DNA from: Candidatus Bathyarchaeota archaeon BA2
GTDB lineage: Archaea; Thermoproteota; Bathyarchaeia; Bathyarchaeales; Bathyarchaeaceae
Length of the DNA: 52,394 nucleotides
Assembly: GCA_001399795.1 (NCBI GenBank)
Contig: LIHK01000006.1
Coordinates: 1-52,394, forward strand
Reading direction: 5' to 3'
In this document: positions 1-52,394 of the stretch, in pieces
Layout: every line of letters begins with the position of its first letter
How positions within the stretch are numbered: the stretch's first letter is position 1
Program-made: the position numbers and the translations under genes
Notes under the pieces: model-generated
What the model saw: the letters and a program-made list of their open reading frames with translations, nothing else
Told to the model about the DNA's origin: nothing
Databases searched by the model: none

Positions 1-120
1 AAAAAGTTTGGAAGGATTCGCATCTTCCGCTTTGAAGAGGAAAATCCAAGGGCGAAGATTATCAGAAAACTCATAGAAGCCTGGGAACAAGCAGATAAGC
101 CCGAATCAAATCATGAATAA
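1..120 (+). CDS. C-terminal end of an unidentified protein (partial)
   Basis: The frame is open from the window edge and ends with TAA at 118-120, giving 39 residues rich in Lys, Arg and Glu. The moaC start follows 15 bp later, so this is probably the previous gene of the molybdopterin operon. The piece contains no motif I recognise; it does not look like the C-terminus of MoaE or MoaD. No function is assigned. Confidence 0.55.
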   Translation, partial: KKFGRIRIFRFEEENPRAKIIRKLIEAWEQADKPESNHE

Positions 121-135
121 CAAAGTGGTGTTGGC

Positions 136-579
136 ATGTCAATGGTTAACGTGACTGCTAAGCCGGAAGTTTATCGGGAGGCCAAGGCCAAGGGAACGAT
201 CAAGCTGAGACCAGAGACCATACGGTTGATTAGGGAAGGAAAGGTTGAGAAAGGCGACCCGTTTCAGGTGGCAAAGGTTGCTGCAATCTTGGCGGCAAAG
301 AACACGAGTTCCCTGATTCCCCTTTGTCACCCCTTGCCCCTAACCAGCGTGGATGTTGATTTAAAGATTATGAATGATTCCGCAGTGAGTGTAGAGGCAA
401 CCGTGAAAACTAGGGCTCAGACAGGAGTTGAGATGGAGGCCCTTGTCACGGCAACTGTGGCTTTGTTAACGGTTTGGGACATGACGAAGGCCTATGAGAA
501 GGATAGGCTTGGACAGTATCCCCACACTGTCATCCAAGATATACGCGTGGTTCGCAAGGTGAAAGAGGAAGGCAGATGA
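136..579 (+). CDS. moaC: Cyclic pyranopterin monophosphate synthase MoaC
   Basis: MoaC converts 3',8-cyclo-7,8-dihydro-GTP, the product of MoaA, into cyclic pyranopterin monophosphate, the first stable intermediate of molybdopterin synthesis in the cytoplasm. The 147 aa match the family length. The signature PLCHPLP lies at about residues 62-68, TGVEMEAL at 96-103, and the catalytic WDMTK segment (Asp115, Lys118) is present. The stop overlaps the moaB start by four bases (ATGA), and moaA follows, so the three genes look like one transcription unit. The ATG at 136 is the only sensible start; a second Met at residue 3 is possible. Confidence 0.95.
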   Translation: MSMVNVTAKPEVYREAKAKGTIKLRPETIRLIREGKVEKGDPFQVAKVAAILAAKNTSSLIPLCHPLPLTSVDVDLKIMNDSAVSVEATVKTRAQTGVEMEALVTATVALLTVWDMTKAYEKDRLGQYPHTVIQDIRVVRKVKEEGR

Positions 580-1115
580 GCGATACCGCCCGCAGACACA
601 AGGCTGAAGCGCCGAAAAGCCTGAACTTCGCCGTCATCGTTTGCAGTTCTTCTCGCTATCAGGAGCTCAAGGCAAGGAAGCCCGTTGAAGATCCTTCCGG
701 GGATTTAATCGTTAAAAAATTACAGAAAGCTGGACACACCGTCGTCTTTAGAGAAATTGTTCCCGACGACAAAGTTTTGATCAGAAAATATGTTAGCAGA
801 GCCCTAGGATCGGAAGGGGTGGACTCAATTATTTTGTGTGGTGGAACAGGGATTAGCCCTAAAGACGTGTCAATTGAGGCTGTGAGGCCTATGTTGGTTA
901 AGACTTTGCCCGGTTTTGGAGGGTTGTTTAGGAAGCTGAGTTTTGACGAGATTGGTTCTGCGGCTGTTTTAAGTCGTGCCTTGGCTGGCGTTGCAGATCA
1001 GGGAAAGGCTGTTTTCTGTATTCCAGGCTCGCCGCAAGCTGTGAGGCTTGTTTTGGAAAAGCTTATTTTACCCGAAGCTGGTCACATACTGAAACACGCC
1101 CGCGAAAAACAGTGA
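576..1115 (+). CDS. moaB: MoaB/Mog-type molybdopterin adenylyltransferase
   Basis: A MogA/MoaB-fold protein of 179 aa. In archaea MoaB adenylylates molybdopterin before molybdenum insertion. Visible family motifs are SGDLI (41-45), GGTGISPKD (89-97), the substrate-binding LSFDEIGSAA segment (121-130) and PGSP (150-153). It overlaps moaC by four bases and precedes moaA by 6 bp, pointing to translational coupling. The N-terminus is about 12 residues longer than typical bacterial MoaB. I see no damaged motif. Confidence 0.92.
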   Translation: MSDTARRHKAEAPKSLNFAVIVCSSSRYQELKARKPVEDPSGDLIVKKLQKAGHTVVFREIVPDDKVLIRKYVSRALGSEGVDSIILCGGTGISPKDVSIEAVRPMLVKTLPGFGGLFRKLSFDEIGSAAVLSRALAGVADQGKAVFCIPGSPQAVRLVLEKLILPEAGHILKHAREKQ

Positions 1116-1121
1116 TACTTA

Positions 1122-2045
1122 ATGATCTACGACAATTATGGGCGCCCGGTCCTCAATCTAAGGATCTCCGTGACCCAAAGGTGCAACATGCACTGCCCCT
1201 ATTGCCACAGAGAAGGCGAAAGCAACGCTTCCACCGTCATGTCTGCAAACGAAATTGTCCACATCGCCAAAATAGCTCTGAGCCTAGGCGTCTCCAGAGT
1301 AAAACTGACTGGAGGAGAACCCCTTCTCCGCAAGGACATCCTTGAAATCGTCGGAGGCATCGCCGGACTCAAAGGTTTAAGAGATTTATCCATGACCACG
1401 AATGGAACATTTCTGGAATCCACGGCGAAAGACCTAAAGATGAATGGACTAAATCGAGTGAACGTGAGTCTTCCCAGCCTGAATTCTGAGACGTACCGTA
1501 ATTTGATGGGAGGCAACCTGAGAGACGCCATAGAAGGCGTCAAGGCGGCTGTTGAAGCTGAACTTTACCCAGTGAAACTGAACATGTTGTTGCTTAAGGG
1601 TGTAAACGAAGGAGAAGTTGAGAAAATGATTCAGTTTGCAGAACAAACCATGACTATTCTGCAACTAATTGAGTTAGAGCCCCTGAACATTAACGAGTCG
1701 TATTACGGACGTTATCACTTGGACTTGAACGAAATTGATGAAGAGTTGAAGGGACGGGCTTTGGAGGTCAGAACTCGCCAGGACATGCAGAACAGACGAG
1801 TTTACTATTTTCCCAGAGTAAAGGTTGAGGTGATTCGCCCAATAGAGAACACGGAGTTTTGCGCCCGCTGCACACGGCTTCGCGTGACAAGCGATGGAAA
1901 GCTGAAGCCCTGTTTGATGAGAAACGACAATTTGGTGGATCTTCTTAGTCCCATGCGGAAGGGAGCAAACGGTGAAGGGTTGACCAGAATCTTTCTTGAA
2001 GCCGTTAAGAGGCGTGAACCATACTACAAAGCGGTCAAGTGTTAG
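1122..2045 (+). CDS. moaA: GTP 3',8-cyclase MoaA (radical SAM)
   Basis: Radical SAM enzyme catalysing the first step of molybdopterin synthesis, rearranging GTP to 3',8-cyclo-7,8-dihydro-GTP. The SAM-binding cluster ligands are C21, C25 and C28 (CX3CX2C), and the second, GTP-binding [4Fe-4S] cluster is C247, C250 and C264 (CX2CX13C). GGEPLLR follows the first cluster as expected. The 307 aa are normal for archaeal MoaA. The C-terminus ends in Lys-Cys and lacks the double-Gly tail of bacterial MoaA that inserts into the active site; I cannot tell from this window whether that is usual in its relatives. It is the last gene of the moaCBA unit. Confidence 0.95.
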   Translation: MIYDNYGRPVLNLRISVTQRCNMHCPYCHREGESNASTVMSANEIVHIAKIALSLGVSRVKLTGGEPLLRKDILEIVGGIAGLKGLRDLSMTTNGTFLESTAKDLKMNGLNRVNVSLPSLNSETYRNLMGGNLRDAIEGVKAAVEAELYPVKLNMLLLKGVNEGEVEKMIQFAEQTMTILQLIELEPLNINESYYGRYHLDLNEIDEELKGRALEVRTRQDMQNRRVYYFPRVKVEVIRPIENTEFCARCTRLRVTSDGKLKPCLMRNDNLVDLLSPMRKGANGEGLTRIFLEAVKRREPYYKAVKC

Positions 2046-2071
2046 AGGCGCCCCATTCGAAGCTCCAGCGC

Positions 2072-2530
2072 TTAGACCACGTAGTAGTCAACGACTTTTT
2101 TCAAGCGTTTCGGCGGAAGCTCTGTGATGGAAAGCTTCTTAAGTATCTTAATCATGGGGGGCTGAAATCTGGTGAGGTCTGTGAGGGTTACAATGCCTAC
2201 GAGTCGCCCCTTTTGAACTACGGGAAGCTTCTTAATCTTACTCTTGAACATGAGTTTCACGGCGTTTTCAATTTTCATTTCAGGCTTGCCCACTATTAGA
2301 GGCGCAGACATTATTTCCGGGACTTTAATTTTCTCCGGGTCTCTAGACTGGGCTAAGACTCTTTTTAGTAGGTCTCGTTCAGTGATTATTCCGACGGGCT
2401 TCCCCTTCAGCACAACAACGAGGCATCCTATTTCGTGTTTGTTCATGAGGTCCACGGCTTCCTGCACAGTGGCCTCAGTCTCTACAGTGACTACTTCCTC
2501 GACCATGACGTCTTCGACGTTTAGGGACAT
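2072..2530 (-). CDS. Two-CBS-domain protein
   Basis: A 152 aa stand-alone pair of CBS domains (about residues 4-59 and 70-125), each with the pattern of an entry segment (NVEDVM, VPEIMS) followed by GxxVGIxTxxDL. CBS pairs bind adenine nucleotides or SAM and act as regulatory modules; the partner is unknown. I chose the ATG at 2530 because the paralog at 51160-51621 begins at the equivalent ATG; a GTG nine bases upstream would add three residues. It converges with moaA and lies downstream of rfcL. Its C-terminus, ending VVDYYVV, is nearly identical to that of the paralog. Confidence 0.88.
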   Translation of the reverse strand: MSLNVEDVMVEEVVTVETEATVQEAVDLMNKHEIGCLVVVLKGKPVGIITERDLLKRVLAQSRDPEKIKVPEIMSAPLIVGKPEMKIENAVKLMFKSKIKKLPVVQKGRLVGIVTLTDLTRFQPPMIKILKKLSITELPPKRLKKVVDYYVV

Positions 2531-2636
2531 AAACGACACACCAAATAACTACTTGCTCAACTGCCGATGTTTATAGATTATGACCAACCAATCTTGTTTA
2601 CAGATTTAGATCGCCATTTATGTTATTTGGAAGTGT

Positions 2637-3866
2637 TCAGCCTTTTCTTCCAGCAAGGTAATTTACCATTGTTTCGTCTAGGTCGAGCCACCTTGCTATG
2701 CCTGCTGCCATTTCTGGGTTGTTTTCGAAAATTATCCTTATGTAGGGGAGAAACTCCTTTACGGCTCTAACAGAAGATACGTGGCATTTCCTCCGTATCT
2801 TCATGCCTATGGCCGACTGCATCTCCCTTTCAGCCTTGGTTCTTGACATCCACTGAATCTTCTCTGGAAACCTGAAGGGAATCCACCCAGATGGTTTGGT
2901 TCGCTCCCTAGCCATAGCCACTCCAGCCGTCATGAAATCCAGAACGTAACGTAGCAAGCTCCAGTCTTGCGTAGATCGGATTCTCCTTCTATATATGTCG
3001 GCTAAAGAAAGCGCATCCATAGCCTTCGCTAAGTCTTGTGGATCAGTTAAATGATAGGGGACATTCTCGTAAACCCATTGAAAAAGCATGTCCGTGTCCA
3101 TGTCAGCCGCGTCAACAGCTTTCTTGGCTTCCCAAGAATCCTTAGAATATAAGATTGTTCGCAGCACGTTGAAAATTACGTCTTTTCGATCACGTTCAGC
3201 TAACCAAGCTACGTCCTCATAGACAAATCGCTTTTTTCCCTGAGCCAAGGCCTGCAAGTCATTCACAGCTGACCTAACATCCCTTCCAGACTTTTCAGCA
3301 ATAAACTTCAGGGCCTCTTCATCTGCGTTGATTTCCTCGCCCACACAAACCTTCTTCAGATGCTTCATTACCTCCCGAACAGTGGGCTTCTTAAACTCGA
3401 CTAAGAGGCAGTACTTGCGAAGCGTGCTGAAACGAGGGTCATAGGCGTTGTTGGCCACGAGCACGACTGGACACTGAGCCGCCTTAACTATCTCTGTAAT
3501 GGCTCCAACACCACCCTTATCAGCTGTTCCGGTTATTCCGTCCAACTCGTCTAGCAAAACCAGTCGGCTTCCACCAAAGAGGGTACCATACTGGGAAGCC
3601 AAACCGGCAAAACGTTGGACAGCCTCGGCGGTTCTGTAGTCGCTGGCGTTTTTCTCCACTAACTCCATTTGAAGGTCTTTAGCCAGAGCCTCGACGCAAA
3701 CGGTTTTCCCGACGCCAGGAGGCCCGTGCAAGAATGCAGCTCTTTTCTTAGGGATACGTTTGTCCCAAGATCTCGCCCATTCGGTAAACTTTTGAATTGC
3801 CTCGGCATTCCCAACAACTTCAGATAGTGTTTGAGGTTTGTGTTTCACGATCCAGGCAGCGTGCAA
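2637..3866 (-). CDS. rfcL: Replication factor C large subunit
   Basis: AAA+ subunit of the archaeal clamp loader, which opens and places PCNA on primed DNA with RfcS. Walker A GPPGVGKT is at 48-55 and Walker B LLDELDG at 104-110. Sensor-type segments and the RFC collar domain follow. At 409 aa it is short for the family (often 450-500), and I do not see a PCNA-interacting (PIP) motif at the C-terminus. The start is TTG at 3866, three bases after the rfcS stop, so rfcS-rfcL is an operon. GTG at residue 7 is an alternative but would cut the conserved N-terminus. Confidence 0.93.
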   Translation of the reverse strand: MHAAWIVKHKPQTLSEVVGNAEAIQKFTEWARSWDKRIPKKRAAFLHGPPGVGKTVCVEALAKDLQMELVEKNASDYRTAEAVQRFAGLASQYGTLFGGSRLVLLDELDGITGTADKGGVGAITEIVKAAQCPVVLVANNAYDPRFSTLRKYCLLVEFKKPTVREVMKHLKKVCVGEEINADEEALKFIAEKSGRDVRSAVNDLQALAQGKKRFVYEDVAWLAERDRKDVIFNVLRTILYSKDSWEAKKAVDAADMDTDMLFQWVYENVPYHLTDPQDLAKAMDALSLADIYRRRIRSTQDWSLLRYVLDFMTAGVAMARERTKPSGWIPFRFPEKIQWMSRTKAEREMQSAIGMKIRRKCHVSSVRAVKEFLPYIRIIFENNPEMAAGIARWLDLDETMVNYLAGRKG

Positions 3867-3869
3867 GTG

Positions 3870-4841
3870 TTAGCCGCCTCTTTTCAGTTCATAGCCAGCC
3901 TCTGTCAGTCTTGCGAGTAGAGCGCTTAGCTGGACTTCTTCGTCGGCGCCTTGAACAAGTCGGAAGTCGATTTCCCCGATGGCGCCAGCGAGCTTTACTT
4001 TCCATTGGTCTGGAAGCGCTGAGCGGAAAATTTCTATGTGGATCTGTTTGATGATGTCGCTTCCAGCCACTCCATATTTCAGTATCATTTCCCTTAACCT
4101 TTGCCTGGCTTCTATGAAGTTGCCCTTCATAGCCAACGCTATCATCTCTCGGACGTCAATGGGGCTAGCCCGTCCGATCACCGAATAAACGGTCTCAGCG
4201 TCGATTACTCTGCCTAAGGAGGCAGCAGCCTGCAAGGTGTTGGTTGCTCTGCGCAGGTCTCCTCCACTAACCTCGAAAATTGCGTCGAAAGCTTCATCGA
4301 GTATTTTTACACTCTCTTGTTGAATAATGTGACGTAGATAGCGGTCATGGTCTTCCCTTGACAGGTAGGAAAAACGGAAAGGTGCACATCTAGACTGGAT
4401 GGGTTCGATGATTTTGCCGCTGTAGTTTGCTATGAGGATGAAGCGACAGGTTTCTGTGAAGCGTTCCATGGTTCGCCTCAAAGCCTGCTGGGCATCGGAG
4501 GTCATATTGTCAGACTCGTCTAGAATCATGATCTTAAAGGGTATCTCGCCAATGGACCTTGTTCGTGCAAAGGTTTTCACGGTTTCCCTGACAACGTTTA
4601 TCCCTCGCTCGTCGCTGGCGTTCAACTCCATGAAATGCTCCCGATAGCCTTTACCATAAAGATCGTGAGCCAAACAGAGGGCAGCCGTCGTCTTTCCAGT
4701 CCCTGGCGGACCGGCAAAAATGCAGTGAGGAATGTTCTTTGCCTCAACGAAGCTCTTTAGCCGTTCCACGATTTCTGTTTGGTTTATCATTTGGTCTAGG
4801 GACTGGGGACGATACTTCTCAGCCCAGAGCTCCCAACTCAA
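3870..4841 (-). CDS. rfcS: Replication factor C small subunit
   Basis: Clamp-loader small subunit (323 aa), the AAA+ protein that assembles with RfcL to load PCNA. It opens with the RFC-box-like WAEKYRP. Walker A GPPGTGKT is at 44-51, the DEAD-box-like Walker B (LDESDNM) follows, and the SRC motif carrying the arginine finger is present (SRCAPFRF). The start is TTG at 4841. It is intact, with no intein, and is co-directional with rfcL. Confidence 0.95.
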   Translation of the reverse strand: MSWELWAEKYRPQSLDQMINQTEIVERLKSFVEAKNIPHCIFAGPPGTGKTTAALCLAHDLYGKGYREHFMELNASDERGINVVRETVKTFARTRSIGEIPFKIMILDESDNMTSDAQQALRRTMERFTETCRFILIANYSGKIIEPIQSRCAPFRFSYLSREDHDRYLRHIIQQESVKILDEAFDAIFEVSGGDLRRATNTLQAAASLGRVIDAETVYSVIGRASPIDVREMIALAMKGNFIEARQRLREMILKYGVAGSDIIKQIHIEIFRSALPDQWKVKLAGAIGEIDFRLVQGADEEVQLSALLARLTEAGYELKRGG

Positions 4842-4999
4842 TGATTATTCCTCTTCTTATCGTAGAATATGAATTCTTTTTATTTATTGTTGTGGTTCTT
4901 AGATGGAAAATGAACTTGCCATCTAAGAAAGATTTTATTCACACAATGATCTTGCCAGTCACGCCTGTCCTTCATGCTTTTAGGGGTTTCACCACAGCC

Positions 5000-5030
5000 A
5001 AAAACTAGGAGGTGAAACCTCCTAGTTTTT
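5000..5030. terminator. Perfect 14-bp hairpin spanning a stop codon
   Basis: The arms aaaaactaggaggt (5000-5013) and acctcctagttttt (5017-5030) are perfectly complementary around the three-base loop gaa. With A/T runs at its outer ends it would behave as a U-tract terminator on either strand. It overlaps the last codons and stop of the broken ATPase gene (end at 5022), so it probably ends that transcript. Confidence 0.6.
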
Positions 5031-5783
5031 CACCTCCTCCCCGATCCAATTCTTCTCCAACTCCTCCAAAAGAAGACTACACTTGCCGGTCTCAACACCG
5101 CTTAACTTCTCATAATCGCCCACAGAAAGAGGCTGAAGCAACACAGAAATCCTACGAAGAAGCAACAAACACTTCTTAGACAAACGCTCAAAACACCACT
5201 TAACAAGCTCACAATACCCTTCCCTGCCCACACGAAGCTCATCCAACTTCAAATCCTTAGAATATATCAACCAGCTAGAGATAAGAAAAGGAAAACCCCC
5301 GGAAAGACGTCTAATCCTCTTCAACTCAGGATAAGAAAACTCCTTCCCCCTAGCCTTCAATATCCATTCTCCAATTTCCTCAGCAGACAAGGGGAGAGGA
5401 CTTAAAAACTGAGCATTCAACTGCACAAGCTCAGGTTTGATAGACTCATACTTCGCCACACCTTCTTCCTCAACTTTGAAAGAAAATACAACGTGCACTC
5501 TCTCAGGTTTCTTCCTAACAAACCCCAACAAAATGCGACATGAATCTAAAGGCGCTCGCTCAAACTGGTCAATAACCAAAACAAACTCCAACTTCCCATA
5601 CTCCTTAACAAGCTCGTTGAAAAAGAAAACAAAATCATAAACAAACTCTTCTTTATAATCATAAAATAATTTCTCAGTGAGGGACTCAACAGTTCGAGTT
5701 TCCTTCCACTCCTCAATAGCTTTCTCTAACTCTTCAATCGCCTCCTTACCAAACCACTTCACAGCAAAGCTTTTAATCATCAA
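5022..5783 (-). CDS. C-terminal part of a broken archaeal ATPase (STAND/AAA-like)
   Basis: 253 aa with the Walker B of an archaeal ATPase (VLVIDQFE) and the downstream sensor/lid and winged-helix-like region of that family, but no Walker A. The missing N-terminus is found in pieces upstream on the same strand: 5784-5896 carries the next segment in another frame, and 6565-6738 carries the residues before the P-loop. A run of seven G on the coding strand (5796-5802) separates this frame from the next piece; one extra G would join them. The TTG at 5783 could start translation, but the product would lack nucleotide binding. I read it as a decayed gene. Confidence 0.75.
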   Translation of the reverse strand: MMIKSFAVKWFGKEAIEELEKAIEEWKETRTVESLTEKLFYDYKEEFVYDFVFFFNELVKEYGKLEFVLVIDQFERAPLDSCRILLGFVRKKPERVHVVFSFKVEEEGVAKYESIKPELVQLNAQFLSPLPLSAEEIGEWILKARGKEFSYPELKRIRRLSGGFPFLISSWLIYSKDLKLDELRVGREGYCELVKWCFERLSKKCLLLLRRISVLLQPLSVGDYEKLSGVETGKCSLLLEELEKNWIGEEVKN

Positions 5784-5896
5784 CTTAGCGAAACGCCCCC
5801 CCTCTCAGAGAAAACCTCATGAAAACCAACAATAACCTCCTTTAGAAAAGGGAATTTATGATCAAAAGCATCGAGGAAGAAAACGCTCAAGAAAAG
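5784..5896 (-). pseudogene. Middle fragment of the broken ATPase
   Basis: On the minus strand, one frame reads through about 31 codons (including FFLDAF and KFPFLKEV) up to the G7 tract, where it would need one extra base to continue into the 5022-5783 frame. A third frame at the upstream edge reads TFLERF, which is what usually follows GKS in a Walker A motif. At least two frame changes occur within about 100 bp, so this is not translatable as one protein. Confidence 0.65.
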
Positions 5897-5968
5897 TTAG
5901 TTGTTTTCTTTATTAAACGAGCGTAATATTTATAAAGATTAGTGAAAGAAATTATAAACAGAAAGATC

Positions 5969-6013
5969 ACCGGGTGGTGGTTCCCGTCTTGGGATTAAAA
6001 ACCACTGCTCGGT
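5969..6013 (+). other. Stem-loop next to the NYN gene
   Basis: As plus-strand RNA, the 14-nt arms at 5969-5982 and 6000-6013 pair fully with three G-U wobbles, and the 17-nt loop contains a nested CCC/GGG mini-hairpin. On the minus strand the wobbles become mismatches, so it is a weaker terminator for the NYN gene, which ends two bases away at 6016. It could be a small structured RNA or a degenerate terminator. Confidence 0.35.
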
Positions 6014-6015
6014 AG

Positions 6016-6537
6016 TTAGACACTTTTCGTGCGCTTTATGTGGTCTATCAATTTATCCAAGCAGATGTAGTTATCAATTCCGACTTCTAATTTCAATTCC
6101 TCTGCAATCGTGTGTTCAAATGCTGCAATTTCTATCCATTTTCCCATTTCCTTCACCGCTTTTATTGCAGGCTTGTAGTCCTTGTCCCCCGTAACTAGAA
6201 TCGCGACATCATAGAGATCTTTATGTCCATACAGCAACAGATCTGTGACTAACGAAATGTCAACCTCTTTTTCCTTTGAACGCGCCTCCACGCCGAACTC
6301 TCGCAGAGGGTAGATTTTGACTTCCCATCCCATGTATCGAAGTCTGGTGTGGAAGGCTTCTTGCTCGGGTCTTTTCACTTTTGGCGTAGATCCATAAAAG
6401 TGGGCCCTGATCAGTCTTCGGTTAGGTTTTGCGTTGGTAAGGAAATCTCTTAATTTGCCGTAATCAATCCTCACTTTGAGCTCTTCACATGCATGGAAAA
6501 GATTAGATCCGTCGATAAAAATCATAATTCTATCCAT
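6016..6537 (-). CDS. NYN-domain (LabA/DUF88-like) putative RNase
   Basis: 173 aa forming a single NYN domain, a PIN-related Mg-dependent nuclease fold. Conserved acidic motifs are visible: IFIDGSNLF (Asp9), EVDISLVTDLL (Asp93, Asp99) and VTGDKDYKPAI (TGDKD 116-120). It is predicted to cleave RNA; the substrate is unknown. It lies exactly inside the interrupted ATPase gene: fragments of that ATPase flank it at 5022-5896 and 6565-6738. It has its own TATA-like box at 6562-6571, within the inserted segment, which suggests independent expression. The ATG at 6537 is the natural start. Confidence 0.85.
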   Translation of the reverse strand: MDRIMIFIDGSNLFHACEELKVRIDYGKLRDFLTNAKPNRRLIRAHFYGSTPKVKRPEQEAFHTRLRYMGWEVKIYPLREFGVEARSKEKEVDISLVTDLLLYGHKDLYDVAILVTGDKDYKPAIKAVKEMGKWIEIAAFEHTIAEELKLEVGIDNYICLDKLIDHIKRTKSV

Positions 6538-6561
6538 CTTCCCACATCGTAAAAATAAATA

Positions 6562-6571
6562 ATACTATAAG
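6562..6571 (-). promoter_or_regulatory. TATA-like box for the NYN gene
   Basis: The minus strand reads CTTATAGTAT about 25-34 bases upstream of the ATG at 6537, a plausible archaeal TATA element. It overlaps the last codons of the ATPase remnant frame. Confidence 0.35.
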
Positions 6572-6738
6572 TACGTATTAAACTTTCTAGTCGATGCCCG
6601 GCTCGCCAGCCATAACAAAAGCCAACTCCTCTCATCCTTCAAAAACTCAAAAAACCGCTTAATCTCCTCCTCACGACCGACAAAAATCTCCTCACTCTTC
6701 AACAAAGCAACCACACCGCGTACAAAACACAACCACAT
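6565..6738 (-). pseudogene. N-terminal remnant of the interrupted ATPase, ending in a broken Walker A
   Basis: A 57-codon frame from ATG 6738 encodes EEIFVGREEEIKRFFEFL, the segment that precedes the P-loop in archaeal ATPases of this type. Just after SWLLL the frame slips: in the neighbouring frame the same DNA reads MAGEPGI then D and a stop, where an intact gene would read GEPGIGKST. So homology stops inside the Walker A codons. The downstream remainder of the gene resumes at about 5899, on the other side of the NYN gene. Frame shift, truncation and position show it is a pseudogene half. Confidence 0.75.
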
Positions 6739-6825
6739 AAATAAATCTAATCCTCAAACACCATCCGCAGAAAGCAGCATGGCCTATCCAAAGGCATAGG
6801 GTTCAAGAGTTAACCGAAATTATGA

Positions 6826-7146
6826 GATTACAGAGAACCAGACGAAACCTCTTTCATCTATCGGCGCTATTTTCACCTTGTTGGCTTGGTGATGTCGCTC
6901 AGCTTTGAAGCCTTGATACATGATGCGCCCTTTTTTAGTAGTTGGGAATCTTCGGTTATGAGTGTTAACTCTTTCACTTTGGCATAGTATGCTCATAAAC
7001 TGCCATTTAGAAATAAGGCGTTTGATGCAGTTCATGCATCTCACGTTTTAGAACATTTCAAGAAAAAGAATAGCTATTACACAGCCTCGGTTAAAATGAA
7101 AGCTCCTCAAGATCTTAACGCTTATATGCCGTATGTCAACTTTTAA
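6826..7146 (+). pseudogene. PIN-like remnant with an internal stop
   Basis: One plus-strand frame runs from 6826 to a TAA at 7144-7146 with a single in-frame TAG at 6985. Its distal part reads KAFDAVHASHVLEHF, like the conserved final acidic helix of PIN toxins (DAxHxA), then a short tail with APQDL. The first half has no recognisable catalytic Asp. Other genes here use TAG as an ordinary stop, so recoding is unlikely and decay is the simpler reading. The minus-strand ORF at 6820-7044 covering the same DNA looks like a shadow. Confidence 0.4.
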
Positions 7147-7160
7147 TCTGGGTTTAGGCG

Positions 7161-7559
7161 ATGGGGAAAGTTGAGGAATTGCTTGTGGAGTCTGAGGATT
7201 TCCTAAAAGCCGCTAAAAAAGAGTTTGAAGTTGCATTAGCCAAGAATGATGTGGTGCGCATTCGCGATTCCGCCGAGAAGGCTTGGAACTCTGTCGTTCA
7301 GGCAACCAACGCTTTGCTGCTGGCTTTGACGGGAAGGGTCCCATTGAGCCACCATGAGAGGAGGGTCATGCTTCGCGAAACCGAGAAATCAAAGCCAGAG
7401 GTTAGGGACCTAGGCATTAGAGATAGATACATGGCTAGGTTCAAGGTATTACACGGCGAGACCTTCTATGAGGGTGTGATCGACATCGAGGAGCTTAGGC
7501 TGGAGATGGAAAAAGTCGACGAATATATAAACAGCATAAAGCCCATAGCTACAAGATAG
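7161..7559 (+). CDS. PaREP1/HEPN-like all-helical protein
   Basis: 132 aa, strongly helical, with a central AEKAWNSVVQATNALLLAL segment like the PaREP1/HEPN superfamily of archaeal accessory proteins. The catalytic RX4-6H motif of HEPN RNases is not evident; SHHERR near residue 63 is the closest basic/His cluster. The PIN-like remnant just upstream may be its former partner, since HEPN proteins often pair with nucleotidyltransferases or nucleases, but that is inference. The ATG at 7161 has no strong ribosome binding site. Function unknown. Confidence 0.7.
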   Translation: MGKVEELLVESEDFLKAAKKEFEVALAKNDVVRIRDSAEKAWNSVVQATNALLLALTGRVPLSHHERRVMLRETEKSKPEVRDLGIRDRYMARFKVLHGETFYEGVIDIEELRLEMEKVDEYINSIKPIATR

Positions 7560-7560
7560 G

Positions 7561-7722
7561 CCTATACTCTCTCCCAGCTCCGTTAAGTCTCAGTTTTGTG
7601 ATTTTACTCGCAGGCTTTACTTCTATCTTTTAACTGGATCACGGGTACATTTGTCCGCCGATCCTCCCAAACCGCTCGGATTCATCTCAAGGAAGCCACG
7701 CGCGATACCGGAAGTTAAATAA
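7561..7722 (+). other. Open-frame remnant with protein-like C-terminus
   Basis: After the PaREP1-like gene, one plus frame stays open to a TAA at 7720-7722. It ends PLGFISRKPRAIPEVK, which looks like a genuine protein C-terminus rather than random coding. It has no start codon with a ribosome binding site, and I do not recognise the family. The rest of 7723-7850 holds nothing I can identify. Confidence 0.25.
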
Positions 7723-7853
7723 GCCCAAAACAAGCCTGTTTTCTTACAGTGAAAGCGTGAGATAATCCTTATAATGGAGTTTTCTAATCTAGCAGATGAT
7801 GCAGGTGCGCACTTTTATCAATCGGATCAAAAAGTGTGAAGAATGAAATCTAA

Positions 7854-8012
7854 AGCGAGTTCGGAGAGAGGCTAGCTAAGGTTGAGGGCGTTCTAAAACA
7901 GATGGATAAGCGCCTAAACCACATCGAGAGTAGGCTGAACTGGACGTTAGGAACCATGATCACCATGTGGATCTCTTTAATCGGGTTGTTGATAATGGTA
8001 TTGATGAAATAA
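7854..8012 (+). pseudogene. Remnant of a coiled-coil/single-TM small protein
   Basis: The frame from 7854 to the TAA at 8010-8012 encodes a heptad-rich stretch (MDKRLNHIESRLNW) followed by one hydrophobic segment (MWISLIGLLIMVLM). This is the layout of short archaeal coiled-coil proteins with a C-terminal membrane anchor. There is no start codon before the internal ATG at 7902, and an in-frame TAA sits at 7851, so the N-terminus is missing. From 7902 a 36-residue peptide could be made. Confidence 0.45.
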
Positions 8013-8142
8013 GCCTATAGGCTTACTTCTTTGGCAAATTAGAGGCTGGCATCGTTTGGAGAAGCGCGTTAACTTTTGCGCTCGGCTCAGAGAGCGCGCG
8101 CTATAAATAGGTGATTCTTAACATTTTACTTGGTGCCTGATT

Positions 8143-8544
8143 GTGGGCTTTGCTAAGGCTAAGTTTAGGGTTGTAGGGGATAGTGATGCTTTCGAGGGCG
8201 TTGCTTTGGTTGATAGTGGTGCATGGTATACGGTTATTGATGAGGGGCTAGCTAGGCAACTGGGCGTAAAATACACGGGGTTAAGTGTAACGTTAACCTT
8301 GTTTTCTGGGCATAGGATTGCCTGCCGTGAAGGCATAATAAATTCTGTTACCCTTGAAGAGAAAACGGCACCTTCTGAACTTGTTGCAGTGTGTTCAATA
8401 AATGAATCCATAAAAGGCTTGCTCAAGAAACAGGAAGTCGAAGATCGTTTAGTAATAGGTGTACATACCCTTGAAAGGTTGGGCTACGCCATAGATGTAG
8501 TTGCACATAAGCTAATCGAATCACCTGGAATCTTAATGATTTGA
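8143..8544 (+). CDS. Retropepsin-like (clan AA) aspartic protease
   Basis: 133 aa with the two hallmarks of a single-domain retropepsin fold: the catalytic ALVDSGAWYT (DSGA 24-27), and a later hydrophobic-hydrophobic-Gly motif LVIG (103-106) followed by LERLGYAID. Such proteins act as homodimers, each giving one Asp. The predicted start is GTG at 8143. No transmembrane segment or phage/retroelement neighbour is visible; it stands alone within the decayed accessory island. The substrate is unknown. A proteolytically inactive paralog is possible, but the Asp is present. Confidence 0.75.
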   Translation: MGFAKAKFRVVGDSDAFEGVALVDSGAWYTVIDEGLARQLGVKYTGLSVTLTLFSGHRIACREGIINSVTLEEKTAPSELVAVCSINESIKGLLKKQEVEDRLVIGVHTLERLGYAIDVVAHKLIESPGILMI

Positions 8545-8722
8545 AACCAAAACTGAAAAACGCACTCTTTCTAGTAAAAACTTCTTAAGAACTATTTATG
8601 CTGAGACCATTGTGATGGAGTAGGTGGAGTTCATAAACCAGTATGAGATCGAAAAGGAAGGAGAATTCCGTGGAATTGTTTCTATTTGTAAAGAACCGAA
8701 GTTGATACGATATCGCGCGCGT

Positions 8723-8911
8723 CTATTCTTCTTCTTTTGATGGAGGCCCGTGCAGCGTGTAGCTTAACACATCTCCAGGCTCAGCTTCAAGCTCTTCTAC
8801 AATAATGCGTGGAATCGTGAACCTGCCGTCTTTGCCAACTCGGGCGTAGAAAGATCCACTTCTGTGAGGTTTGCGGCTGTAAACGTGGACGCTTAAAAAC
8901 TTCTCCGGCAT
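8723..8911 (-). CDS. AbrB/MazE-type DNA-binding protein
   Basis: 62 aa from ATG 8911. Residues about 22-52 match the AbrB/SpoVT swapped-hairpin domain (ARVGKDGRFTIPR, then EPGDVLSYTL). Such proteins are transition-state regulators or antitoxins. A longer version from 8989 is possible, but its first 12 residues would be antisense to the MCM fragment at 8953-9067, so I prefer the internal start. No toxin gene is adjacent, so it may be an orphan antitoxin. Confidence 0.6.
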   Translation of the reverse strand: MPEKFLSVHVYSRKPHRSGSFYARVGKDGRFTIPRIIVEELEAEPGDVLSYTLHGPPSKEEE

Positions 8912-8952
8912 CCAACCTGTGCTTCCACCTGAGTAGAACAGGTATCTGAACG

Positions 8953-9067
8953 TGGCCCCTTTTGGCTTCGTGCAAGAATCCACGTTCATTTATTCCCAAG
9001 AAAATTGCATCGTTGATGTTGCGAGACCTGGCGATCACGTTTCCGCGGTTGGAATCGTTCGTGCGGG
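8953..9067 (+). pseudogene. MCM helicase fragment with internal deletion
   Basis: The plus strand reads APFGFVQESTFIYSQE and then, directly, VDVARPGDHVSAVGIVRAG. These match the intact MCM at residues 168-183 and 212-229; the roughly 27 codons between them are missing. Over 9009-9067 the DNA is close to 90% identical by eye to 11208-11267. The frame continues only to a TAA about 35 bp later. It is a leftover of a second mcm copy about 1 kb upstream of the living gins-mcm operon. Confidence 0.75.
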
Positions 9068-9319
9068 GTTTGATAGGGGGTTTGATATGCAATTGCGTTT
9101 CTAAGAGGAGCCGTTAAGCAGTTTTATAGGGGTTAGGGCTGCAGGGTTAATTTTTCAGAGAGCGTTCACGTAGGCAACGGCATGATTGATGGTGAGGTTG
9201 TTCGTGAACCCTAAAGTGTAGCTATGGAACTAAAAAAGTTCTAGCTTCTAAGCATAAAAAAGAAAGGGGTTTTGTCTGGAGAGCGAGGTGATTCCACTCT
9301 CCTACTTGCGCCACTTCAG
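9068..9319. other. Gene-poor stretch between MCM fragment and beta-helix remnant
   Basis: No complete gene. On the minus strand a short frame near 9150-9211 encodes LGFTNNLTINHAVAYVNAL and stops; it could be another scrap of surface protein. A GGAGAG/CTCTCC stem lies near 9278-9302, downstream of the beta-helix remnant, and might have been its terminator. Confidence 0.3.
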
Positions 9320-9820
9320 TCAAGTAGGGACTGGTAGGGGTAACCAAGGCTTGAACTTGACATTGTCGCTTACAGGATCGCCTTTGCCCCAGGGATTCAA
9401 AGTTGGGTGGTATGGTCCGCTCGGGCGTCCCCACCAATTTAAGCGAGCATCGACAGGTATCTCGACGTTGTTCAAGATTCCCCACTCGGTGTTGCCGTAG
9501 ATGTTGCTGAAGCGAATGACAATTCCCGTCGCATAGAAATTATCAGCCCAACCTTCAGTTTTAAGGAGGTCCTCAACATAAACCCCAATTCTCGCCCCTG
9601 TTATGTCCGAGAGCGTAAATTTAGCGTTCTCACAACCTCTGATGTGTACTCCATATGCGTGTTCACCAGCGCTTTTGAGAATATTGTTGATATGAACATC
9701 GGTGAACGTGTTATTGACTCCTCCACTCAACCTGAATCCAGAAGCGCGGCCTTCCGTAGCTGTACAGGTGATATTGGTGATGGTGAGAGAGGCGAAGGTG
9801 CAAGGGATTTCGCAGCTCAA
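9320..9820 (-). pseudogene. C-terminal fragment of a parallel beta-helix surface protein
   Basis: 166 aa of right-handed beta-helix repeats (NNTFTDVHINN, FSNIYGNTEWGI) ending with the characteristic cap LNWWGRPSGPYHPTLNPWG and SDNVKFKPWL. Secreted archaeal proteins of this NosD/pectate-lyase-like type are normally several hundred residues long with a signal peptide. Here there is no signal sequence, the only start is a TTG, and an in-frame TAG sits just upstream, so only the distal end remains. It lies between the MCM fragment and the gins promoter. Confidence 0.65.
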
Positions 9821-9950
9821 CTATCTCCCCCACAACGTATTAGAAAAAGGCACACCATAAATTATTATCTGCCCTCCACAGACTTAATTCTCAAAGTGTG
9901 AAAAACCTCGGTGTCTCGCTTAGATTTTAGTCTTTCTTCTTTAACTAGAG

Positions 9951-9960
9951 CTTTTATACC
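9951..9960 (+). promoter_or_regulatory. TATA-like box for gins-mcm
   Basis: cttttatacc lies 39-48 bases before the GTG start of the GINS gene, the expected position for an archaeal TATA box with a short leader. Confidence 0.4.
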
Positions 9961-9998
9961 TAAACCTCACATTCCCTCTAGAACAAACCTCCTGTAAA

Positions 9999-10583
9999 GT
10001 GGGGTTAAAATTGTCAGCAGAACCATTAACCTTTATCAGAGATGCAGATTTTACCTTCGAAAACACCCCAGTCAAGATAGTTGTAAATAGAAACTGCCCC
10101 GAAATCGAGCTCGCCGGCTTAAAAGTCGGACCATTCCAAGAGGGAAAAGAATACGAAGTTAGGTTTTGGATAGCCGAGGAACTGGAAAAGGCTGGAATAG
10201 CGCGTTTCCGAGAAGAAGAATTGCTGGATTTAGTAAAGCTTAACAAAATTCACTGGAAAGAACGAGTTCAGCCCACCCAACAAATCTCCTCCCTACCCGA
10301 GGACTTTTACCCTCGACTACGACACTACCTCACCGACTTAAAAAAGGACGCCATAAAGAAAACTGAAAAAATGGGGGACTACGAGAAGGCTATGAGTCTC
10401 TCCCGCGACATCATCAATTTGAGGCTAAAAAAAATTGTCTCACTGGCTTCAGCTCCGGCGCAAACAGATCAAATTCTCCAGAACCTGACAAGAGAGGAAC
10501 GTGTTGTCTACAAATCGTTATACGAAACCATCAGCGAATGGAGAAAGGAAATTCTGAAGACGAAGGGAGGCGATGAGTCTTGA
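9999..10583 (+). CDS. GINS complex subunit (Gins23-like)
   Basis: 194 aa. A short beta-rich B domain comes first (GPFQEGKEYEVRFWIAEELEKAGIA), followed by an alpha-helical A domain (FYPRLRHYLTDL). This B-A order is that of Gins23/Psf2-Psf3 type subunits. GINS links MCM with the RecJ-like GAN nuclease in the archaeal CMG-like replicative helicase; a RecJ-like gene is in this window at 28864-30318. The stop overlaps the TTG start of mcm. The start is GTG at 9999; a TTG four codons later is an alternative. The sister subunit Gins51 is not in the window. Confidence 0.82.
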   Translation: MGLKLSAEPLTFIRDADFTFENTPVKIVVNRNCPEIELAGLKVGPFQEGKEYEVRFWIAEELEKAGIARFREEELLDLVKLNKIHWKERVQPTQQISSLPEDFYPRLRHYLTDLKKDAIKKTEKMGDYEKAMSLSRDIINLRLKKIVSLASAPAQTDQILQNLTREERVVYKSLYETISEWRKEILKTKGGDES

Positions 10584-12613
10584 CAGAGATGCTGGTAGCT
10601 GATCCCCAAGAACGATTCCAAGACTTTCTCAAATCAGACAAATACCGTGAGAGAATCTCCCGAATGGCTATCGCTGGCAGCACCTCCCTAATCGTAGATT
10701 TTGAAGAACTTTTAGCGACAGATTCCGCCCTGGCAGAAAGCATGTTAGAGAACCCTGACGAATATTTGGAGCACGCTAATCACGCCGCCCTTGCCCAGTT
10801 ACAGATAGAGGAACCTGAATACGCTGAAGGAGTTGAAGCAATTAATGTTAGGTTTCAAGGATTGCCTGAAACCATACCTTTGCGAACATTGGGATCCAAG
10901 CACGTTGGAAAGCTTGTTATGGTGGAGGGGATCATTGTTCGCGCTACGCCTACGAGACCATTGGTAATGCAGGCTGCCTTTCGATGTAAACGGTGTGGAA
11001 CGGTCACGTACGTTCCCCAGACGGATCCCTTCTTGAGAGAACCACCAGTGTGCAGCGATCCAACGTGTAGGAGAAGGGGTCCTTTTGATTTCCTTCAGGA
11101 AGAATCCACGTTTATTGATTCCCAGGAAATTCGCATTCAGGAGAGACCGGAGGGCCTTCCGCCTGGACAGCTCCCCCGGTGGATAGACATTAAGCTTCTT
11201 GGAAGCGAACTCGTTGATGTGGCGAGGCCTGGCGACCACGTTTCCGTGGTTGGAATCGTTCGTGCTGTGGCCCCGACCCTTCCAAGGGTTGGGAAACTTC
11301 GGGAATTTACGTTGCATCTTGACACCAACTTCATAAACGTTGTGAGTAAAGAGCCTGAAACCGTGCTTATTTCGCCTGAAGAAGAGAAGCAGATACTTGA
11401 ACTTGCAAAGGACCCGTGGGTACACCGTAAGATTCTTCGGTCGATAGCGCCTTCCATCTACGGCTATGAGCATATCAAAGAAGCCATAATGTACCTTCTG
11501 TTCGGAGGGGTTCCGAAACATCTCCCTGACATCACCATTCGAGGGGACATGAACGTCCTCATGATAGGAGACCCGGGAACAGCCAAATCCCAACTCCTAC
11601 AATACGTGGCGAGGGTAGCCCCACGGGGCCTATATACGTCTGGCCGAGGAACAACGGCTGCTGGTTTAACCGCGGCTGTGCTTCGCGAGGCAAGGGGTGG
11701 GATGACCCTAGAGGCTGGAGCGTTGGTGCTGGCGGACAAGGGTGTAGCAGCTATAGATGAAATAGACAAGATGCGCCCCGAAGATAGGGTTGCTATTCAC
11801 GAGGCGATGGAACAGCAGACGGTTTCTATTGCGAAGGGCGGCATCGTAGCGACTCTCAACGCGCGAACCTCCATTTTGGCTGCGGCTAACCCAGCCTTAG
11901 GAAGATATGATCCTTACCGGACGGTAGCAGAAAACGTACCCCTTCCCGTCACGATTCTTTCTAGATTTGACCTCATCTTCGTTTTGAGGGACGTGCCTGA
12001 AAAAGAGTTGGACACAAAGATGTCTGAGTACATACTAGATATCCATAGAACGGGTTTGGCTCCAGTTGAGTCACCCATACCGCCGGATTTGTTTAGAAAA
12101 TACATCAGTTACGCCAAAAACTTAAAGCCCGTATTGACCAAGGAAGCTTCTGAACGCATAAAAGACTTCTATTTGGCTATGCGTTCGGCCAGCGAGACTG
12201 AAGGAACTCCGGTAGCGATAACTGCTCGGCAACTTGAGTCTCTTGTTAGGGTGGCTGAGGCGAGGACTCGCGTAGCCCTTAGGAAAGAAGTTCTCGCCGA
12301 GGACGCTGAGACGGCGATTGCTATTATGAAACGGTCCCTTGAAGAGGTTGGAATCGACATTTCGTCTAGCAAATTCGACATAGACCTCATCATGACTGGT
12401 AAACCTAAGAGTCTCAGGGACAAGTTGTCGGTTGTGTTGGGTACGGTGGTTGAGATGGAGAAGGAGACCGGGATGGTGGAGAAGTCGGCGCTCCTGGAAA
12501 AACTTGAGACTGAACGTGAAATTTCGAGTGGGGAGGCGGAGAGGCTTATAGGACAGTTGGTGAAGGAGGGAACGCTGTACTCGCCTAGGGAGGGCTACCT
12601 CAAGAAGACCTAG
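10580..12613 (+). CDS. mcm: Replicative DNA helicase MCM
   Basis: 677 aa. The N-terminal hexamerisation/OB domain carries a zinc site (C136, C139, C158, C163). The AAA+ core has Walker A GDPGTAKS (about 330-337), Walker B IDEIDKM (about 392-398) and the arginine-finger segment SRFDLIF (about 460-466). A C-terminal winged helix completes the protein. No intein is present. The start is TTG overlapping the gins stop, so the two are translationally coupled. It unwinds parental DNA at forks with GINS. A deleted partial copy lies at 8953-9067. Confidence 0.97.
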   Translation: MTEMLVADPQERFQDFLKSDKYRERISRMAIAGSTSLIVDFEELLATDSALAESMLENPDEYLEHANHAALAQLQIEEPEYAEGVEAINVRFQGLPETIPLRTLGSKHVGKLVMVEGIIVRATPTRPLVMQAAFRCKRCGTVTYVPQTDPFLREPPVCSDPTCRRRGPFDFLQEESTFIDSQEIRIQERPEGLPPGQLPRWIDIKLLGSELVDVARPGDHVSVVGIVRAVAPTLPRVGKLREFTLHLDTNFINVVSKEPETVLISPEEEKQILELAKDPWVHRKILRSIAPSIYGYEHIKEAIMYLLFGGVPKHLPDITIRGDMNVLMIGDPGTAKSQLLQYVARVAPRGLYTSGRGTTAAGLTAAVLREARGGMTLEAGALVLADKGVAAIDEIDKMRPEDRVAIHEAMEQQTVSIAKGGIVATLNARTSILAAANPALGRYDPYRTVAENVPLPVTILSRFDLIFVLRDVPEKELDTKMSEYILDIHRTGLAPVESPIPPDLFRKYISYAKNLKPVLTKEASERIKDFYLAMRSASETEGTPVAITARQLESLVRVAEARTRVALRKEVLAEDAETAIAIMKRSLEEVGIDISSSKFDIDLIMTGKPKSLRDKLSVVLGTVVEMEKETGMVEKSALLEKLETEREISSGEAERLIGQLVKEGTLYSPREGYLKKT

Positions 12614-12626
12614 CCAAAAGGGTGCA

Positions 12627-12648
12627 AGCCTTGAGAATTGAAGACCTT
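12627..12648 (+). repeat. Diverged copy of the hel308 start region
   Basis: The 22 bases here match 13610-13631, the start of hel308, at 20 positions. Both copies begin with the same TTG start and encode MRIE followed by Asp-Leu or Glu-Leu. It lies 13 bp after the mcm stop. The arginase pseudogene fills the space between the two copies, so this looks like the original 5' end of hel308 in a gins-mcm-hel308 operon, cut off by the insertion. Confidence 0.5.
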
Positions 12649-12650
12649 AA

Positions 12651-13533
12651 TCAAACGCGCAAGAAATCAGCGATCAATCTTACGACTTTTCTCGCTTCCA
12701 CCCCCTCCGGGTCCTTTGCAGCATTAAAGACCATGATGGCCATGCCGCACAGCCTTCCGCTCCTAACTAGGCCTTGAAGTGTTTCCTGAAATTCACGCAT
12801 TGAAAGGCCGTCTCCCACGGGTAAGGATTGGGCTGACATCTCGGTTTCATCGAAGATATCCAAATACACGTGCACATACACGTTACTGCACCTTGGTTCC
12901 AGATCATGAAGGGTTTTCGACACTAACCTCACGGATTTTTTCCCTTGTGTGAACCCTAACATTAGATTCCGCTAGGGACCATCTCCTCCACAGCATCCAG
13001 TTCGCGTGTCCCGTACAGGACAATGTTTTCTTCAAGAAGCAAGGGAGAACGACCAAACATTTCCACAAGCTCTTTTGGTCCCCTCCCAGCGGTGATAGCG
13101 ACATCCATGCCGCCGATGAGACCTGAAGGTGTTGTCTCCGGAGTGTTAAAGTCTCCATGGGCATCCATGTAGATAAGTCCAATTCTTGAGCCTAGGGCTC
13201 TTTGGAAACCTTCGATTATTCCCATGAGAACGCTGTCTTCTCCCCTATGATGAGAGGAAAATATCCTCTATCCAGCGTGCTGTGAACCATTGTCGCCAAA
13301 GATTTGCATACTGCCTCGACCTGCTCCGGATTTAGAAGCTTCGGGTTGCCGCCGTCTCGAGGGGGCAGCCTTACCTCTACGTCGCCGTAGTCCACCACTT
13401 CGCTAACAACTTTCTTCAACTCATCAACTAACCCGGCGTCCCGAAAGGCTCGTGCGCCTTCGTCTACGCCGGGACCCATCCAGCCAACGTTGTACGGAAC
13501 GCCGATGAGGCCAACCTTTGATATCCTTGACAT
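12651..13533 (-). pseudogene. Arginase/agmatinase-family pseudogene
   Basis: The family is clear from LIGVPYNVGWMGPGVDEGARAFR at the N-terminus (about 13216-13533), YMDAHGDFNTPETTPSG in the middle and a C-terminal segment with VYLDIFDE. Three frame changes break it: a C4 run at 13242-13245 where one extra base restores LIIGGEDSVLMGII, and two more near 12970 and 12925. The middle stretch NVRVHTREKIREV lies in a third frame. Metal ligands also look eroded: GGEDS where arginases have GGxHS, and YLDIFDE where they have DxDxxDP. It is antisense to its neighbours and separates mcm from hel308. Confidence 0.8.
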
Positions 13534-13576
13534 CAATGCCTTCCTTCCTTAAGAAACATATCCATCAGGCAATGCT

Positions 13577-13584
13577 CTTTAAAT
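13577..13584 (+). promoter_or_regulatory. TATA-like box for hel308
   Basis: ctttaaat lies 30-37 bases before the TTG start at 13614. If hel308 once belonged to the mcm transcript, this would be a promoter acquired after the arginase insertion. Confidence 0.35.
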
Positions 13585-13613
13585 CGTTTTAGCAATATAT
13601 CTGTGACCTAGCC

Positions 13614-15845
13614 TTGAGAATCGAAGAACTTTCGATACCAGAATCCGTAAAGCAAGTCATAATCACTTCAGGAATCACAGAGCTTTATCCTCCCCAAGAG
13701 GAAGCCATACGAGCAGGAGCCCTAGAAGAAAAAAACCTTGTCTTGGCGAGTCCCACCGCCTCAGGAAAAACCCTCATCGCCGAACTTTGCGCCCTAAAAC
13801 ACGTGTTAGAACGAGACGGAAAAGTTCTCTATCTGACTCCCCTACGGGCCCTAGCCAGCGAAAAATACGAGGAGTTCAGGAAATACACAGTCATTAGGAA
13901 AAGGAATAGAAGAAGAGTCAGCGTTGGAATAAGCACTGGCGATTATGACAGCAGCGATTCATGGTTAGAGAGATATGACATAATCATCACAACCAATGAA
14001 AAATGCGATTCGCTCCTAAGGCACAGAGCGCGCTGGGTAAACGAGATATCCCTTGTGGTCGCTGACGAGGTGCATCTACTAAACGACGCTGAACGTGGAC
14101 CAACCTTGGAAGTCGTCCTCGCCAGACTCATGCAAGTAAACCCGAATGCCCAACTCCTAGCCTTAAGCGCAACAGTGAAAAACGCTGAGGAAGCCGCTGA
14201 TTGGCTAAAGGCAGATTACATAACAACAGAATGGAGACCCGTCGTCCTCAAGGAGGGCGTCCTCCTACACGACGAATTTCACTTCAAAGATGGAGGAGCC
14301 CAAAAAATAGAGAAACCCACAAAAAACCCAGCCATGAACCTTGCTCTACACATTGTAAAATCCGGGGGACAAGCCCTCATCTTCGCAGGAACACGAAAAA
14401 ACTCGGTGAGCCTAGCTAAAAGGGCAGCAACGGACATGAGAACCATCATATCCAAGCCCATGAAACGTTCCCTAACAAGAATCGCCGAAGAGATTCTCGC
14501 AACCGGCGAGAGAACAAGACTCAGCGAACTCCTAGCCGAACTTATCAGTCAGGGAACAGCCTTTCACCACGCTGGATTAGGCGGCGGCCACAGAAGAACA
14601 ATCGAAGACGCCTTCAGAGAAGGAAAAATCAAGATTTTGACAGCCACCCCCACCCTGGCCTTCGGAGTAAACCTTCCAGCAAGAATGGTGATTATCCACG
14701 ATTACAGGCGTTACGAGCCAGGATACGGCTACTACCCCATAACGGTGCTTGAGTATAAACAGATGGCGGGGCGCGCTGGAAGGCCCCGTTACGACAAGAT
14801 TGGGGAAGCCTTACTTATCGCTAAGACGGAGGACGAACGCGACTATCTGATGGAAAGCTACGTCCTTTCCGAGCCTGAGAGGATATGGTCGAAGCTGGCG
14901 GTGGAGCGAATCCTTCGATCCCACGTTTTGGCCACCATTGCAGCAGACTTCGCCCACACCGAACAGGGGATATACGACTTTTTTGGCAGAACCTTCTACG
15001 CTTATCAGTATGACCCCAGAGCCATGAAAGGAGTCATCACAAAAATTTTGAAATTCCTCTACAAAGAGAAGATGATCGAAGTTAACGGCGAAAACGTTTA
15101 CGCCACTAGGTTTGGAAGAAGGGTCTCTGAGCTCTACATTGATCCCATTTCAGCTGTCATAATTCGAGAAGCCCTTCTAAATCGCGCACCAAAACTCACG
15201 GACATGAGTTTCCTCCACATGGTTGCCCACACCCCAGACATGTTTCCAAAGCTTCGCCCCTACTCAAGAGAAATCGACAACCTCGCCTTATTCGTTGATG
15301 AACATCGAGAAGAGTTCATGTTTGACGTGCCAGACGAATGGGAGGACAGAATCGCCTACGAAGAGTTTCTGGGAGAAGCCAAGCTGGCCTGGGTGATGGA
15401 CGCTTGGATAGAAGAAACGACAGAAGACGAAACTATAGAGAAATTTCGAGTCCAGCCTGGCGACCTCTACAGACTCATCCAAACCACAAGATGGCTCCTT
15501 TACTCCTCGTATGAACTAGCCTCCCTTTTCGGCCACAAAGACCTCCTCCCACACCTCGCAGAACTCATGGAAAGAACCGAAAATGGAGTGAAGGCTGAAC
15601 TGTTGCCTCTTGTAAGGCTAGAGGGAATCGGAAGGGTGCGGGCACGCACACTATACAACTCAGGCCTAAAAACCGTCAAAGACCTCAAAGAAGCCCCCCT
15701 CAATAAATTAGTCAGCCTACCCCTCATTGGACCCAAACTCGCCAAGAAGATAAAGGAGCAAGTGGGCGGGTTTGTCAAATCCGAAGAGTGGAAGAAGCTG
15801 AAGAAAAAGAAAACTTTGGAGCAAAGAGCCCTAACCCAGTACTAG
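13614..15845 (+). CDS. hel308: ATP-dependent DNA helicase Hel308
   Basis: 743 aa Ski2-like superfamily 2 helicase that acts on stalled or recombining forks (3'-5' unwinding). Motif I ASPTASGKT lies at about 45-53, the DEVH box at 151-154, and motif VI QMAGRAGRP at about 383-391. The ratchet domain follows, then a helix-hairpin-helix near the C-terminus (LEGIGRVRARTLYNSG). The start is TTG at 13614. Its stop overlaps the purB stop on the other strand by three bases. The 5' end is duplicated at 12627-12648. Confidence 0.95.
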   Translation: MRIEELSIPESVKQVIITSGITELYPPQEEAIRAGALEEKNLVLASPTASGKTLIAELCALKHVLERDGKVLYLTPLRALASEKYEEFRKYTVIRKRNRRRVSVGISTGDYDSSDSWLERYDIIITTNEKCDSLLRHRARWVNEISLVVADEVHLLNDAERGPTLEVVLARLMQVNPNAQLLALSATVKNAEEAADWLKADYITTEWRPVVLKEGVLLHDEFHFKDGGAQKIEKPTKNPAMNLALHIVKSGGQALIFAGTRKNSVSLAKRAATDMRTIISKPMKRSLTRIAEEILATGERTRLSELLAELISQGTAFHHAGLGGGHRRTIEDAFREGKIKILTATPTLAFGVNLPARMVIIHDYRRYEPGYGYYPITVLEYKQMAGRAGRPRYDKIGEALLIAKTEDERDYLMESYVLSEPERIWSKLAVERILRSHVLATIAADFAHTEQGIYDFFGRTFYAYQYDPRAMKGVITKILKFLYKEKMIEVNGENVYATRFGRRVSELYIDPISAVIIREALLNRAPKLTDMSFLHMVAHTPDMFPKLRPYSREIDNLALFVDEHREEFMFDVPDEWEDRIAYEEFLGEAKLAWVMDAWIEETTEDETIEKFRVQPGDLYRLIQTTRWLLYSSYELASLFGHKDLLPHLAELMERTENGVKAELLPLVRLEGIGRVRARTLYNSGLKTVKDLKEAPLNKLVSLPLIGPKLAKKIKEQVGGFVKSEEWKKLKKKKTLEQRALTQY

Positions 15846-17212
15846 TCAGCTAGCCCTCTAGCCCTCCTTTCTTGTTTCGTCTTTTTGACGACCAGCCCAA
15901 CTTGTTTTGTGGCGGTACCTAAGTAGTTTCTTGGATTTAACGCCTCATCAATTTCCTTTTCGCTCAACATTTTCTGTACGGTATCGTCTTCGACGAGAAC
16001 CTCTTTAAAGGGGCGTTTTTCAACATCGCTTTTTATGGCCAGGCCTCGAATGAGCTCATGGGCTTTTTGACGATTCATACCCTTTCTCGCCAACGCTAGC
16101 ATGACCGCCTCCGACATCATTCGTCCCTGCGTTAGCTTCATGTTCTTCAGCATCCTTTTTTCGTTAACCTGCAAACCCGTCAAAACGTTTGTCATCAAGA
16201 CTAAAATGTAGTCGGTGAGGATGCATGCTTCGGGTATTATGAATCGTTCAGCAGAAGACTGCGTCAAGTCTCGTTCATGCCATGTTGGAATGTTTTCCAG
16301 AGCTGGCATGACAAAGCTCCTCATGACCTTCGCCAGTCCGGAAATCCTTTCGCAGATTATGGGATTGCGTTTGTGGGGCATGGTTGAGCTGCCAACTTGT
16401 TTCTCCTTCTCGAAGGGCTCGAAAACCTCTCCTATTTCCGGTCTCTGCAGTTCTCGAATTTCGGTGGCTATATTATCCAGCGTAGATGCGATCATGGCGA
16501 AAAGGCATATGAGTTCTGCGTAACGATCCCTTTGTACAATCTGCGTAGAAATATCGGCTGGCTTGACGCCCAGCCTTTCCATAACAAGCTCCTGTATCTT
16601 CAACGCCTGTGGGCCGAAACCAGCTTGGGTTCCGACAGCGCCGCTCATCTTCCCCACCAAAAGGCGCTCGCCACACTCGTGGAGGCGTTGGACGTGTCTA
16701 GCGATTTCCCTCGTCCAAACAGCGAACTTGAAGCCCAGTGTGGTTGGTAGGGCGTGCTGGCCGTGGGTTCTACCCATCATCATGGTTTTCTTGTATCGTT
16801 CAGCTCCCTGGACCAGAACTCTTTCCAAACCATCCAGTCTTTGTTCAATCAGTTTCAGAGCCTCTTTCAGCTGAAGAGCCGTTGCCGTGTCCAAAATGTC
16901 AGAGCTTGTGGCTCCAAGGTGAACGTAGGCTCCGCTTGAACCACAAACTTCGGCTAGTGCTTGAACCAGAGCCATCACATCATGCTTGATTTCCCGCTCG
17001 ATTTCCTTCACGCGACTCAGCTTAACATGCTTTGTCGAAGCCATCTCTATGATTTTTTCGGCGTCCTTTCGCGGAATCCCTCCCACTTGGCTATGCGCCC
17101 AAGCTAGGGCGGCTTCCACCTCCAGCATCAGTTGAAGCCTGTTCTCTTCGTCAAAAATTCTCCTCATTTCAGGCGTTCCGTAGCGGCCTGTATCGATTGG
17201 AAGAATGGACAA
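15842..17212 (-). CDS. purB: Adenylosuccinate lyase
   Basis: 456 aa member of the fumarase/aspartase superfamily. It cleaves fumarate from SAICAR and from adenylosuccinate in purine synthesis. Signatures are TSSDILDTA (102-110), GRTHGQHA (147-154, catalytic His) and the flexible loop SSTMPHKRNP (275-284). It is a homotetrameric cytosolic enzyme. It converges with hel308, sharing stop-codon bases. No other purine genes are nearby. The sequence appears intact. Confidence 0.96.
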   Translation of the reverse strand: MSILPIDTGRYGTPEMRRIFDEENRLQLMLEVEAALAWAHSQVGGIPRKDAEKIIEMASTKHVKLSRVKEIEREIKHDVMALVQALAEVCGSSGAYVHLGATSSDILDTATALQLKEALKLIEQRLDGLERVLVQGAERYKKTMMMGRTHGQHALPTTLGFKFAVWTREIARHVQRLHECGERLLVGKMSGAVGTQAGFGPQALKIQELVMERLGVKPADISTQIVQRDRYAELICLFAMIASTLDNIATEIRELQRPEIGEVFEPFEKEKQVGSSTMPHKRNPIICERISGLAKVMRSFVMPALENIPTWHERDLTQSSAERFIIPEACILTDYILVLMTNVLTGLQVNEKRMLKNMKLTQGRMMSEAVMLALARKGMNRQKAHELIRGLAIKSDVEKRPFKEVLVEDDTVQKMLSEKEIDEALNPRNYLGTATKQVGLVVKKTKQERRARGLAD

Positions 17213-17638
17213 TACTGCTCTCCTCCGGAAATGATAGATAAGAATAGGTTAAAGATTAAACTTTGGTGCTACGGTGGCAATGCAAACATTCGCACCCGGA
17301 GAAAGCTATCAGTTGGTGATGGTGACATACTCACGCCTCTAAAATACTCTAAAATCATTCACCAAAACATCCTAAACTCTGAACTAAAAACGATTGAGAA
17401 TGCCTGTCACTTTTCAAATATGGTAAATTGAAAACATTCAATGAAACGGTTTTAGAATTTCTCAAAAAGTCAGCACTCTTTAACTCCATCACCAATAGAA
17501 GAAATTTCTAGGTCCGAACCGTGGAAGACAACACTCCCCTCCACATCTCCTCTTTTTGATGTACTGACTGAATACTAGGATGGAAACGTAGAGCAACACC
17601 GATGATAATATAAATCTTATGAACATGAGTAGTATGAG
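17213..17638. other. 426-bp intergenic region
   Basis: It separates the divergent purB and thioesterase genes. It is AT-rich and contains TATA-like stretches, including atataaat about 30 bp before the thioesterase start. I see no ORF with a ribosome binding site and no convincing structured RNA. Confidence 0.4.
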
Positions 17639-17647
17639 GTGATTTTA

Positions 17648-18103
17648 TTGAGAAAGAGTATCCTGCACATGCATTTAAATGAGACAAAGTATTGTTTCGT
17701 TTGCGGTCCAGACAACCCCAAAGGTTTGAAATTAGAACCTTATGTCGAGGACGAAAATGCGGTTGTTGCCTCCTACATTGCTCCTGACCATCTCTGTGGC
17801 TTCAAAGGTATTGTACATGGTGGGATGCATTGTGCTCTGCTGGACTGCATAAGTTTGTGGACCTTTTTCGCCCTTAGAAAAAAACCTGCGGTTTCAACTG
17901 AATTTAGTGTAAAATTATTAAAGCCTGTGTTTGTGGGGGAAGAATTTTACCTTCGTGGCGAGATAATGTCAGAGAAAGATGATGTTGTCATTGTGAAAGC
18001 TGAGATAAGAAACAGTCGGAAAGAGTTGTGCACAGTTTCTGAAATAAAGTTAAGGGTTTTGTCTGAAGAGTTATTGAAAAAGTTCACGGGTAAAAAGGAA
18101 TAA
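17648..18103 (+). CDS. Hotdog-fold thioesterase (PaaI/4HBT-like)
   Basis: About 151 aa. It starts with a CFVCGPDNPKGL segment typical of this branch of PaaI-like thioesterases, followed by the substrate-site motif HGGMHCALLD, with hotdog strands after it. It would hydrolyse acyl-CoA thioesters; the acyl group is unknown. I prefer the TTG at 17648, which sits six bases after GAGGTGA, over the GTG at 17639, which lies within that ribosome binding site. No fatty-acid gene is adjacent. Confidence 0.8.
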   Translation: MRKSILHMHLNETKYCFVCGPDNPKGLKLEPYVEDENAVVASYIAPDHLCGFKGIVHGGMHCALLDCISLWTFFALRKKPAVSTEFSVKLLKPVFVGEEFYLRGEIMSEKDDVVIVKAEIRNSRKELCTVSEIKLRVLSEELLKKFTGKKE

Positions 18104-18360
18104 GCACAGATCACTCTTAACAGACAATCAAAGAACCAGTGAAATGCGTGTACTCAAAGTAATAGTCTTCATTGAAATATGAATACCTAGCCATAAATGA
18201 AAGAGAAATTTCTATTCCCTTCTACTATTTAAAGTCGCTATAGACGTTTCCTTAAACTTACACTGTAGTCTATAAGAGACGGGTTCGTCTGCGTTCATCG
18301 GTTCGGAGTCCGGAATTCTCCGGAGAGAATTCTCTGCGTGGATTTCTCTGGTAGAACTTT
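18104..18360. other. Intergenic stretch with an 8-bp hairpin
   Basis: The region holds no gene. At 18313-18332 the arms gaattctc and gagaattc flank the tetraloop cgga, a perfect short palindrome. The preceding ggttcggagtcc resembles a tRNA T-loop, but no acceptor or anticodon stem can be built around it. Confidence 0.4.
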
Positions 18361-18507
18361 ATGGCTTACCTCCTAGGCCCAGTTAAGCTTATGATTACGG
18401 AAAATGCCTTAGCCATCTTGAAACCAACTAGTTCTCCGACTATAGAAATTAGGAAACTGGTTCCATCTGTTATAGAGAATAGAATTTTGAAGAAACATCA
18501 GTCTTAA
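18361..18507 (+). CDS. Possible 48-aa small protein or gene scrap
   Basis: An ATG at 18361 opens a 48-codon frame ending in TAA at 18507, with a basic, Ile/Leu-rich composition. There is no good ribosome binding site and no recognisable motif. It may be a chance ORF or the tail of a decayed gene, and is listed because the surrounding 500 bp hold nothing else. Confidence 0.2.
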   Translation: MAYLLGPVKLMITENALAILKPTSSPTIEIRKLVPSVIENRILKKHQS

Positions 18508-18630
18508 AGGGCTTCATGTATAGAAGTAACAAGTTTTAAGTTCTCAAAAGAAAGATAAGTAAAAAATGGTGTTGCTTGAAAGGCTACTCCTTCAGCGATA
18601 CCAAATAAAATTAAGAGGAGGTGATAATGC

Positions 18631-18972
18631 ATGGTAAGGTTTGTTACTATAACTAGGTGGACACCCCAAACAGCTCGAGCATTAGATGAAAGATGGAATA
18701 CGGTAATCACGGGTAAGGCACCGAAAGCCGTCCTGGATGCCTTTGCCAAGGTTAAAGTTATTGCACTTGAAATTTCAATGGGGAATAATTTGTCTGTCTT
18801 GGTGTACGAGATAGAAGAAAAGGACCTCGTTGAGGCTAATATAGTTGGACGATATCTGAAAGACGTGTGCACAATGGAGACTTATCCAACAATTGCTTTT
18901 GAAGATTTTTTGAAAGTGAGGGAAGCACTTCCAATGGAAAAGATTCCCAAGCCAGAACAATGGACAAAATAG
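18631..18972 (+). CDS. Conserved hypothetical protein, 113 aa
   Basis: A strong ribosome binding site (gaggaggtga, 18616-18625) precedes the ATG at 18631; an overlapping ATG four bases earlier leads only to a short frame. The protein opens with MVRFVTITRW and alternates strands and helices over about 100 residues, the size and pattern of a dimeric ferredoxin-like (DUF3303-type) fold. No catalytic motif is evident. It stands alone between AT-rich spacers. The fold suggestion is inference. Confidence 0.65.
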   Translation: MVRFVTITRWTPQTARALDERWNTVITGKAPKAVLDAFAKVKVIALEISMGNNLSVLVYEIEEKDLVEANIVGRYLKDVCTMETYPTIAFEDFLKVREALPMEKIPKPEQWTK

Positions 18973-19139
18973 GTAGATGCTTCAACAATCACGGTTGAAA
19001 AGAACTCTCCTATCAGCATTTCCCTCTTTTACAGCGGGTTGCCCCCACATTCACATCAAAAGAAACATTAAAACAAACGTCTCCCTTTAACACCTATTCC
19101 CTACCAGAACCACCGCCTGTCCGACGGAGACCCGTGACT

Positions 19140-20603
19140 ATGGGCGCAATAGCAGCCGCTGTGAACAAGAGGGGAGAAAACGCCGTTCCCAAAGCAATTG
19201 CCATGCTCAAAGAGTTGACACACAGGGGAGTTGACGCCCACGGAGTTGCTACGCCAACCTCAGCCGTAACCGCTAAATCAATTGAGGAGATAGCTGTCCA
19301 AAACATTAGCTCCAGCGTTGCCTTGGGTCACAACCTCTCCTGCATTCTCCCAAGAGATCGACCACAGCCAGTTCAGGGAAAGGGTTTCACACTTGCGTTT
19401 GAGGGTAGGTTGTTCCCCTCAACCAGCTTACCCGACGTTGACGAAGTTATGGAAAGGCTTGGGCTTAATCCCCAGAGAAATGCTGGCCAGGTTATTGAGA
19501 GGCTTGAGGGATCGTACGCCTTCGCTATAGCTTGCCCAAATCAGATAATTGCTGGCCGAGACACCTTAGGAACAATTCCTCTTTATTATGGCGAAAACGA
19601 AACAACGTGCGCGATTGCGTCTGAACGCAAAGCTTTGTGGAAGCTTGGGATAAAGAATGCAAAGTCTTTTCCCCCGGGACACTTAGCGGTAGTCAACGGT
19701 CAGGGCTTTTCCCTTAAACCAGTCAAAACCATAGCGCAGCCTCCCCGAGAAGACGTGGACATAGAGACCGTGGCTAAGCGCCTCCAAACCCTTCTGCTAG
19801 AATCAACAAGGAAGAGGGTTTCAGACCTAGAGAACGTTGCAGTAGCCTTTTCAGGAGGCCTCGACAGCAGCCTCATCGCCGTCTTAGCCGAAAAGTGTGG
19901 AATAAACGTTCAACTTATTTCGGTTGGCTTAGAAAATCAGCTTGAGGTTAAATTTGCGGAAACCGCTGCTGAGAAGTTAAAATTGCCTCTTCACATTCAG
20001 ATATACACGGTTAAAGATGTTGAAAAAGTTCTTCCAAGGGTTTTGTGGTTGATTGAGGAGCCGAACCCAATCAAAGCCAGCATCGCCATCCCATTTTATT
20101 GGACGGCTGAAAACGCTTCGAAACTTGGATACAATGTTCTTTTGGCTGGACATGGAGCCGACGAACTTTTTGGGGGCTACCAAAGGTATCTTAAAGAATA
20201 CGAACAGTCTGGTGTTGAGGCTGTGCAGAAAGCCACGTACCGCGACATGGCGATGTCTCACGAGAAAAACTTTCAAAGAGACAACCAAGCCTGCTCCTTC
20301 CATAAGGTGGAACTGCGGCTTCCCTTCGTGGATCGCGATGTCGTACAATTCTCATTAAGCTTGCCCCCAAGCTTGAAGATCGAGTCTGCCAAGGACCGCC
20401 TCCGAAAGAGAGTGCTGCGTCAGGTGGCTCAAAACCTTGGCATGCCTCTGTTTATTGTTAACAAAACCAAGAAGGCGGTTCAATACGCAACCGGGGTGAA
20501 CAAAGCCATTCAAAGATTAGCGAAGAAGAAAGAATTAACCTCACGGGAGTATGTTGAAAAAGTTTTCCAAAGGGTGTATCCTGCATTGGAAGTTTCAAAA
20601 TGA
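19140..20603 (+). CDS. Asparagine-synthetase-like protein lacking the N-terminal Cys
   Basis: 487 aa with the class II glutaminase (Ntn) domain followed by an ATP-pyrophosphatase synthetase domain. The PP-loop FSGGLDSS is at about 238-245, and GHGADELFGGYQRY further on matches AsnB. In active AsnB the second residue is the catalytic Cys (MCGI). Here the protein begins MGAIAAAVN, so the nucleophile is Gly, whichever start is used (GTG at 19134 would add MT). The rest of the glutaminase fold is kept (HRGVDAHGV, VALGHNLS). It may use ammonia directly, or amidate another substrate. It overlaps the next gene by four bases. Confidence 0.85.
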   Translation: MGAIAAAVNKRGENAVPKAIAMLKELTHRGVDAHGVATPTSAVTAKSIEEIAVQNISSSVALGHNLSCILPRDRPQPVQGKGFTLAFEGRLFPSTSLPDVDEVMERLGLNPQRNAGQVIERLEGSYAFAIACPNQIIAGRDTLGTIPLYYGENETTCAIASERKALWKLGIKNAKSFPPGHLAVVNGQGFSLKPVKTIAQPPREDVDIETVAKRLQTLLLESTRKRVSDLENVAVAFSGGLDSSLIAVLAEKCGINVQLISVGLENQLEVKFAETAAEKLKLPLHIQIYTVKDVEKVLPRVLWLIEEPNPIKASIAIPFYWTAENASKLGYNVLLAGHGADELFGGYQRYLKEYEQSGVEAVQKATYRDMAMSHEKNFQRDNQACSFHKVELRLPFVDRDVVQFSLSLPPSLKIESAKDRLRKRVLRQVAQNLGMPLFIVNKTKKAVQYATGVNKAIQRLAKKKELTSREYVEKVFQRVYPALEVSK

Positions 20604-21661
20604 AAAAAACAGCCGTGGTGTTTACGCCTAAGTATCTGAACCATAAAACCGGGATTGGTCACCCTGAATCGCCAGCTAGGCTGAGGATGACCATGAAGGA
20701 ACTTAAAAGAAGCGGCCTTCTCGAAACAGGAAAATGTTCGCTCGTTGAGCCAGAGGCCGCCAGCATCGAAGAATTGAAGTTCATCCACGAATCCGATTAC
20801 ATCCAGCTTGTTAGGCGCGTTTGCGCGTCTGGCGGTGGGCTTCTCGACCTCGGCGACACTGTTATTTCTCCTGAAAGCTTTGAAGTAGCCCTTTTCGCTG
20901 CTGGAGGAGCCTTGAAAGCTGTGGAACTCGTCATGGCTGGAAAGTTTCAAAACGCCTTCGCCCTTGTTAGGCCCCCTGGGCATCACGCTGGCCCATACTA
21001 CGCCCTGGGCTTCTGCATCTTCAACAACGTCGCCATAGCCACAGCCCATCTCCTTCGCAATTTCAACCTTGACCATGTCTTGATCTTGGACGTAGATGCT
21101 CATCATGGGAATGGAACACAAGAGATTTTTTATGAGGATGACAGGGTTCTTTACATAAGCTTGCATCAGGATCCCACAGATTTTCCTGGAACCGGCTTTG
21201 CCGATGAAGTTGGCGAGGGGAAGGGATTGGGGTACACGGTGAACGTTCCCTTCCCCTTTCGGATCGACGACAGAACATACCTTGAAGCCTTCAACCAGAT
21301 CGTGGTTCCCATAGTCCAGCAGTATAAACCGCAATTCATTGTAGTTTCTACGGGTTTTGACAACCATTACTCTGATCCTGTTGCAAGCCTTTCTCTGTCC
21401 GCCTTAAGCTACGTTGAAACCTTCGGGAAAGTCTTGGAATTAGCGTCTAAGTTTTGCATGGGAAGGTTGGTGGCCGTTTTAGAAGGAGGATACAGCCGAA
21501 GTTTTCTTGGGAGGATGGCGGTTGCAGTGATCGCGAAAATGGCTGGAGTTCCGTATCCTATAAAAGACAAACAGCCGGTAGCAGGTCCTAAAATACAGAA
21601 GTGGGCTAAAAAAATAATAGAAGAGGTGAAGAGCATCCAATCCTCGTTTTGGGACCTATAA
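20600..21661 (+). CDS. HDAC-family (arginase-fold) deacetylase/deacylase
   Basis: 353 aa of the AcuC/acetylpolyamine amidohydrolase/HDAC superfamily. Active-site motifs are RPPGHHAG (124-131), GFCIFNNVA (137-145) and DVDAHHGNG (zinc ligands Asp166, His168). The third zinc ligand is Asp254 in GFDNHYSDP, and EGGYS is at 295-299. All Zn ligands and the His pair are present, so it should hydrolyse an amide. The ATGA overlap with the asparagine-synthetase-like gene suggests coupled expression and a shared pathway. The substrate could be an acetylated protein, polyamine or small molecule. Confidence 0.9.
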   Translation: MKKTAVVFTPKYLNHKTGIGHPESPARLRMTMKELKRSGLLETGKCSLVEPEAASIEELKFIHESDYIQLVRRVCASGGGLLDLGDTVISPESFEVALFAAGGALKAVELVMAGKFQNAFALVRPPGHHAGPYYALGFCIFNNVAIATAHLLRNFNLDHVLILDVDAHHGNGTQEIFYEDDRVLYISLHQDPTDFPGTGFADEVGEGKGLGYTVNVPFPFRIDDRTYLEAFNQIVVPIVQQYKPQFIVVSTGFDNHYSDPVASLSLSALSYVETFGKVLELASKFCMGRLVAVLEGGYSRSFLGRMAVAVIAKMAGVPYPIKDKQPVAGPKIQKWAKKIIEEVKSIQSSFWDL

Positions 21662-21739
21662 TCCATTTTTCATAAAATAACATATGCAACGAGAGAAACG
21701 AGGATTATTTTCGTTTCGTGGAATTGAAAGATGATGAGG

Positions 21740-21922
21740 TTACTCGATGACTTCGATGGCGTTTTCTGGACATTGCACTTCGCATGCTCTGCAAACGAGG
21801 CATTCATCGTTGTTTATGACAACGGATTTTTCGTCTTTAACCTCGAAGACTTCAACAGGGCATGTGTCGACGCATGTTCCGCATCCGGTACATTTTTCAA
21901 TGTCAACTTTAACTTCTACCAT
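21740..21922 (-). CDS. 2[4Fe-4S] ferredoxin
   Basis: 60 aa small ferredoxin with two CX2CX2CX3C(P) motifs (CTGCGTCVDTCP and CLVCRACEVQCP), binding two [4Fe-4S] clusters. It is a soluble electron carrier. It is monocistronic and minus-strand, 66 bp from the next gene. The redox partner is not obvious from context; the radical SAM protein two genes upstream is a possible client by inference only. Confidence 0.92.
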   Translation of the reverse strand: MVEVKVDIEKCTGCGTCVDTCPVEVFEVKDEKSVVINNDECLVCRACEVQCPENAIEVIE

Positions 21923-21987
21923 GGAAGGGTCAGCTCCATTTTTAGATTTTAATGAAGTGCTCCCTTTAACATAAAAAAGTTTTGTAT

Positions 21988-23799
21988 CTATCGAATTTCT
22001 TCCCTAAGCCTCAATAGAACTTCGTCGATCGTTGTCTTCGCCCTTTCTCTCCTTCGATGATATTCTTGGAGAAGTTTGAGGTGTGCTCCCTTGGATATCT
22101 CTCCGCGTCTATATCTGGCTTCAACTCTCCGAATGTCCATTTCCACTCCTTCAAGCGTTGTTTCAGCGACCTCGATCTGCCTCATTATGTTGGCGTACCT
22201 CCCGCCACCTGCCCTTATTTTTTCACGAAGATTTGTTAAATCTCGAGAAAGCACGGAAAGTCGACCTTCCAGCATTTTTTTCCGCACCTTATATCGGCTT
22301 CTGGGAATCCTTCCCTTCCGCAACTGATTTTCCATAGACTCAAGTTCTAGGAGAATCCTTGTTTTTCCTTCATACGCTTCAACGAAGCTTCTAAGATCCT
22401 CTGGTGGAACAAGGACCATTGGAACTGGGGGAGGTTTGGGAGCTCGCCAGAGGAAGGCTATCGCGCACGCAATGATGAATAAGATTCCCATCCACAGGGT
22501 GGGGTAGAAAGATGCCCAAAATACGAGGTATTCATAAGTAAGGTTGAAATTGAGATCGTGGAATGGAGTGACGTTGGAGAAAGTAAAGGTTATGGTTTCT
22601 TGAAGGACGCTTTTTTTGACGCTACGCGGTTGATGGTTGGAGGATTGAAACTCGGCACCATCAGGTAGAATTATGGTTACAGTTAATTCTTTTATCGTCC
22701 AATCAAATACTTTAAAGAGGGTTAAAGTCAAATTATAGTCGCGCCAATTTTGCTGTTTGATATATTTATTCCATGGAAGACGATAAGCCACAGTAAATTT
22801 TATTGCGTTATTTTTTTCTAAATCGGTTCTGAAATATATTGTTGCATTTGGGTATGTGTTCGCATTTCCTTCTTTTAAATCTGCTGAAATGCTGCCCATC
22901 TCGTCCCGCGCAGAAATGTCGTAGGCACCTTTGGGCAAGCTGACTTTAGTATAATTCATGCTGAATCCTTTGTTGGTTATGTGATAGAAGTCGGATAGGT
23001 GTATTCCTCCCCACTGATCTAGTTTTATCTCTCGCTTTGTCTCGTTGACGTTAATCAAAGGAAACGTATACGCCATCGTGCTGAACTGTAACAAAGCTGG
23101 CTCACACTGAAAGCCTGTCAGATTGAAAGCTGCGTGTTCCAGGACCTGACGATCATCAAGCGTGGTTGGGTTGAAATCAGGTTTTTTCTCTTCAAAGGGG
23201 TTGAGTATGCAGTTTGCGTTAGGCGGCAAAATTACCGTCACGTTACATAGAGAGGCGTTTTGGGCTAGGCTGGGATACATAGGAAAGTCAAGGTTAAACA
23301 AGGCTTCAGTTTCAGAGGATACGAGGTTGGAGAAGACAAAAATTACGGTAAGGTTAGGTTCTGGAAAGACCACATTTACTCCATAGAAGTCTATGCGCCC
23401 CCCTAATCCAACGTCAAGCTCCACCTCGAAGCGTTTATCAGGGTTTGAGGCATCGTAGGCGAAGCAGTAGTCGAGGTTAGCGCCATATTTGAAGGGAAAG
23501 CCTATCGAAAAATTTTGTAGCGAGACTGTATTTGCGTTTTTTGGGGATAGTTTAAGGGTGTCATTGATAATGACTAATCCATAATGAATCTTTACCGTAT
23601 GAAATACTTGGTCTACTTGAACATCTGCAGACGAGGAACTTGTTTTGGCGTTGATAACCAGCGCGTTAACATAGGTAGTGGCGAGAGCAAAGAATAGGAG
23701 AGAGAATGTAAGCAAGAGCAATGCCATGGACGCCCTCTTCAAGTTAGACACCACGCATGTACGCTGAGTTCCGTCGTTTACTTGCGTAATTATCATCAA
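21988..23799 (-). CDS. Ribophorin-I-like secreted/membrane protein with cytoplasmic coiled coil
   Basis: 603 aa. The N-terminal hydrophobic segment at about 24-46 acts as a signal or anchor. About 380 residues of extracytoplasmic beta-rich sequence with many N-X-S/T sequons follow, then a TM helix at about 426-451. The last 120-150 residues are a basic helical/coiled-coil tail. The segment FKVFDWTIKELTVTIILPDGAEF just before the TM resembles the ribophorin I (OST1) sequence around VFD..LTVKIILPEGA. Order of parts and the helical tail also match that oligosaccharyltransferase subunit. The assignment rests on pattern and needs a profile search. Confidence 0.6.
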   Translation of the reverse strand: MMIITQVNDGTQRTCVVSNLKRASMALLLLTFSLLFFALATTYVNALVINAKTSSSSADVQVDQVFHTVKIHYGLVIINDTLKLSPKNANTVSLQNFSIGFPFKYGANLDYCFAYDASNPDKRFEVELDVGLGGRIDFYGVNVVFPEPNLTVIFVFSNLVSSETEALFNLDFPMYPSLAQNASLCNVTVILPPNANCILNPFEEKKPDFNPTTLDDRQVLEHAAFNLTGFQCEPALLQFSTMAYTFPLINVNETKREIKLDQWGGIHLSDFYHITNKGFSMNYTKVSLPKGAYDISARDEMGSISADLKEGNANTYPNATIYFRTDLEKNNAIKFTVAYRLPWNKYIKQQNWRDYNLTLTLFKVFDWTIKELTVTIILPDGAEFQSSNHQPRSVKKSVLQETITFTFSNVTPFHDLNFNLTYEYLVFWASFYPTLWMGILFIIACAIAFLWRAPKPPPVPMVLVPPEDLRSFVEAYEGKTRILLELESMENQLRKGRIPRSRYKVRKKMLEGRLSVLSRDLTNLREKIRAGGGRYANIMRQIEVAETTLEGVEMDIRRVEARYRRGEISKGAHLKLLQEYHRRRERAKTTIDEVLLRLREEIR

Positions 23800-23805
23800 T
23801 TATCT

Positions 23806-24948
23806 TTATTTACTTTTAGAAAAATTTGTCAGTCTCTTATCCTTTAACTCAACGTATGGACCTACTCTCCGAGTCAAGTTTGCTCCAATGACCCGTTCCA
23901 GGTTGGCAGCGTACCGGATTTTGATGCTCTTCCGTGCTTCGATTATTTTTTTCGCTGCTACTGGTCCGATTTGGGGGATTTGGACGATTTCATGGTATGT
24001 GGCGGTGTTTAGGTCTATTGGGAATAGGTCTGGGTTCATTTTGGCGAAGGCCAACTTTGGGTCAACGTTTGGTAGAAATCCTTTGTCATCAACTATCTGG
24101 GCGAAGGAGTCGGCTGTGAATCCGTAGTCTCTTATTAGGAAGGAGGATTGGTATAGCCTGTACTCCCTAGAAGGAGGACACGCAGACCGCCTTTCCAGCG
24201 GCGTTTTTGGCACAGGCTCAAAGCCACTGTAGTAAACCCTTTTCAAACCAAGCTTCTTGTAAAGCCACTCGGTGGTTTGGATGTGCTGCCAGTCATTGTC
24301 CTCCGCAGCGCCGACGATCATCTGGGTGTCGACGCCAGCCCCAGCAAAGCCAAATTTCGGTTTAGTCGTTTCGGTTTTTGCCCCTCGAACCTCTCTTACA
24401 ATCCATTCTAAACGTTTGAGAACAGACTCCTCGAAACCCCCCTTGTCCGGACAGAGTTCACTGAAAACCTCTTTATTGGGGGCCTCAAGATTCACCCCAA
24501 CACGGTCTGCCAGTTCTATGACCTCACGGATGTAATGTTGACCCACATCAGGCATCAGCCTCAGATGAACGTATCCAGTGTATCCTGTGTTCCTGAGGGC
24601 GCGAACGGTCTCCAACTGCCTTTCAGTAACAAAATCAGAATCCTTAAAAACCGAGGAACTTAGGAAGAAACCCATTATTTTTCCCTCTTCCCAAAGATTC
24701 TTTGTTATTTCAGCCAGTTTTCTGGGCTCCCATGTCATTCGTGGACACTTTCGACCAGCTCTGAAAGCGCAGTAGGCGCATTCGTTTCTGCAGCGACTGG
24801 TGAGAAGAGTTTTTAACAGAGGGACACATTTTCCACGCGCAGCGGCTTCATAAATGGGCACCACGCTTCGGTCCCAGCGAGCGCTTAACCTCAAAAAATG
24901 CAATTTATCTGTCTTTTTTATGGTTCTAGACACTTCATCAACCGTCAA
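23806..24948 (-). CDS. Radical SAM protein with C-terminal helix-hairpin-helix (DNA modification/repair type)
   Basis: 380 aa. The radical SAM cluster is CX3CX2C (C53, C57, C60), followed by another Cys (C68). The C-terminal region has DLNTATYHEIVQIPQIGPVAAKKIIEARK, a helix-hairpin-helix DNA-binding motif. This architecture matches the family annotated as putative DNA modification/repair radical SAM protein, which in many bacteria is paired with a dedicated uracil-DNA-glycosylase-like partner. No such partner is adjacent here. A perfect 12-bp palindrome lies 44-69 bp upstream of its start. The reaction is unknown. Confidence 0.85.
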   Translation of the reverse strand: MTVDEVSRTIKKTDKLHFLRLSARWDRSVVPIYEAAARGKCVPLLKTLLTSRCRNECAYCAFRAGRKCPRMTWEPRKLAEITKNLWEEGKIMGFFLSSSVFKDSDFVTERQLETVRALRNTGYTGYVHLRLMPDVGQHYIREVIELADRVGVNLEAPNKEVFSELCPDKGGFEESVLKRLEWIVREVRGAKTETTKPKFGFAGAGVDTQMIVGAAEDNDWQHIQTTEWLYKKLGLKRVYYSGFEPVPKTPLERRSACPPSREYRLYQSSFLIRDYGFTADSFAQIVDDKGFLPNVDPKLAFAKMNPDLFPIDLNTATYHEIVQIPQIGPVAAKKIIEARKSIKIRYAANLERVIGANLTRRVGPYVELKDKRLTNFSKSK

Positions 24949-24991
24949 TAGTCAGTGGCTTGAACTGAAAAATATTCTTTTTCAATAGTTA

Positions 24992-25017
24992 AATGATAAT
25001 ATTGTAATATTATCATT
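24992..25017. promoter_or_regulatory. Perfect 12-bp AT-rich palindrome upstream of the radical SAM gene
   Basis: aatgataatatt and aatattatcatt flank a two-base centre (gt). The position is that of a promoter or operator for the gene starting at 24948. It could equally terminate the DUF2095-like gene ending at 25051. The two-base centre is too tight for an RNA hairpin loop, which favours a protein-binding operator. Confidence 0.45.
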
Positions 25018-25050
25018 GAAAGTTTGACAGGGCTTCTAGGTGGATTGGAA

Positions 25051-25395
25051 CTAGAGTTCCCCTTGTTTGAGATAATAGTCGTCTTCCTTTTTCGATCCGA
25101 AGCTTCTGACGCCTTTCTCTTTCAGCTGTTTCCTAAGCCTTTTAGCGTAGTCGTTGCTGATTTCTCTCCTCTTCTCAAGATAGCCAATTATTTCTTCTGC
25201 TTGTTGCTCGTTGTCGCATCTACGAATGAAATCGATTACGTCCGGCATGTAATTAGCAAACTTCTTACAAGACGCCTTCTCTCCGGTTGGAAGATCGGAT
25301 CGAACCGAAGTTATCGTTATTCCGTATTCTTTGCCCTCCATTTCCTGAGCTAAGTGTGGAAACATTTTCCTGAACTTTTCTTTGTCCATCTCCAT
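25051..25395 (-). CDS. DUF2095-like archaeal conserved protein
   Basis: About 114 aa, highly charged and helical, with MDKEKFRKMFPHLAQEM near the start as in the archaeal DUF2095 family and a Lys-rich tail. Function is unknown; the family is restricted to archaea. I took the ATG at 25395; an in-frame ATG at 25425 would add ten residues that do not fit the family start. It follows the nucleotidyltransferase and eS1 genes in the same direction. Confidence 0.65.
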   Translation of the reverse strand: MEMDKEKFRKMFPHLAQEMEGKEYGITITSVRSDLPTGEKASCKKFANYMPDVIDFIRRCDNEQQAEEIIGYLEKRREISNDYAKRLRKQLKEKGVRSFGSKKEDDYYLKQGEL

Positions 25396-25509
25396 TTTGT
25401 CTGGTACACTCCACACCGCTTGCATCGCTTGGTTGAGACCATTGTTTCTGCGTGTTCAATTTCTTCTATGAGGCAAGGGCTATTTAAGTTGACCGAAAAT
25501 GAGGTTTAT

Positions 25510-26130
25510 CTATGTTGGCACAAACTTTTGAAGCGATTTCTTCCTGAGAACTTTCTGAAGCTGAGGGCGGCTCAAACCAGTTACAGCATCCCCATATATT
25601 TCACATCTTTCTAACCGACCCCTTTTCTCAGGGTCTCGAACTACAACTTCCGCCTCGTAGCCGGAGGAGAGAACGAGATGGATGTGAAACGATGACTCTT
25701 TTTTGCCTCGTTTAGTCACCGAGCGCCACTCAGAACCAGTAATTCTGTACTCGTTTTTTTGAAGCTGACCAAGCACGGATTTTGGGTTCTGAGAAAATGC
25801 GAGGATGTCTATGTCGCTGTTTTGATGAGCTGTTCCTCTCCAAACGCTTCCAACAAGCCTTGGATTGAATTCCTTCAGCGACTCCATTATCTGGAGGGCT
25901 TCTTTCCGCATTTGGAAAAGCCGTTCTCTCCTTGAAGAACCCTCATTTTCTTCAGCGATTTTGTCAAGTTCCTCCGCAACCTCAAGGTTGCTTGGAAGAA
26001 CTCGAACTCCCAGCGTTTTTGCTGCTCGTTTCTTCGCTTGCTTATATTCCTTCTCTTGTGATGTATAGAGCAGAATGGCGGTTTCTCGGGCAACTCGCTT
26101 CTTTAAACCAGTTAGCCTGTTGGCTTCCAA
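25510..26130 (-). CDS. Pol-beta superfamily nucleotidyltransferase
   Basis: 206 aa. The signature GSVWRGTAHQNSDIDIL (94-110) gives the GS motif and the two metal-binding Asp (106, 108); a third carboxylate is likely in the later strand YEAEVVVRD. The first 80 residues form a Lys/Glu-rich helical domain. It could add nucleotides to RNA or protein; no tRNA CCA-adding domains are seen. It lies just downstream of eS1 in the same direction, a neighbourhood of translation genes. Substrate unknown. Confidence 0.8.
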   Translation of the reverse strand: MEANRLTGLKKRVARETAILLYTSQEKEYKQAKKRAAKTLGVRVLPSNLEVAEELDKIAEENEGSSRRERLFQMRKEALQIMESLKEFNPRLVGSVWRGTAHQNSDIDILAFSQNPKSVLGQLQKNEYRITGSEWRSVTKRGKKESSFHIHLVLSSGYEAEVVVRDPEKRGRLERCEIYGDAVTGLSRPQLQKVLRKKSLQKFVPT

Positions 26131-26176
26131 GATTTTTCCCTAAAGTAGATGTAATCGTAAGAGAACTTGATTGTTG

Positions 26177-26770
26177 CTATGCGGCGATTGCTGGTTGAAG
26201 GAGGAGCTTTGACTTTCGGATACCTACGTGGCGCAGAGGGGCTATTTTTTTAGCTTCATTGTAGATGTCGGAAGCGATTTTTCCTAAGACAATCTCTTGA
26301 GCGAATTGGTCGAAGGTAAGGGCACCCGCTTTTTCTTCAACAATTTTTTTCATGACGGCGCGTATTGAGTGTTCTTGGGAGGTCTTAATGCGCCAAAGGG
26401 TGAAAACGCAAACGGCCAGTCTCAGCTTGTAGCCATCCGTTGTCGTGGCGTTGAAGATTCCGTCTACTCGTGTTGTTCTTCTTCGAACTAGGCTTCTAAG
26501 ATAGTCTCGGGAGTATTCATGTCCCTTAAAGATTGTGCGAGCAGTTTTGTCCTCAACCTCTGTGACCGCAAAAAACATTTTCAGATATTGATGTGCAAAG
26601 TCGTTGGTGAGCTCGTAAAGTGTTGAGTCCACAATCCTCCCAACAATTTTTGAGGGGTCATCAGCAGGCAAGGCTCCTAACTCAACTCCGCCGAAGTATG
26701 GTGGAGACATTACCGTGTACCAATCCTTGCCACGCCACTTATCCTTGTGTCTTCTTTTCTTCTTTGACAC
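26177..26770 (-). CDS. rps3ae: Ribosomal protein eS1 (S3Ae)
   Basis: 197 aa with the eS1 family pattern: a basic N-terminus (KKKRRHKDKWRGKDWY), FKGHEYSRDYLRSLVRRRTTRVD in the centre and a helical C-terminus (ALTFDQFAQEIVLGKIASDIYNEAKKIAPLR). It is a component of the archaeal/eukaryotic small subunit near the mRNA exit channel. It lies beside serS and the pcc1-recJ-rps15 group, a common archaeal gene neighbourhood. Intact. Confidence 0.95.
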   Translation of the reverse strand: MSKKKRRHKDKWRGKDWYTVMSPPYFGGVELGALPADDPSKIVGRIVDSTLYELTNDFAHQYLKMFFAVTEVEDKTARTIFKGHEYSRDYLRSLVRRRTTRVDGIFNATTTDGYKLRLAVCVFTLWRIKTSQEHSIRAVMKKIVEEKAGALTFDQFAQEIVLGKIASDIYNEAKKIAPLRHVGIRKSKLLLQPAIAA

Positions 26771-26835
26771 TGCAGTCCCTCGTTGCGACTGAGAGATTTC
26801 GCATGAAAGTATTAAAAGCTTAGTGTTCTAGAAGG

Positions 26836-28113
26836 TTATTTGAGCCTTTCAATTCCGTCCATTAATGGTCTTAAAGCTTCAGGGATTATGACGGAACCAT
26901 CCTTTTGTTGATTTTGCTCCAGAATAGCTATTATGGTTCGGCTGGTTGCGAGGGCGGTGTTGTTTAAAGTGTGTACGAAACCGGCTGGAGCTTGCCCTTC
27001 TTTTTCTCTGTACCTTATGTTCAGTCTTCTTGCTTGGTAGTCTGTGCAGTTGGAGTTGGAACCAGCTTCTCTGTAGGTGCCGTCAGCCATCCAAATTTCT
27101 ATGTCGTATTTTTTCGCCGCTATTATCCCGATGTCTCCGGTGCAGACGTTGACAACCCTGAAGTGGAGTCCCAAGCTTTGGTAGAGGTCTTCAGAGTTTT
27201 TCTGCAGTTCTTCGTGGAATTTCCATGAGTCTTCTGGTAGGCAGAAGATGAATTGTTCAATTTTGTTGAACTGATGCGCTCTGAACAAGCCTTTTGTGTA
27301 TTTGCCGTGGGCGCCGACTTCTTTTCTGAAGCAGGGGCTGACCCCGACGAATTTTATTGGTAAATCTTTTTTGTTAATTATTTCGTTCATGTAGGTTGCG
27401 GCCATGGGGTGTTCGCTTGTTGCTATTAGGTATAGGTCTTCGCCTTCTAGTTTGTAGAGTTGGTCTCCGAAGAATTCTAGGTCTGTTACGCCTAGGTAGG
27501 GTTTCTTGCCCATCATGAAGGGGGGTTCTATCAGCGTATAACCTCTCCTTCTGAGAAAGTCTATAGTGTAGGTCATTATTGCGTAGTCTAGTCTGGCTAG
27601 GTCTCCTTTCAGATAGTAGAAGCCGTGACCAGCGATTTTGGCGGCCCTATCAAGGTCTATCAAACCCAGATTTAAAGCGATTTCCGCATGGTTTTTTGGT
27701 TTAAAATCAAACTTTGGTGGCTTGCCTACAACTTTTTCAACGACGTTTTCGCTTTCGTCTTTGCCGAAGGGAACTGACTCGTGGAGAATGTTGGGAAGTC
27801 TCATCAGAATGCGGTCTGCCTTCTCCTTGTATTCTTCTGCTTGCTTTTCCAGTTTCGCTATGTTTTGCGGTATCTTTTTTGCTTCTTCAAGTTGTTTGCT
27901 GGCGTCTTCGCCTTTTTTCTTTAGCTTTGCAATTTCAATGGTTACTACCTTTCTTTTGTGTCTTAGCTTGTTTACTTTTGTTAATAATTGTCTCCATTGC
28001 TTGTCGTATTTGATTAGGTCATCTAGCATTTTGAGTTTTTCGTTGTCTCCTCTTTTCTTTAGGTCTTTTCTAACGATTTCTGGGCGTTCTCTAATCAGCT
28101 TTATGTCTAACAT
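26836..28113 (-). CDS. serS: Seryl-tRNA synthetase
   Basis: 425 aa class II synthetase of the common type, not the rare methanogen form. The long N-terminal coiled-coil arm that reads the tRNA-Ser variable arm spans about residues 1-105. Motif 2 is in FVGVSPCFRKEVGAHG and motif 3 in NTLNNTALATSRTIIAILE. The strong GKYTKGLFRAHQF segment follows motif 2. It charges tRNA-Ser (and tRNA-Sec). Minus strand, 66 bp downstream of eS1 in position. Confidence 0.97.
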   Translation of the reverse strand: MLDIKLIRERPEIVRKDLKKRGDNEKLKMLDDLIKYDKQWRQLLTKVNKLRHKRKVVTIEIAKLKKKGEDASKQLEEAKKIPQNIAKLEKQAEEYKEKADRILMRLPNILHESVPFGKDESENVVEKVVGKPPKFDFKPKNHAEIALNLGLIDLDRAAKIAGHGFYYLKGDLARLDYAIMTYTIDFLRRRGYTLIEPPFMMGKKPYLGVTDLEFFGDQLYKLEGEDLYLIATSEHPMAATYMNEIINKKDLPIKFVGVSPCFRKEVGAHGKYTKGLFRAHQFNKIEQFIFCLPEDSWKFHEELQKNSEDLYQSLGLHFRVVNVCTGDIGIIAAKKYDIEIWMADGTYREAGSNSNCTDYQARRLNIRYREKEGQAPAGFVHTLNNTALATSRTIIAILEQNQQKDGSVIIPEALRPLMDGIERLK

Positions 28114-28385
28114 CCAACGTAGCCTCTGAACTGTTAACCTTTAGGGTTTTTACATAAAATCGAATATTTAACATATATGACGAAACTAGACTTGGATGTC
28201 TCTACTTCTATCCGATGTAGCTTCTATACAGTGCCTCAACATTATTTGTTGCACAAACGGCACAAAAACTGGAACACCTAGTCCAAGAAATAGTTGATTT
28301 GTCGGACAAAAAGAAAATTTTATTGTCAGACAAAACTGTTTAGTTATCTTCCTTTTTTTATATCTGTAGGGCGCTTCTATATATA
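28114..28385. other. Intergenic region with an unrecognised gene scrap
   Basis: A plus-strand frame without a start codon (28221-28343) encodes LFVAQTAQKLEHLVQEIVDL and then two similar short blocks (LSDKKKILLSDKT), reflecting a 13-base direct repeat with one mismatch (ttgtcggacaaaa and ttgtcagacaaaa). It looks like the tail of a lost helical protein. The serS promoter must also lie here. Confidence 0.3.
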
Positions 28386-28697
28386 CTATCCAACATTCTC
28401 AACGCAGTTGCGGTGCACCTTGAACTTCTTTGCGACTGAAAAAGCTTTTTCTGCAACGGAAACGCAGGATAAAAGGTCATCGATGGTGGCTATGAACGTC
28501 TCCAGTCTTGTTTCGCACTCTATTATTGTGAAAACTTTTGATCCTCTCTTCACTGTTTTGACGAACAGACCAGCCGGAACTTCTAGGTTGTCTGGAGAAA
28601 CGGCTTTTGCCACGGCTTCCGCCTCCCTCTCGTTTTTGTAGGAAAGCGTTAGTTGTAACTCCTGTTTACGGAAAGGATGCTTGTTTGAAGAGGTCAC
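28386..28697 (-). CDS. pcc1: KEOPS complex subunit Pcc1
   Basis: 103 aa with the Pcc1 pattern: an N-terminal strand and helix (ELQLTLSYKNEREAEAVAKAVSPDN), a middle strand and FIATIDDLLSCVSVAEKAF at the end. Pcc1 is the dimerisation subunit of the KEOPS complex that makes t6A37 in ANN-decoding tRNAs. The catalytic Kae1 and the Bud32 kinase are in the same window (31455-33092); Cgi121 is not seen. The ATG at 28697 is preceded by an A/T-rich spacer. Confidence 0.8.
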   Translation of the reverse strand: MTSSNKHPFRKQELQLTLSYKNEREAEAVAKAVSPDNLEVPAGLFVKTVKRGSKVFTIIECETRLETFIATIDDLLSCVSVAEKAFSVAKKFKVHRNCVENVG

Positions 28698-28863
28698 ATG
28701 CCCTCCCCCCTCTGGCTGAGAAGGATTGTCAAAGCACCCTATTAGTATTCTTTTTGCACCTCGTCAACATTTAGTTTCATGTCAAACTGGAAGTAGAGAC
28801 CAGCCAACACCTCTTCTATTTTGATTTTTATAATTTTAAAAGACTTTTGTAGGAAAGCACTAC

Positions 28864-30318
28864 TTAACTTTCAAGCTGCTTGCCTTCCAACTGTTTTTTG
28901 ACAAGCTCGTCCACGAGTTTAATGAAAGATTCCACGTTTTTGATGGGCACTTGGGCTCCGGCAGCTATGTCGTGTCCTCCTCCCCTACCTGAGTGTTTTT
29001 CTGCTGCAACACGTAAGACTTCTCCAAGGTTCAGCCCTTTATTTATTAGGGGCTCTAACCCCCTTGCGGATACTTTAACCATGTCTTCGCCGGAGACCAC
29101 TGAATAGGCAATGATAGGTTTTTCAAGTTTGGAAAGGGTTGTCGAGAGGATGGAGGAAACTGGACTAATAACATTCTCGTCTATGAAACCTTCTCCATGA
29201 ACGACATAGATGCTGTTCAATTCTTCCATGCGTTCAGGTTTTTCGGTCACCCAGCTTAGATATTTGGTTATGGTTCGCCTATATTCCTCCATCACAGCGC
29301 TTGCTTCATCGAGACACTTCGCCCGGTCTCCCATGCAGATGGCTACGCCAAGACCAGCTTTATCCATTCGCCCTGTAGCGTTGAGCAAAACCGTAAACTC
29401 CCGAGCATCCCTAAGTGGAGTCCAAGGCTCTTCACGTGTAAGCGTGTAAACGTCCCCGACCAAATTGAATGCCACATCGCTTGGAAAATTCTTTGACACG
29501 AAGTAATCTGCTAGGGCGGAGAAAAGCTTCTTCTTCTCCTCTTCTGAAAGGTCTCTCAAAGCGCGCCACTTATCCTTGCGCTTCGGTTTGATTCCTAGAC
29601 TTGCAAGAAATGCTAAACTTTTGTCTTCCTCTCCACTTATTCCCGGGATAAACGGATTTGTAGTGCGGGCTAGCGCCTGATGAATTGGACGTGTTTCCCT
29701 TCCGAAAAATAGGAGGTCAGTTTCAACTTTGAGATAACCCGCATTTACTGCATCCTCCACCATGTTTTCGTTGACCCCTCCCAATTTCCGTTGCTCATAT
29801 TTATTTTGCAGATCTCCTAGGGCTCCCATCACAGCGAGGTAAGCCAAGTCTATGTTATTTTTATCTAGAGCCTTGGCAACTAGGTACGCCACTCCAGCCC
29901 CGCTAAGGTCACGGGACCCGTCGACTCCATGAAGGTGAGGATTTACTTGGATGAAATTCGAAGGAGTTTCACTGATGGACTGATGATGGTCAAGGATGAT
30001 TACGCTATGGTTAGAGAGCTTTTCGCCAAGTAGGTCAAGGTAGCCGCTTCCAAAGTCGGTGAATATGGTTAGGGGAGACTTTTCCGCGGCTATTTCATCA
30101 ACTACCTTCTCATCCACCCACTTTAACACTCTGATGCGAAAGTTTCCTCCCAACCTAAGCAGGGATTTTCCTATGATAGCCGCCGCTGCCAAGCCGTCTG
30201 CATCTATATGAGAAGCTATTTGAATAAAATCGCCCTTTTCAACATGCTTCAAGATGAGACTTGCCGCCTCGGAGGCGTCTTTCATAAGGGCGTCGATCTG
30301 TTCTTTTTTTACAGGCAA
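28864..30318 (-). CDS. DHH-family single-strand nuclease (archaeal RecJ-like/GAN)
   Basis: 484 aa. The DHH domain has HIDADG (37-42), the metal-binding FTDFGSGY (86-93) and LDHHQS (109-114, the DHH motif). The C-terminal DHHA1 domain has SGRGGGHDIAAGA. Archaeal RecJ-like proteins are 5'-3' or 3'-5' single-strand exonucleases; some bind GINS as a Cdc45 counterpart. A GINS gene is at 9999-10583. All catalytic residues appear present, so it is probably an active nuclease. It lies downstream of rps15 with a 15-bp gap and upstream of pcc1. Confidence 0.9.
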   Translation of the reverse strand: MPVKKEQIDALMKDASEAASLILKHVEKGDFIQIASHIDADGLAAAAIIGKSLLRLGGNFRIRVLKWVDEKVVDEIAAEKSPLTIFTDFGSGYLDLLGEKLSNHSVIILDHHQSISETPSNFIQVNPHLHGVDGSRDLSGAGVAYLVAKALDKNNIDLAYLAVMGALGDLQNKYEQRKLGGVNENMVEDAVNAGYLKVETDLLFFGRETRPIHQALARTTNPFIPGISGEEDKSLAFLASLGIKPKRKDKWRALRDLSEEEKKKLFSALADYFVSKNFPSDVAFNLVGDVYTLTREEPWTPLRDAREFTVLLNATGRMDKAGLGVAICMGDRAKCLDEASAVMEEYRRTITKYLSWVTEKPERMEELNSIYVVHGEGFIDENVISPVSSILSTTLSKLEKPIIAYSVVSGEDMVKVSARGLEPLINKGLNLGEVLRVAAEKHSGRGGGHDIAAGAQVPIKNVESFIKLVDELVKKQLEGKQLES

Positions 30319-30333
30319 ACCCTAACACCAAAA

Positions 30334-30774
30334 CTAGATGAGGGAAGCTGCTTTAGCTTCGTACTTCCAGTCGGGTGGAAGCACACCTTTACGTTTATAG
30401 TATTTGCTGAGTTTGTGGATTTTAGCTTCGATAACCTGGAGAGCCCGTTTGTTGCCTAAATCCTTCTTGTTTTTATCCAGATGAACGCGAAGGCGCGCGG
30501 CTTTTCTTAGCAGTGTCTCAAAGTCCTCGGGAAGGGAGGGCGCCAACTCCGCTTCTTTCAAAATCCGAGAAATGGTTTTTCCAGTGATGGGTTTGGTTAA
30601 GGGGATGCCATGCTGGTCGCGTAAAATTGTCCCGATCTTGCTTGGTGGATGCCCCTCCTTCGCGAGCCTGATGACTAGGGCCTCTACTTCTTCAGGCGTG
30701 TACCTGCACCAAGTTGGCGGCCTTTTGGTGACCGGTCTTGTTTGGTGTGAATGCCCCTTTTTCTTCTTTGGCAA
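30334..30774 (-). CDS. rps15: Ribosomal protein uS15
   Basis: 146 aa, the archaeal/eukaryotic long form with the N-terminal extension (PKKKKGHSHQTRP, then RYTPEEVEALVIRLAKEGHPPSKIGTILRDQHGIP) and the uS15 core (LDKNKKDLGNKRALQVIEAKIHKLSKYYKRKG). It binds 16S rRNA helices 20-22 early in 30S assembly. Gene order rps15-recJ-pcc1 is conserved among archaea. Intact. Confidence 0.96.
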   Translation of the reverse strand: MPKKKKGHSHQTRPVTKRPPTWCRYTPEEVEALVIRLAKEGHPPSKIGTILRDQHGIPLTKPITGKTISRILKEAELAPSLPEDFETLLRKAARLRVHLDKNKKDLGNKRALQVIEAKIHKLSKYYKRKGVLPPDWKYEAKAASLI

Positions 30775-30895
30775 TTTTTATCCCTCGAAAGCTCCTTAAG
30801 AGCGGGTAATGCTGATATTTAAAATCTCTGTTATAAGGTTATGTTTGAACAAAGCCCACGAATTTTATAAAAGATAAGTTATGACAACAGGAGTC

Positions 30896-31471
30896 TCAAC
30901 GCGCGCTTGTATACCATTTAGCAAATTTACGTAGAGCTTCGGCGCGATGCGAATACTCGTTTTTCTCGATTGGGGTCATTTCTGCAAAGGTTCTTTTGTG
31001 ACCGCCTGAAGGTTCAAATATAGGGTCGAAGCCGAAGCCTGAGCTTCCACATTCTTCCATGGAAATTTTTCCTTTTGCTTTGCCTTGAAAACATTTTGGC
31101 GTCTCCTTTGGACCGCTGAAGGCGACAGCAGATTGAAAGTAGGCATCTCGTTTGTCAACGTTTTCCATCAATTTTAGGATTCCTTTGGTTCCTATGGTTC
31201 TGTAAACGTAGGAGGAGTAAGGTCCGGGGAAACCATTCAATGCTTCGATGAATAGACCAGCATCCTCCACAAAGACTGGCAAACCACATTTTTTCACGGC
31301 ATCTGTGGCGCCGGCTTTTGCGATGCTTTCTAGCTTGTCGTCTTGAATTTCAACAGCTTTTATTTTGAGCATAGCGACTGCAACCTTGTATTCAGCCAGT
31401 ACACGGCGGGCCTCGTTGAATTTATGAATGTTGCATGTTACGAAAAAGACTAGCCTACCTCTCGGAAACAT
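30896..31471 (-). CDS. rdgB: XTP/dITP diphosphatase (RdgB/HAM1 family)
   Basis: 191 aa housecleaning NTPase that removes inosine and xanthosine triphosphates. Family motifs are the N-terminal FVTCNIHKFNEA (nucleotide binding), VEDAGLFIEALNGFPGPYSSYV, and the C-terminal SGFGFDPIFEPSGGHKRTFAEM with HRAEALRKF. It overlaps bud32 by 17 bases on the same strand, a close coupling with the KEOPS kinase. Cytoplasmic. Confidence 0.95.
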   Translation of the reverse strand: MFPRGRLVFFVTCNIHKFNEARRVLAEYKVAVAMLKIKAVEIQDDKLESIAKAGATDAVKKCGLPVFVEDAGLFIEALNGFPGPYSSYVYRTIGTKGILKLMENVDKRDAYFQSAVAFSGPKETPKCFQGKAKGKISMEECGSSGFGFDPIFEPSGGHKRTFAEMTPIEKNEYSHRAEALRKFAKWYTSAR

Positions 31472-32087
31472 AGCGTCCCCTTCTCTCTATCTCCCGAATC
31501 TTTTCTAAAACATTTTTTGCCTCCTCTTCCCCCACGACCTCAACGTAACCTTCTATAACCGCTTCAAAACACTCCTTTGCATACTTGTAGTGGGTGCTTT
31601 GGAAAGCCCTCTTCATGAGATGCAAATCAACTCCCCTGTTCTCCAGTTCTGCGGACCTTTCACTCAGGCCGAAGTCAACGAAAACAATCTTGCCGTATGG
31701 CGTAAGAATCATGTTTGAAGTTGTGAGGTCTCCGTGGATGATTCCATGTTTGTGGAGGCGCCCAATCAGCCCGCCAATATGGCGACTTAAGCGAAGCCTC
31801 TCTTGTGGAGGAAGATCGTTTAGAACCTGTTTAACCTGCTTTCCCTCAACGAATTCCATGATAATGTTTGCCTCAGCTACGTCAACCATAAAAATTGTAG
31901 GCGTCGGAACCCCAGCTTCCTTTGCCTTGTGAATAACCTGAGGTTCATATATGGTTCTTTGGGACCGAATTTTTTCGTCTAGTTCCGGTATGCGATACTT
32001 TTTTGACAATCGTCGCTTCATTATTACCTTGCGGTTGTGCCACTCTTCCAAGTATAGGTTAGCTTCTGCACCCTTCTTGATAAGCAT
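31455..32087 (-). CDS. bud32: KEOPS complex kinase/ATPase Bud32
   Basis: 210 aa minimal kinase fold. The ATP site begins with KKGAEANLY and the Lys in RKVIMKRR; the catalytic loop is IIHGDLTTSNMIL and the metal-binding segment is FVDFGLSE. Bud32 acts as an ATPase that supports Kae1 in t6A synthesis. In some archaea it is fused to Kae1; here it is separate, starting 3 bp after the kae1 stop. It overlaps rdgB. Confidence 0.95.
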   Translation of the reverse strand: MLIKKGAEANLYLEEWHNRKVIMKRRLSKKYRIPELDEKIRSQRTIYEPQVIHKAKEAGVPTPTIFMVDVAEANIIMEFVEGKQVKQVLNDLPPQERLRLSRHIGGLIGRLHKHGIIHGDLTTSNMILTPYGKIVFVDFGLSERSAELENRGVDLHLMKRAFQSTHYKYAKECFEAVIEGYVEVVGEEEAKNVLEKIREIERRGRYVSER

Positions 32088-32090
32088 GGT

Positions 32091-33092
32091 TCAGCCCTCA
32101 ACCCAAGGCGCGTAAACCTCGTCCAGTCGCCACTTCAACTTGACAAAGCTCTTCTCCACAGGAAGCGTTATTTTGCTTTTGTAGGCAAGAATCCCGGTCC
32201 AAGCGATCATGGCTCCGTTGTCTAGAGCATACTCCTTTGGAACCACACAGAACCGAGCGTTATGTTCCTCAGCGATCACGTTAAGCATTGACTGCAGCCT
32301 TTTGTTGGCTGCTACCCCTCCGGTTAACAGAACCTCCAGCTTCTCAGTGTGGGCTAGAGCTCTCTCCGTTACCTCGGTTAGCATGGAGAAAGCCACTTCT
32401 TGGAGGCTGAAGCAAAGATCTTCTAAGCTATGCTTTCTTTCATGAAGAATCTGCACAGCTGCTGTGAGAAGCCCGCTGAAGGACAGATCCATGCCCTTCA
32501 CCGTGTAGGGAAGAGGAACGAAAGTTTTGCTTCGACTCGCCAATTCTTCCACCATGGCGCCGAAGGGCGCTCCCTTCCTTTGGCTCATACCAGCCTCCCT
32601 AGCGAAAACGTCGAGGCAGTTTCCTATGGCTATGTCCAAGGTTTCGCCGAAAACGCGGTATCTTCCAGCCTCAAAGGCAGAAATGATGGTGTTTCCTCCA
32701 GAAACGTAGAGAGTAACAGGGTCCACTGCTCCAGTTACAAGCTTGCCTATCTCGATGTGCGCGACGCAGTGGTTGACTCCTACCAATGGGACCCTAAGGT
32801 AGGAGGCTAAGGCTCGCGCTGCGGTTGCGCCAGTTCGGAGGCATGGTCCTAGTCCCGGTCCTTGAGAAAAAGCCACGATGCTTACGTCTTGAGGTTTTAT
32901 TCCCGCCCTTTCGAAGGCTTCTGCTAAGACCTTTCCGGCAACTTCAGCATGATGTCTAGCAGCCTCCCTTGGGTGAATCCCTCCTTTCTCAGGCATGTAG
33001 GCGCTGTTCGCGTTAGAGAGAACCCTGCCGTCAAAAGAGAGAATTGCGACGCCGAAATCGTCTGCTGTGCTTTCTATGCCTAGGCAGTACAT
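32091..33092 (-). CDS. kae1: tRNA N6-adenosine threonylcarbamoyltransferase Kae1
   Basis: 333 aa ASKHA-fold subunit of KEOPS that transfers threonylcarbamoyl to A37 of tRNA. It begins MYCLGIESTADDFGVAIL; the metal-binding His pair is in ARHHAEV, and NHCVAHIEIG and LYVSGGNT are the other nucleotide/metal loops. Length matches archaeal Kae1 without Bud32 fusion. It heads the operon kae1-bud32-rdgB. A diverged copy of its first codons lies 2.2 kb upstream at 35267-35293, beyond the split surface protein. Confidence 0.97.
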   Translation of the reverse strand: MYCLGIESTADDFGVAILSFDGRVLSNANSAYMPEKGGIHPREAARHHAEVAGKVLAEAFERAGIKPQDVSIVAFSQGPGLGPCLRTGATAARALASYLRVPLVGVNHCVAHIEIGKLVTGAVDPVTLYVSGGNTIISAFEAGRYRVFGETLDIAIGNCLDVFAREAGMSQRKGAPFGAMVEELASRSKTFVPLPYTVKGMDLSFSGLLTAAVQILHERKHSLEDLCFSLQEVAFSMLTEVTERALAHTEKLEVLLTGGVAANKRLQSMLNVIAEEHNARFCVVPKEYALDNGAMIAWTGILAYKSKITLPVEKSFVKLKWRLDEVYAPWVEG

Positions 33093-33163
33093 GGGTTAGT
33101 AGGGGTTGAAGGAAAATATATGTTGTGCGTTGCAGGTGTATTTCTTGCGTCCTGAGAGGCACG

Positions 33164-34072
33164 CTAACGCTTCAGAACAAGGTCACGGTGAGTGTGGCTG
33201 AACCTTGAACTGTGCCCACAGTAGCGATGATGGTGACCGTGCCTGAGGATACGCCAATAGCAAGTCCCCCCGGGGCTGACTATTGCCACTAATGGGTTAG
33301 AGCTTGTCCAAATGGCGGTGCCTGTAATATCAGCTGTGCTTCCATCAGAATAAGTCGCTGTTGCTGTGAACTGCTGGGTCTGACCTGCCGCTATAGAGGC
33401 ACTGGCTGGGGACACTTCTATCGATTGAAGGGTGATAGAAGTGAAGTGGGCGGTGACATTCTTATCCGAGTCCATAGTGATCGTGGTCGGATTCGTGCTA
33501 CCTGAGAGATCACCGCTCCAGTAGTCGAAAACATATCCAAGGGCGGGGACGGCGGTCACCGGCACCACCGTGCCCGATGGCAAACTGCCCCCAAGGGGAA
33601 TTACCCACCCTGCCCCAGATGGGCTAACTGACGTAGTGAGTTGATAAAACTGTAACGGAGGCGTGAACGGCAACTCCTCTTTGCTCAACAAGAAGAAGGC
33701 TGTATCCGCATATGGCACTCCACTCATAAGCTCCTCAGGAACATGAGTTACCGCCACCTTAAACTCATATTTGCCGCAGATGATCTCACCTTGCTCATCA
33801 ATAAGGTCATTGTTAAGGCCGATTATGCCAAGTTGTGAGCCAACAGAGAGACTATCGGCAATGCCTACTGCCAGGAGATTCACATTCACTGGTATTTCCG
33901 TTTGAGCAATGGCCGAGGCTACTGTTTTGAGCGGAAGATTATATCCTAGAGCGTAGCCGTCAAACTCCACGACCTTCCCCCAATATTGAGAGGGATCGCC
34001 AGTAACTGGGTTTAGTTCGCTGATATTCGCTACCTGCACTATATTCTCAACCAAGGTATCCACTATTAGCAC
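33164..34072 (-). CDS. C-terminal half of a split surface protein (InlB-like repeat and Big2 domain)
   Basis: 302 aa. It contains an InlB-type repeat (GYVFDYWSGDLSGSTNPTTI, then NVTAHFT) and a Big2 Ig-like domain (IEVSPASASIAAGQTQQFTA). It has no signal peptide of its own; upstream of its GTG the frame stays open back to 34103, where a five-base run (34099-34103) would join it to the 34090-35148 ORF if one base longer. At a second run of six C (33266-33271) the Big2 domain leaves its frame; in the other frame it ends properly as GVSSGTVTIIATVGTVQGS. Two homopolymer slips point to a pseudogene, sequencing error or slippage switch. Confidence 0.65.
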   Translation of the reverse strand: MLIVDTLVENIVQVANISELNPVTGDPSQYWGKVVEFDGYALGYNLPLKTVASAIAQTEIPVNVNLLAVGIADSLSVGSQLGIIGLNNDLIDEQGEIICGKYEFKVAVTHVPEELMSGVPYADTAFFLLSKEELPFTPPLQFYQLTTSVSPSGAGWVIPLGGSLPSGTVVPVTAVPALGYVFDYWSGDLSGSTNPTTITMDSDKNVTAHFTSITLQSIEVSPASASIAAGQTQQFTATATYSDGSTADITGTAIWTSSNPLVAIVSPGGTCYWRILRHGHHHRYCGHSSRFSHTHRDLVLKR

Positions 34073-34089
34073 AGGCTTAACGCGTATAA

Positions 34090-35148
34090 CTATTTCCTGG
34101 GGGTTAATGGCGCTGAGTAGTCAAGATGAGTGAACACTTCGTCTGTTGGATAGAGAACCGTGCCTATAACTTGTCCTTCCCTCAACTGCCATGTTTTTCG
34201 TTCAGGGTCTATGGTTTCAAGTCTCGGCCCTTCCGCCTTAAATAGAAGCTCATTAGGGCTATCGGCAAGGATTCCAGCCCCGAAGGGCACTTTCACCTCA
34301 GAGTAATCCACTGTTGCCGTAGCCACGAGATAGTTGCCATCTATGCTTACTCTCTTGAAAGCAAACGATGTAGGATTGCTACAAATATCGCTAACTGTAG
34401 CAGCTACCGGCTCGGATGCCGTAATGCTCTCAGCGACAATTATCCCGCCAAATTCATCAACCATCCACTTAGGTCCAAAGTCTATCTCATCCATAGGCGT
34501 TTTGATTAAAGCGCCTTTAACTTCTCCGGCGGAGAAATAAAAGTGATATGTAGTCCCCTCGTAAACAACTGTGAACTCTGTAGGCAGGATGTCAAAATGG
34601 TCGGATAATACTAAGTAGAGGCTGTCCCGGGAATAGACCACATAGGGGAAGATGGGTAGGTCTTGGGGGAAATGAGGGATTGAAATGTAGTTAGTAAGTT
34701 GATCTGCGACTTCTTTCGGCATTGTGGCAATGAGACCTTCTACCTTAACTGGGGCCAAGTCTAGGCCTTGTTGCTTTGCCCCTTCTACAGATAAGTAATC
34801 CATTGTCAGCTTAGCAGAAGCGGAAACTTCTAAAGTGTTGGTAACAGCGTGATAAATACCAGTCACTCGATAAAATCCCGCTTCCATCTCAGCAATATCG
34901 CCACCTAGATTGAAGCCACCTCTACCGTCGATGAGTAGTCTTGGCGGGCTGGCTGTGACATACGCTTGTCCTGATACCTCTATAGTTTGCCCATCATAGG
35001 TAGATGGGTTACTGATAACCTCGGAGATGGAGTCAATTTGCGTGGCGGGCCGTGGGCCTTCCCCTTTCCATGGGACTATGGTGACAAGAACCACTGCAAC
35101 TACAGCAATGATTACTAAAGGAATTAGAACTAAAGCCCATCGTTTCAT
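34090..35148 (-). CDS. N-terminal half of the split, membrane-anchored surface protein
   Basis: 352 aa starting with a short charged N-terminus and one TM/signal segment (about residues 4-27, WALVLIPLVIIAVVAVVLV). Repeated beta-rich modules follow, each opening with an ISEVISNPSTYDGQTIEVSG-type motif (again near DICSNPTSFAFKRVSIDG). The same motif recurs in the next ORF (ISELNPVTGDPSQYWGKVVEFDG), strong evidence that the two ORFs were one protein of roughly 680 aa. The style resembles bacterial extracytoplasmic proteins, so horizontal transfer is plausible. The frame ends at the five-base run at 34099-34103. Confidence 0.7.
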   Translation of the reverse strand: MKRWALVLIPLVIIAVVAVVLVTIVPWKGEGPRPATQIDSISEVISNPSTYDGQTIEVSGQAYVTASPPRLLIDGRGGFNLGGDIAEMEAGFYRVTGIYHAVTNTLEVSASAKLTMDYLSVEGAKQQGLDLAPVKVEGLIATMPKEVADQLTNYISIPHFPQDLPIFPYVVYSRDSLYLVLSDHFDILPTEFTVVYEGTTYHFYFSAGEVKGALIKTPMDEIDFGPKWMVDEFGGIIVAESITASEPVAATVSDICSNPTSFAFKRVSIDGNYLVATATVDYSEVKVPFGAGILADSPNELLFKAEGPRLETIDPERKTWQLREGQVIGTVLYPTDEVFTHLDYSAPLTPRK

Positions 35149-35510
35149 GGTTAGCCCCCTTTCATTATACCACGCACATTAACTCTGGTTAGCTTTGCAT
35201 ATACGGTCATTGTTATTATAGAGGTGTGCACAATTTAATTTTTTGTTGTTCTGACTGCATTCCACATGCGGTGGACTCTATGCCTAGACAGTAGGACAAG
35301 TCTGAAGGACGCATTTGCAGCTTTTCCATTGAAATCAACTTTTACACGGCTCCAGAAGTTTGGTGAGAAGAATAAAGGTTTGGCATTTCGATACGCACAT
35401 ATACGCTAATTCGGGAAAGGGCATACATATTTTTATGTCTTAAATGTCTATTATTTATTGAGGATAATTTATTAAGTAGGATTTCAAGGAATCAATAGGA
35501 ATCGATAGGT
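35149..35510. other. 362-bp intergenic region holding a kae1 scrap
   Basis: It separates the divergent surface-protein and TFE-beta genes. It contains the kae1 5' fragment (35267-35293). AT-rich TATA-like sequence (tatttttatgtctt and tttattgagg) lies 35-85 bp before the TFE-beta start. Nothing else is recognisable. Confidence 0.5.
35267..35293 (-). pseudogene. Ghost of the kae1 5' end
   Basis: The minus strand encodes YCLGIESTA, identical to residues 2-10 of the intact Kae1, using different codons at five positions (for example TCC versus AGC for Ser). Homology stops after this on both sides; the next codons give Cys-Gly-Met, and the codon before Tyr is not ATG. It is on the same strand as kae1, 2.2 kb upstream. 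The protein match with synonymous changes shows it derives from a once-functional, diverged kae1 allele. Confidence 0.55.
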
Positions 35511-35888
35511 ATGGCAAGACGCAACGACCTAGAACATAAAGCCCTCCACCTAATCGCCAACACCGGAAACCAAGGCGTGCTCCAATCCGAACTGTGGCGA
35601 AATTTGGACGCTAGCAGCAGGGAAGGCTCCAGAATAGCCATAAAACTGGAGAACAAGGGTTTGGTTCGTCGTGAACGTGAACTTTTCAGCGGAAGATGGA
35701 CGTACAGACTCTACCCGAAGAGACAACCAGCATCCATCAACTCCATTGTCAATTGTCCCTGCCTAATGTGCCCAGATGATTCCCGATGCGGAGCCTGGAG
35801 CACCATTTCGCCCAACGACTGCGAAAAATTAACAGAATGGATTCTGATCCTTGTGCAGAGGGAAACGAACCCCTCGGGTGAAACCTAA
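35511..35888 (+). CDS. TFE-beta-like (RPC34/RPC39 family) Fe-S transcription factor
   Basis: 125 aa. The first 70 residues form a winged helix (VLQSELWRNLDASSREGSRIAIKLENKGLVRRE). The C-terminal part has a Cys cluster (C82, C84, C87, C93, C104) in CPCLMCPDDSRCG followed by ISPNDCEKLTEWI, the pattern of the [4Fe-4S] domain of archaeal TFE-beta and eukaryotic RPC39. TFE-beta pairs with TFE-alpha to help promoter opening by RNA polymerase. It lies two bases upstream of the FtsJ-type methyltransferase. TFE-beta is known from Crenarchaea and related groups, consistent with TACK ancestry. Confidence 0.75.
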   Translation: MARRNDLEHKALHLIANTGNQGVLQSELWRNLDASSREGSRIAIKLENKGLVRRERELFSGRWTYRLYPKRQPASINSIVNCPCLMCPDDSRCGAWSTISPNDCEKLTEWILILVQRETNPSGET

Positions 35889-35890
35889 TC

Positions 35891-36514
35891 TTGCCGAAAG
35901 CATGGGTCAGAGAACGGAAAAGGGAGTATTATTATCAAAAAGCAAAGGAGGAAGAGTTCCGGTCACGCGCGGCTTACAAGCTCCTTCAAGCGGTGGAAAA
36001 ACATCGATTCATCAGGCCCGGCGACGTAGTGGCGGATTTAGGCGCTGCTCCAGGCGGCTGGACTCAAGCTTCTCTAAGGATTGTGGGCAGCAAGGGCTTC
36101 GTGCTTGGGGTTGACCTCAAACGCATGGAGCCGATTGATCAGCCTAACGTTCGCACCATCATTGGCGACGTAACGGATTCTCAAACAACCCAAAATATCA
36201 AGGAGTTCTTGCCACGCTCAGCCGATGTCGTAATTTCAGATGCCTCGCCAAACGTGTCAGGCATTTGGGAGCTTGACCACGCCCGCCAAATCGACCTTGC
36301 AAGGCATTCTTTACGAGTCGCCACTTCTGTTCTTAAGCCGGATGGAAACTTTTTCGTTAAAGTCTTTCAAGGAGACATGCTCAACGACTTTGTTAAAGAA
36401 GTTAAACAACATTTCGGCTTTGTAAAACTCGTCAAACCAAAAGCAAGCAGAGCGAAAAGCGCGGAACTATACGTCCTTGGAGTGAACTTCAGATTTCGGA
36501 GGCCGTCCGCGTAA
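35891..36514 (+). CDS. rlmE: FtsJ/RrmJ-type rRNA 2'-O-methyltransferase
   Basis: 207 aa Rossmann-fold SAM methyltransferase. The SAM-binding motif is GAAPGGW (51-57). The K-D-K-E catalytic tetrad fits K30 (AAYKL), D117 (SDASP), K157 (VKVFQG) and the Glu in SAELYVLG. It methylates 2'-O of a uridine in 23S rRNA or, in archaeal relatives, a tRNA or rRNA site. The start is TTG at 35891, two bases after the TFE-beta stop, so the genes are co-transcribed. Confidence 0.93.
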   Translation: MPKAWVRERKREYYYQKAKEEEFRSRAAYKLLQAVEKHRFIRPGDVVADLGAAPGGWTQASLRIVGSKGFVLGVDLKRMEPIDQPNVRTIIGDVTDSQTTQNIKEFLPRSADVVISDASPNVSGIWELDHARQIDLARHSLRVATSVLKPDGNFFVKVFQGDMLNDFVKEVKQHFGFVKLVKPKASRAKSAELYVLGVNFRFRRPSA

Positions 36515-36678
36515 CTCTGTACAATCACAACTCATTCAATTTTTCGTCGTCATTCGGCCATAAAATAACTCTTCAAATAGCCAGAAATAAACCTATCCAT
36601 AAACTCACTGAAATTGGCAACCTTTAATAGTGTAGAGAGAAATCTTTTCAAAACTATGTGATACACGGTGAAGATGTC

Positions 36679-37371
36679 TTGAGAGTAGTTGCAGCGGACT
36701 CGGGTGCCGCCATTTTGAACGATCGCTTCGAACCCTTGTCGGTGGTTGCCGCAGTTGCTGCTCTAGTAGAGCCTCCCTACAGAGAAGCCAGCCTTCACCT
36801 AGCAGAGCCCATCTTCGCCAACGTGAAAAAGGGATACCTTCTAATAGTTCACGAACTTGAGCTTTGCCAAAAACTTTTGAAAGAAACCACAGCAGACGTG
36901 GTCCACCTGGACATGTCTTTGGGAGGTATAAGCCTAGAGGAATTTTCTGTGGTTGGAATTTCCAGGCTAAGGATTTCGAGCAAGGCACGAGGGCAGGTTT
37001 TAAAGATTCTGCCAAAAATAAGAAAGATCGCTGCGGATATCAAGCGCGTTTATGGCATAGAAGTTTTAGCCCTCGGAAAAGGAAGCATCCCAGTAAGAAT
37101 AGCTGAACTAACCTCAGGCGCCTACGCTGTCCTCTACTCTGCAGAAAAAGCGATTAAAGAAAAGAGAAAGCTAAGGCTTGGGTTACCAGCGAAATGCCAA
37201 GCGAAGATTCTTAAGGACTGTGTAGCGCTGCAATCTTTGGTGCCAGCTGAACAGGAAGTCGTGAGCCACGCTAGGGACGATAAGGGAATTTTGGAAAAAG
37301 TTCAGACGGTGGAGATGCTTAATCCTTGCGCACGAGGCTTCAGATTGTTAGAGATAACTCCTAAGGTTTAA
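36679..37371 (+). CDS. DUF4152 archaeal conserved protein
   Basis: About 230 aa, similar to archaeal DUF4152 proteins through VVAADSGAAIL at the start, ADVVHLDMSLGGI in the middle and EVLALGKGSIPVRIAELTSGAY near the end. A Pyrococcus member has been reported as a nuclease-like fold; I would not assign activity here. The start is most likely TTG at 36679, eight bases after ggtga; the GTG at 36658 adds seven residues that do not fit the family. Confidence 0.75.
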   Translation: MRVVAADSGAAILNDRFEPLSVVAAVAALVEPPYREASLHLAEPIFANVKKGYLLIVHELELCQKLLKETTADVVHLDMSLGGISLEEFSVVGISRLRISSKARGQVLKILPKIRKIAADIKRVYGIEVLALGKGSIPVRIAELTSGAYAVLYSAEKAIKEKRKLRLGLPAKCQAKILKDCVALQSLVPAEQEVVSHARDDKGILEKVQTVEMLNPCARGFRLLEITPKV

Positions 37372-37432
37372 ACGCCAACCCCACACCGTGATAACAGTTA
37401 TTGGAGCCTTTCCAGCGACTTCAACCTGAAGA

Positions 37433-38302
37433 TCATGTTTTACTTCTCACCTTCACCACTTCAAGGCTCATGTCAAGCGCTTTTACGCTGTCAGTTATTT
37501 CTCCGAAACTGAGAATGTCAACTCCTGTAGCGGCAAAGTCAAGAATGTTTTGCTCGTTCACTCCGCCGCTGGCTTCGATCAAGATCTTGCTTCGAAGCTT
37601 CTCCTTCTCAAGCAGCGTTATGGTCTTCTTTATCTGTTGGGGAGAAAAATTGTCTAGCATAACTATGTCGGCTCCTGCCTTCGCGGCCTCCAACGCCTCG
37701 TTGTCCTTGGAAACTTCGATTTCAATTTTCTTAGAAAACGATACAGCGTCTCTCACTTTTTTCACAGCCTTACTGATGTCTCCAACAACTGCTAAGTGAT
37801 TGTCTTTTATGATAACGAGGTCGTCTAGGTGTAGGCGGTGGATATCGCCTCCGCCGATCATCACCGCCTTTTTATCGAAGTACGAGAGGCCTGGCGCCCC
37901 CTTTCGAGTGCAAGATATCCGAGTTTTATAGCCTGCGCGACTAACCTTCTCAATCAACCGGCGGGTTATGGTGGCTATGCCGCTCATCCTCGTGAGGAGG
38001 TTGAGGAGAGTTCGTTCGATTGAAAGAAGTGTTCTGGCATCTCCAACTATACTTAATACAGTTGCTTTTTTACTAACCATTGATCCGTCAGACACGAGAA
38101 GCTTAACTTGGAAATCAAAGCTTTCTAAAAATGCGAGGGCTTCTTCTATTCCGGCTATCACCCCGGATTCATTCGTGACGATCTCTGCTTCAACTATTGT
38201 TTCGGGAGGAATTGTGAGAGATGTGGTTATGTCGCCTTGGCCAACGTCTTCTTCCAAAAACTTTCGAATTTTTTCCTCCAACACTTTCTTAGGAAGAAAC
38301 AT
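37433..38302 (-). CDS. nadC: Nicotinate-nucleotide pyrophosphorylase NadC
   Basis: 289 aa quinolinate phosphoribosyltransferase, which makes nicotinate mononucleotide from quinolinate and PRPP in NAD synthesis. Motifs are TRMSGIATITRRL, SCTRKGAPGLSYFDKKAVMIGGGDIHR and DLVIIKDNHL, with the C-terminal barrel segments IMLDNFSP and EASGGV. It overlaps the upstream glycosyltransferase by 14 bases. Another NAD gene, nadM, is at 43325-43867. Confidence 0.96.
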   Translation of the reverse strand: MFLPKKVLEEKIRKFLEEDVGQGDITTSLTIPPETIVEAEIVTNESGVIAGIEEALAFLESFDFQVKLLVSDGSMVSKKATVLSIVGDARTLLSIERTLLNLLTRMSGIATITRRLIEKVSRAGYKTRISCTRKGAPGLSYFDKKAVMIGGGDIHRLHLDDLVIIKDNHLAVVGDISKAVKKVRDAVSFSKKIEIEVSKDNEALEAAKAGADIVMLDNFSPQQIKKTITLLEKEKLRSKILIEASGGVNEQNILDFAATGVDILSFGEITDSVKALDMSLEVVKVRSKT

Positions 38303-39494
38303 TTGTGATTCCTCCTTCAGCCGCCTCCATTATCAATTGGATTGCTGTTTCCAAACCATTTAACTTTAGAGCGTCTTCCTGAATCTGTTTTGTCCTTTCT
38401 TGAAATTGGCTGTTCTCCAAAATTTTTCGAACGGTTTCAAGAAGCATTTGTTTGTTAAGATTTTCCTGCTCGATCATTTTGGCGATACCCAGTTCAACAG
38501 CGTTTTTTGCGTTGTTAAGTTGTTCGGTGTGACTTGGTGTGGGCACGAGAATTAAAGGTTTGCCGTAGCAAATGCATTGTGCCACGGTCCCGTGGCCTGC
38601 CCTAGCGATTACGAGATCACAGGCTTTCAGGTATTCGAAGCGGTTAGGTATCCACCCATAAACGGTCAAGTTTCCATCTTGAACAGGCTTGATTGAAGCG
38701 TTTGGATAACCAAGAGACATGACAATTTGATAGTCTTCTGGAAATTCCCTGAGGATTTGCCTAAGAATTCCCGTGAAATAGGCTCGCTCTTTCACGGGTC
38801 CGCTTATGGGCGCAAAGATTAAAGGCTTGTCCCCTGCTAAGCCGAGTTTTTTCCGAATTTGTTTCTGGCTTGGCAGGTCATCGGGGCGCACAGATAACAC
38901 GGGTCCTATGAACTTTACGCGTTTTCGATATGCCTTTGGAATTCGCAGATTTCCAGTTGAAAGGGTGTAGGGCGGAGGGAAATCTGGAATCAAAGTCTGT
39001 GTTCCAGTGGTCCATATTTTTCCAATAACTGTGAGGGTAAAGGCGTCTACAAGTCTGGCGAGCCTCAGGAATCGTCTGTGTCTTGGAATGATTACTTGAA
39101 ATTGGTTAAGAATGCAAATTTCGGGTATTCCCAACAGTTTTGCGGCTACCAGAGGCGAAACTCGCGAATCTGATATGACTATGTCGGGCTTAAACGCTTT
39201 CATGATTTTGATTTCAGCGTCAACTTGTTTCAGAAAAGTAAAGGATGCAAAGAAGGGCCCCGGGTTAACCGTTGTTTGTCTGAAATCAATGGTTCCGTCA
39301 GGTTTGACCACAAATCCGATGGGTGGAACCTCTACCACTGGAAACTCCTCTTGTTGAACGTATCTTAGGCCATCCTTGTAGGTGGAGAATAAAACTTGGG
39401 CCCCTGCCTCTTCCAGTTTCCTAGCTATGGGAAGGCAACGACCTACGTGGCCGAGGCCGACACCGCACGGGGAAAATTGAACCCTCATAAACAT
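38289..39494 (-). CDS. MurG/UGT-like glycosyltransferase (GT-B fold)
   Basis: 401 aa. The N-terminal Rossmann domain opens with CGVGLGHVGRCLPIARKL, the acceptor-binding glycine-rich loop. The C-terminal domain has the nucleotide-sugar site ACDLVIARAGHGTVAQCICYGKPLILVPTPSHTEQ, as in MurG and UDP-glucuronosyltransferases. It probably transfers a sugar to a lipid or small molecule on the cytoplasmic face. It precedes and overlaps nadC, an unusual pairing. Acceptor unknown. Confidence 0.85.
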   Translation of the reverse strand: MFMRVQFSPCGVGLGHVGRCLPIARKLEEAGAQVLFSTYKDGLRYVQQEEFPVVEVPPIGFVVKPDGTIDFRQTTVNPGPFFASFTFLKQVDAEIKIMKAFKPDIVISDSRVSPLVAAKLLGIPEICILNQFQVIIPRHRRFLRLARLVDAFTLTVIGKIWTTGTQTLIPDFPPPYTLSTGNLRIPKAYRKRVKFIGPVLSVRPDDLPSQKQIRKKLGLAGDKPLIFAPISGPVKERAYFTGILRQILREFPEDYQIVMSLGYPNASIKPVQDGNLTVYGWIPNRFEYLKACDLVIARAGHGTVAQCICYGKPLILVPTPSHTEQLNNAKNAVELGIAKMIEQENLNKQMLLETVRKILENSQFQERTKQIQEDALKLNGLETAIQLIMEAAEGGITNVSS

Positions 39495-39559
39495 GGTTCC
39501 TTAGCGTTTTTCAGTTCTATTTTGTGCTTTGATGGCGCCTCCTCAAAGAGGATCGCCTG

Positions 39560-39596
39560 AACCTTCATATTTTGGAGATATCAAAATATGAAGGTT
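39560..39596. terminator. Perfect 15-bp hairpin spanning the stop codon of the MBL-fold gene
   Basis: aaccttcatattttg (39560-39574) and caaaatatgaaggtt (39582-39596) are exact complements around a seven-base loop. On the minus strand the last codons and stop of the MBL-fold gene (end 39581) lie in the stem and loop. It sits between that gene and the glycosyltransferase, so it probably terminates or attenuates transcription. Confidence 0.6.
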
Positions 39597-40516
39597 GTTC
39601 CTACGGCGCTAGGGATGAAGTTCTCTGGCATGGCGTTCAGAATTACATTGGTTGCTTTCCATCCTGTGTCGTGGCAAGGAACAATAAATGTTGGTCTGAT
39701 TTTCTTAAGCTCTTCCACAGTTGGATCTATAATAAATTCATTTGGAAAAGATAGGTGAAAACCTCCCATGAGCGCATATACCTCATTTACTCTGGTCACC
39801 TCTCTGGCGTAGAGAACCGTGTTTATGATTCCCGCATGGGCGCAACCGGAGATGATTACGAGCCCCTTTCCCTTTACGTTCATCACCAATGCTTGATCAT
39901 CTCTAATCAAAGGGTCCGGCTGAGGCTTTCCGTCAATTTCTGCATAATGAGCGGGAAACCCTTGTTCGAACTGTGTTCTTCTGGGTATCTCGCCCGTGGC
40001 GAGCACAAGGTTCCCTAATAGAGGGTACGGTTCCGCTATCTTGACAACCTTTGCTCCCGCTTCTAGAACTCTGTCCTCTTCCAATGACCGAAATCTTATT
40101 TTCTGGCCGGTTGGTAGGACCACCCACCTTTTGAGGAAGGCATCAGGATGCAAGACGACGGGCATCTGAGGTTTACCAATTCGTTTAAGAATGGACATTA
40201 AGCCTCCAGAGTGGTCAAAATGACCATGACTAAGAACGATGAGTTCGACATTGCTTAGATCGACTCCAAGCCTATCAACATTAAACAAGACCACGTCCCC
40301 ACAGGCTCCTGTGTCAAACAGCATTCTATGACTGATGTTTTTCAGGTAAACATCGATAAGAGCGGAAAATCCATGCTCGGCCCTTAGAGGTGGAAGCATT
40401 TCCGTTCCTTTGAAGAAGGGCGCTCTCGTTGCATGAGGAGAACCTTGAATCAGCATATCTGTTACGTTATCTACCAGGATAGTTATTTCAACCCGATCAA
40501 CTTTTTGCAGCAACAT
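39581..40516 (-). CDS. MBL-fold metallo-hydrolase (RFAP-synthase-like family)
   Basis: 311 aa. The metal motif HGHFDHSGG is clear, with GACGDVVLFN before it and SGCAHAGIINTVLYA after it, as in the metallo-beta-lactamase subfamily annotated as 7,8-dihydropterin-6-methyl-4-(ribofuranosyl)aminobenzene 5'-phosphate synthase-like. In methanogens a relative acts in the methanopterin pathway; the broader subfamily is of mixed function. The C-terminal FIVPCHDTGWKA completes the site. No pterin genes are adjacent. Confidence 0.82.
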   Translation of the reverse strand: MLLQKVDRVEITILVDNVTDMLIQGSPHATRAPFFKGTEMLPPLRAEHGFSALIDVYLKNISHRMLFDTGACGDVVLFNVDRLGVDLSNVELIVLSHGHFDHSGGLMSILKRIGKPQMPVVLHPDAFLKRWVVLPTGQKIRFRSLEEDRVLEAGAKVVKIAEPYPLLGNLVLATGEIPRRTQFEQGFPAHYAEIDGKPQPDPLIRDDQALVMNVKGKGLVIISGCAHAGIINTVLYAREVTRVNEVYALMGGFHLSFPNEFIIDPTVEELKKIRPTFIVPCHDTGWKATNVILNAMPENFIPSAVGTTFIF

Positions 40517-40590
40517 GTTGTTTGCTTATCAACGTTTAGTATTTAAAAATTCGCGTACTTGCGTCCCGTGCGCGCAGACTTTTCGAAAAT

Positions 40591-41226
40591 CTAAACATTA
40601 GACTTTTTTCGCATTTCTTTAACGACTATCTCGCTCTTTGGAGCCGTTTCTTCGAAAATTATTGCTTGAAACTTGTAGATTTTTGTTCCTTCCAGTAGCC
40701 AGCAGTCTGGCGACAAGCCGGCTTTCATGCAGCATTGGCAAAGGAACTCCTCTTCTTCCCAGTTCCACTCGATGGGCACTTGAGGAAGAAGCAGACCCTT
40801 GTAGTAGCTTCTTTCAACGATAAGTCCGTCTTGTCCAACCTTAATTTTCTGGGGATAATCTGTAGGTTTCTGGGCCTCCACGAGTTGGGGAGGAGTAAGT
40901 ACGCTCACTTCAAAAACTATGTGGTCAAGTTCATTGAAAGAGACTGGGGGGAAGCGGGGGTCTTGCGTTGCGGAGTTGATGGCGGATTCGATTACAGCCC
41001 GCGTTAAAGGCGTGGTTGGATACGGGAAACCAATACAGCCCCTTAATCCCTTTTTTCCTTGGTAAAAGCTGTTTAATGTGACGAAAACTCCGCAGTGTTC
41101 CATAAGCTTTGACGAAACGTCCTTAGGAACGGCTATGATTTTTCCGTTCTTGAGGTATTCCTCCACGGCCTTTCGAGCGAGCCTTACGAGGGAACGGCAC
41201 TCTTCGAGGGTTAACTGAAACACCAT
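40591..41226 (-). CDS. AMMECR1-domain protein
   Basis: 211 aa with the AMMECR1 hallmark [14 protein letters not shown], followed by [24 protein letters not shown] and [27 protein letters not shown]. The family is conserved in archaea and eukaryotes; an enzymatic role is suspected but unproven, and in archaea it is often near MEMO genes. Here it is near the proteasome gene. Intact, single gene. Confidence 0.93.
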
Positions 41227-41343
41227 GCTGATCCAACCCTTAGTCTGTAGGATGATGAAAGCCTAAATGGTGTTAAGGCTTCTGAACTTAGTTTTAATAT
41301 TCTGCAGAAAATAAGCTTAAGGTTTCTATTTCACCCGGGCATG

Positions 41344-41982
41344 CTAGAATTTTCTGGATTCTTCTTGGATTCCGTCTTTTGTGATTGTGAGGAAGTCTAC
41401 GCCGTCGCCGCTCATGATGTCTCGACTCACAGCCGATTTCACGGCTCTGAACACGAGCTCTTTCGCTTCTTTTACGGTCATGTTCTCTTTGTACCCTTCT
41501 TCTAGGACTCCGACGGCGATTTCGGCTCCTGAGCCCACTGCAGCGAATTTGTCGGGTATAACCGATCCAAGGACGTCTAACACGTATATTGATGCCCCCT
41601 CGTCATCCATTCCACCCACAATAGTTTGGGTGATATATGGAAACAACCGTCTACTGAAAAGCAGGTTGGACATAACCTTGGCGGCGGATTTTACGGGTAT
41701 GGGTCTTCCAGCGTCGAGCCTGAACAGGTTCGCGTAGGCTTCTACCTCCCGCACCAAAATCTGCATGTCGGAGACCATTCCCGCGCACGCTGCGCCGATT
41801 CTGTCGGTTATCGTGAAAACCTTCTTTCCAACTCTGCTCATCACCATGTAACCATAAGAAACCCTTTTCTCAGAGGCTAAGATTACGCCGTCAGAGCAAA
41901 CCACGCCTAATGTGGTGGCGCCTGGAATCCAAAAATGTTGAGGTTGCCCTTGTTCATTCAAATCTTGTTCCTCTGTTTCCAT
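41344..41982 (-). CDS. psmB: Proteasome beta subunit with Ala at the Thr1 position
   Basis: 212 aa with a 20-residue leader ahead of GATTLGVVCSDGVILASEKR. The core has the beta-subunit landmarks GKKVFTI, CAGMVSDMQ, IVGGMDDEG, AVGSGAEIAVGVLE and SGDGVDFLTI. Aligning by the invariant Gly after the nucleophile loop, the residue at Thr1 of active subunits (TTTVG in Thermoplasma) is Ala22, followed by Thr-Thr-Leu-Gly. This resembles the non-catalytic beta type of Crenarchaea and Thaumarchaeota, which mixes with an active beta. Processing one residue later at Thr23 cannot be excluded. The alpha subunit is not in the window. Confidence 0.88.
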   Translation of the reverse strand: METEEQDLNEQGQPQHFWIPGATTLGVVCSDGVILASEKRVSYGYMVMSRVGKKVFTITDRIGAACAGMVSDMQILVREVEAYANLFRLDAGRPIPVKSAAKVMSNLLFSRRLFPYITQTIVGGMDDEGASIYVLDVLGSVIPDKFAAVGSGAEIAVGVLEEGYKENMTVKEAKELVFRAVKSAVSRDIMSGDGVDFLTITKDGIQEESRKF

Positions 41983-42020
41983 GCAGTAATATGCTGAGAC
42001 ACTTTTAAACTTAATTGTAA

Positions 42021-42030
42021 AATTATAAAT
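42021..42030 (+). promoter_or_regulatory. TATA-like box of the psmB/PH-domain divergent promoter
   Basis: aattataaat lies 38-47 bases before the ATG of the PH-domain gene. On the other strand TTTAAAAG (42002-42009) is 20-27 bases before the psmB start, so this 85-bp spacer carries two divergent promoters. Confidence 0.4.
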
Positions 42031-42067
42031 GTTTAGTTGATAACTCCTTGTATTTGGTGGAGGGTTT

Positions 42068-42688
42068 ATGGTGACAAATGTTAACGAGCAGTTTGGAACT
42101 CACCCGGACTTGAAAAAGTTGTACTACACGTACCTAGCAATAGTAACAATTGTTTTTCTGGCTTGGATTCTACCCGTAACCGCTACCGCTTTCATCTTCT
42201 TTCCCTTCAACAGCGCATTGATAGTCGCAGCCTCGCTTTTAGTTCCCTTATTCTTCGCAATCGTTTTCGTAGGGTACTGGATTAACCAATATTATGCTTC
42301 CATATCCTACTCCTTAACAGACAATGAAATTGTGGTTCACAAAGGAGTCTGGTGGAAAAAGAAGAGCTTTGTCCCCTACAACCGCATCACAAACGTCAAC
42401 ATAGAACAAGGACCCATATCCCGACACTTCCAACTAGGCACAGTTCTGATTCAAACAGCAGGTTTCTCAGGCGGCACAAGTTCTGCCAGAGGTTTAAGAC
42501 CAGCAGAAGCCGTCATTCTCGGCGTCAAAAACTTCAAGGAAATAAAAGACAAAGTCATGAATTTCGTGAGAAGAGTTAGACCAGTAGCGGTTGAGGCTCA
42601 AGCTGAGACTATGGTTTCTGAAGATTTCAACCGCCAAATTCTAGCAGAGTTAAAGAAAATCAGCAAAGCCTTGGAGAAGACAAAATGA
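42068..42688 (+). CDS. Membrane protein with bacterial-type PH domain (DUF304/YdbT-like)
   Basis: 206 aa. Two hydrophobic helices (about residues 22-45 and 52-73) precede a bPH2 domain with SLTDNEIVVHKGVWWKKKSFVPYNRITNVNIEQGPISRHFQLGTV. The tail is soluble and helical. The domain orientation puts the PH-like part in the cytoplasm. Function is unknown; such proteins may sense or organise membranes. It lies 10 bp upstream of ogt. Confidence 0.85.
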   Translation: MVTNVNEQFGTHPDLKKLYYTYLAIVTIVFLAWILPVTATAFIFFPFNSALIVAASLLVPLFFAIVFVGYWINQYYASISYSLTDNEIVVHKGVWWKKKSFVPYNRITNVNIEQGPISRHFQLGTVLIQTAGFSGGTSSARGLRPAEAVILGVKNFKEIKDKVMNFVRRVRPVAVEAQAETMVSEDFNRQILAELKKISKALEKTK

Positions 42689-42698
42689 GGAGCCTGTA

Positions 42699-43292
42699 TT
42701 GATTTCCATATATCATCAAAAAATAAACGACGTATGGTACGCTGCCGCCATGGAAAACGACGAGGTCTTTGCAACAGCTTTCTCGCCGGATGAAGAAGAA
42801 GTTTTGCGACACCTGCTGAAAAACTTGCCGTACAACGTTCCGTTTCAAGTTACAGAAAAACCGAGGCAATTCTTGGCTGAACTCCTGAAAACTTTGGAAG
42901 CGATTTTCGACGGGAAGGATGTTTCACTTTCCAGTTTCAAGACAGCCATGGATCACCTGCCCAGCCATACGCGAACAGTACTCAACTGCACATCTTTGAT
43001 TCCAGTCGGATACCTAACAACCTACGGTGCCATAGCCAAAGTCACGGGTGGAAGCCCCAGATCTGTAGGACGCGCCGAAGCCTCAAATCCGTTTCCACTA
43101 CTGATTCCATGCCACCGGGTTGTACGCTCCAACTTCAGCATCGGAGGCTACGGACTAGGCGAAAAAGTCAAGTTGCAGATCCTCCAGAGGGAAAACAGAA
43201 GATATGAGAAAACTACAACGTTGAGAATAAACGACAAAGCCTTACCCTTGTTTCCTATCAAACACCTTCGGAAAAACCGAGGCAAAAATTAA
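42699..43292 (+). CDS. ogt: Methylated-DNA-protein cysteine methyltransferase
   Basis: 197 aa suicide DNA-repair protein that removes alkyl groups from O6-guanine. The acceptor is Cys138 in PCHR (137-140), preceded by TTYGAIAKVTGGSPRSVGRAEASNP, the DNA-binding helix-turn-helix with its Arg finger (R121). The N-terminal domain is divergent but of normal size. The start is TTG at 42699, eight bases after gaggag. The C-terminal 30 residues are basic. Confidence 0.93.
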   Translation: MISIYHQKINDVWYAAAMENDEVFATAFSPDEEEVLRHLLKNLPYNVPFQVTEKPRQFLAELLKTLEAIFDGKDVSLSSFKTAMDHLPSHTRTVLNCTSLIPVGYLTTYGAIAKVTGGSPRSVGRAEASNPFPLLIPCHRVVRSNFSIGGYGLGEKVKLQILQRENRRYEKTTTLRINDKALPLFPIKHLRKNRGKN

Positions 43293-43324
43293 GTTCATAT
43301 ACACACTATCCATAAAGTCTCCGG

Positions 43325-43867
43325 ATGAGGAAAATAGCCATGGTGAAACGCGGAATTTTCGTGGGGAGATTTCAACCTTTTCACAAGGGGCACCTAAAAG
43401 TGGCAAAGGACATGCTAGAAAAGGTTGACGAACTTGTTATAGTTGTGGGTAGCGCCCAGTACAGCCACAGACTTGACAATCCGTTCACCACGGGTGAACG
43501 CGTCACCATGATCAGAAGAGCCATGGAGGAAGGGGGCATCCAACCGTCAAAATACTGGATCGTTCCTGTGCCCGATGTCCGTGTGCACATGATTTGGGTT
43601 GCCCAAGTTGTAGGCTACTCCCCAAAGTTTGACGTGGTTTACACCAATGAACCCCTAAGCCGCCGACTTTTCATCGAAGCTGGCTTCAAGGTTGAACCAG
43701 TGCCTTTCCACAAGAGGGAGGTCTACTCAGCCACAGAGATACGGAAACGAATATTGAATGAAGAAAACTGGGAGGAACTCGTCCCAAAAAGCGTTGCAGA
43801 TTTCATCAAAGAAGTCGACGGTGTAGCGAGACTACAAGACTTGGTTAAAACCGACAAGATTACCTAA
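43325..43867 (+). CDS. nadM: Nicotinamide-nucleotide adenylyltransferase NadM
   Basis: 180 aa archaeal-type NMN adenylyltransferase, the last step in NAD synthesis. The nucleotide-binding motif GRFQPFHKGH opens the Rossmann fold (about 14-23), then SAQYSHRLDNPFTTGERVTMI, and the ISTxxR-like motif appears as YSATEIRKRIL. The first ATG is used; an internal ATG at 43340 would give a start closer to most family members. nadC is 5 kb upstream. Confidence 0.95.
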   Translation: MRKIAMVKRGIFVGRFQPFHKGHLKVAKDMLEKVDELVIVVGSAQYSHRLDNPFTTGERVTMIRRAMEEGGIQPSKYWIVPVPDVRVHMIWVAQVVGYSPKFDVVYTNEPLSRRLFIEAGFKVEPVPFHKREVYSATEIRKRILNEENWEELVPKSVADFIKEVDGVARLQDLVKTDKIT

Positions 43868-43895
43868 ACTTGTATGCACAAATTACCTTGTAGGC

Positions 43896-44198
43896 TCATT
43901 TGCGCCCAGATTTCTGGACCAGGTTGATGGCATCGCTTAGCCATTCCAAGGTCTTTTCAATTTTTTCTCTACGCGCAGCGGGAACTATGGAGGCAAGGTG
44001 CTTTTTGACATACATACCATAGACGAGAATCTCTCTGGGGTCAGACTCGGAAAGTGCCTCAACGAGAAGACCCAAAATTTGTTTTTTGACTTCGCTTTCT
44101 TCAACCTGTTGGAGGACGCTTTCAATTTCGCCCTCCTTCTCGATTTCCGGTTTTTTACGTGGCTTATAACCTAACTCATCAAGTTTATCAAGAGCCAC
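43896..44198 (-). CDS. Hypothetical helical protein, 100 aa
   Basis: Entirely helical and charged, with a basic/acidic N-terminus (YKPRKKPEIEKEGEIESVLQ) and a second helical part (LVYGMYVKKHLASIVPAARREKIEKTLEWLSDAINLV). No motif, Cys or TM segment. It starts six bases after the stop of the polyferredoxin gene on the same strand, so it may be a partner of that protein. I do not recognise the family. Confidence 0.6.
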   Translation of the reverse strand: MALDKLDELGYKPRKKPEIEKEGEIESVLQQVEESEVKKQILGLLVEALSESDPREILVYGMYVKKHLASIVPAARREKIEKTLEWLSDAINLVQKSGRK

Positions 44199-44204
44199 TG
44201 TCGA

Positions 44205-44705
44205 TCATCTCCAAGTTTCCGGAATCAATTTATTTACTGTGGCTTTTTGAACTTTTTTATCAAACGTTTTTTCCGTTACGAGGTCCAATGCTCCCTCTGG
44301 GCACCATTCCACGCATTGGGGCTCTCCGTCACAGAGATCGCATATTATAACCGTCTCCTTCTCCGGATGCAGAATAATGGCTCCGTAGGGGCATGCTTCG
44401 ATGCACCAACCGCAACAGTCGCACTTTTCATCATCTATCAGTATAGCGCCAGTTTCTTCAGACTGCTTCATAGCGTCTCGAGGACACGCGACTACGCATG
44501 GGGCGTCTTCGCAGAGCCTACACACTACAGGCATATTGATAAGTTGATATAAACGGAGAATTTTTATTCGAGAACAACGAGGATTAAACGTTTTTTCTCT
44601 TTCTAACGCGCATACAAGTTCGCAGACGCCGCAACCTGTGCATTTTTCAAAATCGGCTGCAACAAAGTTTCTTTCGGTTGCTGTCGTTTGCTTTGAGACG
44701 GCCAT
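44205..44705 (-). CDS. Four-cluster [4Fe-4S] polyferredoxin (HycB/DmsB-like)
   Basis: 166 aa with four Cys groups: CTGCGVCELVC, CRLCEDAPCVVACP, CDCCGWCIEACP and CDLCDGEPQCVEWCP. This can hold four [4Fe-4S] clusters, as in the electron-transfer subunits of molybdenum/tungsten oxidoreductases, hydrogenases or aldehyde:ferredoxin oxidoreductases. No catalytic partner is adjacent, though the window has moaCBA. The 100-aa helical gene follows it. Confidence 0.88.
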   Translation of the reverse strand: MAVSKQTTATERNFVAADFEKCTGCGVCELVCALEREKTFNPRCSRIKILRLYQLINMPVVCRLCEDAPCVVACPRDAMKQSEETGAILIDDEKCDCCGWCIEACPYGAIILHPEKETVIICDLCDGEPQCVEWCPEGALDLVTEKTFDKKVQKATVNKLIPETWR

Positions 44706-44797
44706 GTTTATTTTCCTTCCACCTGAGAGAAAGGGATTAATGGTTTCTGCGCTACTTATAGCTTTTGTTTCGGATCACCCATATAATAGTATACAAA

Positions 44798-45613
44798 TCA
44801 TTCATTTATTTTACTCGTTTTTGACACCCTGGAAACGTGCATTTTGTAGAGGTGTCTTGCTCCAAGTGAGGTTAACCAGCCGCTAATAACCAAAACCGTG
44901 GCTGGAAAAATTTGGAAACCATAGTTTAGCAGAATAGTCTGGAGTAGTAAGAAGACCATAGTCACTGATAAAATAGATACAAAGGCGAATTTTCTTCCAT
45001 ATTTTTTCATGGTTTGAATGCTGAGAAGCCCAACCAAGAAGACGTCGCCTAACCCAAGGATCATCAGGACCTTAGAAGGGAAGGCTGGTAGAATTATAGC
45101 CACAGGTAGTCCTAGTGCAATTGCTTTTTCGCCTGAAGTTACCATATGCCCTGTAATCAGAACTTGGATGATATCCATAATAGTCAGTAGGGCAACGAAG
45201 GCAGCGGTGGTTTTCCACGCAAACAAACTTCCCATATAAACCGAGATGCAGATGGCGAATATTATCGCGAAGAAGTTAAACGAGTATAGGTTCCAGTATG
45301 GAGAAAAATATAGGGCGACGAACAAAAATGGAGTTGGAACCGCCAAGTACCATTTTGGCACAATCAAGTACGTGAACAAGAAAAATATAGCGGAGTAAGA
45401 AAATAGAAAAAGAATTCTAATAGCCTCTTCAGGAACAAACACCATAACTGTCACCATAACGCCTATGACTATTACCAATAAAACAACGTGCCCAACACGA
45501 AATTCCTTCCCACCAAAAAGGGAACTAACCTTCTTTTCATATAGGGCATAGAGAAAAACTATGGCTACAGCGATCAGAAAAAGAGTTGATGGAAGTAGAA
45601 AGTCCAGTATCAT
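44798..45613 (-). CDS. Presenilin/signal-peptide-peptidase-type intramembrane aspartyl protease
   Basis: 271 aa with about nine TM segments. The two catalytic Asp are placed as in the family: Asp147 in LLTIMDIIQVLITGHM (TM6, the usual YD) and Asp190 in GLGD (187-190, TM7). Between them LGLPVAIILP matches archaeal presenilin homologues. The PAL motif of TM9 appears as FPAT (236-239), a conservative variant. It cuts membrane-spanning peptides. A rhomboid protease gene starts 140 bp away in the opposite direction. Confidence 0.8.
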   Translation of the reverse strand: MILDFLLPSTLFLIAVAIVFLYALYEKKVSSLFGGKEFRVGHVVLLVIVIGVMVTVMVFVPEEAIRILFLFSYSAIFFLFTYLIVPKWYLAVPTPFLFVALYFSPYWNLYSFNFFAIIFAICISVYMGSLFAWKTTAAFVALLTIMDIIQVLITGHMVTSGEKAIALGLPVAIILPAFPSKVLMILGLGDVFLVGLLSIQTMKKYGRKFAFVSILSVTMVFLLLQTILLNYGFQIFPATVLVISGWLTSLGARHLYKMHVSRVSKTSKINE

Positions 45614-45753
45614 GCCTTCACATATGTTGACCGCAGGAAATTTGTTTTGCGGTTGTTTAAAGGACTCAACACGCTACGTATATATGTGCTTTTGATAATG
45701 CTATGATAGTTTAGTGGTGAAAAAACCTGCCAAAATTCACACCAACCACTGCT

Positions 45754-46308
45754 TTGATCACGGCAAATTTAGTGGTTTATGCATACACTTCGGTTGTTGG
45801 CGGCAATTTTATTGAAACGAGCCCTGAAGTTCTCAGGAGGTTGGGCCAATTCAATCTTTACGTTATGAATGGTTGGTACTGGCAACTGTTAACGTCCATG
45901 TTTGTCCACGTGAATATAATTCATCTTTTTGGCAACATGTTTTTCCTCCTCATATTCGGTTTGAGAGCCGAGGAACTCTTCAGCCCAGAAGAGTTCTTCT
46001 TCATTTACTTCATGTCTGGGCTTTCTGGCAACTTGTTAACCCTGCTACTAATGCATCCATTAACGGTCTCCGCCGGGGCTTCAGGAGCAATATTCGGAAC
46101 TTTCGGCGCCTGCGTGATATACCTAAGAAAAGCATTTGGTCAATCCATCATGGGAGCATTAATGTATTCATTTTTCCTCTTAATGATAACCACTGGCAGA
46201 GGTGTTAACATTCTCGCGCACTTTGGCGGACTTGTGGCTGGATTAATGATTGGATACGCTTTGGCGAAAAGCAGGAAAATCATCATAGAAACAGAGTTCA
46301 CAATATAA
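45754..46308 (+). CDS. Rhomboid-family intramembrane serine protease
   Basis: 184 aa, six TM segments. HLFGNMFFLLIFG (57-69), catalytic Ser110 in GASGAIFG and His156 in AHFGGLVAG give the Ser-His dyad. The annotated start is TTG at 45754, but the frame is open upstream to a CTG at 45727, eight bases after a ggtga ribosome binding site; starting there gives LPKFTPTTALITAN, which matches usual rhomboid N-termini better. It is divergent from the presenilin-type protease gene and shares its promoter spacer. Confidence 0.88.
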   Translation: MITANLVVYAYTSVVGGNFIETSPEVLRRLGQFNLYVMNGWYWQLLTSMFVHVNIIHLFGNMFFLLIFGLRAEELFSPEEFFFIYFMSGLSGNLLTLLLMHPLTVSAGASGAIFGTFGACVIYLRKAFGQSIMGALMYSFFLLMITTGRGVNILAHFGGLVAGLMIGYALAKSRKIIIETEFTI

Positions 46309-46317
46309 TTAGAAGCC

Positions 46318-47142
46318 TCAATAATTTAGCAAAACGTGAACAGAATCCCCAATTTTCACCTTAAATGCCTTTGAGGCATTTCCTTTGTTTATAGATATTT
46401 CAAGAAAATCGCTGCTGCCAATTATGCCTAACGGCTTCTTAGCCGGGACCTCTCCATAAGCTGAACAAAGCTTGAGCGCCAAAGTTTCGCCTATAAGCCT
46501 GACATGGAGAAGACAGCCCTCACGTAAACCCATCTTTTTGAGGTCTTCCGCTGATATGTTGCTGACAATGTTACCGAAATCGTCTATGTGTAGAACTTCT
46601 CCCAACAATTCTCCCTTTCTCATGCGGGGTTTTGCGAATTCAGGAAGCGCATAGTCGTGAATCTCTGGTCCAAACTCGGATGGAGGACAGTCTCTCGCTA
46701 GGTGCGCGGCTGCCGGAGAGAAAACGTCCCTTCCATGGAAGGTTCTTGAAACCTGAGGAAGCATGTATCGCTGGTTGCTGACATGATAGACGTGGCGTAT
46801 GCCCTCCTTCTGAGCAGCCAGCATAAGCAAACCGTTATCGGGTCCCACGTAAAAGCAACGCTCAGTTTCGACGATTATTGGGCGCCGCTTGGTTCCAACA
46901 CCAGGGTCCACAACAGCCACATGAACGGTGCCCACGGGAAAGTGTGGAGCAGCTGAGGCTAGGACAAAGGCGCCCATGCGTATGTTAAACTTTTCAATCT
47001 CGTGACTGACGTCTATGATGTGTGCTTCGGGACAAATAGAAAGGATTACGGCTTTCATTTCCGCCACGTAGGGGTCTTTCAAACCAAAATCTGAAAGCAA
47101 GGTTATGATTGGCAAGCTGTTGTCTCGCTCGTGCTTTTTCAT
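46318..47142 (-). CDS. SAM hydroxide adenosyltransferase (DUF62/duf-62 fluorinase-like)
   Basis: 274 aa of the fluorinase/chlorinase superfamily, archaeal branch, which hydrolyses S-adenosylmethionine to adenosine and methionine. Motifs: LLSDFGLKDPYVAEMKAVI at the start, AVVDPGVGTKRRPI, GPDNGLLM, FHGRDVFSPAAAHLA and DDFGNIVSNI. The characteristic Asp-Arg-His triad appears conserved. It converges with the rhomboid gene, stops 10 bp apart. Confidence 0.92.
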   Translation of the reverse strand: MKKHERDNSLPIITLLSDFGLKDPYVAEMKAVILSICPEAHIIDVSHEIEKFNIRMGAFVLASAAPHFPVGTVHVAVVDPGVGTKRRPIIVETERCFYVGPDNGLLMLAAQKEGIRHVYHVSNQRYMLPQVSRTFHGRDVFSPAAAHLARDCPPSEFGPEIHDYALPEFAKPRMRKGELLGEVLHIDDFGNIVSNISAEDLKKMGLREGCLLHVRLIGETLALKLCSAYGEVPAKKPLGIIGSSDFLEISINKGNASKAFKVKIGDSVHVLLNY

Positions 47143-47183
47143 AAAGTTTAGTAAATGGGGGGCTTTATGCTTTTAGTTCACAC

Positions 47184-47585
47184 TTATTCAAAAATTATCT
47201 TTAGAAAATCTATCTTCCCAAGATGTTTATAGTCATTCGAATAAATTTCGAAGATGCCGATTGTTGTCATGGTGGCAATGTTTAGTCCATCGTTAAAGTC
47301 TACGCCGTACAGGAGCATGTTGTTCGCTCCTACAAGAAGGTCATCTGCGTCAAATCCCACAACCTTGAGGGTTTTATAAGACAAGATTTTTTCGAGGGTG
47401 GTCTTGATGTCACTTTGTCTACCCATAGCCTCTAACACCCATGAAACTTCACATAAAACGAGTATGGAAGTCACGGCTTCCTCGCCCCGTTCTATACGCT
47501 CAAGAATACGTTTAGCGTTCTCGCCAAATTGAGGATGATTTGTAGCACTGTAGATGAACACGTTTGTGTCCACGAAGCGACTCAT
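47184..47585 (-). CDS. vapC: PIN-domain toxin (VapC)
   Basis: 133 aa. The PIN acidic residues are visible: FVDTNVFIYS (Asp6), CEVSW (Glu), and GVDFNDGLNIATM (Asp pair). It would be an RNase controlled by the AbrB-type protein whose stop overlaps its start by four bases. It is a type II toxin-antitoxin pair, in the order antitoxin then toxin on the minus strand. Confidence 0.9.
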   Translation of the reverse strand: MSRFVDTNVFIYSATNHPQFGENAKRILERIERGEEAVTSILVLCEVSWVLEAMGRQSDIKTTLEKILSYKTLKVVGFDADDLLVGANNMLLYGVDFNDGLNIATMTTIGIFEIYSNDYKHLGKIDFLKIIFE

Positions 47586-47833
47586 TTCAGGTCCTCGACT
47601 AACTTCTTTCCGATGTGTGCTCTAGCTACTTCTTTGGGTTCCTCGATTGGATACTTCAGCTTAACACTGCCGTGCAGGGCTTCTGTTGGCTTCTTGTATG
47701 TCGTAACTGGAATGAGGACTATCTGGCCACGATATTCTCTGACGATCAGTCTCGACCCCTCTCTCACGCTGTATTTATCTCGAAGTCCCTTCGGAAGAAC
47801 TATCCGTCCCTCTTTTCCAATGACGACAGACAT
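47582..47833 (-). CDS. vapB: AbrB-family antitoxin (VapB)
   Basis: 83 aa from ATG 47833; a TTG five codons upstream (47848) is less likely. The AbrB DNA-binding hairpin is VVIGKEGRIVLPKGLRDKYSVREGSRLIV, followed by a toxin-binding tail with Pro/Lys-rich sequence. It is the antitoxin and repressor of the downstream VapC, with which it overlaps by ATGA. Confidence 0.88.
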   Translation of the reverse strand: MSVVIGKEGRIVLPKGLRDKYSVREGSRLIVREYRGQIVLIPVTTYKKPTEALHGSVKLKYPIEEPKEVARAHIGKKLVEDLK

Positions 47834-47980
47834 GGCTATTACCGACAAAATTATTCTAAAACGACAAATAAAAGGTTTTTGCCATAAATCATGAAACTAG
47901 TCATTCGGCTTCCTTGGCAATTTCTAAAAATTAACATGCTTATCTTGCACGAACCTCTATCATTGAAGTGAGGCTCTTCC

Positions 47981-48790
47981 TTGCGACCGAGTGAACTGGT
48001 CCCCTTAAATAGACTTCGTGAGGAGAGATACGGCAAAATCCTTTGTTATCCAAGGCATGACCGTAGTGAGTTGACAAGGCGCCTTAAAGAGTTAAAAGGA
48101 CTCGGGGTTAAGTCTGTGGAATTCGGTGGAGAGAAAATGGCTTTTGATATACCAGTTTTGGGTAAGGGTTACGTTGGCATCGTTATCGTGGCCCACACAG
48201 ACAGGGGAAAGGTTGCGTTAAAAGTTCGCAGGGTTGACGCCGACCGGTCTGGAATGCAACGTGAAGCGGAAATGTTGAGAAGGGCAAATGGCCTAGATGT
48301 TGGACCAACTTTGCTTGACACCACCAAAAACTTCCTCCTCATGGAGTTTGTTGAAGGGACGCTTCTTCCTCAATGGGTTGAAGCGTTAAGGGGGAGGGGA
48401 ACTAGATCTAGAATCCGCAGAGTTCTGCGAGGTGTTTTGGAGCAGTGTTGGAGGTTGGATGAAGCCGGCTTGGATCATGGAGAACTGAGTAGAGCGCCTA
48501 AACACATCATCATTGACGAAAATGACTGCCCCCGCTTAGTGGATTTTGAAACCGCTAGCGTCAACCGGAGAGTCTCTAACGTGACCTCTATCTGCCAGTA
48601 TCTTTTCATAGGAAGCCAAGCTGCAAAGATAATAAAGAAGAAAGTAGGTGAAGTTGACAGAAAAGAACTGATAAACGCGCTGAAAAACTATAAGCAAGAT
48701 CGAACGCGAAAAAGCTTCAAAAAAATTCTACGTGTATGTGGACTCGACAAGGTTGATCGCTATGGTTGTGGGCGCAGTCCATCTAGGTAA
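47981..48790 (+). CDS. COG2112-like degenerate Ser/Thr kinase
   Basis: 269 aa kinase fold. Lys81 in ALKVRR is the ATP-binding Lys. The catalytic loop reads HGELS (166-170), where Bud32/RIO kinases have HGDLS, and the usual Asn four residues on is Lys. The metal-binding motif is VDFE (187-190, DFG-like). So the catalytic Asp is Glu and the Asn is missing; archaeal COG2112-type proteins share this look, but activity is doubtful. The start is TTG at 47981. It sits next to the VapBC pair. Substrate unknown. Confidence 0.75.
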   Translation: MRPSELVPLNRLREERYGKILCYPRHDRSELTRRLKELKGLGVKSVEFGGEKMAFDIPVLGKGYVGIVIVAHTDRGKVALKVRRVDADRSGMQREAEMLRRANGLDVGPTLLDTTKNFLLMEFVEGTLLPQWVEALRGRGTRSRIRRVLRGVLEQCWRLDEAGLDHGELSRAPKHIIIDENDCPRLVDFETASVNRRVSNVTSICQYLFIGSQAAKIIKKKVGEVDRKELINALKNYKQDRTRKSFKKILRVCGLDKVDRYGCGRSPSR

Positions 48791-48893
48791 CAATGAAGCC
48801 CGTTTTGAATCTAACTCTGAATCTAAAATAAGGATTGCTAATTCTTAATACATAAATGTGCAAAGCAAATAGTCTTACTTGAGAGGGTCTCTT

Positions 48894-49145
48894 ATGGAAA
48901 CCGATATGGTGGCTGATAGAAATAGACGTTCCTTCGTAAACGGTCTTGCAATAGGATTTGGTCTGACTTTTTTGGCAACCTTTGCCATTTTATGGATATC
49001 AATATTCTATGCTACTCAACTCAGTTCTGGAGTAAGCTATGAAACAATGATTTCAGTTTTCATCTATCCGCTGCTGTTCATGTTAGGCACAGGAACAGTG
49101 CTTTTGACGACGGGAATAGTTAGGGAATACACGTCTCCCATCTAA
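48894..49145 (+). CDS. Two-TM small membrane protein
   Basis: 83 aa. Two hydrophobic segments (about residues 16-41, FVNGLAIGFGLTFLATFAILWIS, and 55-75, VFIYPLLFMLGTGTVLLTTGIV). I use ATG 48894 with gaggg upstream; the TTG at 48879 adds five residues. No known domain. It is single and precedes an AT-rich spacer leading to tRNA-Pro. Confidence 0.6.
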   Translation: METDMVADRNRRSFVNGLAIGFGLTFLATFAILWISIFYATQLSSGVSYETMISVFIYPLLFMLGTGTVLLTTGIVREYTSPI

Positions 49146-49531
49146 CTTCGTCACAGTTTTTCGAGAGTACGTTTACGCAGGAAAATTGAGACCCCACACC
49201 ACCTATGTTGTGCTGGCTCGACCAACTCAACCAAAGCATCTGGGGGAGTCTCGATATTCCAAGGAATCTCTTCCAAAGGGGTATTTCTATAGATTCTATC
49301 CATTTCAACTGCTTCATTATAATCTTGCTTTGCTTTCCCTTTATAACCTCAATGATTCTCTAACAGTTCTTATCCATTGAAAGAGCTTAGAATGAAATGT
49401 TCTGGTTGTGGTCATTGGAACAGTGTTCCAGTAAACCTCTGATTGTGCTCTCTGTGCTTTACCAATGTTTTTAAGCTTAAATAAAATGTTAATTATCTTG
49501 CCTCTAACAAAGAGCCGTAGACCAGTCCGTT
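49146..49531. other. 386-bp spacer before tRNA-Pro
   Basis: Short overlapping ORFs occur on both strands (plus 49186-49380, minus 49120-49317) but neither has a ribosome binding site or recognisable motif. tttttaagcttaaataaaatg near 49469-49489 is a probable TATA region, 45-60 bp before the tRNA. Confidence 0.4.
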
Positions 49532-49610
49532 GGGGTCGTGGTCTAGTTTGGTCTAAGATTCGCGCCTGGGGCGTGCGAGGTCCGGGGTTCAAATCCCCGC
49601 GACCCCACCA
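49532..49610 (+). tRNA. tRNA-Pro (anticodon GGG), CCA encoded
   Basis: The acceptor stem GGGGTCG (49532-49538) pairs with CGACCCC (49600-49606). The D arm is GTCT/AGAT with one wobble. The anticodon stem CGCGC/GTGCG holds the seven-base loop CTGGGGC, giving anticodon GGG at 49568-49570. The T arm CGGGG-TTCAAAT-CCCCG is perfect. Discriminator A and an encoded CCA follow. The length without CCA is 76 nt, with no intron. It reads CCC/CCU proline codons. Confidence 0.97.
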
Positions 49611-49730
49611 GTACGGAAGCCTAGGGCGTGGGTACCGGAGATTAGTTCAAGGGCGAAGGAAAGGATTCATAGCTGTTCTCACGGGTCATCAGCACCGACT
49701 TTTCAACTCTTCGTACATCCTAAGCGTCTG

Positions 49731-50243
49731 CTACAATTTTTCTATGGCATCCATGATTTTGGCATAACTTTCTACGCTGCATCTCCATCCTGCAAAAATC
49801 ATCTCGTTTATCGCTTGTTTGGCTCTTTCTTTTGTAACCAGTCCTTGAAAGACAGCTCTCATCAGAATGTATGGTGTACCTACATAGGATATCCCATAAA
49901 TTTTTGCGGTTTTTCTAGCTACTTCGTCATCTATAACCGCCATTCCATCACGTTCTTTGGCAATGGCTAAAACCTCAGCATCAGTCACATGAAGCCCCCT
50001 TGTTTCCAGAAGGCTCGCCAAAAGTTTTTTGTTCTTAATCTCAACTACTTTGAATACGTTGTTTTTGAACATTTTCTCCAAAATGATAGCGTCCGGGACG
50101 CCTTTACGCTTTCCTTCATCTACGACTTCTCGCTTAACATGCGGAGATGTCAATTTTTCATTTATTAATCCTTCAAAAACCTTACTTAACCCTACTTTGG
50201 TTATGTAAATTAATGGTGTGGCATTAAAAACGAGTGGCTTCAC
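49731..50243 (-). CDS. PIN-like toxin (DUF3368-type)
   Basis: 170 aa. VFNATPLIYITKVG at the start is the DUF3368/COG2405 version of the PIN motif, with LHVTDAEVLAIAKE and VIDDEVARKTAKIYGI carrying later acidic residues. It is a predicted RNase toxin. It starts with GTG overlapping the stop of the upstream UPF0175 gene by four bases. It is a second toxin-antitoxin pair, right after tRNA-Pro, a common integration site. Confidence 0.82.
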   Translation of the reverse strand: MKPLVFNATPLIYITKVGLSKVFEGLINEKLTSPHVKREVVDEGKRKGVPDAIILEKMFKNNVFKVVEIKNKKLLASLLETRGLHVTDAEVLAIAKERDGMAVIDDEVARKTAKIYGISYVGTPYILMRAVFQGLVTKERAKQAINEMIFAGWRCSVESYAKIMDAIEKL

Positions 50244-50578
50244 TCGGACTCCGCCACTGATGCTTCCTTGATTTCCTTCTCAATTTCTTCGGGCGTATAC
50301 CTAACCCACTCTATATTACGTTGTTTCACCAAGTCAGCGAACTCCCAAAGTGAAAGCTTAGCCATTTCTGCAGCCTTAGCAAACGTCACTTTCCCGTCTC
50401 GTAACAGCTCCAAAGCAGTTTGTTTTCTCCATTCCTCGATTCCCATTTCAAGGAGAGTTCTAACAACCGTAGCCTTGTCCAACTTTTCCCACTCAGCCAC
50501 TTCGAGAATTTCCTTCTCGATTTCTTCAGGTATCCTTACCGCTAAGGGTTTGAGTGTCAATATGTTCACCGTATACAA
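50240..50578 (-). CDS. UPF0175-family antitoxin
   Basis: 112 aa. PEEIEKEILEVAEWEKLDKATVVRTLLEMGIEEWRKQTALELLRDGKVTFAKAAEMAKLSLWEFADLVKQRNI combines a ribbon-helix-helix-like start with the AAEMAKLSLWEF helix-turn-helix typical of UPF0175. It pairs with the DUF3368-type PIN toxin. The start is TTG at 50578; a GTG three codons downstream is possible. The negatively charged tail could bind the toxin. Confidence 0.82.
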   Translation of the reverse strand: MYTVNILTLKPLAVRIPEEIEKEILEVAEWEKLDKATVVRTLLEMGIEEWRKQTALELLRDGKVTFAKAAEMAKLSLWEFADLVKQRNIEWVRYTPEEIEKEIKEASVAESE

Positions 50579-50730
50579 ATGATATCACATGCATACGTAA
50601 ATACCTTGTGATAAGCTCCCTCTAGTCAGCCTCCCGCCTTCATCCAAGCAGGGAATTGAAAAAATCTAAGCGACCCCATTTCAAACTTGAAGAGAACAAG
50701 CGCTATTTCTTGAACGACATGTTGCATAAA

Positions 50731-50882
50731 TTATTCTTCAATAATGGCTACTGGACGCACCCAACCAGCGCTTACCCCTTTAATCTTTATTGGAAAAACA
50801 GCCACCTTAAACCCGTAGGGCTTCGGAATCTTGTCTAAGTTCGCCAATTTTTCAATATGGGAACGCAACAAAACGTGTTAAA
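50731..50882 (-). pseudogene. C-terminal remnant of a cyclase-family (kynurenine formamidase-like) gene
   Basis: The minus strand encodes LANLDKIPKPYGF, then KVAVFPIKIKGVSAGW, then VRPVAIIEE and a stop. This is the C-terminus of cyclase-family hydrolases (NLDxxP...PLKIxGxxxxPVRxxAI). An in-frame TAA lies just upstream of 50882, and the remaining 150-plus residues, including the metal-binding HXGTHXDXPXH motif, are absent. A tail scrap only. Confidence 0.6.
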
Positions 50883-51117
50883 GGTTGTAGTTAGCATAAC
50901 GTCTCAGCTTACCCATAGAGTTGGTCCTTGCGTGTTTCTAAGCGCGATCAGGGAGAAATACGGAGAGGATGTTGCAAAGCTTTTAACCTGCAAGCACACT
51001 GATTTGTCGGCTTTAGAAACTTTGTACAACAATTTGAACCTCTCGGTGGACGTTCGCATGGAAGCTTCCATTCCAAGTGAAGGCTATTGCCAGTTCACAG
51101 CTGTGCGTAAAACGTGA
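50857..51117 (+). CDS. Hypothetical protein, 86 aa
   Basis: The frame is open from ATG 50857 to TGA 51117. It includes GPCVFLSAIREKYGEDVAKLLTCKHTDLSALETLYNNLNL, which looks like real protein. Its first bases overlap the cyclase remnant on the opposite strand, so the true start may be the GTG at 50875 (VLKVVVSI). No motif is recognised and its neighbours give no clue. Confidence 0.4.
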   Translation: MGTQQNVLKVVVSITSQLTHRVGPCVFLSAIREKYGEDVAKLLTCKHTDLSALETLYNNLNLSVDVRMEASIPSEGYCQFTAVRKT

Positions 51118-51159
51118 AAAACACTATGCCCCGCAAACGTTGGTGGGCTTCTTCTTTCT

Positions 51160-51621
51160 TTAAACTACGTAGTAGTCAATGACTTTTTTCATGTGCTTCG
51201 GTGGTAATTGCGTGCTGGAAAGTTTCTTCGGTATTCTGATGATTTGAGGCTGGAAACGCACGAGGTCTGTTAGGGTTACCAAGCCGACTAGCTGGCTGTT
51301 TTCAACCACGGGGAGCTTTTTGATTTTATGTTTGAACATAAGTCTCACGGCGGCTTCGACGTCCATGTGAGGAGTTCCGGTCACTAGTGGCTCTGACATT
51401 ATATCCTTAACTTTGGTTCTAACAGGGTCTTTGCGCTTAGCCAGAACCCTTTTTAGGAGGTCCCTTTCAGTTATGATTCCAACGGGCTTTTCTTCTTCAT
51501 CTACCACAACTAGGCATCCTATTTCGTTTTTGTTCATGAGTTCCACTACCTCCCTTACAGTCGCTTCGGCCTCCACCGTTACTACATCTGTAACCATGAC
51601 GTTTTCCATTTTCAGTGACAT
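51160..51621 (-). CDS. Two-CBS-domain protein, paralog of the gene at 2072
   Basis: 153 aa, two CBS domains. It is about 65-70% identical by eye to the protein at 2072-2530 across the whole length, including VMVxxVVTVExEATVxExVxLMNKxEIGCLVV, SKIKKLPVV/HKIKKLPVV and the C-terminal PPKxxKKVxDYYVV. Duplicate stand-alone CBS proteins may sense different nucleotides. It starts at ATG 51621 with a TATA-like tttaaatt upstream, and is divergent from the geranylgeranyl reductase gene. Confidence 0.9.
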   Translation of the reverse strand: MSLKMENVMVTDVVTVEAEATVREVVELMNKNEIGCLVVVDEEEKPVGIITERDLLKRVLAKRKDPVRTKVKDIMSEPLVTGTPHMDVEAAVRLMFKHKIKKLPVVENSQLVGLVTLTDLVRFQPQIIRIPKKLSSTQLPPKHMKKVIDYYVV

Positions 51622-51753
51622 AAAACACGCACCAAACGTGTTTTTGTTTGATTATGCTTTTAAATTAATCTCCACCGATTTTCACAAAGCTTAGCAAATG
51701 TTATGAAGTTTTACAGTGAAATAATGGGGTAAGAACCGCTGGAGTTGCGATCG

Positions 51754-52394
51754 TTGAAAAAGTTTGAGGTAGTTGTTGTTGGCGCTGGCACAGCTGGGTG
51801 CTTGGCGGCTAAGACCGTGGCTGAAGCCGGCTTTCACGTTTGTCTGATAGATCGGAAAAGGAAAGAGGACATAGGGGATAAGGTCTGTGGAGATGCCATA
51901 GGAAAGCATCATTTCGATGACTTGGGGTTAGACTACCCTACCGGGGAGGAACTGGAACGAAAGATAGTTGGAGCTAAGCTTTACTCGCCTGACATGAAAA
52001 CCGTTTTCGACGTTAAAGGAGAAGGCTTCATCATCAACCGCATCCGCTTTGGACAGAGACTGTTAAGAAACGCAGTTGACGCTGGGGCAACCTTCTTAGA
52101 ATCGACTCAAGTTGCTGAACCCCTAGTAAAAAACGGATTTGTCACTGGGGTTTTGGCTAGAAATTTAGAAACGGGAAGTAAGGTCACTATCCTCGGTCAT
52201 GCTATTGTGGACGCTAGTGGTTTTTCAGCGGTTTTACGAAAGAAGCTTCCTCCAGAAATTGGAATCGACGCGACGGTTAGCAAGGAAGATGTAGTGATTT
52301 GTTACCGGGAGATTCGTGAATTAGAAGAGCAGGTTGACGAGCCTGATTACTGTAAACTTTACCTTAGCCAAAAGTGGGCTCCAGGAGGATATTC
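51754..52394 (+). CDS. Geranylgeranyl reductase-family FAD protein (partial)
   Basis: The 5' part (213 codons) of an FAD-dependent reductase of the archaeal digeranylgeranylglycerophospholipid reductase type, which saturates isoprenoid lipid chains. It starts with the dinucleotide-binding VVVGAGTAGCLAAKTVAEAG, then GDKVCGDAIGKHHFDDLG, where the Cys-Gly-Asp motif is typical. The start is TTG at 51754, nine bases after ggag. It runs off the window. Paralogs in the family act on menaquinone or other isoprenoids. Confidence 0.85.
   Translation, partial: MKKFEVVVVGAGTAGCLAAKTVAEAGFHVCLIDRKRKEDIGDKVCGDAIGKHHFDDLGLDYPTGEELERKIVGAKLYSPDMKTVFDVKGEGFIINRIRFGQRLLRNAVDAGATFLESTQVAEPLVKNGFVTGVLARNLETGSKVTILGHAIVDASGFSAVLRKKLPPEIGIDATVSKEDVVICYREIRELEEQVDEPDYCKLYLSQKWAPGGY

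What the first reader, a model, noticed from the sequence alone, without database searches (positions are those of the whole stretch)
5022..6738. ATPase gene split exactly inside its Walker A motif by a NYN-nuclease cassette
Minus-strand homology to one archaeal ATPase stops at the codons for GEPGI (near 6592) and resumes with TFLERF (near 5899), the residues that flank GKS in an intact P-loop. The ~700 bp between carry a NYN gene with its own TATA-like box, and the 8-mer tattaaac occurs near both edges (5911-5918, 6576-6583). Either a small nuclease cassette inserts into P-loop genes, or the NYN gene was captured when the ATPase decayed. The remaining ATPase pieces also carry frame changes.
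Basis: partly seen in the sequence, partly recalled or inferred. Interest (0 to 1): 0.7.

Follow-up and report, generated by a model that had tools for sequence, protein, structure and literature searches.

The report
RNase gene lodged in dead ATPase
In an uncultured archaeon a small, still-functional RNA-cutting (NYN) gene sits in the ATP-binding motif of a broken ATPase gene; it looks like a horizontally moved gene that landed in a gene now dead, not a device that targets ATPases, but its relatives ride a transposon in the same genome and carry an undescribed RNA-like structure after their stop codon.

Summary
The core observation holds. Window 6705-6593 and 5783-5025 (minus strand) are two pieces of one STAND-like NTPase-TPR gene: an intact 856-aa homologue exists (G129), and the pieces match its residues 1-38 (ending exactly at GEPGI) and 114-363, in order. 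Between them lies about 0.69 kb with an intact NYN ribonuclease gene (6537-6016). The left edge inside Walker A is firm. The right edge (TFLERF, 5899) fits the base-composition change point but is not significant by alignment. The 8-mer repeat is chance-level. The ATPase has two frameshifts, a stop, an internal deletion and no TPR domain: a pseudogene.

The NYN gene is alive (dN/dS 0.11 against a 77%-identical Hadesarchaea gene). The DNA shared between the two archaea starts at the ATG and ends 64 bp past the stop, after a hairpin. It is therefore a horizontally moved compact unit. None of 106 NYN loci shows ATPase halves or shared edges, so P-loop targeting is not supported.

Two by-products are more novel. 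The genome's second NYN gene sits in a transposase-less 793-bp element with IS6-like 25-bp ends and an 8-bp target duplication. Several archaeal NYN relatives carry a covarying three-way-junction structure just after the stop codon, unmatched in Rfam.

The parts
6593..6705 (-). N-terminal ATPase remnant (residues 1-38 of the G129 homologue, ends at GEPGI of Walker A; one frameshift)
   Evidence: score 115.5 vs shuffle max 44
5912..6592 (-). Inserted segment (about 0.69 kb): promoter, NYN gene, 3' hairpin. Left edge firm; right edge somewhere in 5895-5912 (at the latest 5834)
   Evidence: both sides belong to one colinear gene
6561..6570 (-). TATA-like box TTATAGTATT, 24-33 bp before the NYN start codon
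   Evidence: sequence; function inferred
6016..6537 (-). NYN-domain ribonuclease gene, 173 aa, under purifying selection
   Evidence: Pfam NYN 1.3e-27; dN/dS 0.11 vs L100
5968..6014 (-). Hairpin directly after the NYN stop codon (loop CCCAAGACGGG 5993-5983), conserved in the Hadesarchaea copy with changed but still pairing stem
5952..6537 (-). Segment alignable as DNA (77%) to the Hadesarchaea NYN locus: starts at ATG, ends 64 bp past the stop codon
   Evidence: E 3e-122
5813..5833 (-). ATPase remnant IVGFHEV (residues 58-64), in a frame different from the C piece
   Evidence: 0 of 2000 shuffles
5022..5783 (-). C-terminal ATPase remnant (residues 114-363; Walker B-like VLVIDQFE kept, Walker A and TPR domain missing); 253-aa open frame
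   Evidence: 38% identity, E 1e-51
5000..5030 (.). 31-bp near-perfect palindrome at the end of the C piece, terminator-like
   Evidence: (90% self-inverted)

Best explanation
A compact gene unit (own promoter, NYN ribonuclease gene, 3' hairpin; about 0.6-0.7 kb) that moves between archaeal lineages was inserted into the Walker A codons of a STAND-like NTPase-TPR gene in this archaeon. The ATPase is now a pseudogene with further frameshifts and deletions. The NYN gene is still under selection and is presumably expressed from its own TATA box as a metal-dependent single-strand RNase. Shown: one interrupted ATPase gene, NYN intact and conserved, horizontal spread of the NYN-plus-hairpin unit, patchy occurrence. 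Inferred: RNase activity, expression, and that the insertion came from a mobile element whose ends are no longer recognisable or from illegitimate recombination. Hitting the P-loop is taken as coincidence.
For: Both ATPase pieces are colinear with one intact homologue. Identical gene order and orientation on both sides makes an assembly chimera unlikely. Both ATPase pieces share an unusual composition (C 9-12%, G+T 65-72%) that the NYN segment lacks. The NYN gene has a 77% DNA match in a Hadesarchaea MAG from the ATG to 64 bp past the stop, with nothing matching outside, and dN/dS is 0.11. NYN relatives occur in only 16 of 257 class genomes and the ATPase family in 2 of 257. A tyrosine recombinase lies 140 bp from the Hadesarchaea copy. 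The other NYN gene of the same genome is inside an IS6-like element with a target duplication.
Against: The window insert itself has no detectable terminal inverted repeat or target duplication. No empty-site allele exists in a close relative: the genus holds one genome and G129 is only 38% identical. The 253-aa C piece is open, so it may still be a gene. The order of insertion and decay is undated.
Confidence: 0.78

Rival explanations
1. The insert is a decayed transposon of the kind seen at C22: a transposase-less IS6-like element carrying NYN, whose 25-bp ends and 8-bp target duplication have been mutated away with the rest of the pseudogene.
For: The paralogous NYN (47% identical) in the same genome is in exactly such a 793-bp element. 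The insert is of similar size (about 0.69 kb). The end family is common in the class (40 of 257 genomes).
Against: Scan of 106 NYN loci finds inverted repeat plus duplication only at C22; window inverted-repeat score 9.5 is below the shuffle 95% value of 12.5; the Hadesarchaea copy has no such ends in the DNA held.
Confidence: 0.2
2. A dedicated nuclease cassette that targets P-loop (Walker A) sequences.
For: The left edge falls within the Walker A codons, about a 1% position for one random insertion in a 2.5-kb gene (sequence).
Against: One instance only. No other NYN locus has ATPase homology, shared flanks or a common edge; C22 hit an unrelated gene end. The 8-mer is chance-level.
Confidence: 0.03
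3. A functional rearranged locus: NYN plus a truncated, Walker-A-less regulator (the 253-aa C piece, read from the TATA-like TTTATAAATA at about 5934) acting together, for example in defence.
For: The C piece is an open 253-codon frame with the Walker B-like motif kept; STAND-TPR proteins and NYN proteins both match defence profiles; a TATA-like sequence precedes it.
Against: No second case of the arrangement in 257 genomes; N-terminal 113 residues and TPR sensor lost; frame damage just upstream.
Confidence: 0.1
4. Assembly or binning artefact.
For: The window is a metagenome-derived contig; NYN relatives lie near contig ends more than expected (6 of 10, p 9e-5).
Against: Both sides of the insert are the same gene in the same order and orientation; the window contig continues well beyond on both sides.
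Confidence: 0.03

Closest known systems
NYN / LabA-DUF88 ribonucleases (Pfam PF01936; PDB 2QIP; CRISPR-associated NYN of B. fragilis)
   Same: Single NYN domain, acidic active-site residues kept; PDB 2QIP (VPA0982) is the only PDB sequence match at 6e-6. B. fragilis NYN is a Mn-dependent single-strand RNase and resembles 2QIP (PMC11346440).
   Different: Stand-alone 173-aa gene; sits in a pseudogene; linked to a 3' hairpin.
STAND-type NTPases with TPR sensors (AAA_16/ATPase_2 plus TPR)
   Same: Intact homologue G129: AAA_16, ATPase_2 and TPR matches.
   Different: The window copy lacks Walker A, linker and TPRs; pseudogene.
IS6 family insertion sequences and passenger-carrying ISs
   Same: C22 NYN element: GG tips with GGTTCTG start (IS6/IS26 consensus GGTTCTGTTGCAAA, PMC6807381), 8-bp duplication and about 0.8 kb (PMC7986276).
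   Different: No transposase inside; NYN gene instead. PMC7986276 names a single passenger-carrying member, ISDsp3. Applies to C22, not to the window insert.
Integron gene cassettes (gene plus folded attC)
   Same: Gene followed by a hairpin, tyrosine recombinase nearby in L100.
   Different: No RYYYAAC/GTTRRRY ends seen by eye; own promoter; no array. Resemblance only.

Membership tests
NYN-domain ribonuclease (PF01936) | Profile match above curated cut-off | tested here: met
   97.5 bits vs cut-off 24.2
NYN-domain ribonuclease (PF01936) | Conserved catalytic aspartates | tested here: met
   D9, D93, D116/D118 in the alignment, corresponding to 2QIP D14/D92/D115 as listed in PMC11346440; correspondence by motif
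NYN-domain ribonuclease (PF01936) | RNase activity | not testable with these tools
   needs purified protein
TIGR00288 NYN subfamily | Score above curated cut-off | tested here: not met
   20.6 bits vs 178.45
STAND-like NTPase (flanking pieces) | Both pieces match one intact member in order | tested here: met
STAND-like NTPase (flanking pieces) | Intact Walker A (GxxxxGK[ST]) | tested here: not met
   interrupted after GEPGI at 6593
Transposon / IS insertion (window insert) | Terminal inverted repeats | tested here: not met
   score 9.5 vs shuffle 95% 12.5
Transposon / IS insertion (window insert) | Target-site duplication | tested here: not met
   only an 8-mer at chance level, not at the edges
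IS6-like element (C22 NYN paralogue) | GG-tipped terminal inverted repeats and 8-bp target duplication | tested here: met
   25-bp repeats, 21/25; TGAACAAG both sides; frame restored on joining flanks
IS6-like element (C22 NYN paralogue) | DDE transposase gene | tested here: not met
   only the NYN gene lies between the ends
Integron cassette | attC with RYYYAAC/GTTRRRY boxes | tested here: inconclusive
   read by eye in the hairpins; not seen, no formal scan

The most novel reading that the evidence does not exclude
A group of archaeal NYN RNases travels as a two-part unit, nuclease gene plus a dedicated structured RNA directly after the stop codon (three-way junction in Archaeoglobi and Methanosarcinia-type genomes, simpler hairpin in the window and Hadesarchaea). 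The RNA would be the nuclease's own regulatory target or an RNA antitoxin, and such units spread by hitch-hiking in transposase-less IS6-like elements and other insertions, killing the genes they land in.
Probability: 0.25. Interest if true: 0.72.

Novelty: new variant of a known kind. Interest (0 to 1): 0.4.

Why it matters
The interrupted ATPase is ordinary gene decay with a horizontally acquired gene inside. What could matter is the cargo: small RNase genes that move between archaeal phyla, one of them in a transposase-less IS6-like element, and an undescribed conserved structure fixed to their 3' ends. If that structure is a cis-acting target or antitoxin, it would make the unknown role of stand-alone archaeal NYN proteins directly testable.

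Tried and rejected
P-loop-specific cassette: rejected for lack of any second case. The 8-mer as a target duplication: chance. Decayed IS6-like ends at the window insert: not detectable. Close relatives for an empty site: none (genus of one genome; the family has only a weak match to 62 residues of the C piece, E 1.7e-4). NYN in viral contigs: close-relative search empty, distant search 15 weak loci; phages none; plasmids only about 30% identical bacterial proteins. Rfam: nothing convincing in the window region or at the relatives' 3' elements. R1 model does not match the window hairpin and matches L100 at only 12.5 bits, so the window hairpin is not shown to be the same element. A 69-aa ORF before the second R1 element in L102 resembles a toxin from memory, but no family matched.

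Full report
WHAT WAS CHECKED. The window is the whole contig C8 of an archaeal metagenome-assembled genome (G000, 1.46 Mb, 57 contigs). The NYN gene is real and intact: 173 aa, window 6537-6016, Pfam NYN 1.3e-27, with the acidic residues of NYN active sites.

ONE ATPASE, TWO PIECES. A search of 257 class genomes with the C piece gave a single intact homologue, in G129 (same order; 38% identity, E 1.1e-50, inside an 861-codon open frame). A further 398 phylum genomes gave none. The G129 protein (856 aa) matches AAA_16, ATPase_2 and TPR repeats. tblastn of it on the window strand gives residues 114-363 (1e-51) and residues 1-28 and 26-38 in two frames, ending at GEPGI. A frameshift-aware alignment gives residues 1-38 at 6705-6593, score 115.5, shuffle maximum 44. 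To the right of NYN, IVGFHEV (residues 58-64) lies at 5833-5813 in another frame (0 of 2000 shuffles as good), while TFLERF at 5899 is not significant against G129 (p 0.38). So the left edge lies exactly in Walker A, after GEPGI; the right edge is most likely 5895-5912 and at the latest 5834. Residues about 69-113 and all TPRs are missing, with at least two frameshifts and a stop: a pseudogene. G129 is reported 88% complete with 8% contamination, which does not affect the alignment.

THE 8-MER. gtttaata near both edges occurs by chance in 7% of shuffles and in 27 of 116 GC-matched pairs of window segments. It is not evidence of a target duplication.

THE NYN UNIT. Relatives occur in 16 of 257 class genomes, best 48%. 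Outside, the best is a Hadesarchaea MAG (L100) at 77%. DNA similarity between the two starts at the ATG and stops 64 bp past the stop codon (window 5952), after a hairpin. Outside that nothing matches, and the Hadesarchaea neighbour is a tyrosine recombinase 140 bp away. dN/dS is 0.11 at dS 1.26, so the gene has been functional. The hairpins fold at -17.3 (window) and -26.2 kcal/mol (L100), z -1.9 and -4.8, share the CCCAAGACGGG core and pair differently in the outer stem. This is a compact horizontally moved gene plus hairpin. No other NYN locus has homology to the ATPase and the flanks compared are unrelated, so there is no case for P-loop targeting.

A NYN TRANSPOSON IN THE SAME GENOME. The paralogue at G000:C22:376-876 (47% identical) lies in a 793-bp segment (C22:152-944) with 25-bp terminal inverted repeats (21/25) and TGAACAAG directly outside both ends. 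Joining the flanks gives a continuous reading frame. The ends, GGTTCTG-AACTTATCG, recur in 40 of 257 class genomes (few matches to the reversed control pattern). Paired copies with exact or near-exact 8-bp duplications surround a TnpB-like gene (L095, Cas12f1-like TNB domain 2.6e-15; L093 by sequence resemblance) and a 215-aa protein without a family (L094). In G017 such an end abuts a transposase remnant with a weak DDE_Tnp_IS240/rve_3 match. IS6 family members make 8-bp duplications and have GG-tipped ends, consensus GGTTCTGTTGCAAA (PMC7986276, PMC6807381). The C22 unit therefore looks like a transposase-less IS6-like element with a NYN passenger. A scan of 106 NYN loci for inverted repeats plus duplication found only this one (3 control hits in 293). 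The window insert fails this test, so membership in that element type is not claimed for it.

THE 3' STRUCTURE. Several archaeal NYN relatives carry a strong fold starting 5-20 nt after the stop. Six of them (Archaeoglobales, Geoglobus twice, Methanosaeta, Methanocellaceae, Methanosarcinales) share a three-way junction whose nine-pair outer stem has four pairs with changes on both sides, although some of the proteins are only 35-45% identical. A covariance model (R1) run over 14 whole genomes hit one or two places in each of six genomes. Three hits were not in the training set: after a second NYN gene (G584), after a degraded NYN gene (G586; tblastn 3.9e-11), and after an unclassified 69-aa ORF in the Archaeoglobales contig. 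Rfam has no such family among the loci searched. R1 does not match the window hairpin, so continuity with the window is only suggested by position and outer-stem shape; L042 and L100 give weak matches at the right place. Whether it works as RNA is not shown; the stem is nearly palindromic and could act as DNA or as a terminator.

CONCLUSION. Best reading: a mobile or horizontally transferred NYN gene unit was inserted into a STAND-like NTPase gene that is now dead. The insertion mechanism is unresolved: illegitimate, or a mobile element with eroded ends.

Noticed in passing
G000:C22:152-944 (L039/L099): Second NYN gene of the same genome inside a 793-bp transposase-less element with IS6-like 25-bp inverted ends and 8-bp duplication TGAACAAG; joining the flanks restores an open frame.
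   Followed up: yes
L093:498-1749, L094:510-1426, L095:447-1719, L097 (ends at about 1570): Elements of the same GGTTCTG end family carry TnpB-like genes or small membrane-type proteins and no transposase; one short end pair 92 bp apart in G145:C25 looks like a MITE.
   Followed up: partly
L102:3505-3568, L108:3508-3588, L113:1580-1660, L152:3575-3641, L173:3490-3554, L174:3570-3638, L203:1501-1570, L202:1501-1564: Conserved three-way-junction structure directly after archaeal NYN genes, with covariation, not in Rfam.
   Followed up: partly
L102:1284-1349 (-): Second copy of that structure just after an unclassified 69-aa ORF (1358-1576 -), 2.2 kb from the NYN copy.
   Followed up: partly
NYN loci: Six of the ten best NYN loci lie within 500 bp of a contig end (p 9e-5 given contig lengths), suggesting repeats or polymorphic insertions next to them.
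   Followed up: partly
L100:756-1946 (-): Tyrosine recombinase 140 bp from the Hadesarchaea NYN gene; another tyrosine recombinase precedes the NYN gene in L051.
   Followed up: partly
L040:1-370: Decayed piece resembling a D12-class DNA adenine methylase starts about 45 bp after the NYN stop in G219 (by eye).
   Followed up: no
window 5000-5030: 31-bp palindrome right at the end of the ATPase C piece, terminator-like.
   Followed up: no
window 7161-7559 (+) and 8143-8544 (+): Neighbouring PaREP1/HEPN-like and aspartyl-protease-like genes: an accessory stretch beside the RFC clamp-loader genes.
   Followed up: no
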